Shown here: positions 1-64,000 of the stretch, piece by piece
Numbering within the stretch: the stretch's first letter is position 1
Layout of the letters: every line of letters begins with the position of its first letter
NCBI GenBank assembly: GCA_902800905.1
Contig: CADCGC010000001.1
Location: 1 to 64,000 of the forward strand
Length of the DNA: 64,000 nucleotides
Source: an uncultured Erysipelotrichaceae bacterium
Lineage (GTDB): Bacteria > Bacillota_I > Bacilli_A > RFN20 > CAG-826
Direction of reading: 5' to 3'
Notes under the pieces: model-generated
The model's input: only the letters and a program-made list of their open reading frames with translations
Databases searched by the model: none
What the model was told of the DNA's origin: nothing
Translations under genes and position numbers: made by a program

Positions 1-226
1 CTAATTCTTCTTTGAGTTCTCTTTTAAGCGCAACTTGTAGGTTCTCGCCTCTTTCGACTCCTCCACCCGGTGTTTCAAGATAATCACGATGCCCAAAACG
101 ATCATCATTAAGAAGATAAATCATTGCTATTTCAAAGTTGTCATTATAAACAATACCCCTGACGATGGAACGGGTATGTGTGTATCCATTATCAGGGTAT
201 TGGTTATCTTTTAAAGAATATAATAA
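1..226 (-). CDS. Nudix hydrolase, 3' end beyond window
   Basis: The minus-strand frame encodes a complete Nudix box: GGGVERGE, seven residues, then RELKEEL, matching G-x5-E-x7-RE-U-x-EE. Nudix enzymes hydrolyse nucleoside diphosphates linked to another group, using Mg2+ or Mn2+ held by the box glutamates. The C-terminal part lies outside the window. The gene directly follows the aminopeptidase gene, so the two are probably cotranscribed. The start is unclear: an ATG at 232-230 is followed at once by TAA, and the next in-frame ATG (near 120) would remove the first beta strands. A rare start codon, a frameshift or a decayed 5' end are all possible. The family call is firm; substrate is unknown. 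Confidence 0.75.
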
Positions 227-231
227 TTACA

Positions 232-1602
232 TTATTTGCTATTTAAGAAGGCAACATATCCACGATATGCTTCATATAAGTCGGCTTTAGAAACAATTTC
301 CATAGGAGCATGCATGTTAAGCACTGGGATACCAGCGTCAATAACATTCATATTGTAATTACCTAAGATATAAGCAATTGTTCCTCCGCCACCTTGGTCA
401 ACTTTTCCAAGTTCAGCGTTTTGCCAACTGACTTCGGCTTCATCCATAACATTTCTCACCCAAGCATAATATTCTGGGTTAGCGTCGTTACTACCAGATT
501 TGCCTCTGCTACCAGTGTATTTGTTAAAGACAATGCCATACGCAAAGTATGCAGCGTTTTTAGAATCAGAGACTCCTGGGAATAATGGATCAAAACCAGC
601 AGAGACATCACTAGATAGCATTTTGCTATTTTCCATAGTGAGTCTTGCTTTCCAAAGTGGTTCTTTTTCTCCTGCGAGTTCTAATAATTTTGCAATTGCG
701 TTTTCAAAGAATCTTGATTGAGCGCCTGTTGCGCCAACAGAGCCAATTTCTTCTTTATCAACTAAAATACAGCAACCTGTATATTCAAGTTTTTTGCTAT
801 CAAGAAGGGCCATTAATGAAGTATACGCACAACATCTATCGTCATGTCCATAACCAGCTACCATTGAACGGTCTAGACCATAGTCTCTTGCTTTTCCAGC
901 TGGAACAACTTCGATTTCAGCAGTGACTAGATCTTCTTCTTCGAAATCGTATTTGTCTTTTAGGATCTTTAAGACATTAGCCATGACAGCCTTTTTCTCT
1001 TCGCCTTTGAGTGGTTTGTTACCTAAGATAACATCTAAGTTTTCACCTTCAATTACTTTAGCAGCGCTCTTTCCTAGTTGATCAGCTGCTAAGTGAATTA
1101 ATAAATCAGAGATTCCAACGACTGGATCGTTATCATTTTCACCAATATCAACTTCAATAACTGAACCATCTTTCTTACAAACAACACCGTGTAGGGCTAA
1201 AGGAATGGTTACCCATTGATATTTCTTAATTCCACCATAATAGTGAGTGTCAGCGAGAACAAATTCATCTCTTTCATATAATGGATGTTCTTTTAAGTCC
1301 ATTCTTGGAGAATCAATATGCGCTCCTAAAATTCTAATTCCATCAGTAATTGGTTTCTTACCAACGATAAAAGCACAGACATTTTTCTTTCTATTTATAA
1401 AATAGACTTTGTCTCCTGCTTTAACTGATTTTACTGATTCAACATTTTTAAATCCTTTTGAATCTAAAAGTCTAACAGCTTCTTTAACTGCTAATCTTTC
1501 AGTTTTTGCGTATGATAAGAAAGCTTTATATCCTTCAGCGAATTCCATTACTTTCGCTTCGGTTTTCTCATCATATTTTTCCCATGCATTTTTACGGTAC
1601 AT
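232..1602 (-). CDS. apeA: M18 family aminopeptidase
   Basis: Zinc aminopeptidase of family M18 (aspartyl aminopeptidase/LAP4 type), which removes N-terminal residues from peptides in the cytoplasm. At 456 residues it has the family's usual length. Metal-site motifs are in order: HIDSPR (H95, D97), GYGHDDR (about 251-256), DKEEIGS (E284/E285) and NMHAPME (H431). There is no signal peptide. The start has an AGGAGG-type site, and the gene begins 15 bases after serine dehydratase, placing it in a cysE-sdaA-apeA-Nudix run. Likely role is peptide turnover feeding amino-acid catabolism. The exact residue preference is not visible. Confidence 0.93.
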   Translation of the reverse strand: MYRKNAWEKYDEKTEAKVMEFAEGYKAFLSYAKTERLAVKEAVRLLDSKGFKNVESVKSVKAGDKVYFINRKKNVCAFIVGKKPITDGIRILGAHIDSPRMDLKEHPLYERDEFVLADTHYYGGIKKYQWVTIPLALHGVVCKKDGSVIEVDIGENDNDPVVGISDLLIHLAADQLGKSAAKVIEGENLDVILGNKPLKGEEKKAVMANVLKILKDKYDFEEEDLVTAEIEVVPAGKARDYGLDRSMVAGYGHDDRCCAYTSLMALLDSKKLEYTGCCILVDKEEIGSVGATGAQSRFFENAIAKLLELAGEKEPLWKARLTMENSKMLSSDVSAGFDPLFPGVSDSKNAAYFAYGIVFNKYTGSRGKSGSNDANPEYYAWVRNVMDEAEVSWQNAELGKVDQGGGGTIAYILGNYNMNVIDAGIPVLNMHAPMEIVSKADLYEAYRGYVAFLNSK

Positions 1603-1617
1603 ATTTATCTCCTCCTA

Positions 1618-2826
1618 CTAATCATCTGGTTTAATAGTTTCTGCAAGTCCTCCTAAGGAGGTCTCTTTATATTTAGCGTTCATATCAATGCCAGTTTTAT
1701 ACATCGTTTTAACTGAATCATCATAACTAACATGAATATCATCATCAGGAATGATGACTGCTAATTTTACAGCATTTATGGCCTTAATTGCAAATAAAGC
1801 GCATCTTTCAATACAAGGAATTTGAACATAGCCATCAACTGGATCACAAGTTAAGCCTAAAGAATGCTCAAGAGCAATCTCCGCTGATTGGACAATATCT
1901 ATAGTGTTTTTACCAAAGCAGTGTGCAATCATTGCCGCTCCCATAGAGCACGCTACTCCAATTTCAGCTTGGCAGCCACATTCAGCACCACTAACAGAAG
2001 CGTTCATCTTACATATGATTCCAAATAGTCCTGCCACCATTAATCCCTTAATGATGTTTTCTTCACTGACGCCTTTCATTCTTAGATATTGAATACATCC
2101 AGGAATGACACCAGCGCTTCCACATGTTGGAGCAGTAACAATAATTCCTCCAGCAGCGTTCTCTTCGCTAACTGCGAACGAGTGAACCGCGACATTCATT
2201 GCGACATCTTTTGCTCCAAGCGCGGAATGTTCCATTGAAATATACATTTCCTTTGCTTTTCTTCTAACTTTTAGCTTACCAGGTAGATATCCTTCCGCGT
2301 TAAGTCCTCTAACGACTGCCTCATCCATAACTTTAAGAACGTTTTTGAAATAGTCGTAAGTATTCTTATCTTCATGCATCTCAACATATTGATATAAAGA
2401 TATATCTTTTTCGATACAATAATTCATGATATCTGTCATATATTGATGTGGGTAGATTTCTTTAATTCTGGTATCTAAAAGGTTATCAATTGTGATAATT
2501 GAACCTCCACCAATAGAGATGACATTTTCAGAAAACTTTCCTTCGTTCGTATCCACCACAAATGTCATTGTGTTTGGATGCTCTGTAACTGTGGTTTTAT
2601 CAAACTTCACTTCATGAGGAATATCTTTTAAAGATAAATCAATAATATAATCGGTTAAGTGTCCTTTACCTGTTAAGGCTAAAGAGCCATAAAGGGTAAC
2701 ACTGATATGCTTGATGTTTTTATATTTTTTAAGAATGTAGTCACACGCAAAATGAGGGCCCATCGTATGAGAGCTGCTTGGTCCATGACCGACAATAAAG
2801 ATTTCTTTAATTGATCTTAATCCCAT
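1618..2826 (-). CDS. sdaA: L-serine ammonia-lyase, iron-sulfur, single chain
   Basis: Converts L-serine to pyruvate and ammonia using a 4Fe-4S cluster. The N-terminal beta domain carries GPSSSHTMGP (about 14-23). The C-terminal alpha domain carries APTCGSAGVIPG, GAECGCQAEIGVAC and CDPVDGYVQIPCIERCA, which supply the conserved cysteines. Both domains are in one 402-residue chain, whereas B. subtilis splits them into SdaAA and SdaAB. It is somewhat shorter than the E. coli enzymes. It starts 15 bases after the serine acetyltransferase gene with an AGGAGG site (read on the minus strand near 2830), so the two serine-consuming enzymes are co-expressed. The stop is TAG. Confidence 0.94.
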   Translation of the reverse strand: MGLRSIKEIFIVGHGPSSSHTMGPHFACDYILKKYKNIKHISVTLYGSLALTGKGHLTDYIIDLSLKDIPHEVKFDKTTVTEHPNTMTFVVDTNEGKFSENVISIGGGSIITIDNLLDTRIKEIYPHQYMTDIMNYCIEKDISLYQYVEMHEDKNTYDYFKNVLKVMDEAVVRGLNAEGYLPGKLKVRRKAKEMYISMEHSALGAKDVAMNVAVHSFAVSEENAAGGIIVTAPTCGSAGVIPGCIQYLRMKGVSEENIIKGLMVAGLFGIICKMNASVSGAECGCQAEIGVACSMGAAMIAHCFGKNTIDIVQSAEIALEHSLGLTCDPVDGYVQIPCIERCALFAIKAINAVKLAVIIPDDDIHVSYDDSVKTMYKTGIDMNAKYKETSLGGLAETIKPDD

Positions 2827-2841
2827 AAGATCCTCCTGACG

Positions 2842-3597
2842 TTAATTAATAAATTTATTTATTAAATCTTGAGAATAAACAACTTTTGTTCCTTTAACAA
2901 CGGAGTTAACAATAAAGACGTTAGAGCCAATAACTGAATTCTCTTCAATAACGGTTTCTCCACCTAAGATTGACGCTCCTGAATAGATGGTAACGTTATT
3001 TTTAATGGTTGGATGCCTCTTTTTAGTAGATAAATCTCTTCCTTCTTTCAAAGAAAGAGCACCTAAAGTAACTCCGTGATATATTTTTACAAAATTACCA
3101 ATTTCACTTGTTTGGCCAATAACAATACCCGTTCCATGGTCGATAAAGAAAGGAGAGCCAATCTTACAACCTGGATGGATATCAATACCAGTCTCACTAT
3201 GAGCGGTTTCAGTGATTAATCTAGGGACATAAGGAACGCCTAATCCATAAATAACATGAGCAATGCGATAATACATAATCGCTAAGAATCCAGGATAAGT
3301 AATTACAATCTCATCTTTTGATTCACTAGCAGGATCACTTTCAAAGAAAAAGTCTAAATCCTTATGCATTTCTTCTTTGATACGGTCGAGTTCTTTAACA
3401 AAATCATCTGATGTATATTTGCAAACACTCTTTTTATAAAGTTTTTTAATTAGCTTAAGCTTTCTTTTTGAGTAAATTTCTTTATTGATAAATAATTTTT
3501 CAAAATATCCAGGAAAAAGATAGTTTCGTACTTCATCAACGAATTTTAATATTTTCTTTTTTCTTGGAAATGTTTCAAAGCAGGTTTCTGATTTCAT
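2842..3597 (-). CDS. cysE: Serine O-acetyltransferase
   Basis: Makes O-acetylserine from serine and acetyl-CoA, the first step of cysteine synthesis. Residues from about 130 on form hexapeptide repeats of a left-handed beta helix, with HSETGIDIHPGCKIG, the active-site stretch FFIDHGTGIVIG and later IYSGASILGG. The N-terminal 110 residues are helical and basic at the start. Length (251) is close to Firmicutes CysE. It is the first gene of the minus-strand run and faces the divergent hydrolase gene across 103 bases. No cysteine synthase is in the window. Sugar or other acetyltransferases share the fold, but the DHGTG/IGQTSEIG context is typical of CysE. Confidence 0.9.
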   Translation of the reverse strand: MKSETCFETFPRKKKILKFVDEVRNYLFPGYFEKLFINKEIYSKRKLKLIKKLYKKSVCKYTSDDFVKELDRIKEEMHKDLDFFFESDPASESKDEIVITYPGFLAIMYYRIAHVIYGLGVPYVPRLITETAHSETGIDIHPGCKIGSPFFIDHGTGIVIGQTSEIGNFVKIYHGVTLGALSLKEGRDLSTKKRHPTIKNNVTIYSGASILGGETVIEENSVIGSNVFIVNSVVKGTKVVYSQDLINKFIN

Positions 3598-3700
3598 AGT
3601 CTCATTATTTATATGCGAAATGCATATATAATAATTATATTTGAGTAATGAATTTTTACAAACAATACGATAAAATTTGTATTAAAGAAGGTATTTTAAT

Positions 3701-4600
3701 ATGCAATATGAATCCGTAACTGTTTTAAGTAAGGAATATTCTTTGTCCTTACTTGTTTTTACCGCTAAAGAAGCAAAAGGAACAATGCAAATTGTCCACG
3801 GCATGGAAGAACATAAAGAAAGATATATTAAGTTTGCAGAGTTCTTACAAGCTAACGGCTATAACGTTGTTGTCTCTGATTTAAGAGGACACGGAAAAGA
3901 CGCTCCTGAATTATCACACATTGAAGGAGTTACTGGTCAAGGTAAATTGTTACTAGAAGACCAAAAAGAAATTAGAAAATATATTCAAAATAGATTCCCT
4001 AATGTTCCGCTCATCTTATTTGGACATTCAATGGGAAGCATTATTTCAAGAGTGATATTACAATCTGATTCAAAAGAATATAGTAAAGTAGTACTAAGTG
4101 GATATGTTAATCCGAATGGAGCGAGCGGAGTTGCTTACGCTCTTGCCACTATCATAAGTGTCTTTAAATCACCAAGAGGTCACTCTAAATTAATGGACAA
4201 TCTAGCAGTTGGCCAATTTGGTAAAGCAATCAAAGATAGAAAGACAGAATTAGATTGGCTTTCATATAATGAAGAGAATGTTCAAAAATACATTGACGAC
4301 CCTTATTGCGGTGTTCCATTCTCACTTGGTAGTTATAAAGCCTTATTCTCTTTATTAAAGAATATGGGAAAAGCAAAGAAATATAAGGATATTAATGAAG
4401 ACTTGCCATTCCTTCTTGTCTCAGGAAAAGATGATCCTTGTGCTGGAGGAGATAAGGGAAGAGAGCAATCTCAAAGCGTCTTAAAGAAAGCTGGATTTAA
4501 AAACCTATCAGTCATCACATATGAAGGAATGAGACACGAAATACTCAATGAATTAGATTATCAAAAAGTCTATGATGACATTTTGAAATTCTTAAATTAG
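3701..4600 (+). CDS. Alpha/beta hydrolase (monoacylglycerol lipase-like)
   Basis: Serine hydrolase of the Hydrolase_4 (lysophospholipase/monoglyceride lipase) group, 299 residues, cytoplasmic. The triad can be read: nucleophile S110 in GHSMGS, an acid in SGKDDPCAGG (about 248) and histidine in GMRHEILNE (about 279). The oxyanion-side loop is VHGMEEHKERY. A lid region lies between about 150 and 215. Ribosome site AAGAAGG is 9 bases before the ATG. It is a single-gene unit, divergent from cysE and closed by a strong hairpin terminator. The natural ester is unknown; membrane-lipid turnover is a reasonable guess from the family. Confidence 0.85.
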   Translation: MQYESVTVLSKEYSLSLLVFTAKEAKGTMQIVHGMEEHKERYIKFAEFLQANGYNVVVSDLRGHGKDAPELSHIEGVTGQGKLLLEDQKEIRKYIQNRFPNVPLILFGHSMGSIISRVILQSDSKEYSKVVLSGYVNPNGASGVAYALATIISVFKSPRGHSKLMDNLAVGQFGKAIKDRKTELDWLSYNEENVQKYIDDPYCGVPFSLGSYKALFSLLKNMGKAKKYKDINEDLPFLLVSGKDDPCAGGDKGREQSQSVLKKAGFKNLSVITYEGMRHEILNELDYQKVYDDILKFLN

Positions 4601-4636
4601 CTAATTAAAAATAACTTACAAACAAAGTAAAAGAAA

Positions 4637-4670
4637 AGACGATATCTTTTATAGATACCGTCTATTTTTT
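4637..4670. terminator. Bidirectional terminator
   Basis: The stem AGACGATATC / GATACCGTCT with one A-C mismatch is followed by ATTTTTT on the plus strand. On the minus strand the same stem is followed by TTTTCTTTT. It therefore serves both the hydrolase gene and the convergent lipoprotein gene. Confidence 0.8.
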
Positions 4671-4685
4671 GTTTGATTTAAGCAA

Positions 4686-5981
4686 TTAAGCTTGTTCGCC
4701 ACCATTAGCTGGTTCTTCTTCAGCTGGATCTGCAACCCAACATGATTCGATAACAACTAATGCTAATGAGATAGCGCCACTTTCATCTTCTTTATAGATG
4801 CCGTAGTTTTGTTCCCAGAATGCTCTGACTACATCTTCTGTTAATTGTCCAGCATCAATATATGCTTGATATCTTGCTAAGAAATCAGCATAAGTAACTG
4901 TTTGATCTTCAATGTAAATGACAAGATATACTGAACCTTCAACACCATCTTTTTCAAGTGGGAGCATGTAGACTGCAAGGGCGTATCCCTTTTCTGCATC
5001 ATATGAAGGTTCCATTACTGCAAAGAATCCGAGTTCTTCAAGTAAAGCGGCTAATTCTGAAGCTTCTTGGCCTTCTGCTGGAACAAACATTGAATTATAA
5101 ATTGTTTCTGCTGAAATGCTTCCTGCTGGTAATTCACTTTCTGCTGGAGTACCAAAGACACCGGCATTGGAATAACCATTGAATGTTTCGCCTTCATTTG
5201 GCTCAACAAAGAGTGTGAGAAGTTGGAAATCATCTTGTTCAGTTCCACCAACTGCAACGGCTGATGTAGCGAATTCATCCATATAAGCCATTGTTAATGT
5301 GTTAGCAATTAAACCAGCTTCATCATAGAGATCATCATAACCATCAATGAAGATGAAGACACTTTGAAGTGCGCCGGCTTCTGTTGTTTTGTACATAGAA
5401 GCATATTGTTCATATTCTTCTTGAGAATCAAAATCATCTGCAGATAATTCAACATCAACTGCAAAGAAGCCTAAGTGTGAAAGTCCGAGAACTTCTCCGC
5501 TTTCTTCATCATCTAAGATAATGTCATATGAACCATAACATTGAGAATTATATTGTCCGTGTGCTTCTGAATATGTTGGTTCGACATCTTCCATCATATA
5601 TTCGCCGAGAACACTTTGAAGGTATCCTGCGACAGAATAGATTGGATCACCTTTTTCATCAACATCATCAACGAATAAATACTCATAGAATGATTCAGCT
5701 GATTCAAGAGATTCGGCTTCTTTTGGTGTGAATAAAGCTGAGAAAAATTCATAACCTGGAAGTTCATAGAATTGTGTTTCTTCAACAGCTTCAACTTCTT
5801 CAAGTGGGACTTCTTCTCCAAATAAGAGTGAGGCTGATAATTGAACAAATAATCTACTTGGTTCAACTTCTGGTTCTGGTTCTGGTCCTGGACCTGGATC
5901 TGGTGCTGGAGAAGGATTGTTACAACCGACTAATCCTAATAAAGCAGCAACAGCAATTGTTAGAAAACTACTCTTTTTCAT
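4686..5981 (-). CDS. Acidic lipoprotein of unknown function
   Basis: 431 residues. It begins with a lipoprotein signal: KK, a hydrophobic stretch, then the lipobox LVGC with the lipidated cysteine at about residue 20. A proline-rich spacer of repeating PDPGPGPEPEPE type follows. The rest is very acidic, with many E, D, Y and F and few basic residues. Two stretches look loosely alike (about 60-190 and 290-400, each with an aromatic FFA/FFAV segment and a YDAEKG/SEAHGQ type loop), which may mean an internal duplication. Ribosome site AGAAAGGAG is well placed. Single-gene unit. Predicted anchored to the outer face of the membrane. I do not recognise the family. Confidence 0.85.
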   Translation of the reverse strand: MKKSSFLTIAVAALLGLVGCNNPSPAPDPGPGPEPEPEVEPSRLFVQLSASLLFGEEVPLEEVEAVEETQFYELPGYEFFSALFTPKEAESLESAESFYEYLFVDDVDEKGDPIYSVAGYLQSVLGEYMMEDVEPTYSEAHGQYNSQCYGSYDIILDDEESGEVLGLSHLGFFAVDVELSADDFDSQEEYEQYASMYKTTEAGALQSVFIFIDGYDDLYDEAGLIANTLTMAYMDEFATSAVAVGGTEQDDFQLLTLFVEPNEGETFNGYSNAGVFGTPAESELPAGSISAETIYNSMFVPAEGQEASELAALLEELGFFAVMEPSYDAEKGYALAVYMLPLEKDGVEGSVYLVIYIEDQTVTYADFLARYQAYIDAGQLTEDVVRAFWEQNYGIYKEDESGAISLALVVIESCWVADPAEEEPANGGEQA

Positions 5982-6083
5982 AAATTAAATTCTCCTTTCT
6001 GAAAATTTGTATGTTTGCATAGAGTATAAGTCATTAAAAATTAAAAAATCAACTTTTTTTTACAAAAATAAAAGTTAAATAGG

Positions 6084-6120
6084 TTAAAAAATAAAAGGAG
6101 ATTAATTTATAAATTAATCT
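6084..6120 (-). terminator. AT-rich terminator overlapping ECF gene stop
   Basis: A perfect 22-base palindrome (6099-6120) contains the stop codon of the ECF S-component gene. On the minus strand it is followed by CTCCTTTTATTTTTT. The stem is AT-only in its core, so it may be weak. Confidence 0.55.
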
Positions 6121-6704
6121 TCGTGAAATACGCGTGTATGTTCAATAATTTTATAAAGACTTGGCGCTAAGATGACTGTCGAAATAATTTCTAGAATGAA
6201 ATTAATCCCAATCATTCCAATAAATAACGCTGCAGCAATATTAGGAATTGTTTCACTAATCATTCCTTCTAACAAAGGAACAAAGAAGATGACTGCAAAG
6301 ATAGAAAAGACACCTGTATTAATAACTGGAACTAAAATTGAAGCGAAAATAGCCCCATATATTTTCTTTTCACCTTTAAATGGTTTCATAACAAAACCAG
6401 CAATAACACCAGCTAAAGTGGTTTTAAGTAAGCACGCTAAAATTGTTCCTACTGGACTAACAGAGAAAAAGAACTGCATAGTGCTAGGTGATATTAATAC
6501 CATCACACCACAAACAAGTCCTAAAAATCCTCCCACTACTGGTCCATATAAAATAGCACCGATAGCGATAGGCACAAGACTCAAGTTAATATTTGCAAAT
6601 CCAGGGTTAATATAATTACCAATAATCTGTAGAACGATTTCAATGCCAGCCAGTATCCCTGTAGCAGCAATCATTCTTGTATTAAAATATCTTCTTTTTT
6701 CCAT
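6114..6704 (-). CDS. ECF transporter S component (substrate-binding membrane subunit)
   Basis: 196 residues, almost entirely hydrophobic with about six membrane helices, and a basic N-terminus (MEKRRYFNTR). Helix 1 carries the small-residue pattern AATGILAG that S components use to contact the EcfT subunit. It also has the typical INLSLVPIAIGAILYGP segment and a PSTMQFFFSVSP loop. Such proteins capture a vitamin or similar micronutrient and share an EcfAAT energising module encoded elsewhere. No vitamin gene or riboswitch lies next to it, so I leave the substrate open. Single-gene unit, divergent from ldhA. Confidence 0.8.
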   Translation of the reverse strand: MEKRRYFNTRMIAATGILAGIEIVLQIIGNYINPGFANINLSLVPIAIGAILYGPVVGGFLGLVCGVMVLISPSTMQFFFSVSPVGTILACLLKTTLAGVIAGFVMKPFKGEKKIYGAIFASILVPVINTGVFSIFAVIFFVPLLEGMISETIPNIAAALFIGMIGINFILEIISTVILAPSLYKIIEHTRVFHED

Positions 6705-6803
6705 AGCGATATCAATTATACGAGTATCTTTTTCAAAAGATAAGCAAATTATTATATTTTTTAGTAGATATATTCTAAAATAGTTGCATAGGAGAAAAAA
6801 GAA

Positions 6804-7838
6804 ATGTTCAAAATTGCTTTCTACGACACTAAAAGTTATGACATTCCAGCCTTTGAAAAATATGGAAAGGAAAGAGGAATAGAATTTAAGTTTTTTGAAT
6901 CACATCTCAATAGTGATACTGCACATTTATCCAAAGGTTATGATGGAGTTTGTGCCTTTGTTAATGACACAATCGATAAAGAGGTAATCGACATTCTTTA
7001 TTCATACAATATCAAGTTAATCGCACTTAGATGCGCTGGCTTTAATAACATCGATACCAAAGCAGCGTTTGGAAAAATTCACATTTACCGTGTTCCTGCA
7101 TATTCTCCTTACGCAGTTGCAGAACACGCGATGGCGTTACTACAAACCATCAACAGAAGAATCCATAAAGCTTATATCAGAACAAGAGACTACAACTTCT
7201 CATTAAATGAACTTGTTGGAGTTGACTTATATGACAAAACCATAGGTGTTGTTGGAACTGGTAAAATTGGAAAAGTTTTCATTAATATTTGCAAAGGGTA
7301 TGGCATGCACGTTCTAGCGTATGACAAATATCCAGATCCAAATCTTGATGTTGAATATGTTGAGTTAGATGAGCTATTTAAAAGAAGCGATTTCATCTCA
7401 CTCCACTGCCCACTCACAGATGAAAACAAACATATGATTAATAGCGAATCTATCAAGCTCATGAAGAAGGGTGTTGGAATCATTAACACATCAAGAGGTG
7501 GCCTAATTGATGGAAAAGCACTACTTGAAGGAATCAAAAATCGTCAGATTGGATTTGCCTGTTTAGATGTTTATGAAGAAGAAGGTGATCTCTTCTATCA
7601 AGATAAGTCAGGTCATATCTTAGATGACGATACACTTAGAAGTTTAATCGCAATGCCTAATGTGATAATTACATCTCACCAAGCTTTCTTAACAAAAGAA
7701 GCGCTTCAAAATATCGCTGATACAACAACACAAAATATCATTGATTACTTTAGTAACAAAACCACTGATAACGAAATTTGCTATCACTGTGCCAATATGG
7801 AAAACTGTAAAAAGAAAAGAAACCTTAAATGTTTCTAA
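6804..7838 (+). CDS. ldhA: D-lactate dehydrogenase
   Basis: NAD-dependent reduction of pyruvate to D-lactate in fermentation. It is a D-isomer 2-hydroxyacid dehydrogenase of 344 residues. Visible motifs are RCAGFNNID, VAEHAMALL, the dinucleotide fold GVVGTGKIGK (about 148-157) with the acidic residue after it (LAYDKYPD), INTSRGGLID, and the catalytic-histidine stretch ITSHQAFLT typical of true D-LDH. The last 20 residues form an unusual basic tail with four cysteines (CYHC-x5-C-x7-C). Ribosome site AGGAG lies before the ATG. It leads a plus-strand run with the peroxidase and CDF genes. Confidence 0.92.
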   Translation: MFKIAFYDTKSYDIPAFEKYGKERGIEFKFFESHLNSDTAHLSKGYDGVCAFVNDTIDKEVIDILYSYNIKLIALRCAGFNNIDTKAAFGKIHIYRVPAYSPYAVAEHAMALLQTINRRIHKAYIRTRDYNFSLNELVGVDLYDKTIGVVGTGKIGKVFINICKGYGMHVLAYDKYPDPNLDVEYVELDELFKRSDFISLHCPLTDENKHMINSESIKLMKKGVGIINTSRGGLIDGKALLEGIKNRQIGFACLDVYEEEGDLFYQDKSGHILDDDTLRSLIAMPNVIITSHQAFLTKEALQNIADTTTQNIIDYFSNKTTDNEICYHCANMENCKKKRNLKCF

Positions 7839-7852
7839 TAGGAGGAAAACAT

Positions 7853-8329
7853 ATGTCAGTTTACGATTTTAAAGTTAAGAGTCAAAAGGGAGAAGAAGTT
7901 TCCTTAAGTGAATACAAAGGAAAAGTTCTTTTAATCGTCAACACCGCAACTGGATGCGGATTCACCCCACAATATAAGGGCTTAGAGGAACTATACGAGA
8001 AATATAGAAATCAAGGATTTGAAATTCTAGATTTCCCATGCAACCAATTCTTCCATCAAGCTCCAGGAAGCGATGAAGAAATCAATCAATTCTGTTCATT
8101 AAGATTCAATACTCAATTCCCAAGATTCAAGAAAATTGATGTTAGAGGAGATAACGCTGAACCACTATTCACATATCTTTGTTCTCAAAATGAAAAAAAG
8201 AAATATAAAGCAGTCAAATGGAATTTCACAAAATTCCTAGTTGATAAAAACGGCGAAGTTATCGCAAGATTCGAACCAACTGATAAGCCAGAAGATTTTG
8301 AAGACAAAATCCAAGAAGCACTCAAATAA
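7853..8329 (+). CDS. Glutathione peroxidase-family thiol peroxidase
   Basis: Reduces peroxides with thiols, probably thioredoxin in a Gram-positive. The peroxidatic cysteine is in NTATGCGFTPQY, followed by the family motifs DFPCNQF and WNFTKFLVDKNG; the selenocysteine of animal enzymes is replaced by Cys. I chose the ATG at 7853 (158 residues) because AGGAGG at 7840-7845 sits 7 bases before it. An upstream in-frame ATG at 7829 would place this site inside the gene. It follows ldhA by 14 bases and overlaps the CDF gene by one base (TAATG), so the three are translated from one message. Confidence 0.92.
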   Translation: MSVYDFKVKSQKGEEVSLSEYKGKVLLIVNTATGCGFTPQYKGLEELYEKYRNQGFEILDFPCNQFFHQAPGSDEEINQFCSLRFNTQFPRFKKIDVRGDNAEPLFTYLCSQNEKKKYKAVKWNFTKFLVDKNGEVIARFEPTDKPEDFEDKIQEALK

Positions 8330-9432
8330 TGACTAGAGAAAAGAAAATTGTCCAAACAAGTATCATTGGCGTTATTGGAAATCTATTATTAGTGGCAGCC
8401 AAAGCCACTATCGGTTTTCTTGCTGGATCTGTGTCAGTTATTTTAGACGCAGTCAACAACTTAAGTGACGCTCTTAGTAGCGTTATCACTATCATTGGAA
8501 CTAAATTAAGCACCAAGAAACCCGACAAAAAGCATCCTTATGGTCACGGAAGAGTCGAATATATCACTTCTTTTATCATTGCAATAATTATTTTAGTCGC
8601 AGGTGGAAGCGCGATATATGAATCAATTAATTCTTTGATTGCAGGTCAAACTGCAGAATACACCGACATTAGTTTAATTGTTATTTCTATTGCAATCTTA
8701 GTTAAAGTTGCAATTGGCCTATATTATCGAAAGGTTGCAAAAGAAGTTAATAGTGACGCTCTTAAGGGAAGCGGAATCGACGCCTTATTTGATTCACTTT
8801 TATCCACTGCTACTTTAATTGGAGCAATTGTTGCTAGATATACCGGTGTCTTTATTGAAGGATACCTCGGTATTGTTATTGGCTTATTCATCATCAAAAG
8901 CGGTATTGAAGTCATTTCAGGCGCTGTTAGCAACATCATTGGAGAAAGGACTAGTAATGAAGTTGCTTTAGCAATTAAACAAACAGTTAATTCTTTCCCA
9001 GAAGTAATTGGCTCATATGACTTGATTTTAAATAACTATGGTCCTAATAGAGCAATTGGCTCAATCCATATTGAAGTTAAAGATGATTTAACCGCCAAAG
9101 AAATACACCCATTAACAAGGAAAATCTCTCAAGAAGTATATATGAAATTTGGGGTTATTCTTACTGTTGGAATATATGCTTCTAACACATCTAATCCTGC
9201 CATAAAGGAAATTAGAAAAAACTTACATGATTTAGTGGAACAATCGCCAAACATCAAGCAAGTCCATGGATTCTATGTTGATGAAGAATTAAAAACAATC
9301 TCATTTGATATTCTTATCGATTTTGATGAAAAGAACCCTGAAAAATTAAGAGATGAACTAATAGATAAACTTAAAACACTTCATCCTGAATATAATTACT
9401 TCGTTGTCATTGATAACGACTTCGCAGATTAG
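8329..9432 (+). CDS. Cation diffusion facilitator exporter, Mn-type signature
   Basis: Proton-coupled divalent metal exporter, 367 residues, with six membrane helices in the first about 210 residues and a cytoplasmic ferredoxin-like C-terminal domain. The metal site reads NNLSD in helix 2 (NxxxD) and DALFD in helix 5 (DxxxD). Zinc members use DxxxD plus HxxxD, while Mn exporters of the MntE type carry the N/D-D-D pattern, so manganese (or iron) export is my inference. The HPYGHGRVEY loop between helices 2 and 3 is intact. The start overlaps the peroxidase stop by one base. Coupling with a peroxidase fits metal or oxidative stress handling. Confidence 0.88.
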   Translation: MTREKKIVQTSIIGVIGNLLLVAAKATIGFLAGSVSVILDAVNNLSDALSSVITIIGTKLSTKKPDKKHPYGHGRVEYITSFIIAIIILVAGGSAIYESINSLIAGQTAEYTDISLIVISIAILVKVAIGLYYRKVAKEVNSDALKGSGIDALFDSLLSTATLIGAIVARYTGVFIEGYLGIVIGLFIIKSGIEVISGAVSNIIGERTSNEVALAIKQTVNSFPEVIGSYDLILNNYGPNRAIGSIHIEVKDDLTAKEIHPLTRKISQEVYMKFGVILTVGIYASNTSNPAIKEIRKNLHDLVEQSPNIKQVHGFYVDEELKTISFDILIDFDEKNPEKLRDELIDKLKTLHPEYNYFVVIDNDFAD

Positions 9433-9435
9433 AAA

Positions 9436-9466
9436 AAAGAGCCGAGTCAAATCGGTTCTTTCTTTA
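9436..9466. terminator. Bidirectional terminator
   Basis: Stem AAAGAGCCGA / TCGGTTCTTT (one G-U pair) with loop GTCAAA. The plus strand continues CTTTAATTT and the minus strand has TTTTTT after the stem, so it can end both the CDF run and the convergent small membrane gene. Confidence 0.8.
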
Positions 9467-9482
9467 ATTTAATTATAAATAA

Positions 9483-9830
9483 TTATTCAGCAGATTCAGT
9501 ACTTGTTGCTTCAACGTCAACCACGTTAGGTGTTTCTTTAGCTAAACGAGCCGCTCTACGTTGATTCTTTTCATATTCACGGTCACTTGTTTTCGCGTGG
9601 ATTAATAAAACGACAACTGCAACAACCGCGCTAACGGCAAGGATAATTAGACCTTGATATAAAAAGCCTAATGCTCCAAAACTTTGATTTGCCTTATATA
9701 AATCACTCTTAACTGAGATAAAACTGCAGCTAAATCCAAGAGCGATATAAACTAATCCCCAAAGTGCTAATAAAGCAAGGATTGAGTATGCAACGATTTC
9801 AAAAATTGATAATGGTAATTTTTTCTTCAT
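9483..9830 (-). CDS. Small two-helix membrane protein, unknown
   Basis: 115 residues: a basic start (MKKK), one membrane helix at about 10-33, a short outside loop, a second helix at about 55-78, then a charged cytoplasmic tail rich in R, E and A. No domain is recognised. It is 35 bases downstream of the helical unknown gene on the same strand and may be cotranscribed with it. No catalytic motif is visible. Confidence 0.7.
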   Translation of the reverse strand: MKKKLPLSIFEIVAYSILALLALWGLVYIALGFSCSFISVKSDLYKANQSFGALGFLYQGLIILAVSAVVAVVVLLIHAKTSDREYEKNQRRAARLAKETPNVVDVEATSTESAE

Positions 9831-9865
9831 ATTTTGTACCTACTAAATAATTAATAATCTTAAGA

Positions 9866-10705
9866 TTAGGCTTGACCTTGAGCCTTGCGAATATCCGCGA
9901 GCATTTCTTGTAATGCTTTGTTGAATAATTCTTGCCATGCTGGTCCACTCTTTTGAATTAAAGAGTTAACACCATCGAGTGCCTCTTTAAATAAATCTGG
10001 GAACATTTTATTGTCTCTACGATCTCTTCTACCTTCTGACATTTCAACAACTTGTAAGCATTTATCAAGAGCATCAAGAGTTTCATTGTCTGTGCAATGA
10101 TTGTGTTGACGAATCTTTCTTAATAATTCAGCGTATTTAGATAATTCGTTTTGAACGATAAAGTTACTTTGTGGAGTTGGCTTACCTTGAGATTCTCCCA
10201 TAACTTTTTGGAATTCAAAGAAAGATTTTTGGAAGTCTTGCATAATAAGCAAGAAAGCGAATAAACGATAATGACGGTCATCGACTGGCATTAATTTCTC
10301 AATGGAGTCTTCTTGTTCGTGTTGATTTCTTGCAAGATTGACATGGAAATAAATGACATCTCTAAGTGGTTCCATTAGATTAATGACAAAGTCATAAATC
10401 TTTAAATGTTGAGAATGATCCACTCTAATTTTTCCATCAGCGGTTTTCATTAAGACGGTTGAATTATCACCATATAATTCTTCAAGCATCTCTTTGTATT
10501 TTTTTATGAAGTCTTCAAATTTATCTTTGTTGGCGTCTAAGAATTTGCCAAGAGGTGTTTCAACTTCTAAACCTTTTGTAAGAACTGCTTTTCTTTGTTC
10601 GAAAATTTTAGCGTCATGGTCACGTGGTAAAACATAATCAAGAGTGTCTCTTAAATGTGTTGCAACGTGAATAATGTCGAAATTGTATTGATTAATATTT
10701 TTCAT
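9866..10705 (-). CDS. Helical cytoplasmic protein of unknown function
   Basis: 279 residues from the ATG at 10705, which has AGGAGGG 6 bases upstream; a TTG start 18 bases earlier would put that site inside the gene. The sequence is soluble and mostly helical, rich in D, E, K, Q and H, without signal peptide or membrane segment. Noticeable segments are HLRDTLDYVLPRDHD near the start, a central FAFLLIMQDFQKSFFEFQ helix and EGRRDRRDNKMFPDLF near residue 235. I do not recognise a family. A long leader (10706-10783) with a TATAAT-like box lies upstream. Confidence 0.7.
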   Translation of the reverse strand: MKNINQYNFDIIHVATHLRDTLDYVLPRDHDAKIFEQRKAVLTKGLEVETPLGKFLDANKDKFEDFIKKYKEMLEELYGDNSTVLMKTADGKIRVDHSQHLKIYDFVINLMEPLRDVIYFHVNLARNQHEQEDSIEKLMPVDDRHYRLFAFLLIMQDFQKSFFEFQKVMGESQGKPTPQSNFIVQNELSKYAELLRKIRQHNHCTDNETLDALDKCLQVVEMSEGRRDRRDNKMFPDLFKEALDGVNSLIQKSGPAWQELFNKALQEMLADIRKAQGQA

Positions 10706-10863
10706 TACTTTGCCCTCCTTCAATACATTTTAGGGAAGTTTTACTTCACACTCGGATAGTAAACTTTCTTTATACGGGCCTAATCTATTATACACGAGTA
10801 TGGGAATTAATCATAAAAATTTTATTTTTTTGTTAATTCAAGAGCAAAACAAGCGACTTCCTA

Positions 10864-10891
10864 CAAGAAAAGCACCATTTTTCGATGGTGC
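10864..10891 (-). terminator. hpf terminator
   Basis: On the minus strand GCACCAT / ATGGTGC with a 6-base loop is followed by TTTTCTTG, 28 bases after the hpf stop. Confidence 0.8.
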
Positions 10892-10918
10892 CTTATATGT
10901 TGGATTCAATGTTATGAG

Positions 10919-11470
10919 TTATTTAATTGGGTTCTCCGCTTGGATGACTCCATAGCCACCATCATTACGGATATAGACGGTAGAAATTCTGTCATCTTCT
11001 TCATCTAAGTACATGAAGAATGGGTGTCCTAATGCTTCCATACGAGTAATTGCTTCTTCAATACTCATTGGTTGTAAATAATACGATTTTGTTCTAACGA
11101 TAACATCGTTTTCTTCTTCTTTTTCAACTTCTTCAAGTTGGTCGAAATCGATAGCTTTTCCTAACGAAAGTTTGTTATTGCTACGATCCATTCTAGTTTT
11201 GATTCTGCGCATTTGATCTTCTAACTTATCAAGTGCTGAATCGATGGCGGCGTACAGATCTTCATGTTCCACTTCTGCTCTAAGTGGCATTTGTGGGAGG
11301 AAGACTGTAACTTCAACCTTTTGTGCACCTTTATGTGCACTGACAACGCAGCGACATTCGACATCTTCATTAATTAAGAAGAATTTGTCGAGCTTTGCTA
11401 GCTTCTTTTGAAGAGCGTTCGAAATGCCCTCGGTCACTTCGATGTTCTTTCCGATGATTTTGTATTTCAT
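10919..11470 (-). CDS. hpf: Ribosome hibernation promoting factor, long form
   Basis: Binds the decoding centre of idle ribosomes and dimerises them into 100S particles. The N-terminal S30AE/RaiA-like domain starts KYKIIGKNIEVTEGI and runs to about residue 105. A charged linker is followed by the C-terminal dimerisation domain (about 125-180) with LQPMSIEEAITRMEALGH and the YIRNDGGYGVI strand typical of long HPF in Firmicutes. I start at 11470 (183 residues) because GAAAGGAGCC lies just before it; a further ATG 21 bases upstream would bury that site. Single-gene unit with a TATAAT box near 11517-11522. Confidence 0.93.
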   Translation of the reverse strand: MKYKIIGKNIEVTEGISNALQKKLAKLDKFFLINEDVECRCVVSAHKGAQKVEVTVFLPQMPLRAEVEHEDLYAAIDSALDKLEDQMRRIKTRMDRSNNKLSLGKAIDFDQLEEVEKEEENDVIVRTKSYYLQPMSIEEAITRMEALGHPFFMYLDEEDDRISTVYIRNDGGYGVIQAENPIK

Positions 11471-11607
11471 GATATATAGGCTCCTTTCCATTTTCCTGAA
11501 ATAGGATCACACTTTAATTATAATCTAGTTTGGTGTCATTTTTGAAAGAATATTTTAAAAAATATACCTTAATGACAACGCCTATCAGTGGTTCAGTTTT
11601 TTATAAA

Positions 11608-11635
11608 GAAAAAGCACTTATTTTTCGTAAGCGCT
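11608..11635 (-). terminator. metK terminator
   Basis: AGCGCTTA / TAAGTGCT (one G-U pair) includes the metK stop codon and is followed by TTTTTC on the minus strand. Confidence 0.75.
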
Positions 11636-12808
11636 TTGTTCTGTTTGTTTCAATAGAGCCTTAATCTCTTTAACTTTGTCTAACTTTTCCCAAGGTAATT
11701 TGACATCTGGTCTACCAAAATGACCATAGTTTGAAATATCTTGATATTTGAAAGAAGGCTTTTTAAGTGAGAAATGCTCAATAATCATGCCTGGTCTACA
11801 ATCAAAGACTTTGTTAATGACTTCAAGAATTTTTTCATCGCTATACTTAGCGGTTTTAAATGTTTTAACGCCAATACTAAGAGGACGATTAACTCCGATT
11901 GCGTATGCAAGTTGGACTTCAAGTCTATCCGCAACACCGGCCGCTACCAAGTTTTTAGCAATATATCTAGCCATATAGGCACCACTTCTATCAACTTTGG
12001 ATGGGTCTTTTCCTGAGAACGCTCCTCCACCATGATGAGCGCTTCCTCCATAAGTATCGACAATGATTTTTCTTCCGGTTAATCCAGTGTCTCCTGCAGG
12101 TCCACCTAAAACAAATCTACCAGTTGGATTGATTAAATAATCAAAGTCTTCATTAAATCCAAAGCTTCTTGCAACCTTGACCATGATTTCGTCATGGATA
12201 TATTTTCTAAATTCATCAAGATTCACGTCTGGATCATGTTGAATTGACATGAGAATATTATCAATTCTTAAATGTTTTGGATCAGTGTAATCAATTGTCA
12301 CTTGAGACTTCATATCTGGTCTAGAACCTTTGAAGATTCCTTTATGTCTTTGTTCGCTTGCTTCTCTAACAAGTTTATGAGCAAAAACGATAGGAAGTGG
12401 CATATATCCTTCAGTTTCATTAGTCGCATAACCAAACATCATTCCTTGGTCACCTGCTCCTAAATCTTCTGGTTTGGTTTGATTGACACCCATATTAATA
12501 TCGCCAGATTGTTGATGAATCTTGTCAACGATTTTTATCTTGTGATAATCGCATCCATATTCAGGTTTGTTGTAGCCAATCTTTTTAAGAACTTTTTTAA
12601 CAATTCTTTTTACATTAATCGGCTCTTTACAAGTAATTTCTCCTCCAACAAGGATGAAATTAGTTGTCGCAAAACATTCGCAAGCGACATGAGCGTTTTC
12701 ATCAACTTTTAAACATGCGTCTAAAACTGCATCACTAATTTGGTCGCAGACTTTGTCTGGATGTCCTTCACTCACTGATTCAGATGTAAATAAAATCTTT
12801 TCTTTCAT
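11618..12808 (-). CDS. metK: S-adenosylmethionine synthetase
   Basis: Makes S-adenosylmethionine from methionine and ATP. At 396 residues it is full length. Clear motifs are FTSESVSEGHPDKVCDQ at the start (His of the ATP site), GAGDQGMMFGYA, the loop GGPAGDTGLTGRK and GGGAFSGKDPSKVDRS, all at their usual places. The ATG at 12808 has AGAAGG upstream. It stands alone behind a SAM-I riboswitch and intrinsic terminator, so it is switched off when SAM is plentiful. Confidence 0.97.
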   Translation of the reverse strand: MKEKILFTSESVSEGHPDKVCDQISDAVLDACLKVDENAHVACECFATTNFILVGGEITCKEPINVKRIVKKVLKKIGYNKPEYGCDYHKIKIVDKIHQQSGDINMGVNQTKPEDLGAGDQGMMFGYATNETEGYMPLPIVFAHKLVREASEQRHKGIFKGSRPDMKSQVTIDYTDPKHLRIDNILMSIQHDPDVNLDEFRKYIHDEIMVKVARSFGFNEDFDYLINPTGRFVLGGPAGDTGLTGRKIIVDTYGGSAHHGGGAFSGKDPSKVDRSGAYMARYIAKNLVAAGVADRLEVQLAYAIGVNRPLSIGVKTFKTAKYSDEKILEVINKVFDCRPGMIIEHFSLKKPSFKYQDISNYGHFGRPDVKLPWEKLDKVKEIKALLKQTEQSAYEK

Positions 12809-12823
12809 GCTGATACCTTCTAT

Positions 12824-12853
12824 TAAAAAACTCCTCCCAGAAGTGGGAGAAGT
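12824..12853 (-). terminator. SAM riboswitch expression-platform terminator
   Basis: On the minus strand ACTTCTCCCA / TGGGAGGAGT with a 4-base loop is followed by TTTTTTAATAG and then the metK ribosome site. It sits 16 bases after the aptamer, as expected for a transcriptional OFF switch. Confidence 0.88.
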
Positions 12854-12868
12854 TCTTCTTTCTTCTCA

Positions 12869-12970
12869 ACTTATCGCTCAGGGTTCTGGGTCCCTGCTTA
12901 GGAAGAGCACTTACTCTTTCGAGAGTTGCTACTGTGTTCTCTCATCCCTCTTACACAGTTCTTGATAAGC
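12869..12970 (-). ncRNA. SAM-I (S-box) riboswitch aptamer
   Basis: About 100 bases upstream of metK. Helix P1 is CTTATC (12969-12964) with GATAAG (12875-12870). Inside are the conserved pieces in order: AAGAG-GGATGA kink-turn region, AGCAAC, a small P3 hairpin with GAAA loop (CTCTCGAAAGAGT), AGTGCTCTTCCTAAGCAG corresponding to the GGUGC-AAxUCC-xGCAG core, and a P4 hairpin (CAGGGACCCAGAACCCTG). Binding of SAM would stabilise P1 and let the following terminator form. The match is made from the known consensus and order, not from a covariance search. Confidence 0.9.
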
Positions 12971-12976
12971 GTATAT

Positions 12977-13005
12977 ATCTTATATAAATATAATTATTTA
13001 TTCAA
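12977..13005 (-). promoter_or_regulatory. Promoter of the metK riboswitch transcript
   Basis: TTGAAT (13005-13000), 17-base spacer, TAAGAT (12982-12977), ending about 7 bases before the aptamer. It overlaps the 3' end of the TSCPD gene. Confidence 0.55.
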
Positions 13006-13242
13006 GTATTGTTTGATTGCTTTTGCTAATTGGTCAGGACAGCTTGTTCCGTTACGGCATTGAATACCATTTAAACGGTTATATGCTTCTTCTAGTGGCA
13101 TGCCCACTAAAAGTGCCGCTAATCCTTGAGTGTTACCTGGGCAGCCTCTTACAATCTTGACTTTTTGAATTATTCCGTCTTCGTGATCAATGAACATTTC
13201 AACGGAACAAGTTCCTTTAGGATAATAATGAATTGTTTCCAT
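12994..13242 (-). CDS. TSCPD-domain protein (TIGR03905 type)
   Basis: 82-residue soluble protein made only of a TSCPD domain, which is otherwise found at the C-terminus of B12-dependent ribonucleotide reductases. Four cysteines stand out: GTCSVEM, RGCPGN, IQCRNG and TSCPDQLAKAI, the last giving the domain its name. They may bind metal. Function of the stand-alone form is unknown. Its ATG overlaps the last base of the pduL stop (TAATG), so it is translationally coupled to pduL. Confidence 0.85.
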   Translation of the reverse strand: METIHYYPKGTCSVEMFIDHEDGIIQKVKIVRGCPGNTQGLAALLVGMPLEEAYNRLNGIQCRNGTSCPDQLAKAIKQYLNK

Positions 13243-13814
13243 TATTTAACAATATGTCCGTAGACAGTTCCTGCACAACCTGCGGCGTTGCTTTCATCAG
13301 TGTCGATATGCATTGCTAAAGCAAAATCATCTCTAACTCTAACAACGACATCACCAAAGATTAAGCTTCTTTCTGGTGTGTTTAATTCAACTTTAACGAT
13401 TTCGCCATTTTTAACGCCAAAATCTTCAGCATCTTTTGGTGTCATATGTATATGACGTTTGGCAACGATTAAGCCTTCACTTAATTCGAGTTCACCAGCA
13501 GGGCCAACTAATTTGATGGCTGGGCTACCAGCAGTGTCACCACTTTCTCTAATAACAGCAGGAACACCTAATGTTCTTGCATCAGTCGCACTGACTTCAA
13601 CTTGAGCAGATTTTCTAAATGGTCCAAGAATAGAGACATTTGAAATGGTCTTTTTTGGTCCAACAATATCAAGTCTACTAAAGGAAACGAATTGTCCTGG
13701 TTGGCTTAATGGTGCTCTAACTTCAAGTTTTGCATCAGCGCCAAATAATACTTTAAATTGTTCTTCATTTACGTGAATGTGTCTTGCACTTGTTTCAACT
13801 AAAAATTCTTTCAT
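13242..13814 (-). CDS. pduL: Phosphate acyltransferase, PduL type
   Basis: Exchanges the CoA of acetyl- or propanoyl-CoA for phosphate, linking acyl-CoA to ATP synthesis through acetate kinase. The fold has two related halves, each with a zinc-binding histidine motif: SARHIHVNEEQF (about 8-19) and AKRHIHMTPKDAEDFG (about 110-125). Length from the ATG at 13814 is 190 residues, close to the stand-alone form. AGGAGAG precedes that ATG, which I prefer to an ATG 57 bases upstream. There is no encapsulation peptide or microcompartment shell gene nearby, so a housekeeping acetate role is more likely than propanediol use. Confidence 0.92.
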   Translation of the reverse strand: MKEFLVETSARHIHVNEEQFKVLFGADAKLEVRAPLSQPGQFVSFSRLDIVGPKKTISNVSILGPFRKSAQVEVSATDARTLGVPAVIRESGDTAGSPAIKLVGPAGELELSEGLIVAKRHIHMTPKDAEDFGVKNGEIVKVELNTPERSLIFGDVVVRVRDDFALAMHIDTDESNAAGCAGTVYGHIVK

Positions 13815-13919
13815 TTTTATAACTCTCCTATGAGCGTATGATATTTTATCAAATATAGTATTAAAAATCACTTGTCTTTTATTTTATTTTCTCTTACAAT
13901 TATCAAGCAACTTGGAAAT

Positions 13920-14004
13920 GCGCAGGTGGCGGAACTGGTAGACGCGTACGTTTGAGGGGCGTATATCGCAAGATGTGTGAGTTCGATTCTCATCCCGCGC
14001 ACCA
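13920..14004 (+). tRNA. tRNA-Leu (GAG)
   Basis: 85 bases with encoded CCA. Anticodon loop TTGAGGG gives GAG. It has the long variable arm (TATC-GCAA-GATG) of class II tRNAs, a T arm GTGAG-TTCGATT-CTCAT, and GGCGGAACTGGTAGACGC in the D arm. The acceptor stem GCGCAGG / CCCGCGC has an A5-C68 mismatch, also seen in the second tRNA-Leu of the window. Confidence 0.93.
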
Positions 14005-14015
14005 AATTGATTATA

Positions 14016-14043
14016 AACAGTGGTATATTCCACTGTTTTTTAT
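14016..14043 (+). terminator. tRNA-Leu terminator
   Basis: AACAGTGG / CCACTGTT with loop TATATT, followed by TTTTATT, 12 bases after the tRNA. Confidence 0.85.
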
Positions 14044-14055
14044 TATTTAGCACAA

Positions 14056-14090
14056 ACAAAAAGAGCCGATTTCTTATATGATTTCGGCTC
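14056..14090 (-). terminator. Terminator of the four-helix membrane gene
   Basis: On the minus strand GAGCCGA / TCGGCTC with an AT-rich loop of 14 bases is followed by TTTTTG. Confidence 0.75.
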
Positions 14091-14111
14091 AATTTTGTTA
14101 ATTTTAAATGA

Positions 14112-14630
14112 TTACTTTTTGCCTAAGAAATCGACGACTGCTGGGCAAATGGCAACTGCACCACTAGCAATATAGAGAATTGCAGCGATGACATAGCCAG
14201 CGCTTAATCCCCAACCATCTGAGTTATAACCGTTGCTTCCCATCCAGCTTGGAACTGTGAAGAAAACAAGGATACCTGCTGTGATCATTAAGACAACAGC
14301 ACATAAGTTGACTAAACCAGCAACTTTGTCAGAAACCTTAACTTTTAAGAGTGGTAAGAGAACACCAGCAATTAAAGCAAGTAAGGCAACTAGTGAGAAA
14401 ATCCATGCGACTAAAGCTGCACCTGAAGCTTGGCCTTCGAATGTTCCTGTGAACACCCAGAATGCAGTAACTTTTGCAGGACCGTTACCAAAAAGAACAG
14501 CACCAGCACTATACCAGTTACCTGCTGGATCATCTTTACCAACGATACCGTGGCATGCGATTAAAAGGATAAATCCAACTAATGCAAGAGCAGCAGCGAT
14601 AATTCCTGAAAATTTTAAGAATTTTTTCAT
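14112..14630 (-). CDS. Four-helix membrane protein, unknown
   Basis: 172 residues rich in A, V, G and L. Helices lie at about 7-28, 72-95, 103-126 and 143-165. A loop of about 40 residues between helices 1 and 2 (KDDPAGNWYSAGAVLFGNGP) and a second loop with SNGYNSDGWG face the same side. There is a basic start (MKKFLKF) but no cleavable signal. The gene has an AAAGGAG site and its own terminator, so it is a single unit. I recognise no family. Its base composition is more GC-rich than its neighbours because of Ala and Gly codons. Confidence 0.72.
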   Translation of the reverse strand: MKKFLKFSGIIAAALALVGFILLIACHGIVGKDDPAGNWYSAGAVLFGNGPAKVTAFWVFTGTFEGQASGAALVAWIFSLVALLALIAGVLLPLLKVKVSDKVAGLVNLCAVVLMITAGILVFFTVPSWMGSNGYNSDGWGLSAGYVIAAILYIASGAVAICPAVVDFLGKK

Positions 14631-14701
14631 CTATGTAATCTCCTTTCGAAAATAATTATATATTCATAACTTTTAAAAAGACATAAAAACTTTTTATAAA
14701 T

Positions 14702-14727
14702 GAAAAAGATGATTAATCATCTTTTCA
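14702..14727 (-). terminator. Terminator of the toxin-antitoxin operon
   Basis: A 22-base palindrome AAAAGATGATT/AATCATCTTTT followed on the minus strand by T and CATTTATAAAAAG, 20 bases past the acetyltransferase stop. Confidence 0.6.
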
Positions 14728-14746
14728 TTAAACTATTATTTGGTTT

Positions 14747-15235
14747 TTATTTTAACAATGTTGCTATTGGCAGAGCAAGCGTATTATCTTTTGTCTCTAA
14801 GCTCTTAAACCCAAAATGTTCATAAAATTCAATCGATTCGTTTTTAGAATCAACAATTAAGGCAAAAACGCCAACAACACTACTTATTGAAATGACCTTT
14901 TTAATTATTTCTTTTAATAAGTATTTCCCATGTCCTTTAGATTGATATTTAATATCAACCGCTAATCTTGCAATTCTAATGCATGGAATTGGGTAGTTTG
15001 GCAGTTTCTTTTTTTCTTCCGGTCCAAAAGATTCAATGTCTAAATCAGCCGTCGCTAGAGTAAAATAACCAACAACAGTTAAATTATCCAATAGCAAAAA
15101 TGTTCTACTAATTTGTTTGTGCTCGTTTTGACGCGCATATTTTACGAGATATTCATTTAAATTTTTGTTTCCGCATTCAAATTTCTTCAGACAATCATTA
15201 GAGCAATAGTGAGAGATTGGCTTAAATGTTATCAT
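14747..15235 (-). CDS. tacT: GNAT acetyltransferase toxin (TacT/AtaT-like)
   Basis: 162 residues of the GNAT fold. Toxins of this family acetylate the amino group of aminoacyl-tRNA and stop translation. Typical features are the start FKPISHYCSNDCLKKFECGN with NLNEYL, the strand TFLLLDNLTVVGYFTLA, the acetyl-CoA loop YQSKGHGKYLLKEII (Q/RxxGxG/A pattern at about 110-115), and YEHFGFK near the end. It follows the DUF1778 antitoxin gene with an ATGA overlap. The pairing and order match type II TacA-TacT systems. Which tRNA it modifies cannot be read from the sequence. Confidence 0.88.
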   Translation of the reverse strand: MITFKPISHYCSNDCLKKFECGNKNLNEYLVKYARQNEHKQISRTFLLLDNLTVVGYFTLATADLDIESFGPEEKKKLPNYPIPCIRIARLAVDIKYQSKGHGKYLLKEIIKKVISISSVVGVFALIVDSKNESIEFYEHFGFKSLETKDNTLALPIATLLK

Positions 15236-15483
15236 TTAAGTAATTCCTTAAGAGCGTCATTTGGTTCTGGCGGATTGGTTAATAAATCCAACATAATCTT
15301 TGCGCTTTTGCCTGTTAAATGAATTTTTTCATTTTCTTTTATGTCTAACTCTGCCTGTTTAAGAATTATTGACATAATATAATTCGACAAAGAAGTTTTG
15401 TTAATCTCAACCGCTTGTTCAAGAATGTTTTTGTCTTCGTCGGAAATTCTAATATCAATTCGATTATTTCTTATAGCTGCCAT
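15232..15483 (-). CDS. tacA: DUF1778 ribbon-helix-helix antitoxin (TacA-like)
   Basis: 83 residues. The N-terminal part NRIDIRISDEDKNILEQA forms a ribbon-helix-helix that binds DNA; the rest is a helix and a flexible tail (about 55-83, LTGKSAKIMLDLLTNPPEP) that covers the toxin active site. AAGGAG lies at the right distance before the ATG. Its TGA stop overlaps the toxin ATG, so antitoxin is made first. It probably represses its own operon, although I found no clear palindrome because the region upstream is decayed transporter DNA. Confidence 0.88.
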   Translation of the reverse strand: MAAIRNNRIDIRISDEDKNILEQAVEINKTSLSNYIMSIILKQAELDIKENEKIHLTGKSAKIMLDLLTNPPEPNDALKELLK

Positions 15484-15511
15484 AATGAACTCCTTCTAAA
15501 GTAGTATATAA

Positions 15512-15638
15512 TTTTTGTACGGCACCAAAAGCCAAACCAGCAACTAATTGTTTTTGGAAGATAACAAATACCACAAACATTGGAATCATCATTGCAAGGT
15601 GTAGTTAGAACATGTTTCTGAATGAGTCCATCTTATTG
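15512..15638 (-). pseudogene. Remnant of a sugar ABC transporter permease (MalG-like C-terminus)
   Basis: Reading the minus strand, one frame gives LHLAMMIPMFVVFVIFQKQ followed by LVAGLAFGAVQK, the last helix and the FQKQ...G...GAV ending typical of MalG-type carbohydrate permeases. The upstream codons of this frame give MDSFRNMF then a TAA at 15607-15605. Only about 35-45 of about 280 residues remain, with no start. The frame runs on into the antitoxin leader without the normal stop. The piece is fused directly to a leftover signal peptide (next feature), as expected after an internal deletion. Confidence 0.65.
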
Positions 15639-15695
15639 TTGCAACGCTAAAAACGAAACCAAAGCAAAAATCATTGATAATCTAGTTTTTTTCAT
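15633..15695 (-). pseudogene. Remnant signal peptide of a sugar-binding protein
   Basis: An ATG at 15695 opens a 20-codon frame MKKTRLSMIFALVSFLALQQ ending in TAA. It has the basic start and hydrophobic core of a lipoprotein signal sequence such as those of ABC sugar-binding proteins, but lacks the lipobox. It abuts the permease remnant. I infer a deletion that removed the middle of a binding protein-permease operon. Confidence 0.5.
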
Positions 15696-15863
15696 AGTCT
15701 AGTATCTATTCAAATTAATGAATAGAATCCTCTTTTTTTCAAGTCTTGTTGCTGAATACTTTCAATTCTAATATACCTATATTTATTGTATTTAAACAAA
15801 AAAATATTAAATATTGATTATTTTATATTAGCGTTAGTTTAAAAAATGATAGGAAGTAGACAA
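15696..15863. other. Non-coding AT-rich stretch
   Basis: No open frame, RNA or strong hairpin was seen here. It is very AT-rich and probably belongs to the decayed transporter region together with 15497-15695. Confidence 0.5.
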
Positions 15864-15893
15864 ACAAAAACTGTCAGGATTGCTCCCGACAGT
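15864..15893 (-). terminator. fucO terminator
   Basis: ACTGTCGGGA / TCCTGACAGT (one G-U pair) with loop GCAA, followed by TTTTTG on the minus strand, 15 bases after the fucO stop. Confidence 0.88.
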
Positions 15894-15907
15894 AATTGTT
15901 TATTTGA

Positions 15908-17053
15908 TTACATTAATTTTCTAAACATTTCAACAACTTGAGCGTGAGTTGCTTCTCTTGGATTTCCTGGATAGCAAGCATCGGCAAGAGCGTCTTTCGC
16001 TAAAGCATCTAAGTCAGTTTCTTTTATTTCTTCGCATCTAGTTGGAATTCCAACATCAACGGATAATTGTCTTACGGCTTTAATTGCAGCGTCTCTATAT
16101 TCTTCTTGAGACATATTATCAACGCCTTTAACACCAAAGACACGAGCGATTTCACGATATTTCTCACCAGTGTAGTCTCTATTAAATTCCATAGAGATTG
16201 GCAATAACATTGCACATGCTTTTCCGTGTGGAACATCATAATAGGCTGAAAGAGTGTGTGCCATCGCGTGGTCAATGCCTAAACCAACATTAGAGAATCC
16301 CATACCTGCAATGTATTGGGCTAATGCCATATTCTCTCCACCTTTATCATCACCAGCAACTGAATCTCTTAAATTCTTAGCGATGAGTTCAATGGCTTTA
16401 ATATGGAACATGTCACTCATTTCCCAAGCACCACGAGTTGTATATCCTTCAATAGCGTGAGTTAAGGCATCCATACCAGTAAATGCTTTAAGGGATTTTG
16501 GCATACTTGCCATCATATCTGGATCAACAACTGCCACTATTGGCATATCATGGACGTCAACACAGACGAATTTTCTTTTCTTTTGAACATCAGTAATAAC
16601 ATAGTTAATAGTAACTTCTGCTGCTGTTCCTGCTGTTGTTGCAACCGCAATAATTGGTAAGCATGGTTTCTTTGTTGGAGCAACACCTTCCAAAGAACGA
16701 ACATCTTCAAATTCTGGGTTATTGATAATGATACCAATTGCCTTAGCGGTATCCATCGAAGAACCACCACCAATAGCAACGATGGCATCAGCCTTGAATT
16801 CTTTTGCAGCTTTAACACCTGCTAAAACATTTTCAATTGTTGGGTTTGGTTTGATTTCTGTAAACATATGGTAATTAACTTTACCAGCGTCTAGTAAATC
16901 AGTAACTTTTTTAGAAACACCAAATCTCACTAAGGATTCATCGGTGCATACTAAAATTCTTTGGAAACCTCTAGCCCTGATTTCTGGAACGATATTTTGA
17001 ATCGCACCATGACCATGGTATGAGGTTTCATTGAGCATAAATCTGTTTGACAT
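15908..17053 (-). CDS. fucO: Lactaldehyde reductase (iron-dependent alcohol dehydrogenase)
   Basis: Reduces L-lactaldehyde to 1,2-propanediol with NADH, the last step of anaerobic fucose or rhamnose breakdown. It is 381 residues and closely resembles E. coli FucO through most of its length: NPTIENV, AIGGGSSMDTAKAIGI, LPIIAVATTAGTAAEVTINY, GMDALTHAIEGYTTRGAW, GMGFSNVGLGIDHAMAH and the final NPREAT. Iron ligands are D and H in DALTH, H in IDHAMAH and H in PHGKACA. It ends a minus-strand run behind the glycoside hydrolase gene (73-base gap). No aldolase, isomerase or kinase of the pathway is in the window. Confidence 0.92.
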   Translation of the reverse strand: MSNRFMLNETSYHGHGAIQNIVPEIRARGFQRILVCTDESLVRFGVSKKVTDLLDAGKVNYHMFTEIKPNPTIENVLAGVKAAKEFKADAIVAIGGGSSMDTAKAIGIIINNPEFEDVRSLEGVAPTKKPCLPIIAVATTAGTAAEVTINYVITDVQKKRKFVCVDVHDMPIVAVVDPDMMASMPKSLKAFTGMDALTHAIEGYTTRGAWEMSDMFHIKAIELIAKNLRDSVAGDDKGGENMALAQYIAGMGFSNVGLGIDHAMAHTLSAYYDVPHGKACAMLLPISMEFNRDYTGEKYREIARVFGVKGVDNMSQEEYRDAAIKAVRQLSVDVGIPTRCEEIKETDLDALAKDALADACYPGNPREATHAQVVEMFRKLM

Positions 17054-17126
17054 TATTATTCCTCACTTTGTCTATATTATTATTTTAAGATTATTTTAAG
17101 ATTAGTATTAGTAATTCTTTCTAGAA

Positions 17127-19922
17127 TCAAATGATTGTCTTTACAAACGAATATCGAGGTAGGCAAAGTGGGCTTTCTCCTTTTTCATTCCACGACCCAA
17201 ATCTTTCAAATGTGTATGGTGACACTGAGAATGGTTCTTCAATTCCATCATGGAACGGGCCTAAAAGATTACGATTAGAAATAATTAAATCTAATCTAAT
17301 TTCATTGTCTCCAACATTTAGATAATTTGATAAGTCAACTTTATAATCAAACATCATTCTTTTAACAAAGTTATTATTAACAAACAAATCAATTAATTGG
17401 AATCTTTGAGGGATATAAAGAGTTTTATTAACTGAATCAACATTTATGATTTGTTTTAAAGATATCTTTCCTCTAAAGAATGGGTATCCATCTTTTATTA
17501 AAGATGAAACATTTGTCTTAGGAGTGTCGATATAGAAATTATTTCCGATTACTACATCTTCGGTTTTTCCATCTTTATAATCGCCAAAGACGCCAAAGGA
17601 ACCTCTTAAATAGATTGCTTCGATTGTTGTGTCATAGGCTAAACAATTCTTAATTGATTCTTGAACATCTTTTCCAAATAAAGCGTAGTACACAATATCT
17701 GATTCATAGAAATTAATTTTGACAATTATTTCGTTATGACCAACCACAACATATTTAGATAAATCAAAAGACCATAAGTCCTTTTCTAAAACCGTTCCAT
17801 TCTTTTTGATGATATGACCATTAATTGAAACTTCTTTAATATGGGTATCTTCAATTAAAGCCTCAATAGTAGTCGGAACAAATTTAGTGTCGAACTCGTA
17901 TTTTAGGTATAAATCACCCTGATATCTTTCTTTTAATAAAATGTTAAAAATACCAATATAATGGATAAATTCGCTATAAGAAACCCCATCTTTTGAAAAT
18001 TTTAAGTAGTCTAAAGTTAAATAGTTATGAGGCTTCCCAACCACTTCAAATCTATCATTAAGAGTTAAGAGTTCATTCTCTTTATTGTCCATAATCACGT
18101 CATTTGATGGATATAAAACCTTGGATTCATATTTATTGAAATGAATATCTTGTCCAAATACTTTTTCTTCACATCTAAATGACGAATATCCTGGATACTC
18201 AAGATGAATGTCGGTCTCTTCACCGTTATTAAAGAGATAGAGGAACTTTTCACCGTTATCGCTCTCTCGATATGCAATGTTAATTGATTTACTGTATGAA
18301 GACTTATAAGGCTTGTTGCTGATTATTTCTTCTAAAGAAGAATTGTTAGTCATATAAGAATGGTTATATTTTTTTCCTTCTAAATAAGAAGGTCTATCTT
18401 TCATAATAATGAACTTCCCACCATTAGAGGCATATTGTTTAAAGATTTCCATTGTTGATTTATCCATTGTCAAAGTGCCTTCTGGAATGATGATGTAATG
18501 GTATCGGCATTTACCAACTACTAAAGAATCGTTTTCCACATGAGCGTATTTTGCCATAATCGTTTCATCTAAATAATGGAACATGGCTCCGTTATAAGTA
18601 AGTTCATTAGATATTTCTAAAAACTTATCATCTAATTCTTTGCATCCAAAATCCTTATCCCATTCATATTCTCTTTTATAAAAGAAATAGCCTGTTCTAA
18701 TTGGATTAAAGATTGCAACATCACATATCTCATGTGAATTAACTAGTAATACTGAGATATTAGAGAAGTGATCGTTAAAGTCAGCAAAAGCTTCACTGAC
18801 CCAAGGGTTAATATTTGAATAATGTTCTGGATAATCTCTTTTTCTTTGGCCGTGTTCCTTATATGGAAGAAGGTGATGACATAAAACAGTCACTCCATTA
18901 ACCATATAATATTCCGCTATTTGTTTGAGTTCTAAAGGAGTGGCATCCCATCCAGCACATGCAAATAATTCACATAAGCCTTGTTTTTTATCTAGTTGAG
19001 CCATGACACTACCAAGCTGACGGGCAGAAATATTGTTGGTCATGTCTCTTCCTAAATGATCAATTCCTGGAATATGCTCATATTCATAAAAGGGCATAAC
19101 TCCACCACAACACATGATTTGTTTTCCGATTCCTTTTTCTTCAACATAGTGTCCAGTTAACTTGTAACCATTAGAGTCACACCACTCATATATTTGTTTT
19201 GCAAAGCTATTAAGCATTAATTCATGGAGAGATTTGTAATATTTGTATCTAAAATCTTCGTATCCTTCTTTTTCAACAAATAATAGTCCAATCCTATCAA
19301 AAACGTCTTCGTTATATTGTTTTTTAAAGTAATCTGGTAACACTCTTGTGAACGATGTGTTCCAACGATAATATTGTGGTTCATCAGTAAAGAAACCCCT
19401 TAAATTACCATAAATATCGTGTTTCTTATATTGTTCATGAGTTAATTGGATGAATTTTTTAACTACATCTTTATTACAAATATCAGCAGTGCTAGTTGAT
19501 GTATGGGTATAAACATTTAAAACATTATCGCCAGACTTCACTCTGACAAATGAATTTCCACCAACATCAAATGATGCAGCAGCGGTTTCATCAAATTTGC
19601 CATAAGAATAAGTCAAATACATATCACGATTATTCTCATCTTCGAGAAGTTTCCCTCCCGCAAAACCACTTGGCCATCCATTTTCATCATAAGCATAGGC
19701 TTCCATATTTAGTTCTTTCGCTTTTTTTAAACACGCTTCAATACATTTGAACCATTGTTCACCTAAATAAGGGGTTGTTAGTCCTCCTCTAGCGTGCATA
19801 AAGAAACCGCCAATACCGCCTTGATACATCCATTCAATTTGGTCGGTCAATTCTTTTTCATCAAGCTCATCATTCCAACTCCAAAATGGAATTGGTTTGT
19901 ATTTATTGTCTATGCTTTTCAT
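17127..19922 (-). CDS. Large cytoplasmic glycoside hydrolase, GH106/alpha-L-rhamnosidase-like
   Basis: 931 residues without signal peptide. The N-terminal part is a TIM-barrel type: PIPFWSWNDELDEKEL, QIEWMYQGGIGGFFMHARGG, EAYAYDENGWPSGFAGG and FTDEPQYYRW (about residue 170, acidic pair possibly catalytic). The C-terminal third is beta-sandwich, with galactose-binding-like strands such as LYLKYEFDTKF. This arrangement resembles proteins annotated as GH106 alpha-L-rhamnosidases, and the neighbouring lactaldehyde reductase fits rhamnose or fucose use. Substrate needs an importer, but only a wrecked one lies nearby. It starts 17 bases after pepF. The family call is tentative; hydrolase of a deoxy-sugar or uronic glycan is the safer statement. 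Confidence 0.65.
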   Translation of the reverse strand: MKSIDNKYKPIPFWSWNDELDEKELTDQIEWMYQGGIGGFFMHARGGLTTPYLGEQWFKCIEACLKKAKELNMEAYAYDENGWPSGFAGGKLLEDENNRDMYLTYSYGKFDETAAASFDVGGNSFVRVKSGDNVLNVYTHTSTSTADICNKDVVKKFIQLTHEQYKKHDIYGNLRGFFTDEPQYYRWNTSFTRVLPDYFKKQYNEDVFDRIGLLFVEKEGYEDFRYKYYKSLHELMLNSFAKQIYEWCDSNGYKLTGHYVEEKGIGKQIMCCGGVMPFYEYEHIPGIDHLGRDMTNNISARQLGSVMAQLDKKQGLCELFACAGWDATPLELKQIAEYYMVNGVTVLCHHLLPYKEHGQRKRDYPEHYSNINPWVSEAFADFNDHFSNISVLLVNSHEICDVAIFNPIRTGYFFYKREYEWDKDFGCKELDDKFLEISNELTYNGAMFHYLDETIMAKYAHVENDSLVVGKCRYHYIIIPEGTLTMDKSTMEIFKQYASNGGKFIIMKDRPSYLEGKKYNHSYMTNNSSLEEIISNKPYKSSYSKSINIAYRESDNGEKFLYLFNNGEETDIHLEYPGYSSFRCEEKVFGQDIHFNKYESKVLYPSNDVIMDNKENELLTLNDRFEVVGKPHNYLTLDYLKFSKDGVSYSEFIHYIGIFNILLKERYQGDLYLKYEFDTKFVPTTIEALIEDTHIKEVSINGHIIKKNGTVLEKDLWSFDLSKYVVVGHNEIIVKINFYESDIVYYALFGKDVQESIKNCLAYDTTIEAIYLRGSFGVFGDYKDGKTEDVVIGNNFYIDTPKTNVSSLIKDGYPFFRGKISLKQIINVDSVNKTLYIPQRFQLIDLFVNNNFVKRMMFDYKVDLSNYLNVGDNEIRLDLIISNRNLLGPFHDGIEEPFSVSPYTFERFGSWNEKGESPLCLPRYSFVKTII

Positions 19923-19939
19923 AGAATTTTTAATTTAAA

Positions 19940-21649
19940 TTAAAATTTTGATGTATCAAATCCATCAAGGACTTTAAGTAATGGCTTAATATTTTTCTTA
20001 ACATTTCCGGATTCAAAAGGATTACGTAAATGGACTTTTTCAAGTAATCCAGTGAATGGAAGCGTTCCACCTAACTTACAAAGTTTAACGTATTTCTTCC
20101 ACGCTCTTTCGTGGTTTTTGAGATCTTCCGCTAAGAATTGGAAGGCCACCACTTGAGCTAAGGTGTAGTCAATGTAATAGAATGGTGTTCCAAAGACGTG
20201 AGATTGTCTAAGCCACCATGTACCCTTAGCAAGATGTGGACAATAATCATATTTCTTGTGTGGAAGATTTGCTCTTTCGATTTCTAAATATTTAGCACAT
20301 CTTTCATCATGTGTTGCATTTGGATGTTCATATACCCAGTGTTGGAATTCATCAATTGTGATTCCATAAGGTAAGAATTCAATTGCATCACATAAGTGAG
20401 CGTATCTATATTTGTCAGCATCTTTTCCAAAGAATCCTTCCATATATGGCCATGTGAAGAATTCCATGCTCATGGAGTGAATCTCACAGCTTTCTAAAGT
20501 TGGGTTTTGATATTCAGGAATTTTAATTCCGGAACTTAAATATGCTTGGAATGCATGCCCACCTTCATGGCATAAAACATTAACATCACCTTCAGTGCCA
20601 TTGAAGTTAGAGAAGATGAATGGAGCTTTGTAAAGTGGGAAATATGTACAATATCCACCTGGAGCTTTACCTGCTCTAGCGTCTAAATCAAGTAAATGAT
20701 GGTCAATCATGAAGTTGATGAATTCATTACTTTCTGGAGACATTCTTTCATACATATCTTTAGCAATACTTGTAAGAACCTTGCTATCTCCAACTGGTTT
20801 TGGATTGCCACTTAAGAATTTGAGATTGTAGTCAAATGCTTGTGGGTTTTTGATTCCTAAAGCTTTAATTTGTTTCTTTAAGAGTTTTTGAGCAACAGGA
20901 ACAACACTTTCTTTAATTTGTTCGCGATATCCTTTAACCATCTTTGCATCATAATCAGTTCTTCCTAAACGGATATAACCTAATTCCACAAAGTTTTTGA
21001 AACCAAGTTTTTTCGCCATCGAATCACGAAGATGAACAAGTTTATCATAGATGTCTCCAATTTCTTGTTCATGCTCACCAATCCACTTATCCATTGCAAT
21101 AGAGGCTTCTTTTCTAGTTTCTCTATCGGCAGAAGTTGTGAATTTTCCTAATTGAGATAAGTTATAAACTTCACCTCTAAATTCGATTTGAGCACCACCC
21201 ATGATTTCATCATACTTACTAGTAAGTTTGTTTTCTTCAATGAGTTCTGGAATAATCTTTTCATCGAATGATTTTTGATTGTTTTCATACATCTTAAAAA
21301 GATATTTTCCATATAAGTTTTCTAATTCTTTACGATATTTAGCTTTTAATAGAATCTTTTCAAATCTTGTTGAGTAGTTTGCTAAAACTGGTGATAACTC
21401 ATCAAGTTTATCTTGAGCATTTTTATAAACTGGTGAACGTGTATCTAAGGTATAGCGGACTTGGATAACACCCATATCGGTGCCAAGTTCATTCATATAT
21501 TTGTTCCAGTGTTTAATTGCCCCTTTGGCGGTAAGAGCACTGCCACATTCCTCTAATTCTTTAATTAAGGATTCGAGTTTAGCAAGAGTTCTTTTTTCGC
21601 TTGGAATGCGTAAAGGATATTCTTCAAATACTAAGTCTTTTTCTTTCAT
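19940..21649 (-). CDS. pepF: Oligoendopeptidase F-like M3B metallopeptidase
   Basis: Cytoplasmic zinc peptidase that cuts short peptides. It is 569 residues from the ATG at 21649. The zinc motif HEGGH is at about 361-365, with the distal glutamate in NPTLESCEIHSMSMEFF. The late segment HVFGTPFYYIDYTLAQ is also typical of M3B. I start at 21649 because TAGGAGG, overlapping the gpmI stop, lies 9 bases before it; the ATG 36 bases upstream would lie inside gpmI. The gene is therefore coupled to gpmI and precedes the glycoside hydrolase gene. Confidence 0.92.
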   Translation of the reverse strand: MKEKDLVFEEYPLRIPSEKRTLAKLESLIKELEECGSALTAKGAIKHWNKYMNELGTDMGVIQVRYTLDTRSPVYKNAQDKLDELSPVLANYSTRFEKILLKAKYRKELENLYGKYLFKMYENNQKSFDEKIIPELIEENKLTSKYDEIMGGAQIEFRGEVYNLSQLGKFTTSADRETRKEASIAMDKWIGEHEQEIGDIYDKLVHLRDSMAKKLGFKNFVELGYIRLGRTDYDAKMVKGYREQIKESVVPVAQKLLKKQIKALGIKNPQAFDYNLKFLSGNPKPVGDSKVLTSIAKDMYERMSPESNEFINFMIDHHLLDLDARAGKAPGGYCTYFPLYKAPFIFSNFNGTEGDVNVLCHEGGHAFQAYLSSGIKIPEYQNPTLESCEIHSMSMEFFTWPYMEGFFGKDADKYRYAHLCDAIEFLPYGITIDEFQHWVYEHPNATHDERCAKYLEIERANLPHKKYDYCPHLAKGTWWLRQSHVFGTPFYYIDYTLAQVVAFQFLAEDLKNHERAWKKYVKLCKLGGTLPFTGLLEKVHLRNPFESGNVKKNIKPLLKVLDGFDTSKF

Positions 21650-21662
21650 TTTAGTGGACCTC

Positions 21663-23267
21663 CTACTTAACAATGAGTGATTCACCAGTCATTTCTGCTG
21701 GTTTTTCTGCACCTAATAATTCAAGCATTGTTGGAGCGATATCCGCTAACTTGCCATCTTTTTGTTTTAATTTCAAATCAGTTCTATTAATGCAGAATGG
21801 AACTAGGTTTGTAGTGTGAGCAGTCATTGGACGTCCTTGTTCATCTAAAATCTCTTCGGCGTTACCGTGGTCTGCGGTCACAATAAGCGTTCCACCATTC
21901 TTGTCACACCATTCAATAATCTTTCCAACACAAGCATCAACTGTTTCAACAGCCTTGACACAAGCATCATGAACTGCAGTATGTCCAACCATATCGCAGT
22001 TAGCAAAGTTAAGAATGACAACGTCTAAATCGTGTTTGTCTAATTCTTTAATTAATGCATCTAAGATGAGATAAGCACTCATTTCTGGTTGCATATCATA
22101 GGTAGGAACTTTTGGAGAATTAATTAAAACTCTTCTACATCCTTTGAGTTCTGGTCTTTCCACTCCATCAAAGTTCATTGTTCCATCAAAGAAGAATGTC
22201 ACGTGAGCGTATTTTTCAGTCTCCGCAATTCTTAATTGTGTGTAGCCTTTATCAGCAAGATATTGTCCTAAAATGTTATTAAGTTTTTGTGGTTCAAAAG
22301 CAATAACACCTTTAACACTATCAGCGTATTTCATTGTGCAAACATAGAAAATATTCTTTAAAGAATGTGCTGGTTTATAAGGTTTCCAAGCGAGTGTACC
22401 ATCTGGTTTAACTGCTGGATTTTCATAAAAATTAGGATTTGTAAATAAGGTGGAGATTTGAATAGCTCTATCTGGACGATAGTTCATGAAGATAATTGCG
22501 TCATTGTCGCCAATTCTACCATCAACATTTCTATTGAAATGAGGAATTAAGAATTCGTCACTTGCGGATTTGCCCATTTTTGGTAATTCTTCATATTGTT
22601 GTTTGAAGAAATCATGATAGTCATCAAAGCTTGGTCCATCATGGTCCACCATTAAACGGTAGTGAACATCAACACGATCCATGTTCTTATCTCTATCCAT
22701 GCCCCAATAACGTCCACCGATATCAGCGATATGTCCGAAATGTAATTCATCCATCTTCTTTTGAATCATATCAACATAGCTAGCACCAGCTTGTGGATCA
22801 ACATCTCTTCCATCCATAAAGCAGTGCATATAGACATCATCAAGTCCGCTCTTCGCGGCTAATTCGATAATCGCTAAGATATGATTAATATGTGAGTGAA
22901 CACCACCATCACTGGTTAAACCAAAGATGTGTAACTTTGAATGATTCTTTTTTGCGTGTTCAATCGCCGCTAAATATTTTTCATTTTTAAAGAAAGTCTT
23001 CTCTTTGATAGCTTTGTTAATAAGAGTTAAGGATTGATAGACAATTCTTCCAGCCCCCATATTCATATGGCCAACTTCTGAGTTTCCCATTTGACCATCA
23101 GGCAAGCCAACATATTCTCCTGAAGCATTGATTTCAGTGTAAGAATGAGTTGCAAAATAACGATCAAGATTTGGTTTTTTTGCGTCATAAACCGCATTAC
23201 CTACTGGATTATGTCTAATGCCATATCCATCCATAATGCATAGAATTACTGGTTTTTTATTTTCCAT
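21663..23267 (-). CDS. gpmI: 2,3-bisphosphoglycerate-independent phosphoglycerate mutase
   Basis: Glycolytic interconversion of 3- and 2-phosphoglycerate, Mn2+-dependent. It is 534 residues, slightly longer than the usual 510. Motifs in order: LCIMDGYGIRHNP, the phosphorylated serine S63 in GNSEVGHMNMGAGR, DGRDVDPQAG, GRYWGMDRD, then the metal motifs NFANCDMVGHT and TADHGNAEEI. It begins a minus-strand run gpmI-pepF-GH-fucO behind a good promoter (23300-23328). Central metabolism therefore shares a transcript with sugar scavenging. Confidence 0.97.
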   Translation of the reverse strand: MENKKPVILCIMDGYGIRHNPVGNAVYDAKKPNLDRYFATHSYTEINASGEYVGLPDGQMGNSEVGHMNMGAGRIVYQSLTLINKAIKEKTFFKNEKYLAAIEHAKKNHSKLHIFGLTSDGGVHSHINHILAIIELAAKSGLDDVYMHCFMDGRDVDPQAGASYVDMIQKKMDELHFGHIADIGGRYWGMDRDKNMDRVDVHYRLMVDHDGPSFDDYHDFFKQQYEELPKMGKSASDEFLIPHFNRNVDGRIGDNDAIIFMNYRPDRAIQISTLFTNPNFYENPAVKPDGTLAWKPYKPAHSLKNIFYVCTMKYADSVKGVIAFEPQKLNNILGQYLADKGYTQLRIAETEKYAHVTFFFDGTMNFDGVERPELKGCRRVLINSPKVPTYDMQPEMSAYLILDALIKELDKHDLDVVILNFANCDMVGHTAVHDACVKAVETVDACVGKIIEWCDKNGGTLIVTADHGNAEEILDEQGRPMTAHTTNLVPFCINRTDLKLKQKDGKLADIAPTMLELLGAEKPAEMTGESLIVK

Positions 23268-23299
23268 AAGATATTAAATCTCCTTTTTTTCCGCTTATT

Positions 23300-23328
23300 A
23301 TTGTATGAGAAAATTAATTTTCTTACAA
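23300..23328 (-). promoter_or_regulatory. gpmI promoter with palindromic spacer
   Basis: TTGTAA (23328-23323), 17-base spacer, TACAAT (23305-23300). The spacer holds a perfect 14-base palindrome GAAAATTAATTTTC (23309-23322), a possible operator. AAAAGGAG lies between it and the ATG. Confidence 0.6.
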
Positions 23329-23438
23329 ATAATATGCAAACAAAGATGGTCTCATTTAACTTTCTTTTTAATCTATATAGGCAAATTGTGCTCATAATCG
23401 ACATTGTAGTAGGATAATTACAATCAAAAAACAACAAT

Positions 23439-23466
23439 TGACCTATATTATCGAAATATGATAATA
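23439..23466 (+). promoter_or_regulatory. Promoter of the HAD phosphatase gene
   Basis: TTGACC (23439-23444), 16-base spacer, GATAAT (23461-23466), followed by a GAGGT ribosome site at 23476-23480 and ATG at 23486. Confidence 0.6.
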
Positions 23467-23485
23467 TACTCTTCGAGGTATTAAT

Positions 23486-24328
23486 ATGGCTAAACCAATT
23501 GTTGCAATCATGTACGACTTTGATAAGACTCTTTCAACAACCGACATGCAAAACTACGGTTTTATCCCTATGCTTGGACTTACTCCAAACGAGTTCTGGG
23601 GCGCAACCGGAGAATTCTCTGAAAAAACAGGCTGTGAAAGAATTCTTTCATATATGTATATGATGATCAAAATGTGTCGTGAGAGAGGAATTAAACTCAC
23701 TCGCGAATTACTAAGAGAATGTGGCAAGAGCATTAAGTACCATCCTGGCGTCACTACATGGTTCCAAAGAATTAATGATTATGGAGCCTTAAAAGGAGTT
23801 AAAGTTGAACACTATCTTGTTTCTAGTGGAACAAGAGAAATCCTAGAAGGATGTTCAATCTATGATAAGTTCACTAAAGTTTATGGCTGTGAATTCTATT
23901 TTGAAAATGATGTTCCAGTGTGGCCTAAGCTCGCCATCAACTACACACAAAAGACACAGTTCTTCTTCAGAATTGCAAAAGGCGTCGTTGATATCAGCGA
24001 TGACAATGGAGTTAACGAGAAGGTTAAAGGTAGTTTAAGAATTCCATACGAGAACATCGTCTATATTGGAGATGGAATGACCGATGTTGCCTGTATGACT
24101 TTAGTTAACAAAAACCACGGCTATTCTATAGGTGTGTACACCGATAGCAACCGTGAACAAGTTGGACAAATTAGAAAAGACAATCGTTGTCGATTTGTTG
24201 TTAAAGCAGACTACTCCCAAGATAAAGACATGGAGAAAGTCCTCAAATTAATCATCGATGACGTTTCTAATAACACAATCTTAAGAGCGAAAGAAGAAGC
24301 TCTTGCGAATAAGCACGATAGCGAATAA
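23486..24328 (+). CDS. HAD-family phosphatase
   Basis: 280 residues of the haloacid dehalogenase superfamily. Motif I is MYDFDKTLS (nucleophile D near residue 11, with the second Asp two residues on), motif II is YLVSSGT, a lysine lies in VWPKLAI, and motif IV is YIGDGMTDVACM. The cap is helical and placed between motifs I and II (C1 type), similar to phosphoserine-phosphatase relatives. A small phosphorylated metabolite is the likely substrate, unspecified. It has its own promoter and a terminator, so it is a single-gene unit. Confidence 0.85.
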   Translation: MAKPIVAIMYDFDKTLSTTDMQNYGFIPMLGLTPNEFWGATGEFSEKTGCERILSYMYMMIKMCRERGIKLTRELLRECGKSIKYHPGVTTWFQRINDYGALKGVKVEHYLVSSGTREILEGCSIYDKFTKVYGCEFYFENDVPVWPKLAINYTQKTQFFFRIAKGVVDISDDNGVNEKVKGSLRIPYENIVYIGDGMTDVACMTLVNKNHGYSIGVYTDSNREQVGQIRKDNRCRFVVKADYSQDKDMEKVLKLIIDDVSNNTILRAKEEALANKHDSE

Positions 24329-24334
24329 CAAATT

Positions 24335-24365
24335 AATGACCTTGAGAAATCATGGTCATTTTTTT
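24335..24365 (+). terminator. Terminator after HAD gene
   Basis: AATGACC / GGTCATT with a 12-base loop followed by a run of T. Confidence 0.82.
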
Positions 24366-24410
24366 CATATTTTGATTTATTCCTATTTTTTAGAGTGCTA
24401 AATTATATTT

Positions 24411-24788
24411 ATGGATTTTAAAGTCGGCGATATTATCATTGGGAAAGTTAATCAAATAAGACCATATGCCTTATTTTTAACTTTTGAAGATGGAACAAAT
24501 GGACTTTTGCATATCTCTGAACTTTCTGATGGATATATTCGTGATATCGAAAAGTTTGGAAGTGTTGGAGATGATATTAAAGTCAAAGTTCTTTCTATCG
24601 ATGAGTCAAATGGTTTTTTAAGAGTGTCCTATAAAGCAATCCCTGAAAGTGAAAGATATTCCACTCACGATAACTCTAATAGACACACTCCTCAATTTGA
24701 TGAAGCCGATTTTACTGACTTAGAATCCAAACTTCCAGAATGGATAGAAGAAACTTTATTAAAAGCAGAGGAAAATAAAGATGATTAA
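24411..24788 (+). CDS. S1-domain RNA-binding protein (CvfD/YugI-like)
   Basis: 125 residues. Residues 1-76 are one S1 domain: VGDIIIGKVNQIRPYALFL, GLLHISELSDGYIRDI, VGDDIKVKVLSID. A polar, acidic tail follows. In Bacillota such single-S1 proteins bind ribosomes or RNA and adjust translation under stress. No clear ribosome site precedes the ATG and a TATATT-like box is only a few bases upstream, so the message may be nearly leaderless. The gene overlaps pgi by 8 bases and is coupled to it, an arrangement also known from pgi neighbours in other Firmicutes. Confidence 0.85.
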   Translation: MDFKVGDIIIGKVNQIRPYALFLTFEDGTNGLLHISELSDGYIRDIEKFGSVGDDIKVKVLSIDESNGFLRVSYKAIPESERYSTHDNSNRHTPQFDEADFTDLESKLPEWIEETLLKAEENKDD

Positions 24789-26061
24789 AATTGATGTTAG
24801 TAACGTAATTAGCGAACAAGAAATCGCTAAATACCAAGACAAAGTTCAAACCATCAATAAGATGATTAACGAAAGAACCGGAGCAGGTAATGACTTCCTT
24901 GGTTGGGTTGATTGGCCAATTAATTACGATAAAGAAGAATTAGAAAGATTGCTTAAAGACGCTAAATATGTTAGAGAAAACTTTGATGTTTTAGTGGTTG
25001 CTGGTATCGGCGGATCTTATCTAGGCGCAAAAAGTGCTTACGATGCCTTAAAAGGAATGAAGGATGTTTCTAAACCAGAAATCATTTTCATGGGTCAAAC
25101 ATTCTCTCCAAACTACACCGCTCAAGTCCTTGACTACTTAAAAGACAAGAAATTTGCAATTAATGTTATCTCTAAGAGTGGCACCACCACTGAAACCTCA
25201 ATTGCGTTTAGATTATTAAAGAATTTACTTGAAGAAAAAGTTGGTAAAGAAGAAGCAAGAAAATCAATCTTTGCGGTTACCGATAGAGCAAGAGGTGCTT
25301 TAAAAACATTATGTAACCAAGAAGGATATTCAACATATGTCCTTCCAGATGATATCGGAGGAAGATATTCAGTTCTTACTCCAGTCGGATTATTCCCACT
25401 TGCCGCTGCTGGTGTTGATGTCAAAGCAATGTTAGAGGGCGCTCAAGAAGCAAGAAAAGAATTCAATAACACTGACCTTAAGAACAATATGTGTTATCGC
25501 TACGCCATTAGTAGAGATTATATGTATCGTCATAACCATCCAGTTGAGATGTATGTGACCTATGAACCACAAATGAGTCAAATCTCAGAATGGCTCAAAC
25601 AATTATTCGGTGAAAGTGAAGGAAAAGAGAAAAAGGGATTACTTCCTACAAGTGCTACATTCTCAACCGACCTCCACTCACTCGGCCAATTCATTCAAGA
25701 TGGCTCTCCAATTTTGTTTGAAACAATCCTTAAAATCGATAATCCAAATTACGATGTTACAATCCCATCAACTGAAGATGATTTAGATGGTCTCAACTAT
25801 CTTGCTGGTAAGAAATTATCATTCGTCAACGAAATGGCGTTCCAAGGAACACTCAAGGCTCATGAAGTTGATGGAGGAGTTCCATGTAATGTCATCACCA
25901 TTGAAAGAATGGACGCAAAAACACTTGGCTACTTATACTATTTCTTCATGAGAGCCTGTGCTATGAGTGCGTACATGCTTGAAATCAACCCGTTCAATCA
26001 ACCTGGTGTTGAAATTTATAAAAAGAACATGTTCCACCTTTTAGGTAAAAAAGGATATTAA
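24781..26061 (+). CDS. pgi: Glucose-6-phosphate isomerase
   Basis: Interconverts glucose-6-phosphate and fructose-6-phosphate. The 426 residues match the short Bacillota form. Sugar-phosphate binding motifs are VVAGIGGSYLGAKSA and VISKSGTTTETSIAFR; the active-site region includes LPDDIGGRYSVLTPVG, SLGQFIQDG and the terminal NPFNQPGVEIYKK. The start lies inside the S1 gene, with AGAGG upstream of the ATG. A strong terminator follows. Confidence 0.97.
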   Translation: MIKIDVSNVISEQEIAKYQDKVQTINKMINERTGAGNDFLGWVDWPINYDKEELERLLKDAKYVRENFDVLVVAGIGGSYLGAKSAYDALKGMKDVSKPEIIFMGQTFSPNYTAQVLDYLKDKKFAINVISKSGTTTETSIAFRLLKNLLEEKVGKEEARKSIFAVTDRARGALKTLCNQEGYSTYVLPDDIGGRYSVLTPVGLFPLAAAGVDVKAMLEGAQEARKEFNNTDLKNNMCYRYAISRDYMYRHNHPVEMYVTYEPQMSQISEWLKQLFGESEGKEKKGLLPTSATFSTDLHSLGQFIQDGSPILFETILKIDNPNYDVTIPSTEDDLDGLNYLAGKKLSFVNEMAFQGTLKAHEVDGGVPCNVITIERMDAKTLGYLYYFFMRACAMSAYMLEINPFNQPGVEIYKKNMFHLLGKKGY

Positions 26062-26088
26062 CTATATTTATATAGTTTAACGACAAAG

Positions 26089-26118
26089 AAAATCGTCAAA
26101 AAAATTGGCGATTTTTTT
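26089..26118 (+). terminator. pgi terminator
   Basis: AAAATCGTC / GGCGATTTT (one G-U pair), 9-base loop, then a T run. Confidence 0.85.
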
Positions 26119-26171
26119 ATTGATTTATATATATCTAAATGATATATTATTATTCGCGTATCTGCAAAAGC

Positions 26172-26247
26172 GGATGCTTAGCTCAGCTGGGAGAGCATCG
26201 CCTTTACACGGCGGAGGTCGGGGGTTCGAGCCCCTCAGCATCCACCA
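26172..26247 (+). tRNA. tRNA-Val (TAC)
   Basis: 76 bases with encoded CCA. Acceptor GGATGCT / AGCATCC, anticodon loop TTTACAC giving TAC. First of five closely spaced tRNA genes; an AT-rich promoter-like stretch lies just upstream. Confidence 0.96.
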
Positions 26248-26266
26248 TTAATACGCAAACGGATTT

Positions 26267-26350
26267 GGAGGGGTAGCGAAGAGGCTAAACGCGGCTGACT
26301 GTAAATCAGCTCCTGAGGGTTCGGCAGTTCGAATCTGCCCCCCTCCACCA
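26267..26350 (+). tRNA. tRNA-Tyr (GTA)
   Basis: 84 bases with a long variable arm and encoded CCA. Acceptor GGAGGGG / CCCCTCC; anticodon GTA in CTGACTGTAAATCAG. Confidence 0.96.
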
Positions 26351-26359
26351 CCGTATTGT

Positions 26360-26435
26360 TGGGGTGTAGCCAAGCGGTAAGGCAACAGACTTTGACTCTG
26401 TCATCTCACTGGTTCGATTCCAGTCACCCCAGCCA
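26360..26435 (+). tRNA. tRNA-Gln (TTG)
   Basis: 76 bases with encoded CCA and discriminator G. Acceptor TGGGGTG / CACCCCA; anticodon TTG in CAGACTTTGACTCTG. Confidence 0.96.
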
Positions 26436-26442
26436 ATTAATT

Positions 26443-26518
26443 GACTCGCTAGCTCAGACGGTAGAGCACTTGACTTTTAATCACGGGGTCCGGAGTTCGA
26501 ATCTCCGGCGAGTCACCA
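26443..26518 (+). tRNA. tRNA-Lys (TTT)
   Basis: 76 bases with encoded CCA. Acceptor GACTCGC / GCGAGTC; anticodon TTT in loop CTTTTAA. The anticodon stem CTTGA / TCACG has one T28-C42 mismatch. Confidence 0.95.
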
Positions 26519-26525
26519 AAAGGAT

Positions 26526-26613
26526 GCCCAGGTGGCGGAACAGGTAGACGCACAAGACTTAAAATCTTGCGGATGTATAATCCGTACCGGTTCGATTCCG
26601 GTCCCGGGCACCA
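26526..26613 (+). tRNA. tRNA-Leu (TAA)
   Basis: 88 bases, class II, with encoded CCA. Anticodon TAA in CAAGACTTAAAATCTTG. The acceptor GCCCAGG / CCCGGGC again has an A5-C68 mismatch, as in tRNA-Leu (GAG). Confidence 0.95.
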
Positions 26614-26624
26614 GATTAGATTTA

Positions 26625-26655
26625 AAGCCTTGATACACAAATCAGGGCTTTTTTC
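26625..26655 (+). terminator. Terminator of the five-tRNA operon
   Basis: AAGCCTTGAT / ATCAGGGCTT (one G-U pair), loop ACACAA, then TTTTC. Confidence 0.88.
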
Positions 26656-26726
26656 TTATAAAAACCTATGTATTTTATACATATCTTATTATTTTTAAAC
26701 TTTTTACAGTTCGCAAAACATATTTT

Positions 26727-26906
26727 TTGTATAGTTTGATTCCTGTCGGGGGCGTACCTCAATAAAAAAGAATTAAGGCACTTACGGGAATCGAACTATG
26801 TTTACGCTATGGTTTTGATACATTTTTAAGGCAATTATTACATTAATGTAAGGCAAACAATTTCAAAGAGCCAGAACAACGACCAGTTCGAATCCCACAG
26901 GGTGCC
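26727..26906. other. Three tRNA 3'-half-like fragments
   Basis: Between the tRNA operon and the methyltransferase gene lie three sequences that look like a T-loop plus 3' acceptor strand without the 5' half: plus strand 26734-26758 (GTTTGATTCCTGT then GGGGGC), minus strand 26796-26777 (GTTCGATTCCCGTAAGTGCC), plus strand 26886-26906 (GTTCGAATCCCACAGG then GTGCC). None has a matching 5' acceptor strand. They look like leftovers of integration at tRNA 3' ends. The stretch 26907-26972 ends in a hairpin with TTTTTGC resembling a tRNA-operon terminator. I see no gene in 26656-26972. Confidence 0.5.
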
Positions 26907-26972
26907 GAAAATGTATCAAAGTAATAAAAAGACTCTATTTTCATTAAAATTAATGATTGAGAGCCTTTTTGC

Positions 26973-28223
26973 TTATTCTTTATCAATGATTTGTTCGATT
27001 TCAGTGCCAAGTTTTTTAATAATCCCACACACCAAAGCGTTGCCCATCATGAAGTAACGCCTTTTTTCTGGCATACCTGAATTTGTCCAGTCATCAGGGA
27101 ATTGATTAATTCTTTCACATTCAATAGGAGTAAGGATTCTAAGCTTATTATCTTTAGGATCCATTATAATGTGAGTGCTTCTATTGGTAGTTCCTTCGGA
27201 AGTGAGCATAGTTCTTGCTGGAAGTGATAATTCATCGTATGGGCTCATTGAACCTTCGGAATACATATACTCGAATCCATTTTTATCTTTTCTTGGAATT
27301 TTCTTGGAGCCGCGAAGATATTCATATTTTTTGCGCTGTGATTCACTTAAGAAGTAGTGGGCGTCAACGCCATCTTTTTCAACTATTTTGCTTAATGTCA
27401 TTGGTTTAACTAATACTGGTTTAGTTTTTACTGTATAAACCTTGTCACCAATCATATAACCGGCATTCTCAAATGTAGCGTGGAATTTATCGGATACGGC
27501 AACCAAATCTTTATATCCCTTTTTAAAGTCATAATCCTTAATGGTTTTTTCTGGGAATTTTTCAATTGGGAATTCTTTTGCAAAAATACCTTTTGAAGAA
27601 ATGATTTCAAGCGGAGATGAGTCCTTCATCATTTCGTAGTATTTTGTTGATTTATGATAGGCAAAAATGAAAAGCCTACGTCTTCTTTGTGGATGACCAT
27701 ACTCAGCGGCGTTAATAATTCTCCACTCCATAGCATAGCCTTGCTCGGATAAACAGCGGAGCATAATGCCAAAATCTCTGCCTCTTTGTTTTGCTGGAGA
27801 TTTAACTAATCTATCAACGTTTTCTAATAAGACAAATGGTGGTTGTTTAGCTTTCAAAATGTCGTTGATTTGCCACCAAAGAACACCTTTCTTTCCTTCG
27901 ATACCATGAGCTTTGCTCAAAGTATGAGCAACTGAATAGTCTTGGCAAGGGAAACCACCTGTCAATAGTGTGTGGTCAGGTATTGTTGCTTTATCGACTT
28001 TAGAAATATCCACGTTGGAATTTTCAGTAGCAGAAGGGAATCTCAAGTTGTAACAATCAAATGCGTGTTGAGATTTTGTTGCTGGCTCCCATTGATTTGC
28101 CCATACAAAAGTAAATGGACCTTTTTCAATGGCGTGGCCGTTTTTATCTATTTTAGTGATGTTATTTAAGCCCACACGGAAGCCTCCAACACCTGCAAAT
28201 AATTCTATAACTGTCTTTTTCAT
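26973..28223 (-). CDS. DNA (cytosine-5)-methyltransferase, M.Sau3AI-like
   Basis: Transfers a methyl group from SAM to C5 of cytosine, probably in GATC judging by its nuclease partner. 416 residues from the ATG at 28223. Motif I is ELFAGVGGFRVGL (7-19), motif IV TGGFPCQDYS with catalytic C93, motif VI LLENVDRLV (ENV at 134-136), motif VIII QRRRR (179-183) and motif X FMMGNALVCGI near the end. A TTG 36 bases upstream is in frame, but homology begins at MKKTVIELFAG. Only weak GGTG precedes the ATG. It is divergent from the nuclease gene. Two GATC sites lie in its own promoter. Confidence 0.92.
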   Translation of the reverse strand: MKKTVIELFAGVGGFRVGLNNITKIDKNGHAIEKGPFTFVWANQWEPATKSQHAFDCYNLRFPSATENSNVDISKVDKATIPDHTLLTGGFPCQDYSVAHTLSKAHGIEGKKGVLWWQINDILKAKQPPFVLLENVDRLVKSPAKQRGRDFGIMLRCLSEQGYAMEWRIINAAEYGHPQRRRRLFIFAYHKSTKYYEMMKDSSPLEIISSKGIFAKEFPIEKFPEKTIKDYDFKKGYKDLVAVSDKFHATFENAGYMIGDKVYTVKTKPVLVKPMTLSKIVEKDGVDAHYFLSESQRKKYEYLRGSKKIPRKDKNGFEYMYSEGSMSPYDELSLPARTMLTSEGTTNRSTHIIMDPKDNKLRILTPIECERINQFPDDWTNSGMPEKRRYFMMGNALVCGIIKKLGTEIEQIIDKE

Positions 28224-28244
28224 ATGTTTTAGTCTACACCATAG

Positions 28245-28273
28245 ATAATACAGGATCAAGGAAAAAATGTAAA
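28245..28273 (-). promoter_or_regulatory. Methyltransferase promoter containing GATC
   Basis: TTTACA (28273-28268), 17-base spacer, TATTAT (28250-28245). One GATC (28254-28257) is inside the spacer and a second (28274-28277) touches the upstream edge of the -35 box, so methylation or binding at these sites could alter transcription. Confidence 0.6.
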
Positions 28274-28336
28274 GATCTAATAAATTCTTTAGATAATTTA
28301 TTTTTCACAATATGCGCGGACGTGCGCTGTTCATTT

Positions 28337-28362
28337 TTATGCATCTTTGTTATAATGCATAA
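28337..28362 (+). promoter_or_regulatory. Extended -10 promoter and inverted repeat before the nuclease gene
   Basis: TGTTATAAT (28348-28356) is a perfect extended -10 box. It is spanned by the inverted repeat TTATGCAT (28337-28344) / ATGCATAA (28355-28362). A start point about 7 bases after the box would fall near the ATG at 28366, giving a leaderless message; no ribosome site is present. Confidence 0.55.
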
Positions 28363-28365
28363 GTT

Positions 28366-29751
28366 ATGAATGATAAGAATAGACATCTTAGTGAGGAAGA
28401 GATTTTAGAGATTACCAAAAAGGCAATGCATAAAACCTTTGGTGATTTTGGTTTAGATGAATCTTACTCAGGAAGAAATAAGGGTGGTTTAGGTGGCTTT
28501 GTTGAAGAACATATTTTTGGATACAAAACTAATAGTGATGACAATCCTGATTTCATTGATGCAGGTATTGAATTAAAAGTAACTCCAATCAAAAAGAACC
28601 AAGATGGTTCCATCTCTTCTAAAGAAAGACTAGTGCTTAATATGATTAACTATAAAGCAGAGGCATTAGCGACTTTCAAAACAAGCTCTTTCTATAAGAA
28701 AAATAGACGATTATTGATTTGGTTCTATTTATATTCATTAGGCGTTCATCCAGCAAATTTTGAAATAACCGACTATGATTTATTTGAGTTTGAAAATTCG
28801 CTTCAATACAAGATTGTTGAAAGAGACTGGAATGTTATTCACAGCAAGATTGCTAGCGGAAAAGCACATGAGATTTCCGAATCAGATACTGAGTTTTTGG
28901 CTGCTTGCACCAAAGGTGCCGATAGTAAAGTTCTAACTGAACAATATAATTCTGATATAAAAGCGAAGCCAAGAGCATATAGTTTCAAACAGTCATTTAT
29001 GACTTATCTCTATAGAAACTTAATTCATAATATCGCTCCATATTCTCCATTAATCTCGGAAGATGAGTGGATGAAGAACCCTCTTGAAGAGATTTATAAG
29101 GAAAAAATGTCCGTTTATCACGGAATGACTCAAAAACAATTGTGCAGAAGATTTGGTGTTAGCTCAAAAGCAAAACAACTTAATTTTATGTTGTGTCAAA
29201 AAATGCTTGGTATCTCAGGACGTAGCAAAGCTACAACTGAAATGGAAGTGGCAGGAATTATCTTTAGAACTATAACTATTGATAAAAACGGCAGGCCAAC
29301 AGAATCTATGCCGTTTAAAGCATTTGAATTTGAAGAACTTATTAACACCCCGTGGGATGAATCAATGATTCGTGATGACTTTGTTGATCTGAAGCTAATG
29401 ATTTTTGTTTTCAAGGAAATTGATGGTGTTATTTCATTCGATAGAATTCATTTCTGGAATGCCCCTAACTCAATAGTGGATGGTGATATTCGAAAGATGC
29501 ACGAAAAATGTGCCGATATGGTAAGAAGAGGAGAAGCGTTCTATTTTGACCATAAAGGCAAAGTTAAAGATAAATTCCCAAAAGAGACAAGAAATTCCAA
29601 TGGTGTATGCCATGTAAGACCTCACGCTAGAGTAGAGGCGGACCATTACGATTTACCAGTACCCGACAAAGCAACAGGAATCACTTCATATACCAAGCAA
29701 AGCTTTTGGTTTAATAAGGATTTTGTTGAGAAAATTTTAAAAATAACGTAA
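28366..29751 (+). CDS. Sau3AI/MutH-like type II restriction endonuclease
   Basis: 461 residues, close to Sau3AI (about 490). The N-terminal domain has the MutH/Sau3AI core: GRNKGGLGGFVEEHIFG (E47), PDFIDAGIELKV with D62, E69 and K71. These form a D...ExK metal site, so cleavage at GATC is inferred. The second half (about 215-461) would correspond to the MutH-like regulatory domain of Sau3AI; its FEFEELINTPWDES segment fits. The gene is divergent from the methyltransferase and 15 bases ahead of the GHKL gene. The lack of a ribosome site and the -10 next to the ATG suggest weak, leaderless translation, which would protect the host during establishment. Confidence 0.88.
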   Translation: MNDKNRHLSEEEILEITKKAMHKTFGDFGLDESYSGRNKGGLGGFVEEHIFGYKTNSDDNPDFIDAGIELKVTPIKKNQDGSISSKERLVLNMINYKAEALATFKTSSFYKKNRRLLIWFYLYSLGVHPANFEITDYDLFEFENSLQYKIVERDWNVIHSKIASGKAHEISESDTEFLAACTKGADSKVLTEQYNSDIKAKPRAYSFKQSFMTYLYRNLIHNIAPYSPLISEDEWMKNPLEEIYKEKMSVYHGMTQKQLCRRFGVSSKAKQLNFMLCQKMLGISGRSKATTEMEVAGIIFRTITIDKNGRPTESMPFKAFEFEELINTPWDESMIRDDFVDLKLMIFVFKEIDGVISFDRIHFWNAPNSIVDGDIRKMHEKCADMVRRGEAFYFDHKGKVKDKFPKETRNSNGVCHVRPHARVEADHYDLPVPDKATGITSYTKQSFWFNKDFVEKILKIT

Positions 29752-29766
29752 AAGAGGAATACACAT

Positions 29767-31692
29767 ATGGGCAATATTAAAGTTGATGTAGAAAGAATAG
29801 TTACTAATCTTGGTAAAAATGTTGGATTTCTTCAGCCGATTTATGAAACGATTGCAAATTCTTTAGAGGCTAACGCTAGTCTCATTGAGATTGAACTATT
29901 TGAAGATGAAACCTTGGATGAGGCTAAACCAGGTTTGATAAATGGGTTTAGTATTACTGATAATGGCGATGGTTTTAACGACTTTAATCTAAATGGGTTT
30001 TTCACATTATGGACAGATAATAAGATTACTCTTGGCTGTAAGGGGAGTGGGCGTTTTACTTGGCTAAGTGTATATAGAACAATCAAAGTTCGCAGTGAAC
30101 TTGCGTACAATAACCAAAATAATGTTAGGGAATTCATTTTTGATAAGAATTTTTCAGAGGATTCTGTTGTTTATTCTTCAGATACAACAATCAAAGAAAA
30201 CAAGACTATCATAGTTTTTTCAGGTCTGATTGAAAAATATAAGAAGCAAAACAAAGATGGGCAAATATTCGCTGATTTGGAGATTATCAAAGAAAACATT
30301 TTGAATTATTTATCAGTGAAATTGTTCCTTTTAAAAAGAGATGGTTTTCATTTTGAGATTGTATTAAAGAATAAAAAGGAGATGTGCACAATTAATTGGG
30401 ATGATGTTCTTAAGTTGGACGAACAATCGTTCCTCATTAAGGGTATCGATGATGTTCCTTATATATTTACTATGTTTTCGCGTTTTATTGATAATGGAAA
30501 AAACAGTAAAAGAATGTATTTTTGTGCAAGTAATAGATGCATAAAGGAAAATGATGACGACGATCTCCATTTTTCGTGTAATTTGCCTAATAATGTTTCT
30601 ATGCAAATGATGGTTTGCTCTGGCTATTTAGATGAAAGAAATGGTGATGATAGGAGCACTTTCGAGGTTTTAGATGGTTTAAAAAGTGCTAATTTACTAA
30701 ATCCAATTACTCTATCGCAAATCAAAAAAGAATCAATTAAGGTTATGAACCAAATCATAATTGATAGGTTCCCAGAAATTATTGAACAAAACAAAGAAGA
30801 AGTTGATAAAGCTATCGCTGAAGTACCGTATTTGTCTAAATATATCAAAGAAAACGAAGATGCTGTTAAATCGTCAAAGTCTTTAATCAAGGAAGCGACT
30901 TCCAAATACGAAAAAGAAAAAGCAAAAGTTAAGACGGAATTTGAAAAAGTACTCTTAGAAAGAAATATTAATCCTTTGCAGTTTAACGAAGCAGTAGCCA
31001 AAATGAGTGATGTCGCCGCAATTGAACTTGGTGAATATATTCTTTACCGCGACAGTGTTATTGATGGCTTAAAAAAAGGAATAGAATTGCCAGAAACAAA
31101 AGAAGATTTTGTACATAATGTAATTATTCCAAAAAATACTTCCTCGGATGGAGGAACCATTTCCGAGAAAAGATTTAATAACATTTGGCTTTTCGATGAT
31201 AAGTTTATGACTTTTTCTTACTGTGCCTCGGATAAAACAATAAAACAAATTGTTGATAGTTTATATCCGGATAAAGATGAAATTTTCCGTGCAAAAAAAC
31301 GTCCTGATATTCTTTTAGCATTTGATAACGACGATTCTCCTAAAAAAAGAAATGCTGTTATGGTTGAGTTGAAAGGCCCGAATGCAGATGAAGACGAAAA
31401 GAACAAATCAATTACAGAGCTTCCAAATCACATCAGCATTATTAGAAAAAATATCGCCTCCATTGATACAATTTATGGGTATATTGTCACAACAATTGAT
31501 GAGTCATTTAAAGAAACTCTTGGCAATCAAGACGCCTATCATCCACTTTTTTCAAAAGATTTGGAAGGAAAGGCATATTATGGATATTTGAAAAATGTTA
31601 ACGCCCATATTTACATTCTCGATTTAAGCGTCGTATTAAGTGATGCAAAATTACGTAATAAGATGTTTATTGATATGATTAAGCAAAAATAA
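29767..31692 (+). CDS. GHKL ATPase with C-terminal PD-(D/E)XK nuclease motif
   Basis: 641 residues. The N-terminal Bergerat-fold ATPase shows PIYETIANSLEANAS (N box, about 23-37), ITDNGDGFND (about 60-69) and GCKGSGRFTW (about 87-96), as in MutL, Hsp90 and MORC. A transducer-like region follows, then a coiled region at about 330-420. Near the C-terminus RPD514-ILLAF, 19 residues after D514, then VE534LK536 reads as a PD-(D/E)XK nuclease site. Such ATPases (paraMORC/MutL-like) are known in restriction operons. GAGGAA lies before the ATG. I infer it works with the Sau3AI-like nuclease, possibly as ATP-driven DNA clamp plus second nuclease. No experimental role is implied by the sequence. Confidence 0.82.
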   Translation: MGNIKVDVERIVTNLGKNVGFLQPIYETIANSLEANASLIEIELFEDETLDEAKPGLINGFSITDNGDGFNDFNLNGFFTLWTDNKITLGCKGSGRFTWLSVYRTIKVRSELAYNNQNNVREFIFDKNFSEDSVVYSSDTTIKENKTIIVFSGLIEKYKKQNKDGQIFADLEIIKENILNYLSVKLFLLKRDGFHFEIVLKNKKEMCTINWDDVLKLDEQSFLIKGIDDVPYIFTMFSRFIDNGKNSKRMYFCASNRCIKENDDDDLHFSCNLPNNVSMQMMVCSGYLDERNGDDRSTFEVLDGLKSANLLNPITLSQIKKESIKVMNQIIIDRFPEIIEQNKEEVDKAIAEVPYLSKYIKENEDAVKSSKSLIKEATSKYEKEKAKVKTEFEKVLLERNINPLQFNEAVAKMSDVAAIELGEYILYRDSVIDGLKKGIELPETKEDFVHNVIIPKNTSSDGGTISEKRFNNIWLFDDKFMTFSYCASDKTIKQIVDSLYPDKDEIFRAKKRPDILLAFDNDDSPKKRNAVMVELKGPNADEDEKNKSITELPNHISIIRKNIASIDTIYGYIVTTIDESFKETLGNQDAYHPLFSKDLEGKAYYGYLKNVNAHIYILDLSVVLSDAKLRNKMFIDMIKQK

Positions 31693-31772
31693 ATTAATAC
31701 AATCTTTCTTTGTTGCTGACAAAACCATTAAAGCCCGGCAGGATTATTGCTAGGAGGAAATAATGGTTAATA

Positions 31773-31943
31773 ATGATGACTAAAGAACACGAGCAATTTT
31801 TATTGAGGTGTGAATTAGCAAAAACAATAGTGGCAATGATTTGGACTAAAGGAATTATCACTGACCAAGAAAGAGATAAAGCAATAAAATATCTAACGAA
31901 AAAGTTCAAAGAAGAAGAAATTACAAAATTTATCAAAAAATAG
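31773..31943 (+). CDS. Small helical protein, unknown
   Basis: 56 residues (starting MMTKEHEQFLLRCELAKT), charged and helical, with the ITDQERDKAIKYLTKKF segment resembling short SHOCT-like proteins often found near recombinases and islands. AGGAGG at 31752-31757 is 15 bases before this ATG but only 5 before another ATG (31763) that opens a six-codon frame MVNNDD ending in TAA. The short frame may be a leader peptide, or the gene may have suffered a one-base frameshift. The stop TAG is the first base triplet of a tRNA-like fragment. Confidence 0.55.
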   Translation: MMTKEHEQFLLRCELAKTIVAMIWTKGIITDQERDKAIKYLTKKFKEEEITKFIKK

Positions 31944-31966
31944 GGTTCGAATCCAGTGGGCTCAAA
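31944..31966 (+). other. tRNA 3'-half-like fragment
   Basis: GGTTCGAATCCAGTGGGCTC resembles a T-loop, T-stem and acceptor 3' strand with no 5' half. It is followed by a hairpin GAGTAAT / ATTACTC (31971-31998) enclosing GTATCAGAATTGT. The layout is like the fragment at 26886. The surrounding gap 31944-32156 holds no other gene. Confidence 0.45.
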
Positions 31967-32021
31967 ATTACAGAGTAATGTATCAGAATTGTATTACTCC
32001 CTCTTGCATTTGAGTCATTTT

Positions 32022-32040
32022 GCATCAATATTGTTGTACT
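32022..32040 (+). repeat. Direct repeat, copy 1
   Basis: ATCAATATTGTTGTACT (32024-32040) is identical over 17 bases to 32833-32849. The two copies bracket the zinc-ribbon gene. Confidence 0.7.
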
Positions 32041-32156
32041 CACAAAAAATTGCTCTAATACGATTATTGGGGCTTTTTAATGCTTTTAATCAAAAGCGTG
32101 ATTAGATAACAACGAATGTCTTAAAATATTTATAAGGAATAATAGGAGGCAAAAAT

Positions 32157-32750
32157 ATGAGTTGGGATACTACCGAAAAACGAATCAAATGTCCTTGTGG
32201 TAAGGGCGAAATAGTTCAGGTGAACAAAGATAACGATTGGGGTCAATACATCGAAGGAACTCCTGTTATTGAATGCCCTGAATGTGCTAAGAAATATAAG
32301 CTCGTATCAAAGACACATATGTCATATAAGCCTGGTCATGGCAGTTGGACCAACTATTACTTAGTCCCAAAGGGACTCAAACCCGATAAAAAATACAAGA
32401 ACTCCTTTGAATATGTGAATGAGTATGAATTGGCCAAAAAGGATTTTGCCGAATACCTGATAGTGGATTATCCAAAGAGTGTTTTGGAAGAAGCTTACGC
32501 AGAACTTTTAAATGCAAGCTCGGTTTCGGCTTTGAGAAGTGCCGCGAGAAGAATTGCAAAGGATAAAAAGAGATACACGGGATCCTGCAAGATAAAGGAA
32601 CTGACCCCATTAGTCAAAAAAGCCATCGATGGATTTGATTCCTATAATGGCAATTGGCAACAAAGGGATGATGAAGAACAGGAAAATATCAAGGCAGAGG
32701 AAGAGTATCTAACCAAGGTTCGCAAGGAAGGACTTTTGCTCGATTTATAG
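32157..32750 (+). CDS. Zinc-ribbon protein of unknown function
   Basis: 197 residues. The N-terminus has CPCG (12-15) and, 26 residues on, CPEC (about 41-44), a four-cysteine zinc ribbon. A basic middle (SKTHMSYKPGHGSWTNYY) and a helical C-terminal half with ALRSAARRIAKDKKRY follow, ending in an acidic helix. AGGAGGC precedes the ATG. It lies in the accessory island between two identical 17-base repeats. DNA or RNA binding is a guess from the ribbon and basic patches. No family recognised. Confidence 0.75.
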   Translation: MSWDTTEKRIKCPCGKGEIVQVNKDNDWGQYIEGTPVIECPECAKKYKLVSKTHMSYKPGHGSWTNYYLVPKGLKPDKKYKNSFEYVNEYELAKKDFAEYLIVDYPKSVLEEAYAELLNASSVSALRSAARRIAKDKKRYTGSCKIKELTPLVKKAIDGFDSYNGNWQQRDDEEQENIKAEEEYLTKVRKEGLLLDL

Positions 32751-32788
32751 TAAAAAACCCATTCGATTCTTCCCATTCCCTTTGAAAT

Positions 32789-32850
32789 GTATCAATGTTG
32801 TAGTGCAACCCTTTGTAAAAATGGCTAAATGTATCAATATTGTTGTACTA
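32789..32850 (+). repeat. Direct repeats, copies 2 (degenerate) and 3
   Basis: AATGTATCAATGTTGTAGTGC (32786-32806) and AATGTATCAATATTGTTGTACT (32828-32849) lie 42 bases apart. The second is identical to copy 1 over 17 bases. The AATGTATCA core also occurs at 26909, 31977 and, inverted, at 26814-26822. Confidence 0.65.
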
Positions 32851-32857
32851 TGACAAC

Positions 32858-32887
32858 TGAAAAATAAACCCTACATTTGTAGGGTTT
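32858..32887 (-). terminator. Terminator of the ABC exporter operon
   Basis: AAACCCTAC / GTAGGGTTT with a 4-base loop, followed on the minus strand by ATTTTTC. Confidence 0.8.
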
Positions 32888-32902
32888 TACTTTGCTCTTT
32901 TA

Positions 32903-34654
32903 CTAGTTATTTTCAAACTGTAATTTATATAAATTATAATAGTAGCCTTCTTTGGCTAATAGCTCATCATGAGTGCCACTTTCAATGATTTCACCATGTG
33001 ATAAAACAATAATCTTGTCTGCATTTTGAATTGTAGATAATCGATGAGCAACAATTAACATTGTTCCTATATTCTTTATATTATTTAAAGATTCCTGGAT
33101 GACCAGTTCTGTTTCAGTATCAATATTAGCGGTCGCTTCATCTAATATCATAATTTGAGGTTTATGGATGATGGTTCTCGCAAATGAAAGTAATTGTCTT
33201 TGACCAGTAGAGAAGTTTTCTCCTCTTTCCACTATTTGTTCATCCAAGCCATTATCTAACTTATCGATAAATGTATCCGCATTAACATATTTGATTGCGG
33301 CGTTGATTTCATCATCAGTGTAAGAATCATCAAAGAGAGTGATGTTGTCTCTTATAGAGCCTGTAAAGAGGAAGACATCTTGAAGCATCTGACCAATTCC
33401 TCTTCTTAAAGAAGAAAGGCTAATATCGTTAATATTGATATCATCTAAAAGAATTTCTCCGCTTTGAATTTCAAAGTTCCTAACAATTAGATTAAGGATT
33501 GTGGTTTTACCTGCTCCAGTTGCCCCAACAAAAGCAATGGTCTCTTTAGGATTAATGACAAATGATACATCTTTTAAAATCCATACATCTGGTTCATAGG
33601 AGAAATAAACGTGTTTAAATTCAATCTTTCCTTTGAATTCAAAGACTTCTAAAGCGTTTTCTTTATCCACTACTTCAGGCTTGATATCAAAGAGATTGTA
33701 TAGTCTCTCAATTGAACTAACCGCTCTTGTAACATGGTTAAGAGAATCCGCTAAAGATTGAACTGGTTCAAAGAAATAATTTAAGAATAAATAGAAGCTA
33801 ACAATAATTCCCGCTGATAATTCAAATCTCACACCTAAATAAATAATTAAGGCAACGGTGAGAATATATATTAAAGAAACAAGTGGTCGATAAATAGAGA
33901 ATGCTATCGTGACCGCGTATTTAGTTTTAAAGAAATCATGGTTCTTCTTATTGAAGACTTCTTCGTATTTCTTTTCTTCTTTAAATAATTGGATGATTTT
34001 CATTCCTGATAATGATTCGTTAAGGAATGTATTTAAATCAGAGAGCTGTGCTCTTTCTTTGGTAAATATTTTGTGAACTTGTTTTGAGAAGATAAAAGAA
34101 ATCACAAAGATAATCAAAACAACACCTGACAGAATTAGCCCAAGTTTAGGAGAAAGAACAATCATCCAAACATAAACCACTGTGACAGTTAATAAATCTT
34201 TAATGATTTTCACTAAAGTGCCGGTGAAAAATTCACTGAGCTGAGAAGTATATGAGCACACTCTAGTGACAAGTGAACCAACCGCCATATCATTAAATTG
34301 GTTTTGTGACATGCTGAGAACATGTTCGAAAACTTCCATTCTTAACGAATAGACAATCCTTTGACCAGCTTTAGTTAAGACCATGCTTTCGATAAATAAG
34401 AAGGTTTGAGATAAGACTGACACCATAAAAAGTGTAAGGGCAATATAAATGATGTTATTTAAAACGATATCATCTCTAATAATGTAATCAGTGAACATTC
34501 CACTTATTCTAGGAGTCAAAACACCAAGGATAACATTAGCGAAAACAAGGAATAACGATATAACAAACGCCTTCTTTTCGCTTTTTACATACTTCCAAGT
34601 TCTCTTAAATAAAGTATTGGTAGGGATTTTTTTATGTTCTAATAAATCTGCCAT
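32903..34654 (-). CDS. ABC exporter half, canonical site
   Basis: 583 residues: six membrane helices (about 30-310) of the type I exporter fold followed by an ATPase domain. Walker A is GATGAGKTTIL, signature STGQRQLLSF (T replaces the usual second G), Walker B MILDEATANID with the catalytic glutamate, and the H-loop is VAHRLST. It is the consensus half of a heterodimer with the next gene upstream, with which it overlaps by one base. Such pairs export drugs, lipids or peptides. Substrate is unknown. Confidence 0.9.
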   Translation of the reverse strand: MADLLEHKKIPTNTLFKRTWKYVKSEKKAFVISLFLVFANVILGVLTPRISGMFTDYIIRDDIVLNNIIYIALTLFMVSVLSQTFLFIESMVLTKAGQRIVYSLRMEVFEHVLSMSQNQFNDMAVGSLVTRVCSYTSQLSEFFTGTLVKIIKDLLTVTVVYVWMIVLSPKLGLILSGVVLIIFVISFIFSKQVHKIFTKERAQLSDLNTFLNESLSGMKIIQLFKEEKKYEEVFNKKNHDFFKTKYAVTIAFSIYRPLVSLIYILTVALIIYLGVRFELSAGIIVSFYLFLNYFFEPVQSLADSLNHVTRAVSSIERLYNLFDIKPEVVDKENALEVFEFKGKIEFKHVYFSYEPDVWILKDVSFVINPKETIAFVGATGAGKTTILNLIVRNFEIQSGEILLDDININDISLSSLRRGIGQMLQDVFLFTGSIRDNITLFDDSYTDDEINAAIKYVNADTFIDKLDNGLDEQIVERGENFSTGQRQLLSFARTIIHKPQIMILDEATANIDTETELVIQESLNNIKNIGTMLIVAHRLSTIQNADKIIVLSHGEIIESGTHDELLAKEGYYYNLYKLQFENN

Positions 34655-36444
34655 TATCGATCCCCCTTTCCAGCACTTATTTTTTGTAAAAGCACCATTC
34701 TTGAGAATGTCTCACTTGTCTTTTCTAATTCTTTTGGACTTCCAAACGCTTCAAGCTTTCCTTTATTTAAAACGATTACTTTGTCCACACCCATAACCGT
34801 CGACACTCTAGAAGCAACAATAATTGTTGTTTTACCTTGCCTTGCTTTTCTTAAATTTGAAAGGATTGTCTTTTCTGTTTTTAAATCAACTGCGCTGACA
34901 ACATCGTCTAACACTAAAATTGGAGAATCTTTATAAAACGCTCTAGCAAGAGATATTCTTTGCTTTTGTCCTCCAGATACAGTCGCGCCATTTTCTGCAA
35001 TGACTGTCTCTTCCTTTTGTTCAAATCCTTCAAGGTCCTTTAAGATATCGCTATTTAATAGCGATTCACTTAATCTTTCATCATCAATATCTCCAAAAGT
35101 AATGTTCTCTTTAATAGAACCGCTAAATAAGAAGTTATCTTGAGGAGACATTGCAAAGGCGTTTCTAATTGATTCATTTGAAAGGTCCATTATATCCGTT
35201 TCATCAAGATATATTTGTCCTTTCTCTACGTTATATAAATGCACAAGGGTGTTCACTAAAGTTGATTTGCCACTTCCCACTCCACCAACAATACCAACTA
35301 GTTCTCCTTTTTTAATATCCAAAGTTATGTCTTCTAAAGCTGGTTTATTAGCTTCTTTATATGTAAATGAGAAGTGATTAAATCTGATATCTCCAGTTAT
35401 CTCTTTATTAACCGCATTTTCAGGGTCTTTTATTTCGATTGGTAAATCTAAGAAATTAGCAATTCTTCGATAGGAAGTCCTTGCTTTTGAAAACATCGTA
35501 ATCACTTGACCTAACGCAATCATCGGCCAAACAAGTGAGAAGAAGTACCCTTGGAAGGTCACGAGTGGACCAGCATGTAAAATGATATCAGTACCAAAAA
35601 TATTGATTGGGCTTCCTGTTACAGTCGCATATACAAACCAACCACCAAAACCAACGATGATTGAAGCGACAAGCATGATAATAATTTCAATAAGAACATC
35701 AAAGAAAACAGAAACAAATGTAAATCTTACATTCGCATCACGATTTTCTTCCGCTAATTTTCTAAAGTTGTGGATTTGTTGTCTCTCTTTAACAAAAGCT
35801 TTAATTACTCTAATACCAGTAAAACTCTCTTGAGAGAAATCGTATAATCGGTCATTACTTTCTTGTCTTAATCTCCATCTTAAAGACATATGCTTCTCGC
35901 ATAATGCACCTGCAAGAGCGATTAAAAGAATTGGAACAAGAGCAATAATCGCTAAAGAGTAATTGAGTTGGAACATTTTAACTAACGCTAAGACGGTTAG
36001 GAATGAGCCATCAATAACCATAAGTGAGCCCCATCCCAAAAATTCTTGAAGCATCTCTAAATCATCAGTGGCCCAACTCATAATGTTGCCAACTTTATTA
36101 TTATGATAATAAGTAACATCGAGTTGCTCAGCTTTTAAAAACATCTCTTTTCTTAGATTTTCTTCAATTCTTTTTGAAGCATAGAAAAGCGACACTCTCC
36201 AGAGAATACGTCCAACAAAAAGAACAACCGCCACTATTACAACTTGGATAATCGTTTCGATAAAAAACTGACTTTGTAAATCAATCGTCCCATTATCGGA
36301 GAGTTCAGTAACAAGACTTCCAATAATTTCAGGAATCTTTAATTGATAAAAATCAACCGTTACTAAAGCAGCTAGGCCAATCAAAAAGAAGATTACAAAT
36401 CTTGGATAATATTTCCTTATGTACTTACCCCATAGCAGGAACAT
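34654..36444 (-). CDS. ABC exporter half, degenerate site
   Basis: 596 residues, six helices plus ATPase. Walker A is GGVGSGKSTLVNTL, signature VSGGQKQRISLARAF, but Walker B reads LVLDDVVSAVD: Asp stands where the catalytic Glu should be, and the H-loop is VASRVST, with Ser for His. Both changes are hallmarks of the non-hydrolysing half of heterodimeric exporters such as LmrCD or TM287/288. GGGAGAAG precedes the ATG, which lies 20 bases inside the VanZ-like gene. The three genes are one operon. Confidence 0.9.
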   Translation of the reverse strand: MFLLWGKYIRKYYPRFVIFFLIGLAALVTVDFYQLKIPEIIGSLVTELSDNGTIDLQSQFFIETIIQVVIVAVVLFVGRILWRVSLFYASKRIEENLRKEMFLKAEQLDVTYYHNNKVGNIMSWATDDLEMLQEFLGWGSLMVIDGSFLTVLALVKMFQLNYSLAIIALVPILLIALAGALCEKHMSLRWRLRQESNDRLYDFSQESFTGIRVIKAFVKERQQIHNFRKLAEENRDANVRFTFVSVFFDVLIEIIIMLVASIIVGFGGWFVYATVTGSPINIFGTDIILHAGPLVTFQGYFFSLVWPMIALGQVITMFSKARTSYRRIANFLDLPIEIKDPENAVNKEITGDIRFNHFSFTYKEANKPALEDITLDIKKGELVGIVGGVGSGKSTLVNTLVHLYNVEKGQIYLDETDIMDLSNESIRNAFAMSPQDNFLFSGSIKENITFGDIDDERLSESLLNSDILKDLEGFEQKEETVIAENGATVSGGQKQRISLARAFYKDSPILVLDDVVSAVDLKTEKTILSNLRKARQGKTTIIVASRVSTVMGVDKVIVLNKGKLEAFGSPKELEKTSETFSRMVLLQKISAGKGDR

Positions 36445-36937
36445 TATTTTTCTTCTCCCTATGCCTATACACTAAATAGAAAATGATGAAAGTAATTCCT
36501 CCAAACAACAAATAACCAGAGAAATCAATTAATACATCCGTGAAAGTAAAATATCTTCCAGGAGTAAATAACTGTGCTAATTCAGAAATGAAAGCGATAT
36601 AAAGTCCAACAAACGAAGAAGCAACAATAATCTCAGCTTTTCTCTTCTTTAAAGCATCGTTTATAAGTAGGAAGTCTACTGTAGTAATAATTCCACTAAC
36701 TCCAAATAAGCCAAAATGACCAACTAATTTCCTAATCACCGCGTGAGTTGTTTCTGGATCAGTCACTATTGGAGAATCAGGCGCAAACGTTTTAACAAAA
36801 TCTATAAACATTTGAGTGAAACTGAAACTTTGAGATGCACTTCTATCTCCTGCTGTTGCCCCTTCAACAATAATAAAGATGTTTATCGCAAATGATAAAA
36901 CCAAGAATATATAGAATAAGACAATATTCTTTTTCAT
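36425..36937 (-). CDS. VanZ-family membrane protein
   Basis: 170 residues with four membrane helices (about 5-24, 70-90, 101-122, 135-158). The VanZ signature is present: KLVGHFGLFGVSG in helix 2, and ELAQLFTPGRYFTFTDVLID then FSGYLLFGG before helix 4. VanZ proteins are linked to low-level glycopeptide resistance or envelope changes, but their activity is not known. It opens the ABC exporter operon and overlaps the next gene by 20 bases, which suggests a joint role in envelope or antibiotic stress. Confidence 0.85.
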   Translation of the reverse strand: MKKNIVLFYIFLVLSFAINIFIIVEGATAGDRSASQSFSFTQMFIDFVKTFAPDSPIVTDPETTHAVIRKLVGHFGLFGVSGIITTVDFLLINDALKKRKAEIIVASSFVGLYIAFISELAQLFTPGRYFTFTDVLIDFSGYLLFGGITFIIFYLVYRHREKKNNVPAMG

Positions 36938-36989
36938 AGATAGAAATAATTTTATATGAAAATTATATCTAAGTGCTATAATAATCTTT

Positions 36990-38111
36990 ATGACAAACGA
37001 AGAAATTAAAAATTTAATAAATAAAATACTCGGAGAAGGCGCTGAAATCGTTCACGAAGTTTTAGGTGGAATGATGAATATTTCTTATCTCGTTAAAGAT
37101 AAAGACGAGAAACAATATATTTTATATATTCCAACAGAACAAGCTAATGAAATGGTCGACCGTAAACTCGAAAAAGAGAATCAAAGAATCGCCTATGAAC
37201 TTGGTATTACAAGTGAAAATATTTATTTTGATACTGAAACAGGAATCAAAATGAATCGTTTCATCGAAGGTAGTTCAATTGATAAGATTGCAGACTTTGA
37301 TTACGCCAAAATTGCGCAATTAATGAAAAAGCTTCATAACTCCATCATGCTTTCTAGAGAAGACTATAACCCATTTGGAAGATTTGATAGTTATGAAAAA
37401 GAGGCTCTTTCTTTCCAAGAAGCATCACCTGTTTATCAAGAACTTAGGAACTTTGTCTTTGGAAAACAAGAATACTTAGAAAGGCAAAGATTATGTCTTT
37501 CACATAACGACGCTCAAAGAAGTAACATTGTTAAAGACTTGAATGGCAATTACTATTTAATCGATTTTGAATTCGTTGGTAATAACGATGAAATATATGA
37601 CATCGCAACATTTGGAAATGGTTCAGTTTCAGAAGGAAGAAGTTTGTTAAACTTCTATTTCGATAACAAACCAAGTGAAGATCAAATCAAACGATATTAT
37701 TTATGGAGAATGTTTGTTTCCCTTCAATGGTATAACGTCGCCATTACAAAGCACTATCGTGGAGAAGGAGAAAAGCATCAATTCAGTTTCTTAGAAGTAG
37801 CTAACCATTTCTTAACAAACGCAAAAGATGCTTATGACGGTTATCATTTAGAAGTCAAAGACAAAGAAGTTGAAGATGACACAATTAGATTAATCATCAC
37901 AACTTTAGATAAAGTAAGACATTTCTTAAGAAAAGACGGAGGGGATTGCGAATTTGTTTCCTTCGTTGATGGAGTTGTCTACGTAAGAATGCAAGGCGCA
38001 TGCCAAGGATGCTCTTATGCATATAACGATATCAAAGACTTAGTGGAGGTCATTCTCCAAGAGGAAGTGCCTGGTGTCGTTGAAGTTCGCCTTGCCGATT
38101 CGATAGATTAA
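36990..38111 (+). CDS. Choline-kinase-like phosphotransferase fused to a NifU domain
   Basis: 373 residues with two unrelated domains in one uninterrupted frame. Residues 1 to about 275 are LicA/choline kinase-like: VLGGMMNISYLV (nucleotide loop), LCLSHNDAQRSNIV (catalytic D174) and YYLIDFEFVGNNDEIYDIA (metal Asp). Residues about 295-373 are a NifU-type scaffold: LDKVRHFLRKDGGDCEFVSF, VDGVVYVRMQGACQGCSY with C338 and C341 for an Fe-S cluster, and LQEEVPGVVEV. I know of these only as separate proteins. Its stop is one base before a tRNA-Gln gene, so both share a transcript. The start has no strong ribosome site. Sequencing error seems unlikely because the linker reads smoothly. Confidence 0.85.
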   Translation: MTNEEIKNLINKILGEGAEIVHEVLGGMMNISYLVKDKDEKQYILYIPTEQANEMVDRKLEKENQRIAYELGITSENIYFDTETGIKMNRFIEGSSIDKIADFDYAKIAQLMKKLHNSIMLSREDYNPFGRFDSYEKEALSFQEASPVYQELRNFVFGKQEYLERQRLCLSHNDAQRSNIVKDLNGNYYLIDFEFVGNNDEIYDIATFGNGSVSEGRSLLNFYFDNKPSEDQIKRYYLWRMFVSLQWYNVAITKHYRGEGEKHQFSFLEVANHFLTNAKDAYDGYHLEVKDKEVEDDTIRLIITTLDKVRHFLRKDGGDCEFVSFVDGVVYVRMQGACQGCSYAYNDIKDLVEVILQEEVPGVVEVRLADSID

Positions 38112-38112
38112 T

Positions 38113-38188
38113 TGGGGTATAGCCAAGCGGCAAGGCATCTGGCTCTGAACCAGACACTTCCTTGGTTCGAATCCAAGTACCCCAGCCA
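38113..38188 (+). tRNA. tRNA-Gln (CTG)
   Basis: 76 bases with encoded CCA. Acceptor TGGGGTA / TACCCCA, anticodon CTG in TCTGGCTCTGAACCAGA. Begins one base after the stop codon of the upstream fusion gene and lacks a visible promoter of its own. Confidence 0.95.
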
Positions 38189-38198
38189 CTATAAAAAT

Positions 38199-38230
38199 AA
38201 CGAGATTCTTTCGAACCTCGTTTTCTTTTT
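38199..38230 (+). terminator. Terminator after tRNA-Gln
   Basis: AACGAG-A-TTC / GAA-C-CTCGTT with loop TTTC, followed by TTCTTTTT. Confidence 0.8.
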
Positions 38231-39092
38231 AATCGTAATATTTTTCGGTTGAATAACCATTATCGATAAGCTTTTTGACTTTTCTATCTAAATAGTTTTT
38301 AAAGATATGATTGAACCATTTTGTTTTTCCAAACCATCTAACAATAGTAGGACTAACTGCGTAATAAACTTTGATAAATAATCTGCCGAACAAATGTTCC
38401 TTTAAATAATAGTCACGATATCTTCTAAGCGACCATACTTCTGGACAGTCGTATGAATGATAAACACATGTTGCAACATAGCATCCAGCCTTGGTTGATG
38501 AACTAGCTGGCTTTGGCTCAGAACTTGTAGGTTCCTCGCTCTTTTCATATGCTGACTCCATAAATTCCTTACCCATAATCATCTTAAAGGTATCAAGATG
38601 TTGTTGAGTTATAAAGCCGTTCCCTTTTGCGGACTTATAGTTTGTAAGAACACTTAAAGCAAAGCTCATTGGAGACACAAAATCATCAAAGAGTTTGACA
38701 TATTTTTCGACAGTTTCTTCGCCATACTTATCTTTAAAATGAGCACCAACTGTCTCGTGTGCATTTTCTAGATTGATATTGTTAGAAAATAAAGATATAT
38801 CTTCATCATCCAAACCAAACTCTGGATTATGGAAGAATTCAAGAATCGCTGACATCATAATGAAATTGGCGGATTCATACTTTTTATCAATAGATAAAGT
38901 GGCGTTTGTTAAATAGCCTCTAATCTTCGCATTGACTGTGTTAAAAATGTAATGTCTAAAGTCATCGTCTCTTTGATTTTTTACTACTTCAACATCAACA
39001 CTTATTTTTGTGTAGAACTCAGTGCCATAGGAAGTTAGAACTTGATCGATGGTTACTAGTTGTGCACTATAATCTTTTATAATATCAAACAT
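38229..39092 (-). CDS. CFI-box C-terminal domain protein, unknown
   Basis: 287 residues from the ATG at 39092, which has AAAGGAG upstream. An ATG 177 bases further up lies inside cysQ and its terminator. The N-terminal 200 residues are helical and acidic. A Ser/Pro/Glu-rich spacer (about 205-222) leads to a C-terminal domain of the CFI-box type: AGCYVATCVYHSYDCPEVWS then LRRYRDYYLKEHLFGR, YYAVSPTIVRWFG. This domain occurs on very diverse proteins; its role is unknown. No signal peptide. Confidence 0.75.
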   Translation of the reverse strand: MFDIIKDYSAQLVTIDQVLTSYGTEFYTKISVDVEVVKNQRDDDFRHYIFNTVNAKIRGYLTNATLSIDKKYESANFIMMSAILEFFHNPEFGLDDEDISLFSNNINLENAHETVGAHFKDKYGEETVEKYVKLFDDFVSPMSFALSVLTNYKSAKGNGFITQQHLDTFKMIMGKEFMESAYEKSEEPTSSEPKPASSSTKAGCYVATCVYHSYDCPEVWSLRRYRDYYLKEHLFGRLFIKVYYAVSPTIVRWFGKTKWFNHIFKNYLDRKVKKLIDNGYSTEKYYD

Positions 39093-39112
39093 GATGTATT
39101 TCTCCTTTAAAT

Positions 39113-39142
39113 TAAAAAAAATATTCTCATTATGAGAATATT
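39113..39142 (-). terminator. cysQ terminator
   Basis: AATATTCTCA / TGAGAATATT around a short loop, followed by TTTTTTTT on the minus strand; the stem abuts the cysQ stop. Confidence 0.8.
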
Positions 39143-39921
39143 TATTCAAGTATATTTTCTTTTCTGTTAACCACAATATAACCATTACGATTGTAAACAT
39201 CTTCGCGGTTATAAGTGATTTCTTTTCCGTTAGGCTCAACAAAGAGTCCACCAGCTTCAGTGACAACAATTTGGCACGCCGCTGTATCCCACTCTTTTGT
39301 ATTTGGTGAGCGTCTCAAAGTGATTTCGGCTAAGCCTTGAGCAATCGCACATGGTTTTAGTGAGCTACCTTTTCTTTCGACGTGTTTAATGACATCACTG
39401 TGTCTATCAATGAATGCTTTTTCATCATCGTTAAAGTGGAAGACAGAAATGAGCATTGTAAGATCGCTTGTTTTATCATTTACGTGGATTCTTACAGGTT
39501 TTTCGCCTAACTTTTGATAATATGCACCATTGTCTTTACTGGCAAAATACATAATATCGAGAGCAGGAGCAATAACTACTCCAACCACTAATCTGTGTTT
39601 ATAAGCAAGAGCAATATTGGTGGTGAATTCACCATCTTTCGCAACAAAATCTTTTGTTCCATCAACAGGATCGACAATCCAAACATAATCGTTGTTTAGT
39701 CTGTCTTTGTTATCAGTACTTTCCTCTGTTAAGAAAGCATGAGTTGGAAATGCTTTGCTTAAGTGATCACGAATAATTTCATCAGCGGTTTTATCAGCAA
39801 TTGTAACTGGAGAATTATCTTCTTTGATTTCAACATCAAAATGTTGATGATAAATTTCCATGATTTTTTCTTTTGCTTTTAGACCAGCGTTAATGGCTTC
39901 TTGTAGTTCTTTTTCCCACAT
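39142..39921 (-). CDS. cysQ: 3'(2'),5'-bisphosphate nucleotidase (inositol monophosphatase family)
   Basis: 259 residues. The metal and phosphate motifs are LTEEST, WIVDPVDGTKDFV (DPxDGT) and TKEWDTAACQIVVTEAGG (WDxA). CysQ removes the 3' phosphate of pAp, a by-product of sulfate assimilation and of acyl-carrier-protein loading. Other inositol-phosphatase family substrates are possible. I start at 39921 because GGAG is 9 bases before it; the ATG 15 bases upstream overlaps nrnA. It follows nrnA, whose product can also dephosphorylate pAp. Confidence 0.87.
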   Translation of the reverse strand: MWEKELQEAINAGLKAKEKIMEIYHQHFDVEIKEDNSPVTIADKTADEIIRDHLSKAFPTHAFLTEESTDNKDRLNNDYVWIVDPVDGTKDFVAKDGEFTTNIALAYKHRLVVGVVIAPALDIMYFASKDNGAYYQKLGEKPVRIHVNDKTSDLTMLISVFHFNDDEKAFIDRHSDVIKHVERKGSSLKPCAIAQGLAEITLRRSPNTKEWDTAACQIVVTEAGGLFVEPNGKEITYNREDVYNRNGYIVVNRKENILE

Positions 39922-39923
39922 AA

Positions 39924-40874
39924 TTATTCTCTCCATTCCTCTAATACTCTATCGAGGTCTGCGATAACATCATCAATGACGCTATAATCTAATTTTGGTA
40001 AAGTTGCTCCACTAGCGTAAGCGTGTCCGCCTCCACCAATACGAGCAGCGCATGGTTGAATAATAGGGCCATTACTTCTAATTTCTACTCTTACTCTTCC
40101 ATCATCATATTCAGCAAAAGAGCACCAAATTGGATATCCTTCAATATTACCAAGAAGATTAATATTGTTGCTTGCTGCATTAGCAGAAAGTTGCAAGCGA
40201 TGGAGTTTTTCTTTTGAATAGACAATATAGATAACTCCGCCTTTACTCTTTTTATAATGAGTAATGATATAACCTCTACCTTTTAATGACCTTTCATCAG
40301 TCTTCGCTAAAGCCCTATTGATGTTCGTGGTATCTGCACCATGATCAATTAGATACTTTGCTCTTTCAAAAGAAACACTATAGTCGGTAACGAATTGGAA
40401 TCTAGCGGAATCTGTAATGATTCCAAGTAATAACGCAGTAGCGCCGATAGGAGAGATATCTACTCCAAGTTCTTGAGCCATACCTGTAAGGATATCACAG
40501 CAAGAATTCGCGTTTGTGTCCACCACTTGAGGACCTTCAGTAAAGGTATTCGTGTCAATGTGATGATCAACCTTTGCCCAAGCTGCACAGTCAAAGACTC
40601 GCTTATCTTCCATTCTTGGAAGATCATTTCCATCAACTAAAATTGCTAGTGATTCTTTAATTACTTCGTCACTTACAACATCCATGTGAGGTAAGAACGA
40701 AAAGAAACGTGGACAGCCAGTTCCGGTAATGAACACTTTTTTGTTTGGATATAAGGCGTGGATGATTTCTCTTAATCCAATCTGTGAACCATAACAATCC
40801 CCGTCTGGATTGATATGACCAAAAATGACTATCGAATCATATTTCTTAATGAGGCTAATAATTTCTTCAAACAT
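39924..40874 (-). CDS. nrnA: Bifunctional oligoribonuclease and pAp phosphatase
   Basis: DHH/DHHA1 phosphoesterase of 316 residues. The DHH part has GHINPDGDCYGSQIGL, LVDGNDLPRM and AKVDHHIDTN; the DHHA1 part ends with ARIGGGGHAYASGATL. NrnA degrades 2-5 nt RNAs left by other nucleases and dephosphorylates pAp. It sits between rpoE (5 bases) and cysQ (2 bases) in the ychF-ispF-argS-rpoE-nrnA-cysQ run. Confidence 0.93.
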   Translation of the reverse strand: MFEEIISLIKKYDSIVIFGHINPDGDCYGSQIGLREIIHALYPNKKVFITGTGCPRFFSFLPHMDVVSDEVIKESLAILVDGNDLPRMEDKRVFDCAAWAKVDHHIDTNTFTEGPQVVDTNANSCCDILTGMAQELGVDISPIGATALLLGIITDSARFQFVTDYSVSFERAKYLIDHGADTTNINRALAKTDERSLKGRGYIITHYKKSKGGVIYIVYSKEKLHRLQLSANAASNNINLLGNIEGYPIWCSFAEYDDGRVRVEIRSNGPIIQPCAARIGGGGHAYASGATLPKLDYSVIDDVIADLDRVLEEWRE

Positions 40875-40879
40875 TTTAA

Positions 40880-41284
40880 TTAGAAGTCGGTTCCTTCATC
40901 AGAAGAATCTTCTCCATCTTCGCCTTCTTCATCAGAAGATTCATCGTCTTCTTTAGTTTCTTCTTCGAAGATTTTGTTGTATTCTTCTTCATCATCCTCT
41001 TCTTTGTCATCATCGCTGGTTTGAACATCACTATAGACATTCCTCATATCGATGTGAACTTTATCAAAAGTATGTCTTTCTCTTAAGTCCCAAATGTTTT
41101 CACCTAAGGTGACAAAACGTCCGTCGAGCATTAAGTTGGTAAAGAACATACCCGCTTTGGCGTTTGCTTCTTCTTCACTTAAGCCTGCTTCTTTTTTGAC
41201 ATGTTCCCAGATTTTGTTAAATCCGACAGAACCTTCATTACCTGCGACAAATTCGTAGGCGATTTCAATTAATGATTTTGGCAT
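40880..41284 (-). CDS. rpoE: DNA-directed RNA polymerase delta subunit
   Basis: 134 residues. The N-terminal HARE-HTH domain (PKSLIEIAYEFVAGNEGSV to about residue 85, with LGENIWDLRER) is followed by a disordered tail of almost only D and E. This is the delta-factor layout, found in Bacillota, where it recycles RNA polymerase and displaces RNA. GGAGG before the ATG at 41284 decides the start over an ATG 15 bases upstream at the argS stop. Confidence 0.94.
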   Translation of the reverse strand: MPKSLIEIAYEFVAGNEGSVGFNKIWEHVKKEAGLSEEEANAKAGMFFTNLMLDGRFVTLGENIWDLRERHTFDKVHIDMRNVYSDVQTSDDDKEEDDEEEYNKIFEEETKEDDESSDEEGEDGEDSSDEGTDF

Positions 41285-41298
41285 CACTTTTTCCTCCA

Positions 41299-42933
41299 TT
41301 ACATCTTCTCAGGTGCGGACACTCCGACAAGAGAAAGTGCATTTCTTAATACAATTTTGCTAGCTAAACATAAGCCTAATCTAGCAGAGGTAACTTCTAA
41401 GTTATCTCTATCTATAACTCGACATTCAGTGTAGAAAGCATGAACTTTTTCCGCTAACTCGTGAATGTAGTTAGTAATTTTGTAAGGTGCTCTTTCTTTA
41501 GAAGCAACCTTAACGATATCTTCGAATGTTGAAAGTTTCTTAACAAGCTCTAATTCAGCGTGTTCTTTTAACAAACTTCCACTTTCATCAATCTTGATAT
41601 CACTTGCAGTCTTTAAGACTGAACATAGTCTTGCGTGAGCATATTGAGCGTAATACACAGGATTATCGCTACTTTGTTTAACAGCGAGATCTAAGTCAAA
41701 GTCGAGATGTCCACTTGCCGCTCTCATAACGAAGAAGTATCTTGCAGCGTCAACCCCAGCGTCTTCACATAATTCACGTAAGGTATATCCGTTACCAGTT
41801 CTCTTTGAAAGTTTGAATTCTTCTCCATCTTTCATCATTCTCACCATTTGGATGAGTTCGATTTCAAGGACGTCACTCTTATAACCATGCATCATAAGAG
41901 CACTCTTCATACGATTGATATAACCATGATGATCAGCGCCAAGAACATCAATCAATTGGTCAAAACCTCTTGATAACTTGTTAACATGATAGACAATGTC
42001 AGGCATGAAGTATGTATATTCGCCATTGCTCTTAACAATAACTCTATCTTTATCATCTAAGAAGTCGGTGGTTCTTAATACTTTCGCACCACCATCTTCA
42101 TAAATGTGATCTTTTAAGAATTCGATTTCTTTTTCAATCGCGCCATTAGCCCTAATAGCTTTTTCGCTACTAAATACATCGAATACGATGTTGAATGTTT
42201 TGAGGTCTTCTCTAATCTTTTCAAGTTCTAATTCTTGTCCAATAAGCTTAAAGAACTCAAGCGGATTGTCTTTTTCAAGAAGATTATCACCATATTTTTC
42301 TCTAATCTTTTGAGCAATAATTTTGACATCTACTCCATGGTATCCATCTTCTGGTAATTCAAATGGTAAACCTAAACATTCTTTATATCTTTCAATTAGC
42401 GATTCCCCTAAATGGTCAATTTGATTTCCGGCATCGTTAATATAGTATTCACGAGTGACATCATATCCATCAAAGGAGAGAATTCTACTAATCGCATCTC
42501 CAATTGCCGCTCCTCTAGCGTGGCCGACATGTAGATCACCTGTTGGGTTAGCGGATACGAATTCAACGTTAACCTTGATTCCTTTTTTTGGACTTCTACC
42601 AAAGTCATCTCCATCTTTGATGATTCTAGAAATGATATTGGTAAGAGAATCACTCTTCATATAGAAGTTAATAAATCCAGGTCCTGCGATTTCGACTTTG
42701 TCGATAGATGACATATCAAGTTTAGAAACGATTAAGTTTGCAACATCGCGAGGAGGCTTTTGGAAGTTTCTACTATATTTAAGAGCAACGTTAGAAGCGT
42801 AGTCTCCATGAGTAGGATCTTTGGAATTTTCAACAACGATATCATCCAAAGATAAATCAACTCCTAATTCCTTAAGAGCGGTTTGAATATTTTGTTTTAA
42901 TAAATCTCTAATTTCCATTTTTGAACATTTCAT
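41299..42933 (-). CDS. argS: Arginyl-tRNA synthetase
   Basis: Class I synthetase charging tRNA-Arg, 544 residues. The N-terminal additional domain precedes SANPTGDLHVGHARGAAIGD (HIGH motif as HVGH), and EFKLSKRTGNGYT stands in the KMSKS place. VDAARYFFVMRA and the C-terminal anticodon-binding domain ending in LCLASKIVLRNALSLVGV are typical. Two possible starts (42933 and 42918) lack a clear ribosome site; translation may depend on ispF upstream. TAA stop. Confidence 0.96.
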   Translation of the reverse strand: MKCSKMEIRDLLKQNIQTALKELGVDLSLDDIVVENSKDPTHGDYASNVALKYSRNFQKPPRDVANLIVSKLDMSSIDKVEIAGPGFINFYMKSDSLTNIISRIIKDGDDFGRSPKKGIKVNVEFVSANPTGDLHVGHARGAAIGDAISRILSFDGYDVTREYYINDAGNQIDHLGESLIERYKECLGLPFELPEDGYHGVDVKIIAQKIREKYGDNLLEKDNPLEFFKLIGQELELEKIREDLKTFNIVFDVFSSEKAIRANGAIEKEIEFLKDHIYEDGGAKVLRTTDFLDDKDRVIVKSNGEYTYFMPDIVYHVNKLSRGFDQLIDVLGADHHGYINRMKSALMMHGYKSDVLEIELIQMVRMMKDGEEFKLSKRTGNGYTLRELCEDAGVDAARYFFVMRAASGHLDFDLDLAVKQSSDNPVYYAQYAHARLCSVLKTASDIKIDESGSLLKEHAELELVKKLSTFEDIVKVASKERAPYKITNYIHELAEKVHAFYTECRVIDRDNLEVTSARLGLCLASKIVLRNALSLVGVSAPEKM

Positions 42934-42962
42934 TATACTTATTACTAATTAATTAGCAATAA

Positions 42963-43445
42963 TTATTTATTTTTTACTAATAATGTGATGGCGCTTGCCT
43001 CGATTGCAAGGCCTTCTCCAACTGGACCCATTTTTTCGTTTGTTCCAGCTTTGACAGACACTCTTTCGATATCAACTTTTAATAAAGTTGCAACATTGTG
43101 TCTAATTGTCTCAATATAATCTTTGAGTTTTGGCTTTTCTAATGAAACAAAAATATCAGTGTTATTTACTTTGTATCCTTTTTCTTCCATCATCGTAACG
43201 ACTTTAGAAACGATAAGACTACTATCCATATTAAGCGTCTCATCAGAAGTATCTGGGAAATGCTTTCCTAAATCTCCTAACGCTAATGCACCTAATATTG
43301 ATTCCGCTAGAGCGTGATATAAAACATCGCCATCACTATGAGCAAGTTCTCCTTTTTCAAAAGGAATCACCACACCACCGATGATTAATTTTCTATTCTC
43401 CACTAAACGGTGAATATCTTTGCTAAAACCAATACGGTAATCCAT
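42963..43445 (-). CDS. ispF: 2-C-methyl-D-erythritol 2,4-cyclodiphosphate synthase
   Basis: Fifth step of the MEP isoprenoid pathway. 160 residues, the standard size. Zinc ligands are D and H in SKDIHRL and H in AHSDGDVLYHA; the FPDTS and KAGTNEKMG stretches (CDP and substrate binding) are intact. The gene overlaps ychF by one base. Its presence shows isoprenoids come from the MEP route. Confidence 0.96.
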   Translation of the reverse strand: MDYRIGFSKDIHRLVENRKLIIGGVVIPFEKGELAHSDGDVLYHALAESILGALALGDLGKHFPDTSDETLNMDSSLIVSKVVTMMEEKGYKVNNTDIFVSLEKPKLKDYIETIRHNVATLLKVDIERVSVKAGTNEKMGPVGEGLAIEASAITLLVKNK

Positions 43446-44560
43446 TATTTTTTACCTGAAACATTAAATTTGAAGAACATGATATCTCCATCTTTTGGGA
43501 AATATCCTCTTCCTTCTGTACGTAATTTGCCTGCTTCTTTAACTGCGGCTTCAGAACCTAATTCATGAATTGCTTCATAAGTATATACTTCAGCGCAGAT
43601 GAATCCTCTTTCAAAATCAGTGTGAATCACTCCAGCACAGTTTGGAGCGCTCATTCCATTTTTAAATGTCCATGCACGACATTCATCAGCACCGACTGTA
43701 AAGAATGTAGACAAATTTAATAATTTGTAAGTTGCTTGAATTAATCTAGCTAATCCACTTGCGGATAATCCTAAATCTTTTAAGAATTCAGCTTTATCTT
43801 CTTTAGATAATTCTGAGAGTTGAGATTCAATCTCACAACTAATAGGAATAACTTCGTTTCCTTCTTTAGAAGCATAGTCTTTAACTTGTTTATAGAACTC
43901 GCAGTTATCAATATCCATCAAATCTTCTTCACCAACGTTAGCGACATAGATGATAGATTTTTTGGTTAACAAATGATAGTTCTTACAAACCTCTTCTTGC
44001 TCTTCGGTTAGTTTAACTGTACGAGCAGCAAATCCTTGTTCTAACGCTTCTTTAAGAGGAGATAACGCACTCATTTCTAAGACTGATTCTTTGTCTTTTA
44101 AGATACGAGCTTTGTTCTCAATTTTCTCAATTCTTTTTGTAACTGTATCAAGGTCCGCCATAACGAGTTCGAGGTTTATAACTTCGATATCTCTAATCGG
44201 ATCCACGCTACCTTCTACATGTATAATGTCTGAATTGCCAAAACATCTAACTACTTCAACAATCGCGTCACATTCACGAATATGCGATAAGAATTGGTTG
44301 CCTAAACCTTCTCCTTTTGACGCTCCTCTAACTAAACCTGCAATGTCGTAAAACTCTATCGTTGCTGGAATTGTTCTTTCTGGTTTGAAGACATTAACCA
44401 AGAAGTCTAGTCTTTCATCAGGAACCGCAACAATTCTAGTGTTTGGATTGATAGTCGCAAATGGATAGTTAGCAGCTTCAACATGCGAATTTGTAATCGC
44501 ATTAAAAAGTGTAGATTTTCCAACGTTTGGTAATCCGACTATTCCTGCTTTTAAACCCAT
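43445..44560 (-). CDS. ychF: Redox-regulated ATPase YchF
   Basis: 371 residues of the TRAFAC class. P-loop GLPNVGKSTLFNAI (about 9-22), then DIAGLVRGASKGEGLGNQFL. Instead of the GTP-specific NKxD it has the NxxE-type YVANVGEE, which gives ATP preference. The C-terminal TGS domain ends the protein with GRGYFPKDGDIMFFKFN. It binds ribosomes and affects stress responses. It has its own promoter and leads the run to cysQ. Confidence 0.96.
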   Translation of the reverse strand: MGLKAGIVGLPNVGKSTLFNAITNSHVEAANYPFATINPNTRIVAVPDERLDFLVNVFKPERTIPATIEFYDIAGLVRGASKGEGLGNQFLSHIRECDAIVEVVRCFGNSDIIHVEGSVDPIRDIEVINLELVMADLDTVTKRIEKIENKARILKDKESVLEMSALSPLKEALEQGFAARTVKLTEEQEEVCKNYHLLTKKSIIYVANVGEEDLMDIDNCEFYKQVKDYASKEGNEVIPISCEIESQLSELSKEDKAEFLKDLGLSASGLARLIQATYKLLNLSTFFTVGADECRAWTFKNGMSAPNCAGVIHTDFERGFICAEVYTYEAIHELGSEAAVKEAGKLRTEGRGYFPKDGDIMFFKFNVSGKK

Positions 44561-44575
44561 CTTAATATTTTCCTT

Positions 44576-44623
44576 TTTGATTTAAATCAAAGAATATTAT
44601 AATCAACTCTAACTCTTTTACAA
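44576..44623 (-). promoter_or_regulatory. ychF promoter and overlapping palindrome
   Basis: TTGTAA (44623-44618), 16-base spacer, TATAAT (44601-44596). A perfect 16-base palindrome TTTGATTTAAATCAAA (44576-44591) covers the expected start point, a likely operator. AAAGGAAA precedes the ATG. Confidence 0.6.
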
Positions 44624-44638
44624 AGAGAAAATATGAAA

Positions 44639-47428
44639 TTATTGCAAACACTCCAAAGCATTTAACTTTTTTGTCTTCATTGAAATGAATATTGAAGTAA
44701 TTAAAGAGATAAATATAGCGAGTAGGAACATATATAAAAGTGAGATAGGATTAAAGACAAACACTGATTCAATCATTAGAGTCCCAGAAAGCGCTTTTGA
44801 GAGTACAAAAGATATGACAACGAGTTCAATTGAAGCAAATAAAAGAGATAAACCTGACATAATAAATGAGTGACAATACACAAATTTTCTACTTTCCTTT
44901 TCGTTAACTCCTAAGCATCTAACTAGACCGATATCTTTTTTAACTTCCACATAGTGGAGATAGTTGCATATAAATAGAATCAACCCTGCGATTACGATAC
45001 TGGTGATTGATGCTACTAGCATAATAAGTTCGATATAGTTGCATATCTTTTCAATACTGTTTTTGACATCTTTCAAAGGTGACGTAATCGATAGCGATGG
45101 AAAAGCACGATTTAGTTTAACAATCAGTTGACTCTCTATGTCTTCATTAATCCTGATTGCTAGATTATTGATTCTTAATTCAAAAGTTGAAACTCCTAGC
45201 ATTATTTGAAAGAACAATATAGACCATTCTTCATCATGAGAAATCGCGAGTTTACCGCTATCAGTGATACCAGTTATTTTTAATTCAACAGTTTTATATT
45301 CTCGTGAAATAAATCCATTAGCCAAAACATCTTCTTTGAGTGGGAAAGACAGATACAAAGTTTTATTAATTGGGTTAGTGTATCCAAGCTTTATTGAGAG
45401 ACTCTCACTGATAAGAATTTCTTGATAACTAGCGGGCTCCCTACCTGTTATTAGCTGATAATGTGGTTCAAACACAAACCCATTGAGGTTACTTTTTGAG
45501 AAGTGTCCTTCCACTATTTCGTCTGGTAATTTTACATTTAAAGAATCCACATATTTGATATAGGACATATTATCAGTAATATCAGTAATATAATCTTCTC
45601 GACTTGATATGTATGTGTTTTTTGAAAAACCCATCATAAGACTTTGTTCATATATTGAGTATCCATTATTGGAACCATAGGTTACTTCAAATATCCCTTT
45701 TGATGTCTTTTTACAGTAATCTCCAACAAAGGAAGGAATATCATCTTTGTTAGATCGATGAACCATTAATACTCTGTTGCATTCAAATGTTGGAGTGTTT
45801 TCATATAGCTTAGGAAGATACTTTTTATCTAATAATTCAAAATCAAGATCGCTGCTATTAATTGAAAAGCGATGTTCTTTTAAGAATTCATCTCTTCCGT
45901 ATGAAAAATTTAAATAATAAGACTTAATTAAATTCCATGGCTTATCACTATTAACATTTATGTAACTAGTGCTTGGAAGTTTACACATATCCTCAAAGAT
46001 AAACTGATTCCACATTGGATTAGAGTGATAAATCAAAGATTTATTTGAAAGAGTAAATCCTTTTAGCACTAAAGGAACTTCGTTTAAATAACCCCAGTTA
46101 TCATTAGTGAACACAAACTTCATTTTGAGTTCATGATGTTCTAAATAATTTGATAAAGAGTTAACAGACTTTGAAATATTAAGTTGATAGCAAATCTCAC
46201 TAATAACTAGTAACGGCATTGATAATACAATCTCGTTGTCATTAAGCTTTGAAATATTCTTTGGATATATAGTGTTTCTATTATTTTCTAAAGCATCAAA
46301 TTGATTAATATGGTCAGATGAAAATGAACCAATTGGTCTAGTAATTTCTGTATCTAACGATAAGTAGTCTTCACTAGCAAATAAGTAATTCGTGTTCCAA
46401 TAATAAACGCCAATATTCTTGACTCCAGGAGCAAAAGAGGCGGTTTCTTTCGCTTCTTCATAAGATGTAGAAGTAATAATGTCTTTGGTTGAAGAACTAC
46501 TTTTTGGAGAAACAATTATCTTGTCACTATCAATAATAGAAGAGTAACTACGATATAGATTTGTTGAGACAATTTCGCTAAGTGTGCTAGCTAATCCCAT
46601 TCCTAATAGTCCAAAAGAAGTTGATGCTGAAATAAACAAAGTTCTCCATTTCCTTCTTTTAATTGAATTGGTTGTATGAGAGAAAAGGAAGTTAAAAGGA
46701 AGTGATCTTCTTTTGTTGTCATATTTAAGTTCCAATATAGGGAGATAGTCACTATGTTTACTTTTGCTCTGATATATATCAAAGATAATCATCCCATCTT
46801 TCATTTTAATGATTCGATCAGCGTATCTATTTGTGAGTTCTTCATCATGACTAACAAGAATAACTAGTGACGATGCACTTATCTTTTTTATCAATTCCAT
46901 AATAATCTCACTATTACGTTTATCAAGATTACCTGTTGGTTCATCAGCAAGAAGTAATGATGGGGAATTAGCGATTGCTCGTGCAATAGCAACTCTTTGT
47001 TTTTCTCCTCCACTTAGATTTGAAACCAATTTGTTTTCTTTATGATATAAATCCACTAATTTAAGTAGGTCCTCAACTCTTTTTTCTTTTTTGGATTCCT
47101 TATCATGACTACTTAAATCGATGGAAAGCAAGATATTAGATCTCACCGTTTCATATTCGAAAAGTTTATAGTCCTGAAAAATGAAACCGATTTTCTTGTT
47201 TCTTAGAGAATCTTTTTCACTGCCGCTCATCGATTTGTATCTCTTTCCATCAAAAGAAATATCTCCATCAAAATCTATCAAAGAAGAAAGAATATTTAAA
47301 AGTGTTGATTTGCCACACCCAGAAGGACCGTTAATAATGACTAATCCAAACCTAGGGAGTGATAAATTAATTTTTTTAAGGACTAGGCGTCCGTTATATT
47401 GTTTGTTTACGTTAATTAAATCAATCAT
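44639..47428 (-). CDS. MacB-like ABC protein (ATPase fused to FtsX-type permease)
   Basis: 929 residues. The ATPase is N-terminal (1 to about 225): Walker [15 protein letters not shown], signature [13 protein letters not shown], Walker [14 protein letters not shown] membrane helix at about 265 is followed by a very large outside region (about 300-780), then three helices at about 800-925 with the FtsX pattern ([12 protein letters not shown] between helices). This is a type VII, mechanotransmission transporter layout. It overlaps the next gene by four bases (ATGA), so the two likely form a heterodimer. Peptide or lipoprotein transport or peptide sensing is possible; no substrate gene is adjacent. 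Confidence 0.88.
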
Positions 47429-49521
47429 AAACTTTGAAGTTCTCCTTTCACTGATTTTTTCTTTGAAAAAACAATAGGAATAATTGTTGATAAAGAGGTA
47501 ATTAGAATAACAAATAAAATAATAATTAATGGAAAAAGGAACTTGTGTCCCAAAAAGATCACGAATGGCAATTTGATTAAGTTGTGTAAATCAATGAATC
47601 TAGATATAGCCCAATTGATTAGAAGAGAAAGAAGCAAAGACAAAGATGTTGATAGAACCAACGCGATTATTCCATTTGCCATTGATTCTTGAAGATAGAT
47701 TTCCTGAATCTCTTCTTCCCTAGCGCCGATAGAAGTTAAAATTGCGCTTTCTTTATGGTCATCAGAAAAGTTAGCAAAAGACATAATGCTTAAAATCAAA
47801 ACAGCGCCAATAATGGTGATAGTCAAAAACAAAATGACGCCATATTCTGCAACTTCAAGAAAATTAAATAACGAATCAGTCAAGATTAAAGACTGACTAG
47901 TAAACGAATAATTACTAGGAAATACAGATTTATCAAAAGCAGATGTTTTGTCATCGATATTTTTAAGAAAAAGGAGATATGAATAACTAGAAATATAGGA
48001 GTGATTTTCAGCATTTAAAACTCTATCATACCAAGTGATATCTTTGTTATAGTAGGTTGATAGGTTAGTGACTATAACTTCTTTAGTGTATTCCTCTAAA
48101 GCTGAATGGCAATAATAGATTTTGGGGGATGGCAAATAATTAATCTCTTTTACCACTCCAACAATCTTTATATAAGTGTTTAGGTAGAAAGTATCACTAA
48201 CATATTCTTCGTCTTCAGTGACATAAATTGTCTCACTACTATGGTCAATGAATAGTAACTCATTCAAAGGATTCTTCCCGATAGCGGATTTCATTAAATT
48301 GAACGCTGTTGTGTTTACTACAACATAGTCTAATTTGTCCTCATACGGAAAGTATCCATCGACTAGCAAAGACGAGTCTATATACTGTCGATTAAAAGAG
48401 TAGACTGGAGTAAAAATCAAATCACCAATCTCTTGCTCATCATATAAAATTCGAATATTTTGCGTGAGAATTGAGGAAAAATTTACACAAATATTATATT
48501 TTTTTGAAATTTCCGTTTTATTTAACAGGTCATCCAAATTTGGTCTAGTAGACTTCGTAAGCGATAGTAATCCGTTGCCTCCAATTGTCATCTCTTCAGA
48601 TATGGTGCCAGATCCAAAATCAAGCTGTTTATAGCAAGCATTCATAATCGCGTTATCCTTATTATTTAAGAATCCACATACGAGATTAAACATAGTTAAA
48701 GTAATTGTTAACGCCAAGGTCGAAAACATATTACGCTTGAATCTTTTTTTATAATTGTTCGATGCCAATTTATCGATCCAAGACCCACCGCTTTTCCTCT
48801 TGTTTATTGTTGGTCTAATATTATCAACCAGGCTATTTATTTTCTGATCCTGAATGATAAGTCCGTCTTCTAATTCAATTATTCTATCTGAATATTTTTT
48901 AACTATTTGTAGGTTGTGAGATACTAAAATAACAAGTGACGTTTTACTTATTTCTTTTAGGATATCCATAACCTTCTCGCTATTAGTGGAATCTAGTGCA
49001 CCGGTTGGTTCGTCACAAAAGACTATTTTAGGTTCGTTGACTATTGCTCTAGCAATTGCAACTCTTTGTCGTTCTCCGCCTGACAGCTTGCTTGCTTTTG
49101 TGTCAAATAGTTCTCTTGGGATGCTAACTTTCTCAAGTACATCAAGCGCCTGTTCTTTTGCTATAACCTTTTTCGTTCCTCCAATTAGAGCAGGTAGCAT
49201 TACATTTAGTAATACAGTCTCATCGTCTAAGAGATTGTAACTTTGAAACACTATTCCAATTTCCTTATTGAAAAAATGTGGATTGTCACTCTTTTTAAAT
49301 GATGAATATGGTTTTCCATAATAAAGGATTTCTCCTTCGCTTGGTGTATCAATTTTAGCTAATAAATTTATAAGCGTTGATTTTCCACTACCAGATTTTC
49401 CAACAATTGATACCAATCCAGTTGAGTCGAAAGACAAATTTGTTGGTTTTAATGCCACAAAGACTTTATCTTTTCCAATCTGATATCTCTTAGTTAAGTT
49501 TTTTATTAATAAAGTTTTCAT
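47425..49521 (-). CDS. MacB-like ABC protein, partner subunit
   Basis: 698 residues with the same plan: ATPase with GKSGSGKSTLINLLA, LSGGERQRVAIAR and VFCDEPTGALD, helix at about 265, an outside region of about 240 residues, then three helices with the inner loop ASIL-type SILTSIGAREEE. It is shorter than its partner only in the outside domain. TGA stop overlaps the partner's ATG. Its ribosome site GAGGGG is the 3' arm of a hairpin in a leader that closely resembles the recA leader, so expression may be regulated by RNA structure. Confidence 0.88.
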   Translation of the reverse strand: MKTLLIKNLTKRYQIGKDKVFVALKPTNLSFDSTGLVSIVGKSGSGKSTLINLLAKIDTPSEGEILYYGKPYSSFKKSDNPHFFNKEIGIVFQSYNLLDDETVLLNVMLPALIGGTKKVIAKEQALDVLEKVSIPRELFDTKASKLSGGERQRVAIARAIVNEPKIVFCDEPTGALDSTNSEKVMDILKEISKTSLVILVSHNLQIVKKYSDRIIELEDGLIIQDQKINSLVDNIRPTINKRKSGGSWIDKLASNNYKKRFKRNMFSTLALTITLTMFNLVCGFLNNKDNAIMNACYKQLDFGSGTISEEMTIGGNGLLSLTKSTRPNLDDLLNKTEISKKYNICVNFSSILTQNIRILYDEQEIGDLIFTPVYSFNRQYIDSSLLVDGYFPYEDKLDYVVVNTTAFNLMKSAIGKNPLNELLFIDHSSETIYVTEDEEYVSDTFYLNTYIKIVGVVKEINYLPSPKIYYCHSALEEYTKEVIVTNLSTYYNKDITWYDRVLNAENHSYISSYSYLLFLKNIDDKTSAFDKSVFPSNYSFTSQSLILTDSLFNFLEVAEYGVILFLTITIIGAVLILSIMSFANFSDDHKESAILTSIGAREEEIQEIYLQESMANGIIALVLSTSLSLLLSLLINWAISRFIDLHNLIKLPFVIFLGHKFLFPLIIILFVILITSLSTIIPIVFSKKKSVKGELQSL

Positions 49522-49527
49522 AAAAAA

Positions 49528-49568
49528 GTCCCCTCATATTACTAAGAGGAGATTTTTTCGTTTTTTTT
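49528..49568 (-). promoter_or_regulatory. Leader hairpin masking the ribosome site, shared with recA
   Basis: On the minus strand: A8, CG, A6, then TCTCCTC-TTAGTAATAT-GAGGGGA. The stem pairs TCTCCTC with GAGGGGA and hides the GAGGGG ribosome site, and TTTTTT follows before the ATG. Read as DNA it could also act as a terminator for fhs transcripts. Confidence 0.55.
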
Positions 49569-49621
49569 GTATTTTTTTTTGAATTTTTTATTATTATTAA
49601 CTTAGGTTAATAACTTTTTTA

Positions 49622-51226
49622 TCATTCATCTTCCATTTTGACAGCAGCAGGAACCTTTGGCAATCCAGGCATTGTCATAATGGATCCGGTCAAAGCAACA
49701 ACGAATCCTGCACCAGCCGAAAGTCTAATTTCTCTAATAGTTACAACGAAGTCATCTGGTGCACCTTGAATTTTAGGATTGTCCGTGAAAGATAATGGTG
49801 TCTTAGCGATACAAACAGGAATCTTGTCATATCCTAATTTATTATATTTTTCAATTTGCTCTTCTGCTTCTTCGGTATAGACAACTTCTTTAGCGCGGTA
49901 GATTTCTTTACAAACCTTTTCAATTTTAGCTTTGATTGGTTCGTTTACTTCATAAAGTGTGTGATAGTTGCTTTCTTTAGTTTCTAACATATTGAGGACT
50001 TTTCTTGCAAGTTCTTCACCACCAGCAGCACCGATAGTGAATGAATTACAGAATGCATATTCATATCCATTAGATTCACAGAATTCTTTTAATGCGTTTG
50101 TTTCTGCTTCGGTGTCACTATTGAAGTGGTTGATACAAATAACAGCAGGGAGACCATATTTCGCAATATTCTCCATATGTCTCTTTAAATTGGCGGTACC
50201 AGCTTTAAGAGCCTCAACATTTTCTTGTTCAAGTTCTTCAAAAGCTACTCCACCATGGAGTTTTAACGCTCTAACTGTAGCAACCATAACAACGGCGTCT
50301 GGTTTTAATCCACCAACACGACATTTGATGTCTAAGAATTTTTCGGCACCAAGGTCAGCGCCGAAGCCTGCTTCAGTAACCACAATTGGAGCAAGTTTTA
50401 ATCCTAACTTTGTAGCAATGATAGAGTTACATCCGTGAGCGATATTCGCAAATGGTCCACCATGAATCAAGCATGGGTTGCCTTCTAATGTTTGAACAAG
50501 GTTTGGATTAAATGCAGCTTTCATTAGTTTTAAAATCGCATTTGAAATTCTTAATTGTTCTAAATATACAGGCTCATCGTTGAAGTTATATGCAACGACA
50601 ATCTTCTTAATTCTTCTAACAAAATCTTCTGGATCATTTGCTAAGCAAAGAACCGCCATCATTTCAGAAGCAACTGTAATGACGAATTCATCTTGTCTTG
50701 GAGCGCTCTTTTTCTCTTTTTGGTTAACGGTCACACTTCTTAAAGCACGATCATTCATATCTAAAGCACGCTTCCAGATGATTTTTTCTGGATTAATACC
50801 TAATTCATTGCCTTGGAAAATATGATTGTCTATGACAGCGGAAATCAAGTTAATTGAGCTTGTAAGCGCGTGCATATCACCTGTGAAATGTAAATTGATA
50901 TCTTCGCTTGGGATAACACTAGCTTTTCCTCCACCAGTCGCACCACCTTTAAGTCCAAAAACAGGTCCTAGCGATGGTTCTCTTAAACAAAGCATTGAAT
51001 TAACACCGATGTAATGGAGTCCATCATGAAGAGCGATTGAGGTAGTTGTTTTACCTTCTCCAGCTTTAGTAGGAGTAATCGCTGTAACAAGAACTAACTT
51101 GCCATTTGGCTTGTCTTTTAGTTCTTCATTAATTCTTAAATCAATTTTGGCTTTATCTAAGCCGTATGGAATGACGTAATCTTTTTTGATTCCTGCTTTT
51201 GCAGCAACATCATAAATGTTTAACAT
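49622..51226 (-). CDS. fhs: Formate-tetrahydrofolate ligase
   Basis: Makes 10-formyl-tetrahydrofolate from formate and ATP, supplying one-carbon units. 534 residues, slightly below the usual 555. The ATP site is TAITPTKAGEGKTTTSI, followed by CLREPSLGPVFGLKGGATGGG, TGDMHALTSS and KFLDIKCRVGGLKPDA; the end DDFVVTIREIRLSAGAGFVV is typical. It starts two bases after miaA. Neighbouring genes of folate metabolism are absent. Confidence 0.96.
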   Translation of the reverse strand: MLNIYDVAAKAGIKKDYVIPYGLDKAKIDLRINEELKDKPNGKLVLVTAITPTKAGEGKTTTSIALHDGLHYIGVNSMLCLREPSLGPVFGLKGGATGGGKASVIPSEDINLHFTGDMHALTSSINLISAVIDNHIFQGNELGINPEKIIWKRALDMNDRALRSVTVNQKEKKSAPRQDEFVITVASEMMAVLCLANDPEDFVRRIKKIVVAYNFNDEPVYLEQLRISNAILKLMKAAFNPNLVQTLEGNPCLIHGGPFANIAHGCNSIIATKLGLKLAPIVVTEAGFGADLGAEKFLDIKCRVGGLKPDAVVMVATVRALKLHGGVAFEELEQENVEALKAGTANLKRHMENIAKYGLPAVICINHFNSDTEAETNALKEFCESNGYEYAFCNSFTIGAAGGEELARKVLNMLETKESNYHTLYEVNEPIKAKIEKVCKEIYRAKEVVYTEEAEEQIEKYNKLGYDKIPVCIAKTPLSFTDNPKIQGAPDDFVVTIREIRLSAGAGFVVALTGSIMTMPGLPKVPAAVKMEDE

Positions 51227-51228
51227 TT

Positions 51229-52104
51229 CTATTTCCCCCTAATAGAGTTTATTAATTCATCCTTCGATTCAAATAGTTCATACTCAAACTGATTTTTGAA
51301 GAATGTAACTTGTCGTTTCGCGTAGTTTCTAGTTCTCTTTTGAATTAAGGCAATCGCATCTTCTAAAGAGCAATTACCACATAAGAAGTCCATTATTTCC
51401 TTATATCCAATCCCTTGTCTAGCGGTTAGAGATAAGTCGTATTTCTTCATTAATCCTCTAACTTCTTCTACTAGACCAGCGTCCACCATTTCGAGAACTC
51501 TTTGATTTATGTTTTCATATAATGTATCGCGATTTGGTGAGATAAACAATATTTTAACATCTTTATAAATCATTTCGTGTTTTTGAGAATTGATTCTCTC
51601 ACTTTTTGTTTGATCGCCGCTTCTAATCATTGAGATGGCTCTAATAACTCTTTTGCGATTATTCTCATGAATCTTAAGACTAGCCTCATAGTCTAACTTT
51701 TGAAGCGTTTCATACAAAGTATGATTATCTAAAGATTCTAAATCTGAATCATCTTTTTCTTCTTCGACTGGGAATTCATAATCATAGAGAACCGCTCGAA
51801 GATATAATCCTGTTCCTCCAACAAGAACTACATTTTTGTTTTTTGATAGGCATTCATCTATTTGTTCTCTACACATCTTTTGAAATTCCATAACAGAGAA
51901 TGTCTTATCAGGAGAGACAATATCAAGAAGATGATAATTTTTGTAATGAGGATCATTCTTTTCTAGCTTGCTAGTCCCGATATCCATATCCTTATAGATT
52001 TGGAAAGCATCAAAATTGATTGCATCGCAATTTAAGATGTCAATCAATTCATTAGCGGCGCTAGTCTTGCCACTACAAGTTGGTCCCATAACTACATAAA
52101 TCAT
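51229..52104 (-). CDS. miaA: tRNA dimethylallyltransferase
   Basis: Adds a dimethylallyl group to A37 of tRNAs reading UNN codons. 291 residues from the ATG at 52104, which starts the fold: MIYVVMGPTCSGKTSAANEL (P-loop). The FDAFQIYKDMDIGTSK and LVGGTGLYLRAVLYDY motifs follow, and QGIGYKEIMDFL near the end. Upstream ATGs would run through the terminator hairpin of ymcA. Its product is the substrate of MiaB encoded two genes upstream. Confidence 0.95.
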   Translation of the reverse strand: MIYVVMGPTCSGKTSAANELIDILNCDAINFDAFQIYKDMDIGTSKLEKNDPHYKNYHLLDIVSPDKTFSVMEFQKMCREQIDECLSKNKNVVLVGGTGLYLRAVLYDYEFPVEEEKDDSDLESLDNHTLYETLQKLDYEASLKIHENNRKRVIRAISMIRSGDQTKSERINSQKHEMIYKDVKILFISPNRDTLYENINQRVLEMVDAGLVEEVRGLMKKYDLSLTARQGIGYKEIMDFLCGNCSLEDAIALIQKRTRNYAKRQVTFFKNQFEYELFESKDELINSIRGK

Positions 52105-52120
52105 GAGATAAAGCATATAA

Positions 52121-52148
52121 CAAAAAGAAGTGAATGTCATCACTTCTT
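52121..52148 (-). terminator. Terminator between ymcA and miaA
   Basis: AAGAAGTGA / TCACTTCTT with loop TGACAT contains the ymcA stop and is followed by TTTTTG on the minus strand. Partial read-through probably supplies miaA. Confidence 0.7.
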
Positions 52149-52409
52149 ATTAATAATTTCACAGATTTCTTGTAAATAAACTCTTACTTCTTCTTCCAGT
52201 TGTTTGTAATTAACCACAAGTGGATGGGAATTATATTCATCAAGTAATTGTTTTTTGCTTTTCGAATCAGCTTTTACTATTTTGGCCTTAAGTTCTTTTA
52301 AGTCGATTGATGAATCCACTAAGGTCTTGACTCTTTTATATTCTTGAAACAAGGGAAGAGAATCAAGTTCCTTTTTTAATTCATAAGTTAGTTCAATAAC
52401 TTTATCCAT
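52140..52409 (-). CDS. ymcA: YlbF/YmcA-family protein
   Basis: 89 residues, helical, of the Com_YlbF family: ELKKELDSLPLFQEYKRVKT, then a long helix and LVVNYKQLEEEVRVYLQEI. In B. subtilis YmcA, YlbF and YaaT form the Y-complex that adjusts RNase Y specificity. Here it directly follows miaB with an 8-base overlap, as ymcA follows ymcB in B. subtilis, and RNase Y lies in the same gene block. Confidence 0.85.
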   Translation of the reverse strand: MDKVIELTYELKKELDSLPLFQEYKRVKTLVDSSIDLKELKAKIVKADSKSKKQLLDEYNSHPLVVNYKQLEEEVRVYLQEICEIINKK

Positions 52410-53841
52410 TCACTAATTCTCCAATTAATGAATATGTATGAGACTCAAGAATCTTAACATCCACTATTTTACCAACAAGATTTTTATCACCCTTGAAGTG
52501 AACTAATTTATTGCTCTCTGTATATCCAGATAACATGTTCTCATCAGTCTTACTAACACCATCAACAAGGACCTTATATATATGACCAACATAACTCAAA
52601 GCGTCCTTTTCAATGTTAACCTCCAAATGCTTCACTAATTCTTGGAATCTTCTACTCTTCTCTTTATAGGTAACATTGTCCACCATCTTAGCGGCAGGTG
52701 TGCCTCTTCTAGGAGAGTAGATGAAGGTGAATGCACTCTCATATTTAACGATATCAACTAGTGACAGTGTATCTTGGAATTGTTCCTCTGTTTCGTTAGG
52801 GAATCCAACTATGATATCAGTGGATAAAGATAGGCCTGGAATCTTCTCTCTCATTTCCTTAACTAAATTAAGATAATGCTCGCGATCATAACGCCTTCCC
52901 ATGAGCCTTAAAACTTCATCATTTCCTGATTGAACTGGGAGGTGGATACACTTCATGATATTTTCATATTTCGCAATAATTTCTATCATTTTGCTGGAGA
53001 AATCCCACGGATGCGATGTTGTAAATCTAATTCTTGGGATACCCATTTTAGCGGCTTCTTCAAGGACATCAGCGAAGTCATGACCCTCATCTAAATCCTT
53101 ACCATATGCATTGACATTTTGTCCGAGGAAAGTAATCTCTTGATAGTTCGCTTTTTTGAGTTCTCTAACTTCATCCATAATGTCCGAAAATTTACGAGAT
53201 CTTTCTTTGCCTCTTGTGTAAGGAACAATACAGTAAGTACAGAACTTGTTACATCCATAAATGATGTTCACATAAGCCTTATATTCGTTATTTCTAACAA
53301 CGTTTTTGTTTTCAATAACTTCACCTTGTTTTGATTTGATTGAAATTAACCTAATATCTGATGAATAAACTTCATACACTAAGTCTAATAATTGATCAAT
53401 TTCATGTGTTCCAAAATATAGATTAACTTCAGGGAATTTGTCTTGAAGAATTTGAAGAATTTCTGGTTGTTCAACCATACATCCACAAATACCCAAAACA
53501 AGTTTTTTATTAGCTCTACGATATTTCTTTAAATTGCCAATTTCACCATAAACTTTGTCTTCAGCGTTTTCTCTAACAGCGCATGTATTAATGATAATAA
53601 CATCAGCTTCTCCAGGCTTTTCAGTCTTTTTATATCCAACGCTTTCAAGCATTCCACGCATTGTCTCTTCATCTCTAACATTAGCCTGGCAGCCATAAGT
53701 GTGAATATAGTATTTCTTGCCACTAGCAATCTTTTTCATCTCATCTAGATGTAAAGTCGATGCATCAAAAAATACCGTCTCACTTTTTTCGCGATTACGT
53801 GCTGCTACTAAATCTGGATAATTAACAATCTTTGTTTTCAT
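52402..53841 (-). CDS. miaB: tRNA-2-methylthio-N6-dimethylallyladenosine synthase
   Basis: Radical-SAM methylthiotransferase, 479 residues. The N-terminal cluster uses HTYGCQANVRD, INTCAVRENAED and GICGCMVEQ; the radical-SAM cluster is YGCNKFCTYCIVPYTRG (CxxxCxxC). The C-terminal TRAM domain (about 415-479) binds tRNA. It completes the MiaA-made base to ms2i6A37. It follows ymdB by two bases. Confidence 0.96.
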   Translation of the reverse strand: MKTKIVNYPDLVAARNREKSETVFFDASTLHLDEMKKIASGKKYYIHTYGCQANVRDEETMRGMLESVGYKKTEKPGEADVIIINTCAVRENAEDKVYGEIGNLKKYRRANKKLVLGICGCMVEQPEILQILQDKFPEVNLYFGTHEIDQLLDLVYEVYSSDIRLISIKSKQGEVIENKNVVRNNEYKAYVNIIYGCNKFCTYCIVPYTRGKERSRKFSDIMDEVRELKKANYQEITFLGQNVNAYGKDLDEGHDFADVLEEAAKMGIPRIRFTTSHPWDFSSKMIEIIAKYENIMKCIHLPVQSGNDEVLRLMGRRYDREHYLNLVKEMREKIPGLSLSTDIIVGFPNETEEQFQDTLSLVDIVKYESAFTFIYSPRRGTPAAKMVDNVTYKEKSRRFQELVKHLEVNIEKDALSYVGHIYKVLVDGVSKTDENMLSGYTESNKLVHFKGDKNLVGKIVDVKILESHTYSLIGELVNG

Positions 53842-53843
53842 AA

Positions 53844-54629
53844 TTATTTTTCAATTTGATAAATAGGGAATATCTCTACACATTTTCCTGTTAATTCATC
53901 AACATCAAGGACAACTGCAGAAAACACGCCTCTTCCTTCATTTGGAATATCAAATCTGACATTGTTTCCATACATCAATTTGCTAACGACTGTGTCTTTG
54001 TCAAATCCTAACGCTCCATCATAATATCCGGTCATTCCAACATCTGATATAAAGGCTGTTCCACCATCTAGGATGCGGTAGTCTCTTGTTTGAACATGAG
54101 TGTGAGTTCCTAAGACCGCGCTGACTTTTCCGTCAAACGCATATGCAAAACATATCTTTTCTCCAGTCGCTTCAGCGTGGAAATCAACAATATGTATTGT
54201 CGCTGGATCTTCTGATTCACCCAAACATTCTAACAATGAATAATAAGGATTATTGACAGCTTCTTTCATAAATGCAGAACCTAATAGATTAGTAATTCTA
54301 ATAGACACTCCATTTACATCAAAGACAACTGAGCCTTCTCCTGGATATTCAGAAATAAGATTAAGAGGGCGGACCAAGCGATCAACTCGGTCAGCGTATC
54401 CTCTTACATCTTTTTTACTATCATAATGATTGCCTAAAGTAATGCAATCAATCCCACTATTGATTAATTCTAAATAGTGATGACGTAATAGACCTTTACC
54501 ATGACTTGCGTTTTCGCCATTAGCGATAACAAAATCAATATTGTATTTTTCGACATAAGTCGATAAATAGTCCTTTATCATTCTTCGACCAACACGGCCA
54601 ACGATATCTCCGATAAATAATATTCTCAA
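53844..54629 (-). CDS. ymdB: YmdB-type metallophosphoesterase
   Basis: 261 residues with a dinuclear metal site: FIGDIVGRVGRR, VIANGENASHGKGL, TLGNHYDSKKD, IHIVDFHAEATGEK and LGTHTHVQTRDYRIL. In B. subtilis YmdB hydrolyses cyclic nucleotides or RNA 2',3' ends and sets biofilm or motility fate. The frame begins with TTG at 54629 after a weak AAAGAG; no ATG suits. It follows rny by 24 bases, as in B. subtilis. Confidence 0.93.
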   Translation of the reverse strand: MRILFIGDIVGRVGRRMIKDYLSTYVEKYNIDFVIANGENASHGKGLLRHHYLELINSGIDCITLGNHYDSKKDVRGYADRVDRLVRPLNLISEYPGEGSVVFDVNGVSIRITNLLGSAFMKEAVNNPYYSLLECLGESEDPATIHIVDFHAEATGEKICFAYAFDGKVSAVLGTHTHVQTRDYRILDGGTAFISDVGMTGYYDGALGFDKDTVVSKLMYGNNVRFDIPNEGRGVFSAVVLDVDELTGKCVEIFPIYQIEK

Positions 54630-54653
54630 AACAACTCTTTCTAGAAGTAATAA

Positions 54654-56228
54654 TTACTTCGCTGTTTCTACAGCGCGGTATTCTCTAATAACAGAGACTT
54701 TGATTTGACCTGGATAGGTCATTTCGTTTTCGATACGTTCTCTAATTTCTCTTGCGAGTTTGAACGCACCAATATCATCAATCTTTTCAGGAATTACCAT
54801 AACGCGTAATTCTCTACCTGATTGCATAGCGTAGCTTTGAGAAACACCATCATAAGATTTACAAATCTCTTCGAGTTTTTCAATTCTTTGAATGTAGTTC
54901 TCAAGCATTTCACTTCTTGCCCCTGGTCTAGCAGCACTTAATGTGTCAGCAGCTTGAACGAGGTGAGAAATGATGTATTTAGCAGGAACGTCTCCGTGGT
55001 GAGATTCAATCGCATTAATAACGATATCGTTTTCGCCATATTTCTTTGCTAAACGCGCGCCAATTTCGACGTGGCTTCCATCCATTTCAAAGTCACAGGC
55101 TTTACCAATATCGTGTAGGAGTCCGGCTCTTTTTGCCATATTTTGGTCTAAGCCAAGTTCAGCAGCCATGGTTCCAGCAAGATAAGCAACTTCGATAGAA
55201 TGTTCTAATGCATTTTGTCCATAAGAGGTACGGTATTTGAGTCTACCAACATAGTCTAAGAGTTCACGATTAATTCTTGGCAAGCCAAGTTTAAAGGCGA
55301 CATCTTGACCAGTCTTATGAATTGTCTCATCAACTTCTTGTTTGCATTTCTCAACGATTTCTTCAATTCTTCCTGGTTGAATTCTTCCATCTTTGATTAA
55401 CGCTTCAAGAGACATACGAGCAATTTCTCTTCTAATTGGATTGAAGCAACTAACAGTGATAACTTCTGGTGTGTCATCAATAATTAAATCAACACCTAAA
55501 AGCGTTTCTAAGGTACGAATATTACGACCTTCACGGCCAATAATTCTTCCTTTCATTTCATCGTTAGGAAGAGCAACAACCGCAACAGTCTTTTCGATTG
55601 TTGTTTCTTGAGCGTATTTGCTCATCGCTAACGCTAATAATTCTTGAGACTTTTCAGCAACTTGTTCTTTTGCTTCATCTTCTTTGTTTTTGATGTATTG
55701 AGCAATTTCTCTAGAAACTTTTGATTCCACTCTTTGGAAGAGTTCATCTCTTGCTTCTTGAGTTGACATTTGAGCAACTTTCTCTAATTCACCAATAATA
55801 GAATCAATCTTTTGTTGTAAGACTTGTTCTTTCTTGTCGACTTCCTTAAGACGTTTGTTAAGAGTTTCATTCTTTTCATCTAAGGTATCTTCTTTTTGAA
55901 TAAGAGCAGTGTCTCTACGATCAATGCTTTGCTCTCTTTGAAGAAGTTTGTTTTCTTGTGCAGCCAATTCAAGCTTCTTCTCCTTGATTTCTTTGTCTGC
56001 TTGGTTTTTCATTTCGTTAACTGTTTGTTTACCATCGAGTTGAGCATTCTTGATAATATGTTCAGCTTTAATTTCAGCTTCTCTAACAATTTTGTTTGCT
56101 TTGTTTTGGTCTCTTTGTTTTTTGAAAAAAGGAACAAAGAAAACAATGGCAGCACCCAATAATAATCCAACGAACGCTAAAATGATTGGTAAACCAACTT
56201 CTGTAAAAGCGGTTAATACTACTGGCAT
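54654..56228 (-). CDS. rny: Ribonuclease Y
   Basis: Membrane-anchored endoribonuclease that starts mRNA decay. 524 residues: an N-terminal helix (about 10-33), a long charged coiled coil (about 40-200), a KH domain ([19 protein letters not shown]), and an HD domain ([20 protein letters not shown]; His-Asp at about 371-372). GAAAGGAC precedes the ATG. A structured leader of about 150 bases (56229-56390) lies upstream, with hairpins GTATCT...AGATAC and CAGGC-CTA-GCCTG, and a TATAAT box at 56391-56396. Confidence 0.97.
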
Positions 56229-56458
56229 ATAATATGTCCTTTCTAAAATATATAGTCAAAAGACTATTTACCTAAAATCATCCTAAAAACATTATTAAGT
56301 ATGACTTCTATATATAACAGGCTAGGCCTGATAAACCAATTTCTCTATTGAGAATCTATAGGTAAGTATCTCTTCGGAAGATACACTTGTATTATAGAGA
56401 ATATTTCTCTTTTATAAAAGATAAAACTTTTATGAATTAATTTTTGCTAGCGGAATCA

Positions 56459-56488
56459 AGAAAAAAGCGAGAAACTAATGAATCTCGC
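56459..56488 (-). terminator. recA terminator
   Basis: GCGAGA / TCTCGC with a 10-base loop, followed on the minus strand by TTTTTTC. Confidence 0.85.
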
Positions 56489-56496
56489 CTCTTTGA

Positions 56497-57495
56497 CTAT
56501 TTACTTTCTTTATCAGCTTTGATTTGCTCTAATAATTTGTTTTTTACATCTTCGTTAGATTTGATGTATTCTTTTGCGGCATCACGACCTTGAGCAATTT
56601 TACTGCCATCATATTCATACCACGCACCTGTCTTTTTGATGATCCCAAGTTCAACAGCGCGGTCAAGGATTTCGCTTTCTTTAGAAATTCCTTCTCCATA
56701 AATGATATCAATTTCACATTGTTTGAATGGTGGACTAACCTTGTTTTTAACAACTTTAATGCGACAAGTGTTGCCAGTTACTTCACTGCCTGTTTTAAGA
56801 GCTTCAGTTCTACGAATATCAAGTCTAATTGAAGCATAGAATTTTAACGCTCTTCCGCCAGAAGTTGTTTCTGGATTTCCATACATCACACCAACTTTTT
56901 CTCTTAGTTGGTTAATAAAGATAATCGCACATTCTTTTTTGTTAAGAATGCCTGCAAGTTTACGCATTGCTTTAGACATAAGTCTTGCTTGCATACCAAC
57001 TGAGTTGTCGCCCATTTCACCATCAAGTTCTGCTTGTGGGACTAAGGCTGCAACGCTATCGACAATTAATAAATCAATCGCACCACTATCGGCTAACATT
57101 TCAGCGATTTCTAAAGCCTGTTCGCCACTATCTGGTTGTGAGAGGATAAGTTCGTCGATATCGACACCTAAGTTTTTTGCATAGGTAGGATCAATCGCAT
57201 GTTCAGCATCAATAAATGCAGCGCGCCCACCTTTCTTTTGGCATTCAGCAATCGCGTGTAATGCTAATGTGGTTTTACCACTACTTTCTGGTCCAAAGAT
57301 TTCAATAATTCTTCCCTTTGGATAGCCACCAATACCTAAAGCTTCATCTAAAAGTAATGAGCCAGAAGGAATAACGTCAACATCAACTGCGGGCCTTTCC
57401 CCGAGTTTCATGACGGCTCCTTTACCAAATGTTTTTTGGATTTGTTTTAGAACTTCGTCGAGTTCTTTTTCATTGAGATTTTCTTTCTTTTCCAT
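56497..57495 (-). CDS. recA: Recombinase RecA
   Basis: DNA-dependent ATPase for strand exchange and the SOS coprotease. 332 residues. Walker [15 protein letters not shown], the [11 protein letters not shown] stretch, [15 protein letters not shown] (Walker B), loop L1 about [29 protein letters not shown] and L2 following. C-terminal domain ends in acidic/Lys residues. It is in the pgsA-cinA-recA order common in Bacillota. No LexA-type box is visible, but the leader holds a hairpin near the ribosome site. Confidence 0.98.
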
Positions 57496-57501
57496 AAATA
57501 T

Positions 57502-57540
57502 GCCCTCACTATACTAAGAGTCGTTTTTTGCGTTTTTTTT
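57502..57540 (-). promoter_or_regulatory. recA leader element, twin of the ABC leader at 49528
   Basis: On the minus strand: A8, CGC, A6, CGA, then CTCTTAGTATAG-TGAGGGC and 6 bases to ATG. GAGGG is the ribosome site. Most of it matches the leader of the 698-residue ABC gene, including both A runs. A CTC/GAG stem is possible but weaker here. Confidence 0.5.
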
Positions 57541-58009
57541 AATTATTTTTTTCAATTATTTTTTCTAAAAGATCATAAGCAATTTTAATTGCTTCTTTTT
57601 GAATATTTTCTCTATCTCCACTAAGTTGGTAGCCAAAGACTTGAACTTTGTCATAAAAAGCAACACCAATATAAACTTCACCAACTTTTTTACCTTCCAT
57701 TGCTGTTGGTCCGGCATTTCCAGTGAATGAAACGCAGTAATCAACATTGAGCAAACTCTTTCCATGACTCGCCATCTGTCCAGCGATTTCTTGTGATACA
57801 ACACCATAAGTATCAATATCAGAATAAGGAATACCTAATATACGCGCTTTTTCTTCGGTCGCGTAAGTTACAAGCGCACCCTTAAAGAAATGAGATGCTC
57901 CACTGACTGATGTAATGTCTTTAGCAAATCCACCACCAGTAAAAGATTCAACAGAACCTAATGTTCTGCCTTTTTCTCTAAAAATACGATTAATATCACC
58001 ACTTGTCAT
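57539..58009 (-). CDS. pncC: CinA C-terminal domain protein (NMN amidase)
   Basis: 156 residues, only the C-terminal half of full CinA. Motifs are GSVESFTGGGFAKDITSVSGAS, YGVVSQEIAGQMA and VSFTGNAGP, which form the nicotinamide-mononucleotide deamidase site recycling pyridine nucleotides. The N-terminal pyrophosphatase-like domain of CinA is absent and there is no room for it, as pgsA ends two bases upstream. It lies between pgsA and recA as cinA does in Bacillus and Streptococcus. Confidence 0.92.
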   Translation of the reverse strand: MTSGDINRIFREKGRTLGSVESFTGGGFAKDITSVSGASHFFKGALVTYATEEKARILGIPYSDIDTYGVVSQEIAGQMASHGKSLLNVDYCVSFTGNAGPTAMEGKKVGEVYIGVAFYDKVQVFGYQLSGDRENIQKEAIKIAYDLLEKIIEKNN

Positions 58010-58011
58010 AA

Positions 58012-58656
58012 TTATTGCTTTTCAGGTAAAAACACTTTCTTATTTTGGACGACATAGATTATGCCACTAATAAGAGAAACTAAAGTAGCTAAATAAACCA
58101 AACATGCGGTAACAGATAAGTATGGATTAACATAATCTGGATACATGTAATGGAACGGGAAATCATTGAGTAAAACTGCAGAGATTGCAACCATTTGTAG
58201 GACAGTTTTTAACTTTCCAAAAATGTTCGCAGCAATAACTACTCCTTTTTGCGCACCAATGAATCTTAAGGCATCAACAACTGTGTCTCTAGCTACCATG
58301 ATGATGACACACCAAACAGGGAAAATAACAACTTGTTCGACTGCATAAGGAGCAAATAGTTGAGGAGCTACAAGAAAAATGGTCATTGAATTAACCAAAA
58401 GTTTGTCAGCAACCGGATCTAAGAATTTTCCTAAATCAGTAACTTGATTATTTTTTCTTGCGAGTTTTCCATCTAGGTGGTCGGTGTAACTTGCAATCAC
58501 AAAAAACACAAATAAAACTAAGAATATTAGGTTAATTCTTGAATTACCTAATTCAGGAGTTGAAATGTTTGGAATCACAGATAAAACAAATAATGTGATT
58601 ATTAAAATAACAGTTGCAATAATTCTTGAGAATGTGATTTTTGTTGGAAGATTCAT
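58012..58656 (-). CDS. pgsA: CDP-diacylglycerol-glycerol-3-phosphate phosphatidyltransferase
   Basis: Makes phosphatidylglycerol phosphate. 214 residues with about six membrane helices. The CDP-alcohol phosphotransferase motif is DHLDGKLARKNNQVTDLGKF then LDPVADK, fitting D-x2-DG-x2-AR-x8-G-x3-D-x3-D. GAGGAATT precedes the ATG. It opens the pgsA-cinA-recA run directly after the RNase P RNA. Confidence 0.95.
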   Translation of the reverse strand: MNLPTKITFSRIIATVILIITLFVLSVIPNISTPELGNSRINLIFLVLFVFFVIASYTDHLDGKLARKNNQVTDLGKFLDPVADKLLVNSMTIFLVAPQLFAPYAVEQVVIFPVWCVIIMVARDTVVDALRFIGAQKGVVIAANIFGKLKTVLQMVAISAVLLNDFPFHYMYPDYVNPYLSVTACLVYLATLVSLISGIIYVVQNKKVFLPEKQ

Positions 58657-58675
58657 AATTCCTCTTTTCTATTTA

Positions 58676-59024
58676 GTGAGTCTTCGATCCTGTAAGCCAT
58701 GTTTTGTCTAGGATGATAATTTATCTAAGAATGCTCTTACTTGAGTCGATTCAGTTCTCTATCAAGTCTCCCCTACCAAATTTGGGTTTCTCACTTACGG
58801 GGTTTACCGCGTTCCACCTTATTCTTTCAAATAAGCTCCGTCACTATGGCACTTTCAGGAATCCTACCATGGGTTGCCCTTTAGGTCATTTTCCGCCGTC
58901 ATGTACTCCTACATGCCTAGCGTTATTTTTTCCGCTAGCGTAATCACTACAGTCATCACAGACTGTGCGAGCATGGACTTTCCTCTAATTAACTAATAAT
59001 CAGCAATCATCCAGATCGAAGGTT
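58676..59024 (-). ncRNA. rnpB: RNase P RNA, class B
   Basis: Catalytic RNA that matures tRNA 5' ends. On the minus strand the terminal helix P1 pairs CTTCGATC (59021-59014) with GATCGAAG (58689-58682). Conserved segments follow in order: GAGGAAAGTCCATGCTCGCAC, GTAGTGAT, GGCGGAAAATGACC, GGTGGAACGCGGTAAACCCC, AAACCCAAATTTGGTAGGGG (Bacillus-type) and ACAAAACATGGCTTACAG. Its place beside a GpsB-like gene matches B. subtilis. Ends are approximate by a few bases. It fills the whole gap between pgsA and gpsB. Confidence 0.95.
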
Positions 59025-59393
59025 TTATCTTATTTCATCGGGATTAATATGAAGTTTCTCATATATAATCATTTCCAACTTCCCGATACGTTGGAGCAAT
59101 TCATAATTGTCAATATGGATATCTTTGTGGTCTTTAGAGATGTATTTCCATTTATTCTTTTCTTGTTCAAGCTCTTCTTCTAATTGAGAATTGACCTTTT
59201 TGAGTTCATCTAACTCTTTAAGAATTTTATCAACATCAATGCCATTTAATGCTGCAATCGCTTCAATTTTTTCATAGTCCTCAATTATCTTGTCAAAGAA
59301 GGAATCAACCTCGTATGGGTCGTACCCTCTATTTGTGGTAGAGAACTTTTTTTCAAGAAGTTCTTTGCTTGTAAAATTCGTCTTTTGATCCAT
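59025..59393 (-). CDS. gpsB: DivIVA-domain cell-division protein (GpsB-like)
   Basis: 122 residues. The N-terminal DivIVA domain has GYDPYEVDSFFDKIIEDYEKI (20 of these around residues 23-43), which binds membranes and partner proteins. A coiled coil (about 50-85) and a short C-terminal helical part follow. Size and position next to rnpB fit GpsB, which directs penicillin-binding proteins between septum and wall. A shortened DivIVA is the alternative. Confidence 0.85.
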   Translation of the reverse strand: MDQKTNFTSKELLEKKFSTTNRGYDPYEVDSFFDKIIEDYEKIEAIAALNGIDVDKILKELDELKKVNSQLEEELEQEKNKWKYISKDHKDIHIDNYELLQRIGKLEMIIYEKLHINPDEIR

Positions 59394-59501
59394 ATCTATT
59401 ATATTATCTCTTATATCGAATTATTTTTCTATGAAAAATTTATGAATATATCACTATATTTTCTTGAAAAGCATTAAAGTGCCTTATAAACTTATAAGGA
59501 A

Positions 59502-60227
59502 ATGAAAAAAGTATTAAAGAATTTTAAAGGCCATCGTCACTTATGCTTCCTAGATTTTGAAGGGACACAGTTCTCCCACGAAATGATCGCGTATGGAGCA
59601 ATATTTGTAACAATTGATAAGAATGGTTTTATTGTCAAAGAAAAGAAACCAATCAAAAGATTAGTTAAAGCCAAAAATCAAATCGGTAAATTTGTTGAAA
59701 ATTTAACAGGAATAACAAGATTAGATTTAGATCGTTTTGGTGTTACTTTTTCTACCGCAATGAAAGACCTTAAAAAATATTGTGGAATGCACTTTAAAGG
59801 ATGCACATTTTTAACGTTTGGAAACCACGATTTAAAGATTCTTGGACAATCAATGTCCTATAACCTCGATACCCCAAAAGATATCTGCAATATTATTAGA
59901 AGCAACTATGTTGATTTACAAAATATTATTGCTGAGTTCATTCGTGATGACCATGGTAATCCATATTCACTCACCAACTATCTAACAGTCTTCAACCTTG
60001 AATTTGATGGACAGGCTCATGACCCTGAATATGACGCAGTCAACTTAGCAAGACTTTATGACGCATTTATGAAAAATAACGAAGTTGTTTTAACTGAGTT
60101 TGAAAAGAACTTACAAAGAACAACATTCCATCTTACCCCAGTTGACACTACAATTAGAAGATTGTTAAACGGTGAAACTGTCACATCAGAAGAATTTAAA
60201 GAATATCTTAAAGAGTACATCGAATAA
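59502..60227 (+). CDS. DEDDh 3'-5' exonuclease family protein
   Basis: 241 residues of the RNase T/DnaQ fold. Acidic residues can be placed: LDFEGTQ (motif I), FGNHDLKIL (motif II Asp) and HDPEYDAVNLARLY (motif III His and Asp). It resembles KapD-type stand-alone exonucleases. RNA or DNA 3' end trimming is likely; the exact substrate is unknown. The ATG is preceded by AAGGAA. It is followed by recU one base after its stop. Confidence 0.82.
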   Translation: MKKVLKNFKGHRHLCFLDFEGTQFSHEMIAYGAIFVTIDKNGFIVKEKKPIKRLVKAKNQIGKFVENLTGITRLDLDRFGVTFSTAMKDLKKYCGMHFKGCTFLTFGNHDLKILGQSMSYNLDTPKDICNIIRSNYVDLQNIIAEFIRDDHGNPYSLTNYLTVFNLEFDGQAHDPEYDAVNLARLYDAFMKNNEVVLTEFEKNLQRTTFHLTPVDTTIRRLLNGETVTSEEFKEYLKEYIE

Positions 60228-60228
60228 T

Positions 60229-60822
60229 ATGAGATATCCTAACGGACAAGAATATAAATCAACTAAGGTAAAAGAAAGAAAATCTCATAAGAGTTCTGCT
60301 GAGATATCTTTAAGCAGTGCGAATAGAGGAATGAATCTCGAAAATGAGATTAATCTTTCTAATGATTATTATCGTGATCATGACATCTGTTTAATCACAA
60401 AGAGGCCGACACCTATCAATATTGTGAAGGTTGATTACTCAAAAGGAGCTAAAATTACACACGCATATTTTGAAGAACAATCTACCACTGACTATAACGG
60501 AGTTTATCGTTCTCGCTATATTGATTTCGAGGCTAAAAATACAAAGAACAAGACTTCTTTCCCATTAAACAATATTACTAAGCACCAGATTGAGCATCTC
60601 AAAAGAGTGTTGTTCCACGGAGGAATTGCTTTCTTTATTATCAACTTTGAAAGTTTAAATAAAGTGTACCTATTAGATGCGAGCTATGTAATTGAGTTTT
60701 ACGAGCACGGAGAAAGAAAATCTATTCCATTTAGTTGCTTTGAAGAAAACGGAATAGAAATCGAACAAGGATATAATCCTAGACTTAAATATATTGACGC
60801 TATTGAGAAGAAATACTTTTAG
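60229..60822 (+). CDS. recU: Holliday junction resolvase RecU
   Basis: 197 residues from the ATG at 60229. RecU cuts four-way junctions in Bacillota and modulates RecA. Motifs: ANRGMNLENEINLSNDYY (NRGMxxE), a long VDYSKGAKITHAYF strand, then YRSRYIDFEAKNTKNKTSFP (Asp, Glu and Lys of the active site) and HQIEHLKRV. The in-frame ATG 57 bases upstream lies inside the exonuclease gene and adds residues outside the family. The 3' end overlaps nth by four bases, convergent. Confidence 0.93.
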   Translation: MRYPNGQEYKSTKVKERKSHKSSAEISLSSANRGMNLENEINLSNDYYRDHDICLITKRPTPINIVKVDYSKGAKITHAYFEEQSTTDYNGVYRSRYIDFEAKNTKNKTSFPLNNITKHQIEHLKRVLFHGGIAFFIINFESLNKVYLLDASYVIEFYEHGERKSIPFSCFEENGIEIEQGYNPRLKYIDAIEKKYF

Positions 60823-61442
60823 TATTTACAAATATCTCTAAGTTTACATTCACTACATTTTGGTGAATGCGCTGTACAAAAATATCTACCAAAATGAATT
60901 AGCTGATGATGAGTCTTAATCCAATTAGATTCAGGAATCAGTTTTTTTAATTTTCTTTCAATATCAATGGGCTCGTCGTTTTTGTTAGCAATGCCTAATC
61001 TATTTGTGATTCTTATAATGTGAGTGTCGACTGGCAAATCAGGGATTTTAAAGATTTCAATTCTAATAACACCTGCTGACTTATTGCCAATTCCAGGTAG
61101 TGTTTGCAACAAATCCTTATCGCTTGGAAGTTCACGATTGAAATCAGTAATAATCTTATGAACTATTCCTTTAATATTCTTAGCTTTGTTTTTATATAAA
61201 CCGAGTGATTTGATTCTTTCTTCAATCTCTTCAACACTCGCGTTTTCGAGTTTGTCTAAAGAATCAAAATCAGCAAATAACTTGTAGGTAGTCGCGTTAA
61301 CTGCTTTATCAGTTGTTTGTGCGCTAAGCATAACAGCGATGGCTAATTCGTAATCTTTATTATAAAAAAGCTCACATTTTGCATCAGGAAAAAGTGAGTC
61401 TACGTAATTAGAGATAAATTGCATTTTCTCTTTAGTTATCAT
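60819..61442 (-). CDS. nth: Endonuclease III
   Basis: DNA glycosylase/AP lyase that removes oxidised pyrimidines. 207 residues. The helix-hairpin-helix LPGIGNKSAGVI holds the catalytic lysine, LPVDTHIIRITNRLG the catalytic Asp, and the C-terminal 4Fe-4S cluster motif is CTAHSPKCSECKLRDIC. Overlaps dnaD by 11 bases; the dnaD-nth pair is the same in B. subtilis. Confidence 0.96.
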   Translation of the reverse strand: MITKEKMQFISNYVDSLFPDAKCELFYNKDYELAIAVMLSAQTTDKAVNATTYKLFADFDSLDKLENASVEEIEERIKSLGLYKNKAKNIKGIVHKIITDFNRELPSDKDLLQTLPGIGNKSAGVIRIEIFKIPDLPVDTHIIRITNRLGIANKNDEPIDIERKLKKLIPESNWIKTHHQLIHFGRYFCTAHSPKCSECKLRDICKY

Positions 61443-62088
61443 CGTCGCCTTTTTTCACCCAGGGTATTTTTGCAATCCTAATTGTTTCTTCTAAATTCTT
61501 ATCCCATTCACTACTGAGAGGAGTGTGTCCTTCAGTTTCTAAGTCTTCTCTTTGAGACCAACTCAAAAGAATCTTATCAACGCTTCTTAGAGATTTCTTG
61601 CCTCTAGAAAGAGCCTCTTTTAATGCATCAATAATGATTTTGTCGCTATAGCCATAACTGACCCATTCATGGATTTTGCTAACTTCAACCGGACTAAGTG
61701 GTCTATTAAGAAGTTTTTCATAAGTTAGATAAATATTATCTAATTCTTCAGTAATTCTCTTGCTTGTCTTTTCCTCTTCTTCCTTTGATAAGTTGATTTG
61801 GAATTCGCGGTAGAGTTTTTGTTTTAATGGTTCTAAAGATGCGACTGTTTGTTTTCCAACTGTCTTATATTCGAATAATCCTTTAGTGATTAATTTGGCT
61901 AAGATGGAGTCAATCTCTCTAATGTCTAAAGACATTTTTAATGATAATAAGTCCGCGGTAACAAATGGATTGCCTTGAGAAATCAAATGATCAATAACAA
62001 AAATAGTTGCAAGTTCGTTCTCATTAATTTTGAGTCTCTTGTAATTTTCAATTAACAAAAATCTAAAATCAATCGCTTCGGTAATCAT
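61432..62088 (-). CDS. dnaD: DNA replication initiation protein DnaD
   Basis: 218 residues. The N-terminal winged helix (about 1-100) holds LATIFVIDHLISQGNPFVTA and DIREIDSILAKL; the DnaD domain (about 125-195) holds YEKLLNRPLSPVEVSKIHEW and ALKEALSRGKKSLRSVDKIL then SW. DnaD helps load the replicative helicase. Start at 62088 after the shortened cca gene. Confidence 0.92.
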   Translation of the reverse strand: MITEAIDFRFLLIENYKRLKINENELATIFVIDHLISQGNPFVTADLLSLKMSLDIREIDSILAKLITKGLFEYKTVGKQTVASLEPLKQKLYREFQINLSKEEEEKTSKRITEELDNIYLTYEKLLNRPLSPVEVSKIHEWVSYGYSDKIIIDALKEALSRGKKSLRSVDKILLSWSQREDLETEGHTPLSSEWDKNLEETIRIAKIPWVKKGDDDN

Positions 62089-62109
62089 GTATATCTACTT
62101 TATCACTTT

Positions 62110-62781
62110 TTAGTGTTTTAAATCTATCATTATTCCTTGAGATTTTAATATTTCTATTAATTCTTCTTGATGATGTGATTTTTTAATCTCAGAAATTATC
62201 TTGTCTTTGTTTAACAAATTCAATAAAGAAACGTTTTCTTTCAGTGTTTTTTCTAGTTCTTGATCTATGTCAAATCCAATCTCAAGTTGGAATCTATAGA
62301 TTCTTAATATTCTTAACGGATCTTCCTTAATTCTAGTTAGTGGATTACCTATCATTCTAATAATGTGCTTTTTAATATCTTTCTTGCCACCCACTAAATC
62401 AATAAGATTTAAGTCTTTATCCATATATAAAGCATTAATCGTGATATCTCTTCTAAAGACATCTTCTTTAATCGATTTAGTAAAGCAAATTTTATTTGGA
62501 TGACGATAATCACTATATCCTTCTTCTTTTCTTAGGGTTGTAATATCAAACTTAGCGTCATCAATTTTTACTTTCACACTTCCATACTTTTCAAAAGTGT
62601 AATCAGCGGATTCTAAAAAGACCTTCATTTCACTTGGTGTCGCATCAGTTACTAAGTCCATATCAGTTAATGGTAGACCAAGGAGATAATCCCTAACTGT
62701 TCCACCAACCATATATAAAATAAAGCCATGGTCATGGAATGTATCTGCTAAAGATTGATATATAAATATTTTATTATCCAT
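62110..62781 (-). CDS. cca: Shortened CCA-adding enzyme-like nucleotidyltransferase
   Basis: 223 residues, about half of a normal class II CCA enzyme. Present are the head with YMVGGTVRDYLLGLPLTDMDLV (GG at 26-27, DxD at 40/42), FRRDITINALY and the neck motif RIKEDPLRILRIYRFQLEIG. The body and tail that clamp tRNA are missing. dnaD begins 21 bases after the stop, so the rest is not simply frameshifted. All tRNA genes here encode CCA, so full activity may not be needed. It could be a minimal repair enzyme or a decaying gene. Confidence 0.8.
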   Translation of the reverse strand: MDNKIFIYQSLADTFHDHGFILYMVGGTVRDYLLGLPLTDMDLVTDATPSEMKVFLESADYTFEKYGSVKVKIDDAKFDITTLRKEEGYSDYRHPNKICFTKSIKEDVFRRDITINALYMDKDLNLIDLVGGKKDIKKHIIRMIGNPLTRIKEDPLRILRIYRFQLEIGFDIDQELEKTLKENVSLLNLLNKDKIISEIKKSHHQEELIEILKSQGIMIDLKH

Positions 62782-62814
62782 AAAGAAATTATATTTCTTC
62801 TAAGTAAAAAGGTA

Positions 62815-62840
62815 AATAAAAAGACCTGTTTGGAGGTCTT
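62815..62840 (-). terminator. HU gene terminator
   Basis: AAGACCT / AGGTCTT with loop CCAAAC followed by TTTATTT on the minus strand. Confidence 0.82.
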
Positions 62841-62851
62841 GTCGCTAATAG

Positions 62852-63139
62852 TTAGTCTTCGTTTAACTTGTTTTTGAATTCTTTTGCTAAATGAATGACA
62901 ACCGTGTTTTTTTGCTTGATTTGAATTTCTGTGTGTTTCTTTGGATGTGTACCTTTTCTTCCTGATTTTGTTTTTGGCTCGAAAACACAGAAGTTTTTAA
63001 TGTTGACACTTTGACCATCGAGCAAGGTATCCGTGATTAATTCGAATGTTGCGTCAATTACTTTTTTAGCGTCGGATTTTGTGACATGAACAGCATCGGC
63101 AACAATATCGATAATCTCGTTCTTATTCAATTTTTCCAT
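62852..63139 (-). CDS. hup: HU-family DNA-binding protein
   Basis: 95 residues, the usual HU size. It has the helical start NKNEIIDIVADAVHVTKSDAKK, of which the KKVID turn leads to FELITDTL, then VNIKNFCVFEPKTKSGRKG and a beta arm where the usual RNPxT becomes THPKKHTEIQI. The Pro at the arm tip is kept. Nucleoid compaction is the expected role. AGGAG precedes the ATG. Confidence 0.92.
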   Translation of the reverse strand: MEKLNKNEIIDIVADAVHVTKSDAKKVIDATFELITDTLLDGQSVNIKNFCVFEPKTKSGRKGTHPKKHTEIQIKQKNTVVIHLAKEFKNKLNED

Positions 63140-63180
63140 GATGTAAATTTTCTCCTCTTTATAATTAAATATATCACTAA

Positions 63181-64000
63181 CTAATCTTTCTTGTTATGTT
63201 TTTTTAACGAGAACTTAATTGGTGTTCCATCGAAATTAAATGTTTCACGAAGTCTATTTTCTAAATATCTTTGATAAGAGAAATGCATAAACTCTGGATC
63301 GTTAACCACTAAAGTGATGGTTGGAGGCGCACTTAATACTTGAGTTGCGTAATAAATTTTTAATCTTCCTCCATTAAAGTCAGGAGCCTGATTCATCACT
63401 TGTGCTTCTTGAATCACATCATTTAACAATGATGTCTTAATTCTTGTATGATACGCTTCATGCACTAAGTTAAGTGCTTCAAATAAAGTATTAATTCTTT
63501 TTCTTTGTAACGCACTCACGTATACAATAGGTGCGTAATCAAGGAATTTGTATTCCTTCTTAACTTCTTTTGTAAAGGAAGACATTGTGTTTGTGTCTTT
63601 GTCAACGAGATCCCATTTGTTAATGACAATGATAATTGCCTTATGCAAATCAGTAGCGTATTGGATAACGTGTTTGTCTTGTTCAAGGATTCCTTTATCT
63701 CCATCGATAACCAAAAGGACGATTTCACTTCTTTCGATTGCCTTTAAAGCACGGATAGCAGAGTACTTATCAATTGCTTCGTAGATTTTGCCTTTTTTCT
63801 TTAAGCCCGCTGTATCAATAACAATAAAATTCTTACCATCTTTAGTAAATGGGGTATCAATTGAATCTCTAGTTGTTCCAGAGATATCACTAACAATAAC
63901 TCTTTCTTCACTTAAAATTGCGTTTGTTAAAGATGACTTTCCAACATTTGGTCTCCCAATCATGCAGAAAGTAACAACATCTTCTTGTGTTTCTTCTTTA
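63181..64000 (-). CDS. der: GTPase Der, C-terminal part (5' end outside window)
   Basis: Ribosome-assembly GTPase with two G domains. The window holds the end of the linker (KEETQEDVVTFC) and the second G domain: MIGRPNVGKSSLTN (G1), GTTRDSIDTPF, VIDTAGLKKKG (G3), VINKWDLVDKD (G4), then the KH-like C-terminal domain with YYATQVLSAPPTITLVVNDP and ending NKKD-like. The frame continues past position 64000, so the N-terminal G domain is missing only because of the window edge. Confidence 0.96.
   Translation of the reverse strand, partial: KEETQEDVVTFCMIGRPNVGKSSLTNAILSEERVIVSDISGTTRDSIDTPFTKDGKNFIVIDTAGLKKKGKIYEAIDKYSAIRALKAIERSEIVLLVIDGDKGILEQDKHVIQYATDLHKAIIIVINKWDLVDKDTNTMSSFTKEVKKEYKFLDYAPIVYVSALQRKRINTLFEALNLVHEAYHTRIKTSLLNDVIQEAQVMNQAPDFNGGRLKIYYATQVLSAPPTITLVVNDPEFMHFSYQRYLENRLRETFNFDGTPIKFSLKKHNKKD

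Follow-up and report, generated by a model that had tools for sequence, protein, structure and literature searches.

A GHKL ATPase joined to a predicted PD-(D/E)XK nuclease, of the paraMORC3/GHKL-Shedu kind, behind a Sau3AI-type restriction gene

Described proteins with a GHKL ATPase and a nuclease domain

Proteins that join a GHKL ATPase to a nuclease were described in 2008 by Iyer, Abhiman and Aravind as paraMORC3, with a GHKL domain, an S5 domain and a C-terminal restriction-endonuclease (RE) fold domain carrying an E-D-ExK signature, in a sporadically distributed family that is partly linked to restriction-modification (RM) systems and partly stand-alone (PMC2292703). The same authors raised the possibility that, outside RM contexts, some members had been taken over for mismatch repair (PMC2292703). 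In 2025, a GHKL + PD-(D/E)XK protein of the Vibrio cholerae WASA lineage, VcSduA, was assigned to Shedu type I-D and found to block T1-like phages in E. coli, as well as vibriophage X29 in its own host; the substitutions E27A and K557A each abolish phage defence, and infected cultures protected by VcSduA survive at all multiplicities tested (PMC12137116). The type I Shedu protein of E. coli, EcSduA, recognises DNA ends and introduces nicks at a set distance from the end (PMC12904381).

Here we analysed a protein encoded in a stretch of 64,000 nucleotides (the window) from an uncultured Erysipelotrichaceae bacterium, which an initial annotation had read as a GHKL ATPase and a PD-(D/E)XK nuclease in one polypeptide. 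This architecture is real, but it is not new: given the design described for paraMORC3 in 2008 and the anti-phage validation of VcSduA in 2025, the window protein belongs to an already known kind. Compared with the published description of paraMORC3, it has the same succession of GHKL, S5 and C-terminal RE-fold domain with E-D-ExK, the same sporadic distribution, and a family whose members are either RM-linked or stand-alone. It differs in the linkage of its gene to that of a Sau3AI-type enzyme, since the paraMORC3 passages of that paper name no such partner (PMC2292703). Like VcSduA, it is a single protein with a GHKL N-terminus and a PD-(D/E)XK C-terminus, and its catalytic glutamate, E27, has the same residue number, whereas the lysine of the nuclease site is numbered K536 here and K557 in VcSduA. 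Plasmid homologues with E27/K556 and E27/K558 numbering fall in a deep clade of our tree that is separate from the window protein; judged from this numbering, VcSduA is therefore probably a distant cousin of the window protein and not its orthologue.

Domain architecture and conservation

The gene, its upstream signal and the domains of its product are located as follows:

29767..31692, + strand: GHKL ATPase - S5/transducer - helical linker - PD-(D/E)XK nuclease protein (paraMORC3 / Shedu type I-D-like), ATG start, 641 aa
29753..29759 (approximate), + strand: AGAGGAA, Shine-Dalgarno-like, upstream of the GHKL-nuclease ATG (read directly from the sequence)
29767..30336, + strand: Bergerat/GHKL ATPase domain, residues ~1-190, with E27/N31, D65-G69, G93-G95 and T147 (Pfam, motif invariance)
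30337..30708, + strand: S5/transducer-like domain, residues ~191-314, with invariant R257 (VIA-align to MORC3; alignment)
30712..31086, + strand: helical linker, residues ~316-440 (AlphaFold2 secondary structure)
31087..31689, + strand: predicted PD-(D/E)XK nuclease domain, residues ~441-641, with E446...D514...E534-x-K536 (invariance; structural match to Shedu 8ti9)

The structural modelling (AlphaFold2) rests on 17 sequences. In the full-length model (pLDDT 82), a Bergerat fold is followed by an S5/transducer-like domain, by long helices at residues ~316-440 and by an alpha/beta C-terminal domain. The helices correspond to the coiled region that the initial annotation had placed between ATPase and nuclease, while the S5/transducer domain preceding them was absent from its description. 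The N, G1 and G2 boxes, which it had assigned to the first 100 residues, were located there as E27xxxN31, D65xG67xG69 and G93xG95, and together with the motif IV threonine, T147, they complete the hallmarks of the GHKL superfamily. Pfam HATPase_c_3 matches residues 25-133 with an E-value of 7.6e-7, above the curated cut-off.

Residues 5-338 of the N-terminal model align with residues 13-389 of MORC3 (VIA-align; Z 17.9, 282 residues, rmsd 4.1), and the same model also aligns with Hsp90, topoisomerase VI and MORC2 (VIA-align); SMCHD1, topoisomerases and MutL are other structural matches to this fold. In a profile search against PDB sequences, PMS2 and MutL are the first matches. The window protein has GHKL and transducer folds in common with MutL/PMS2 and MORC; MutL's own nuclease is of an unrelated fold (Iyer et al., PMC2292703). 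The order of GHKL and S5/transducer, as seen in the AlphaFold2 model aligned to MORC3, is that of paraMORC3. The protein does not belong to the MORC family proper, because the MORC-specific motif GhXhhpXXRhl is missing: R257 is retained, yet no glycine stands eight residues ahead of it in the window protein or in any of the 26 rows of the family alignment, in a register placed by eye.

Homologues were collected from genome contigs, from 293 relatives, from plasmids and from viral contigs. Full-length homologues occur in many phyla, including Pseudomonadota, Thermodesulfobacteriota, Bacteroidota, Campylobacterota, Verrucomicrobiota, Melainabacteria, Actinomycetota and Bacillota. In the alignment of 26 sequences, whose homologues share 22-43% identity with the window protein, the residues E27, N31, D65, G67, G93, G95, R257, H450, D477, D514, E534 and K536 are invariant (26/26), and E446 and T147 are each present in 25 sequences. 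This conservation of ATPase and nuclease residues is far beyond chance. The near-invariant E446 sits where the upstream glutamate of the nuclease motif would be expected. Fifteen residues after the lysine of ExK most homologues have a glutamine, which resembles the Q motif of RecB-type nucleases; the window protein and its whole clade have a glutamate at this position (residue 551, 31417-31419).

No curated family matches the C-terminus of the window sequence taken singly, be it in NCBIfam, PADLOC, PHROGs or PDB sequences, and the assignment of a nuclease therefore rested on the reading of a motif until structure and conservation were considered. Pfam matches to the C-terminus are sub-threshold (VRR_NUC at 0.066 for the window protein, PDDEXK_9 and HSDR_N for some homologues). 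The residue numbers given initially, D514, E534, L535 and K536, agree with the sequence, and D514, E534 and K536 proved invariant in all 26 aligned sequences. When residues 400-641 are modelled alone (AlphaFold2; pLDDT 81, pTM 0.79), the best structural match is the nuclease domain of Bacillus cereus Shedu, 8ti9 (VIA-align; Z 11.0, 148 residues, rmsd 3.6 A), followed by Shedu 8ti8 (Z 9.8), N.BspD6I (9.5), McrBC (7.1) and FokI (7.0). The top matches are PD-(D/E)XK nucleases, in agreement with the fold that had been proposed. Since N.BspD6I scores close behind, the match to the Shedu fold is not exclusive, and with Foldseek alone nothing matched the C-terminal domain at E <= 0.001. In the full-length model D514 lies just before strand 515-520 and E534-K536 at the end of strand 528-535, which is the expected place for the active site. 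With E446, D514, E534 and K536 in a predicted RE fold, the protein has the extra C-terminal globular domain with E-D-ExK that is found in paraMORC3.

The likeness to Shedu SduA (B. cereus 8ti8/8ti9; also 8ps4) is one of nuclease fold, whereas the similarity of sequence profiles is weak. The SduA_C profile (PF14082 / DUF4263) gave no HMMER match in the window genome or in the 26 family members, and a profile-profile alignment (hhalign) of the domain with four SduA_C proteins was weak (44% probability), with E534-x-K536 lined up with the E-x-K of Shedu. The source of this comparison was an SduA_C search of the phylum, which found Shedu-type proteins without GHKL fusion. The N-terminal regions of the SduA proteins in 8ti8/8ti9 and 8ps4 are not known to be GHKL ATPases. 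A nuclease nature of the C-terminus is supported by conservation and by the predicted fold. Both the ATPase and the nuclease signatures of the window protein are intact and strongly conserved, the folds being those of predicted models.

Genomic context and proposed function

The family is sporadic, with full-length matches in about 5 of 392 genomes of the phylum. Weaker matches in the phylum (E 1e-8 to 1e-3, mostly over profile positions 20-90 only) were left out of the family; in all likelihood they represent common GHKL proteins, MutL and GyrB for example. The window genome has a second copy (C1:156333-158237, - strand; L020:8316-10313), which is 28% identical to the first and falls in a different deep clade; relatives 85-88% identical to this second copy are present in G102 and G006, the latter interrupted by TGA. 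The closest homologue found, 43% identical, is in another family of the same order (G185). On the maximum-likelihood tree the label "RM-linked" undergoes at least five changes. The neighbours of homologues include type I systems, type IIG-like, MmeI/Eco57I/TaqI-type and N6-methylase systems, Sau3AI-type systems and AAA_14/DUF4143 genes, and some homologues lie on plasmids or in prophage contigs with no RM neighbour seen.

In three genomes, GHKL-nuclease genes of two very different clades follow, after 10-24 bp, an AAA_14/DUF4143 ATPase gene that is 81-94% identical among them (L027:8412-11626, L029:7621-10913, L030:8034-11325), as if this gene were the marker of a shared insertion slot, or a partner. 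The identification of a 426-aa gene ahead of the homologues in G013, G102 and G006 as pgi, by its length, was rejected; it encodes an AAA_14/DUF4143 ATPase. On a Vibrio fluvialis plasmid (L021:6586-9980), a gene annotated as a Shedu immune nuclease directly precedes a GHKL-nuclease homologue, and both end a type I RM operon.

In the window, two further genes precede that of the GHKL nuclease:

26973..28223, - strand: C5-cytosine DNA methyltransferase (Pfam DNA_methylase 4.1e-62; TIGR00675; PADLOC MTase_II 3.3e-170)
28366..29751, + strand: Sau3AI-family type II restriction endonuclease, 461 aa, MutH-like domain, PDFIDAGIELK motif (NCBIfam NF040973 E 4.6e-127; Pfam MutH)

These look like a complete Sau3AI-type RM system. 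The methyltransferase gene, which probably starts at the ATG at 28223 and not at the TTG at 28259, is divergent from the restriction gene, and the GHKL-nuclease gene is on the same strand as the latter. As the gap between the restriction and GHKL-nuclease genes is of only 15 bp, and AGAGGAA precedes the ATG, the two are probably co-transcribed in one operon. The arrangement differs from that of standard Sau3AI-type systems, of which the GHKL nuclease is not a regular part: in a sample of 30 such loci from the phylum, the methyltransferase is present every time, but a GHKL gene lies within 1.5 kb in one locus only, that of the window. This count led us to reject the GHKL nuclease as an obligatory part of the Sau3AI system. 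A genome of the same family has the RM pair (90% and 92.5% identical) without the GHKL gene, and relatives have different genes (AAA_14/DUF4143 ATPase; SF1 helicase-DUF2726) in the slot that follows a closely similar restriction gene. In G185, the homologue and another Sau3AI-type gene lie at the end of a contig and point towards each other. Because 29 of the 30 loci do not have it nearby, the GHKL nuclease is an independent cargo gene, an add-on stacked in the same defence island. The initial claim that it is self-contained and distinct from the restriction enzyme is supported by this count, and by the homologues that have no RM neighbour on plasmids and in prophage contigs.

We consider it quite probable that the window protein defends against phages as a single-gene effector of the paraMORC3 / GHKL-Shedu (type I-D) kind, acting as an ATP-gated nuclease independently of its RM neighbour. 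By analogy with MutL, MORC and Hsp90, the binding of ATP would close the N-terminal GHKL domains into a dimer, the transducer and the helical linker would carry this movement to the C-terminal PD-(D/E)XK domains, and these would then cut DNA that meets the trigger. Gating by ATP is suggested by VcSduA, where defence is lost both in the ATPase variant E27A and in the nuclease variant K557A. Judging from Shedu, cutting is probably triggered by a structural feature of the DNA, for example a free end or a replication intermediate, rather than by a sequence, and Shedu and VcSduA together suggest that the outcome would be ATP-controlled cutting of phage DNA without killing of the host. A nuclease that is unspecific and triggered by infection could instead destroy the host chromosome and act as an abortive-infection effector, and Abi genes are present near some homologues (Abi_alpha in G185, Abi_2 in G128). 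The protection of cultures by VcSduA at all multiplicities is, however, consistent with direct restriction of the phage (PMC12137116), and we judge an abortive mechanism to be quite unlikely. Even less probable, indeed very unlikely, is that the protein is an enzyme of DNA repair or chromosome structure, nicking or looping DNA in the manner of MutL or MORC, and not an anti-phage gene. The ATPase half does resemble MutL/PMS2 and MORC, and recruitment for mismatch repair was put forward by Iyer et al. for some non-RM versions, but such a role agrees poorly with the sporadic distribution and the mobile contexts (plasmids, prophages, variable islands), and VcSduA, a protein of the same organisation, is anti-phage (PMC12137116).

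A closer tie to the neighbouring genes can also be envisaged, in which the GHKL nuclease is a helper of the Sau3AI-type system: the restriction enzyme would cut unmodified DNA, and at the resulting GATC-ended breaks an ATP-gated, end-sensing nuclease would degrade the invader, the two acting in series. The short gap with its ribosome-binding-like site, the sensing of DNA ends by EcSduA (PMC12904381) and the recurrence of RM linkage across the family fit such a scheme, and the G185 homologue, which is also beside a Sau3AI-type enzyme, leaves room for a functional tie. That arrangement is nevertheless convergent and not an operon, and the neighbourhood counts argue against cooperation in series being obligatory, with no such gene within 1.5 kb in 29 of 30 loci and other genes in the slot in relatives. 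We therefore regard this scheme as unlikely. If the operon partner does supply the DNA ends that are sensed, a sequence-specific cut would be converted to destruction of the invader, and the locus would allow cooperation of restriction with an end-directed nuclease to be tested simply. With the window protein, the GHKL-Shedu defence proteins gain a branch that is well supported and deeply divergent, located behind a classical type II restriction enzyme; these proteins repeatedly associate with unrelated restriction systems, yet are able to stand alone.

The variable interval after the tRNA cluster

The RM genes and the GHKL-nuclease gene of the window fill a variable interval (26062-32902), bounded on one side by pgi with a cluster of five tRNA genes (26172-26613) and on the other by an ABC-transporter pair. 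Its counterpart in congeners holds alcohol/aldehyde-dehydrogenase and Rex-like genes (G002, L136) or an iron hydrogenase (G007, L138), and little or nothing in G015 (L137) and G001 (L140). Within the genus, the interval after the tRNA cluster thus serves as a site of variable insertion.

The GHKL gene is separated from the ABC transporters by, among others, an open reading frame of 197 aa (32157-32750, + strand), for which no family match over threshold was obtained, and which was not found in the same interval of the congeners examined; its product has a zinc-ribbon-like start (CPCG...CPEC). In G071 (L132:110-7031), the slot behind a closely related Sau3AI-type gene is occupied by co-oriented genes for an SF1 helicase with DUF2726, a MazG-like protein and a Schlafen-group-3 helicase.
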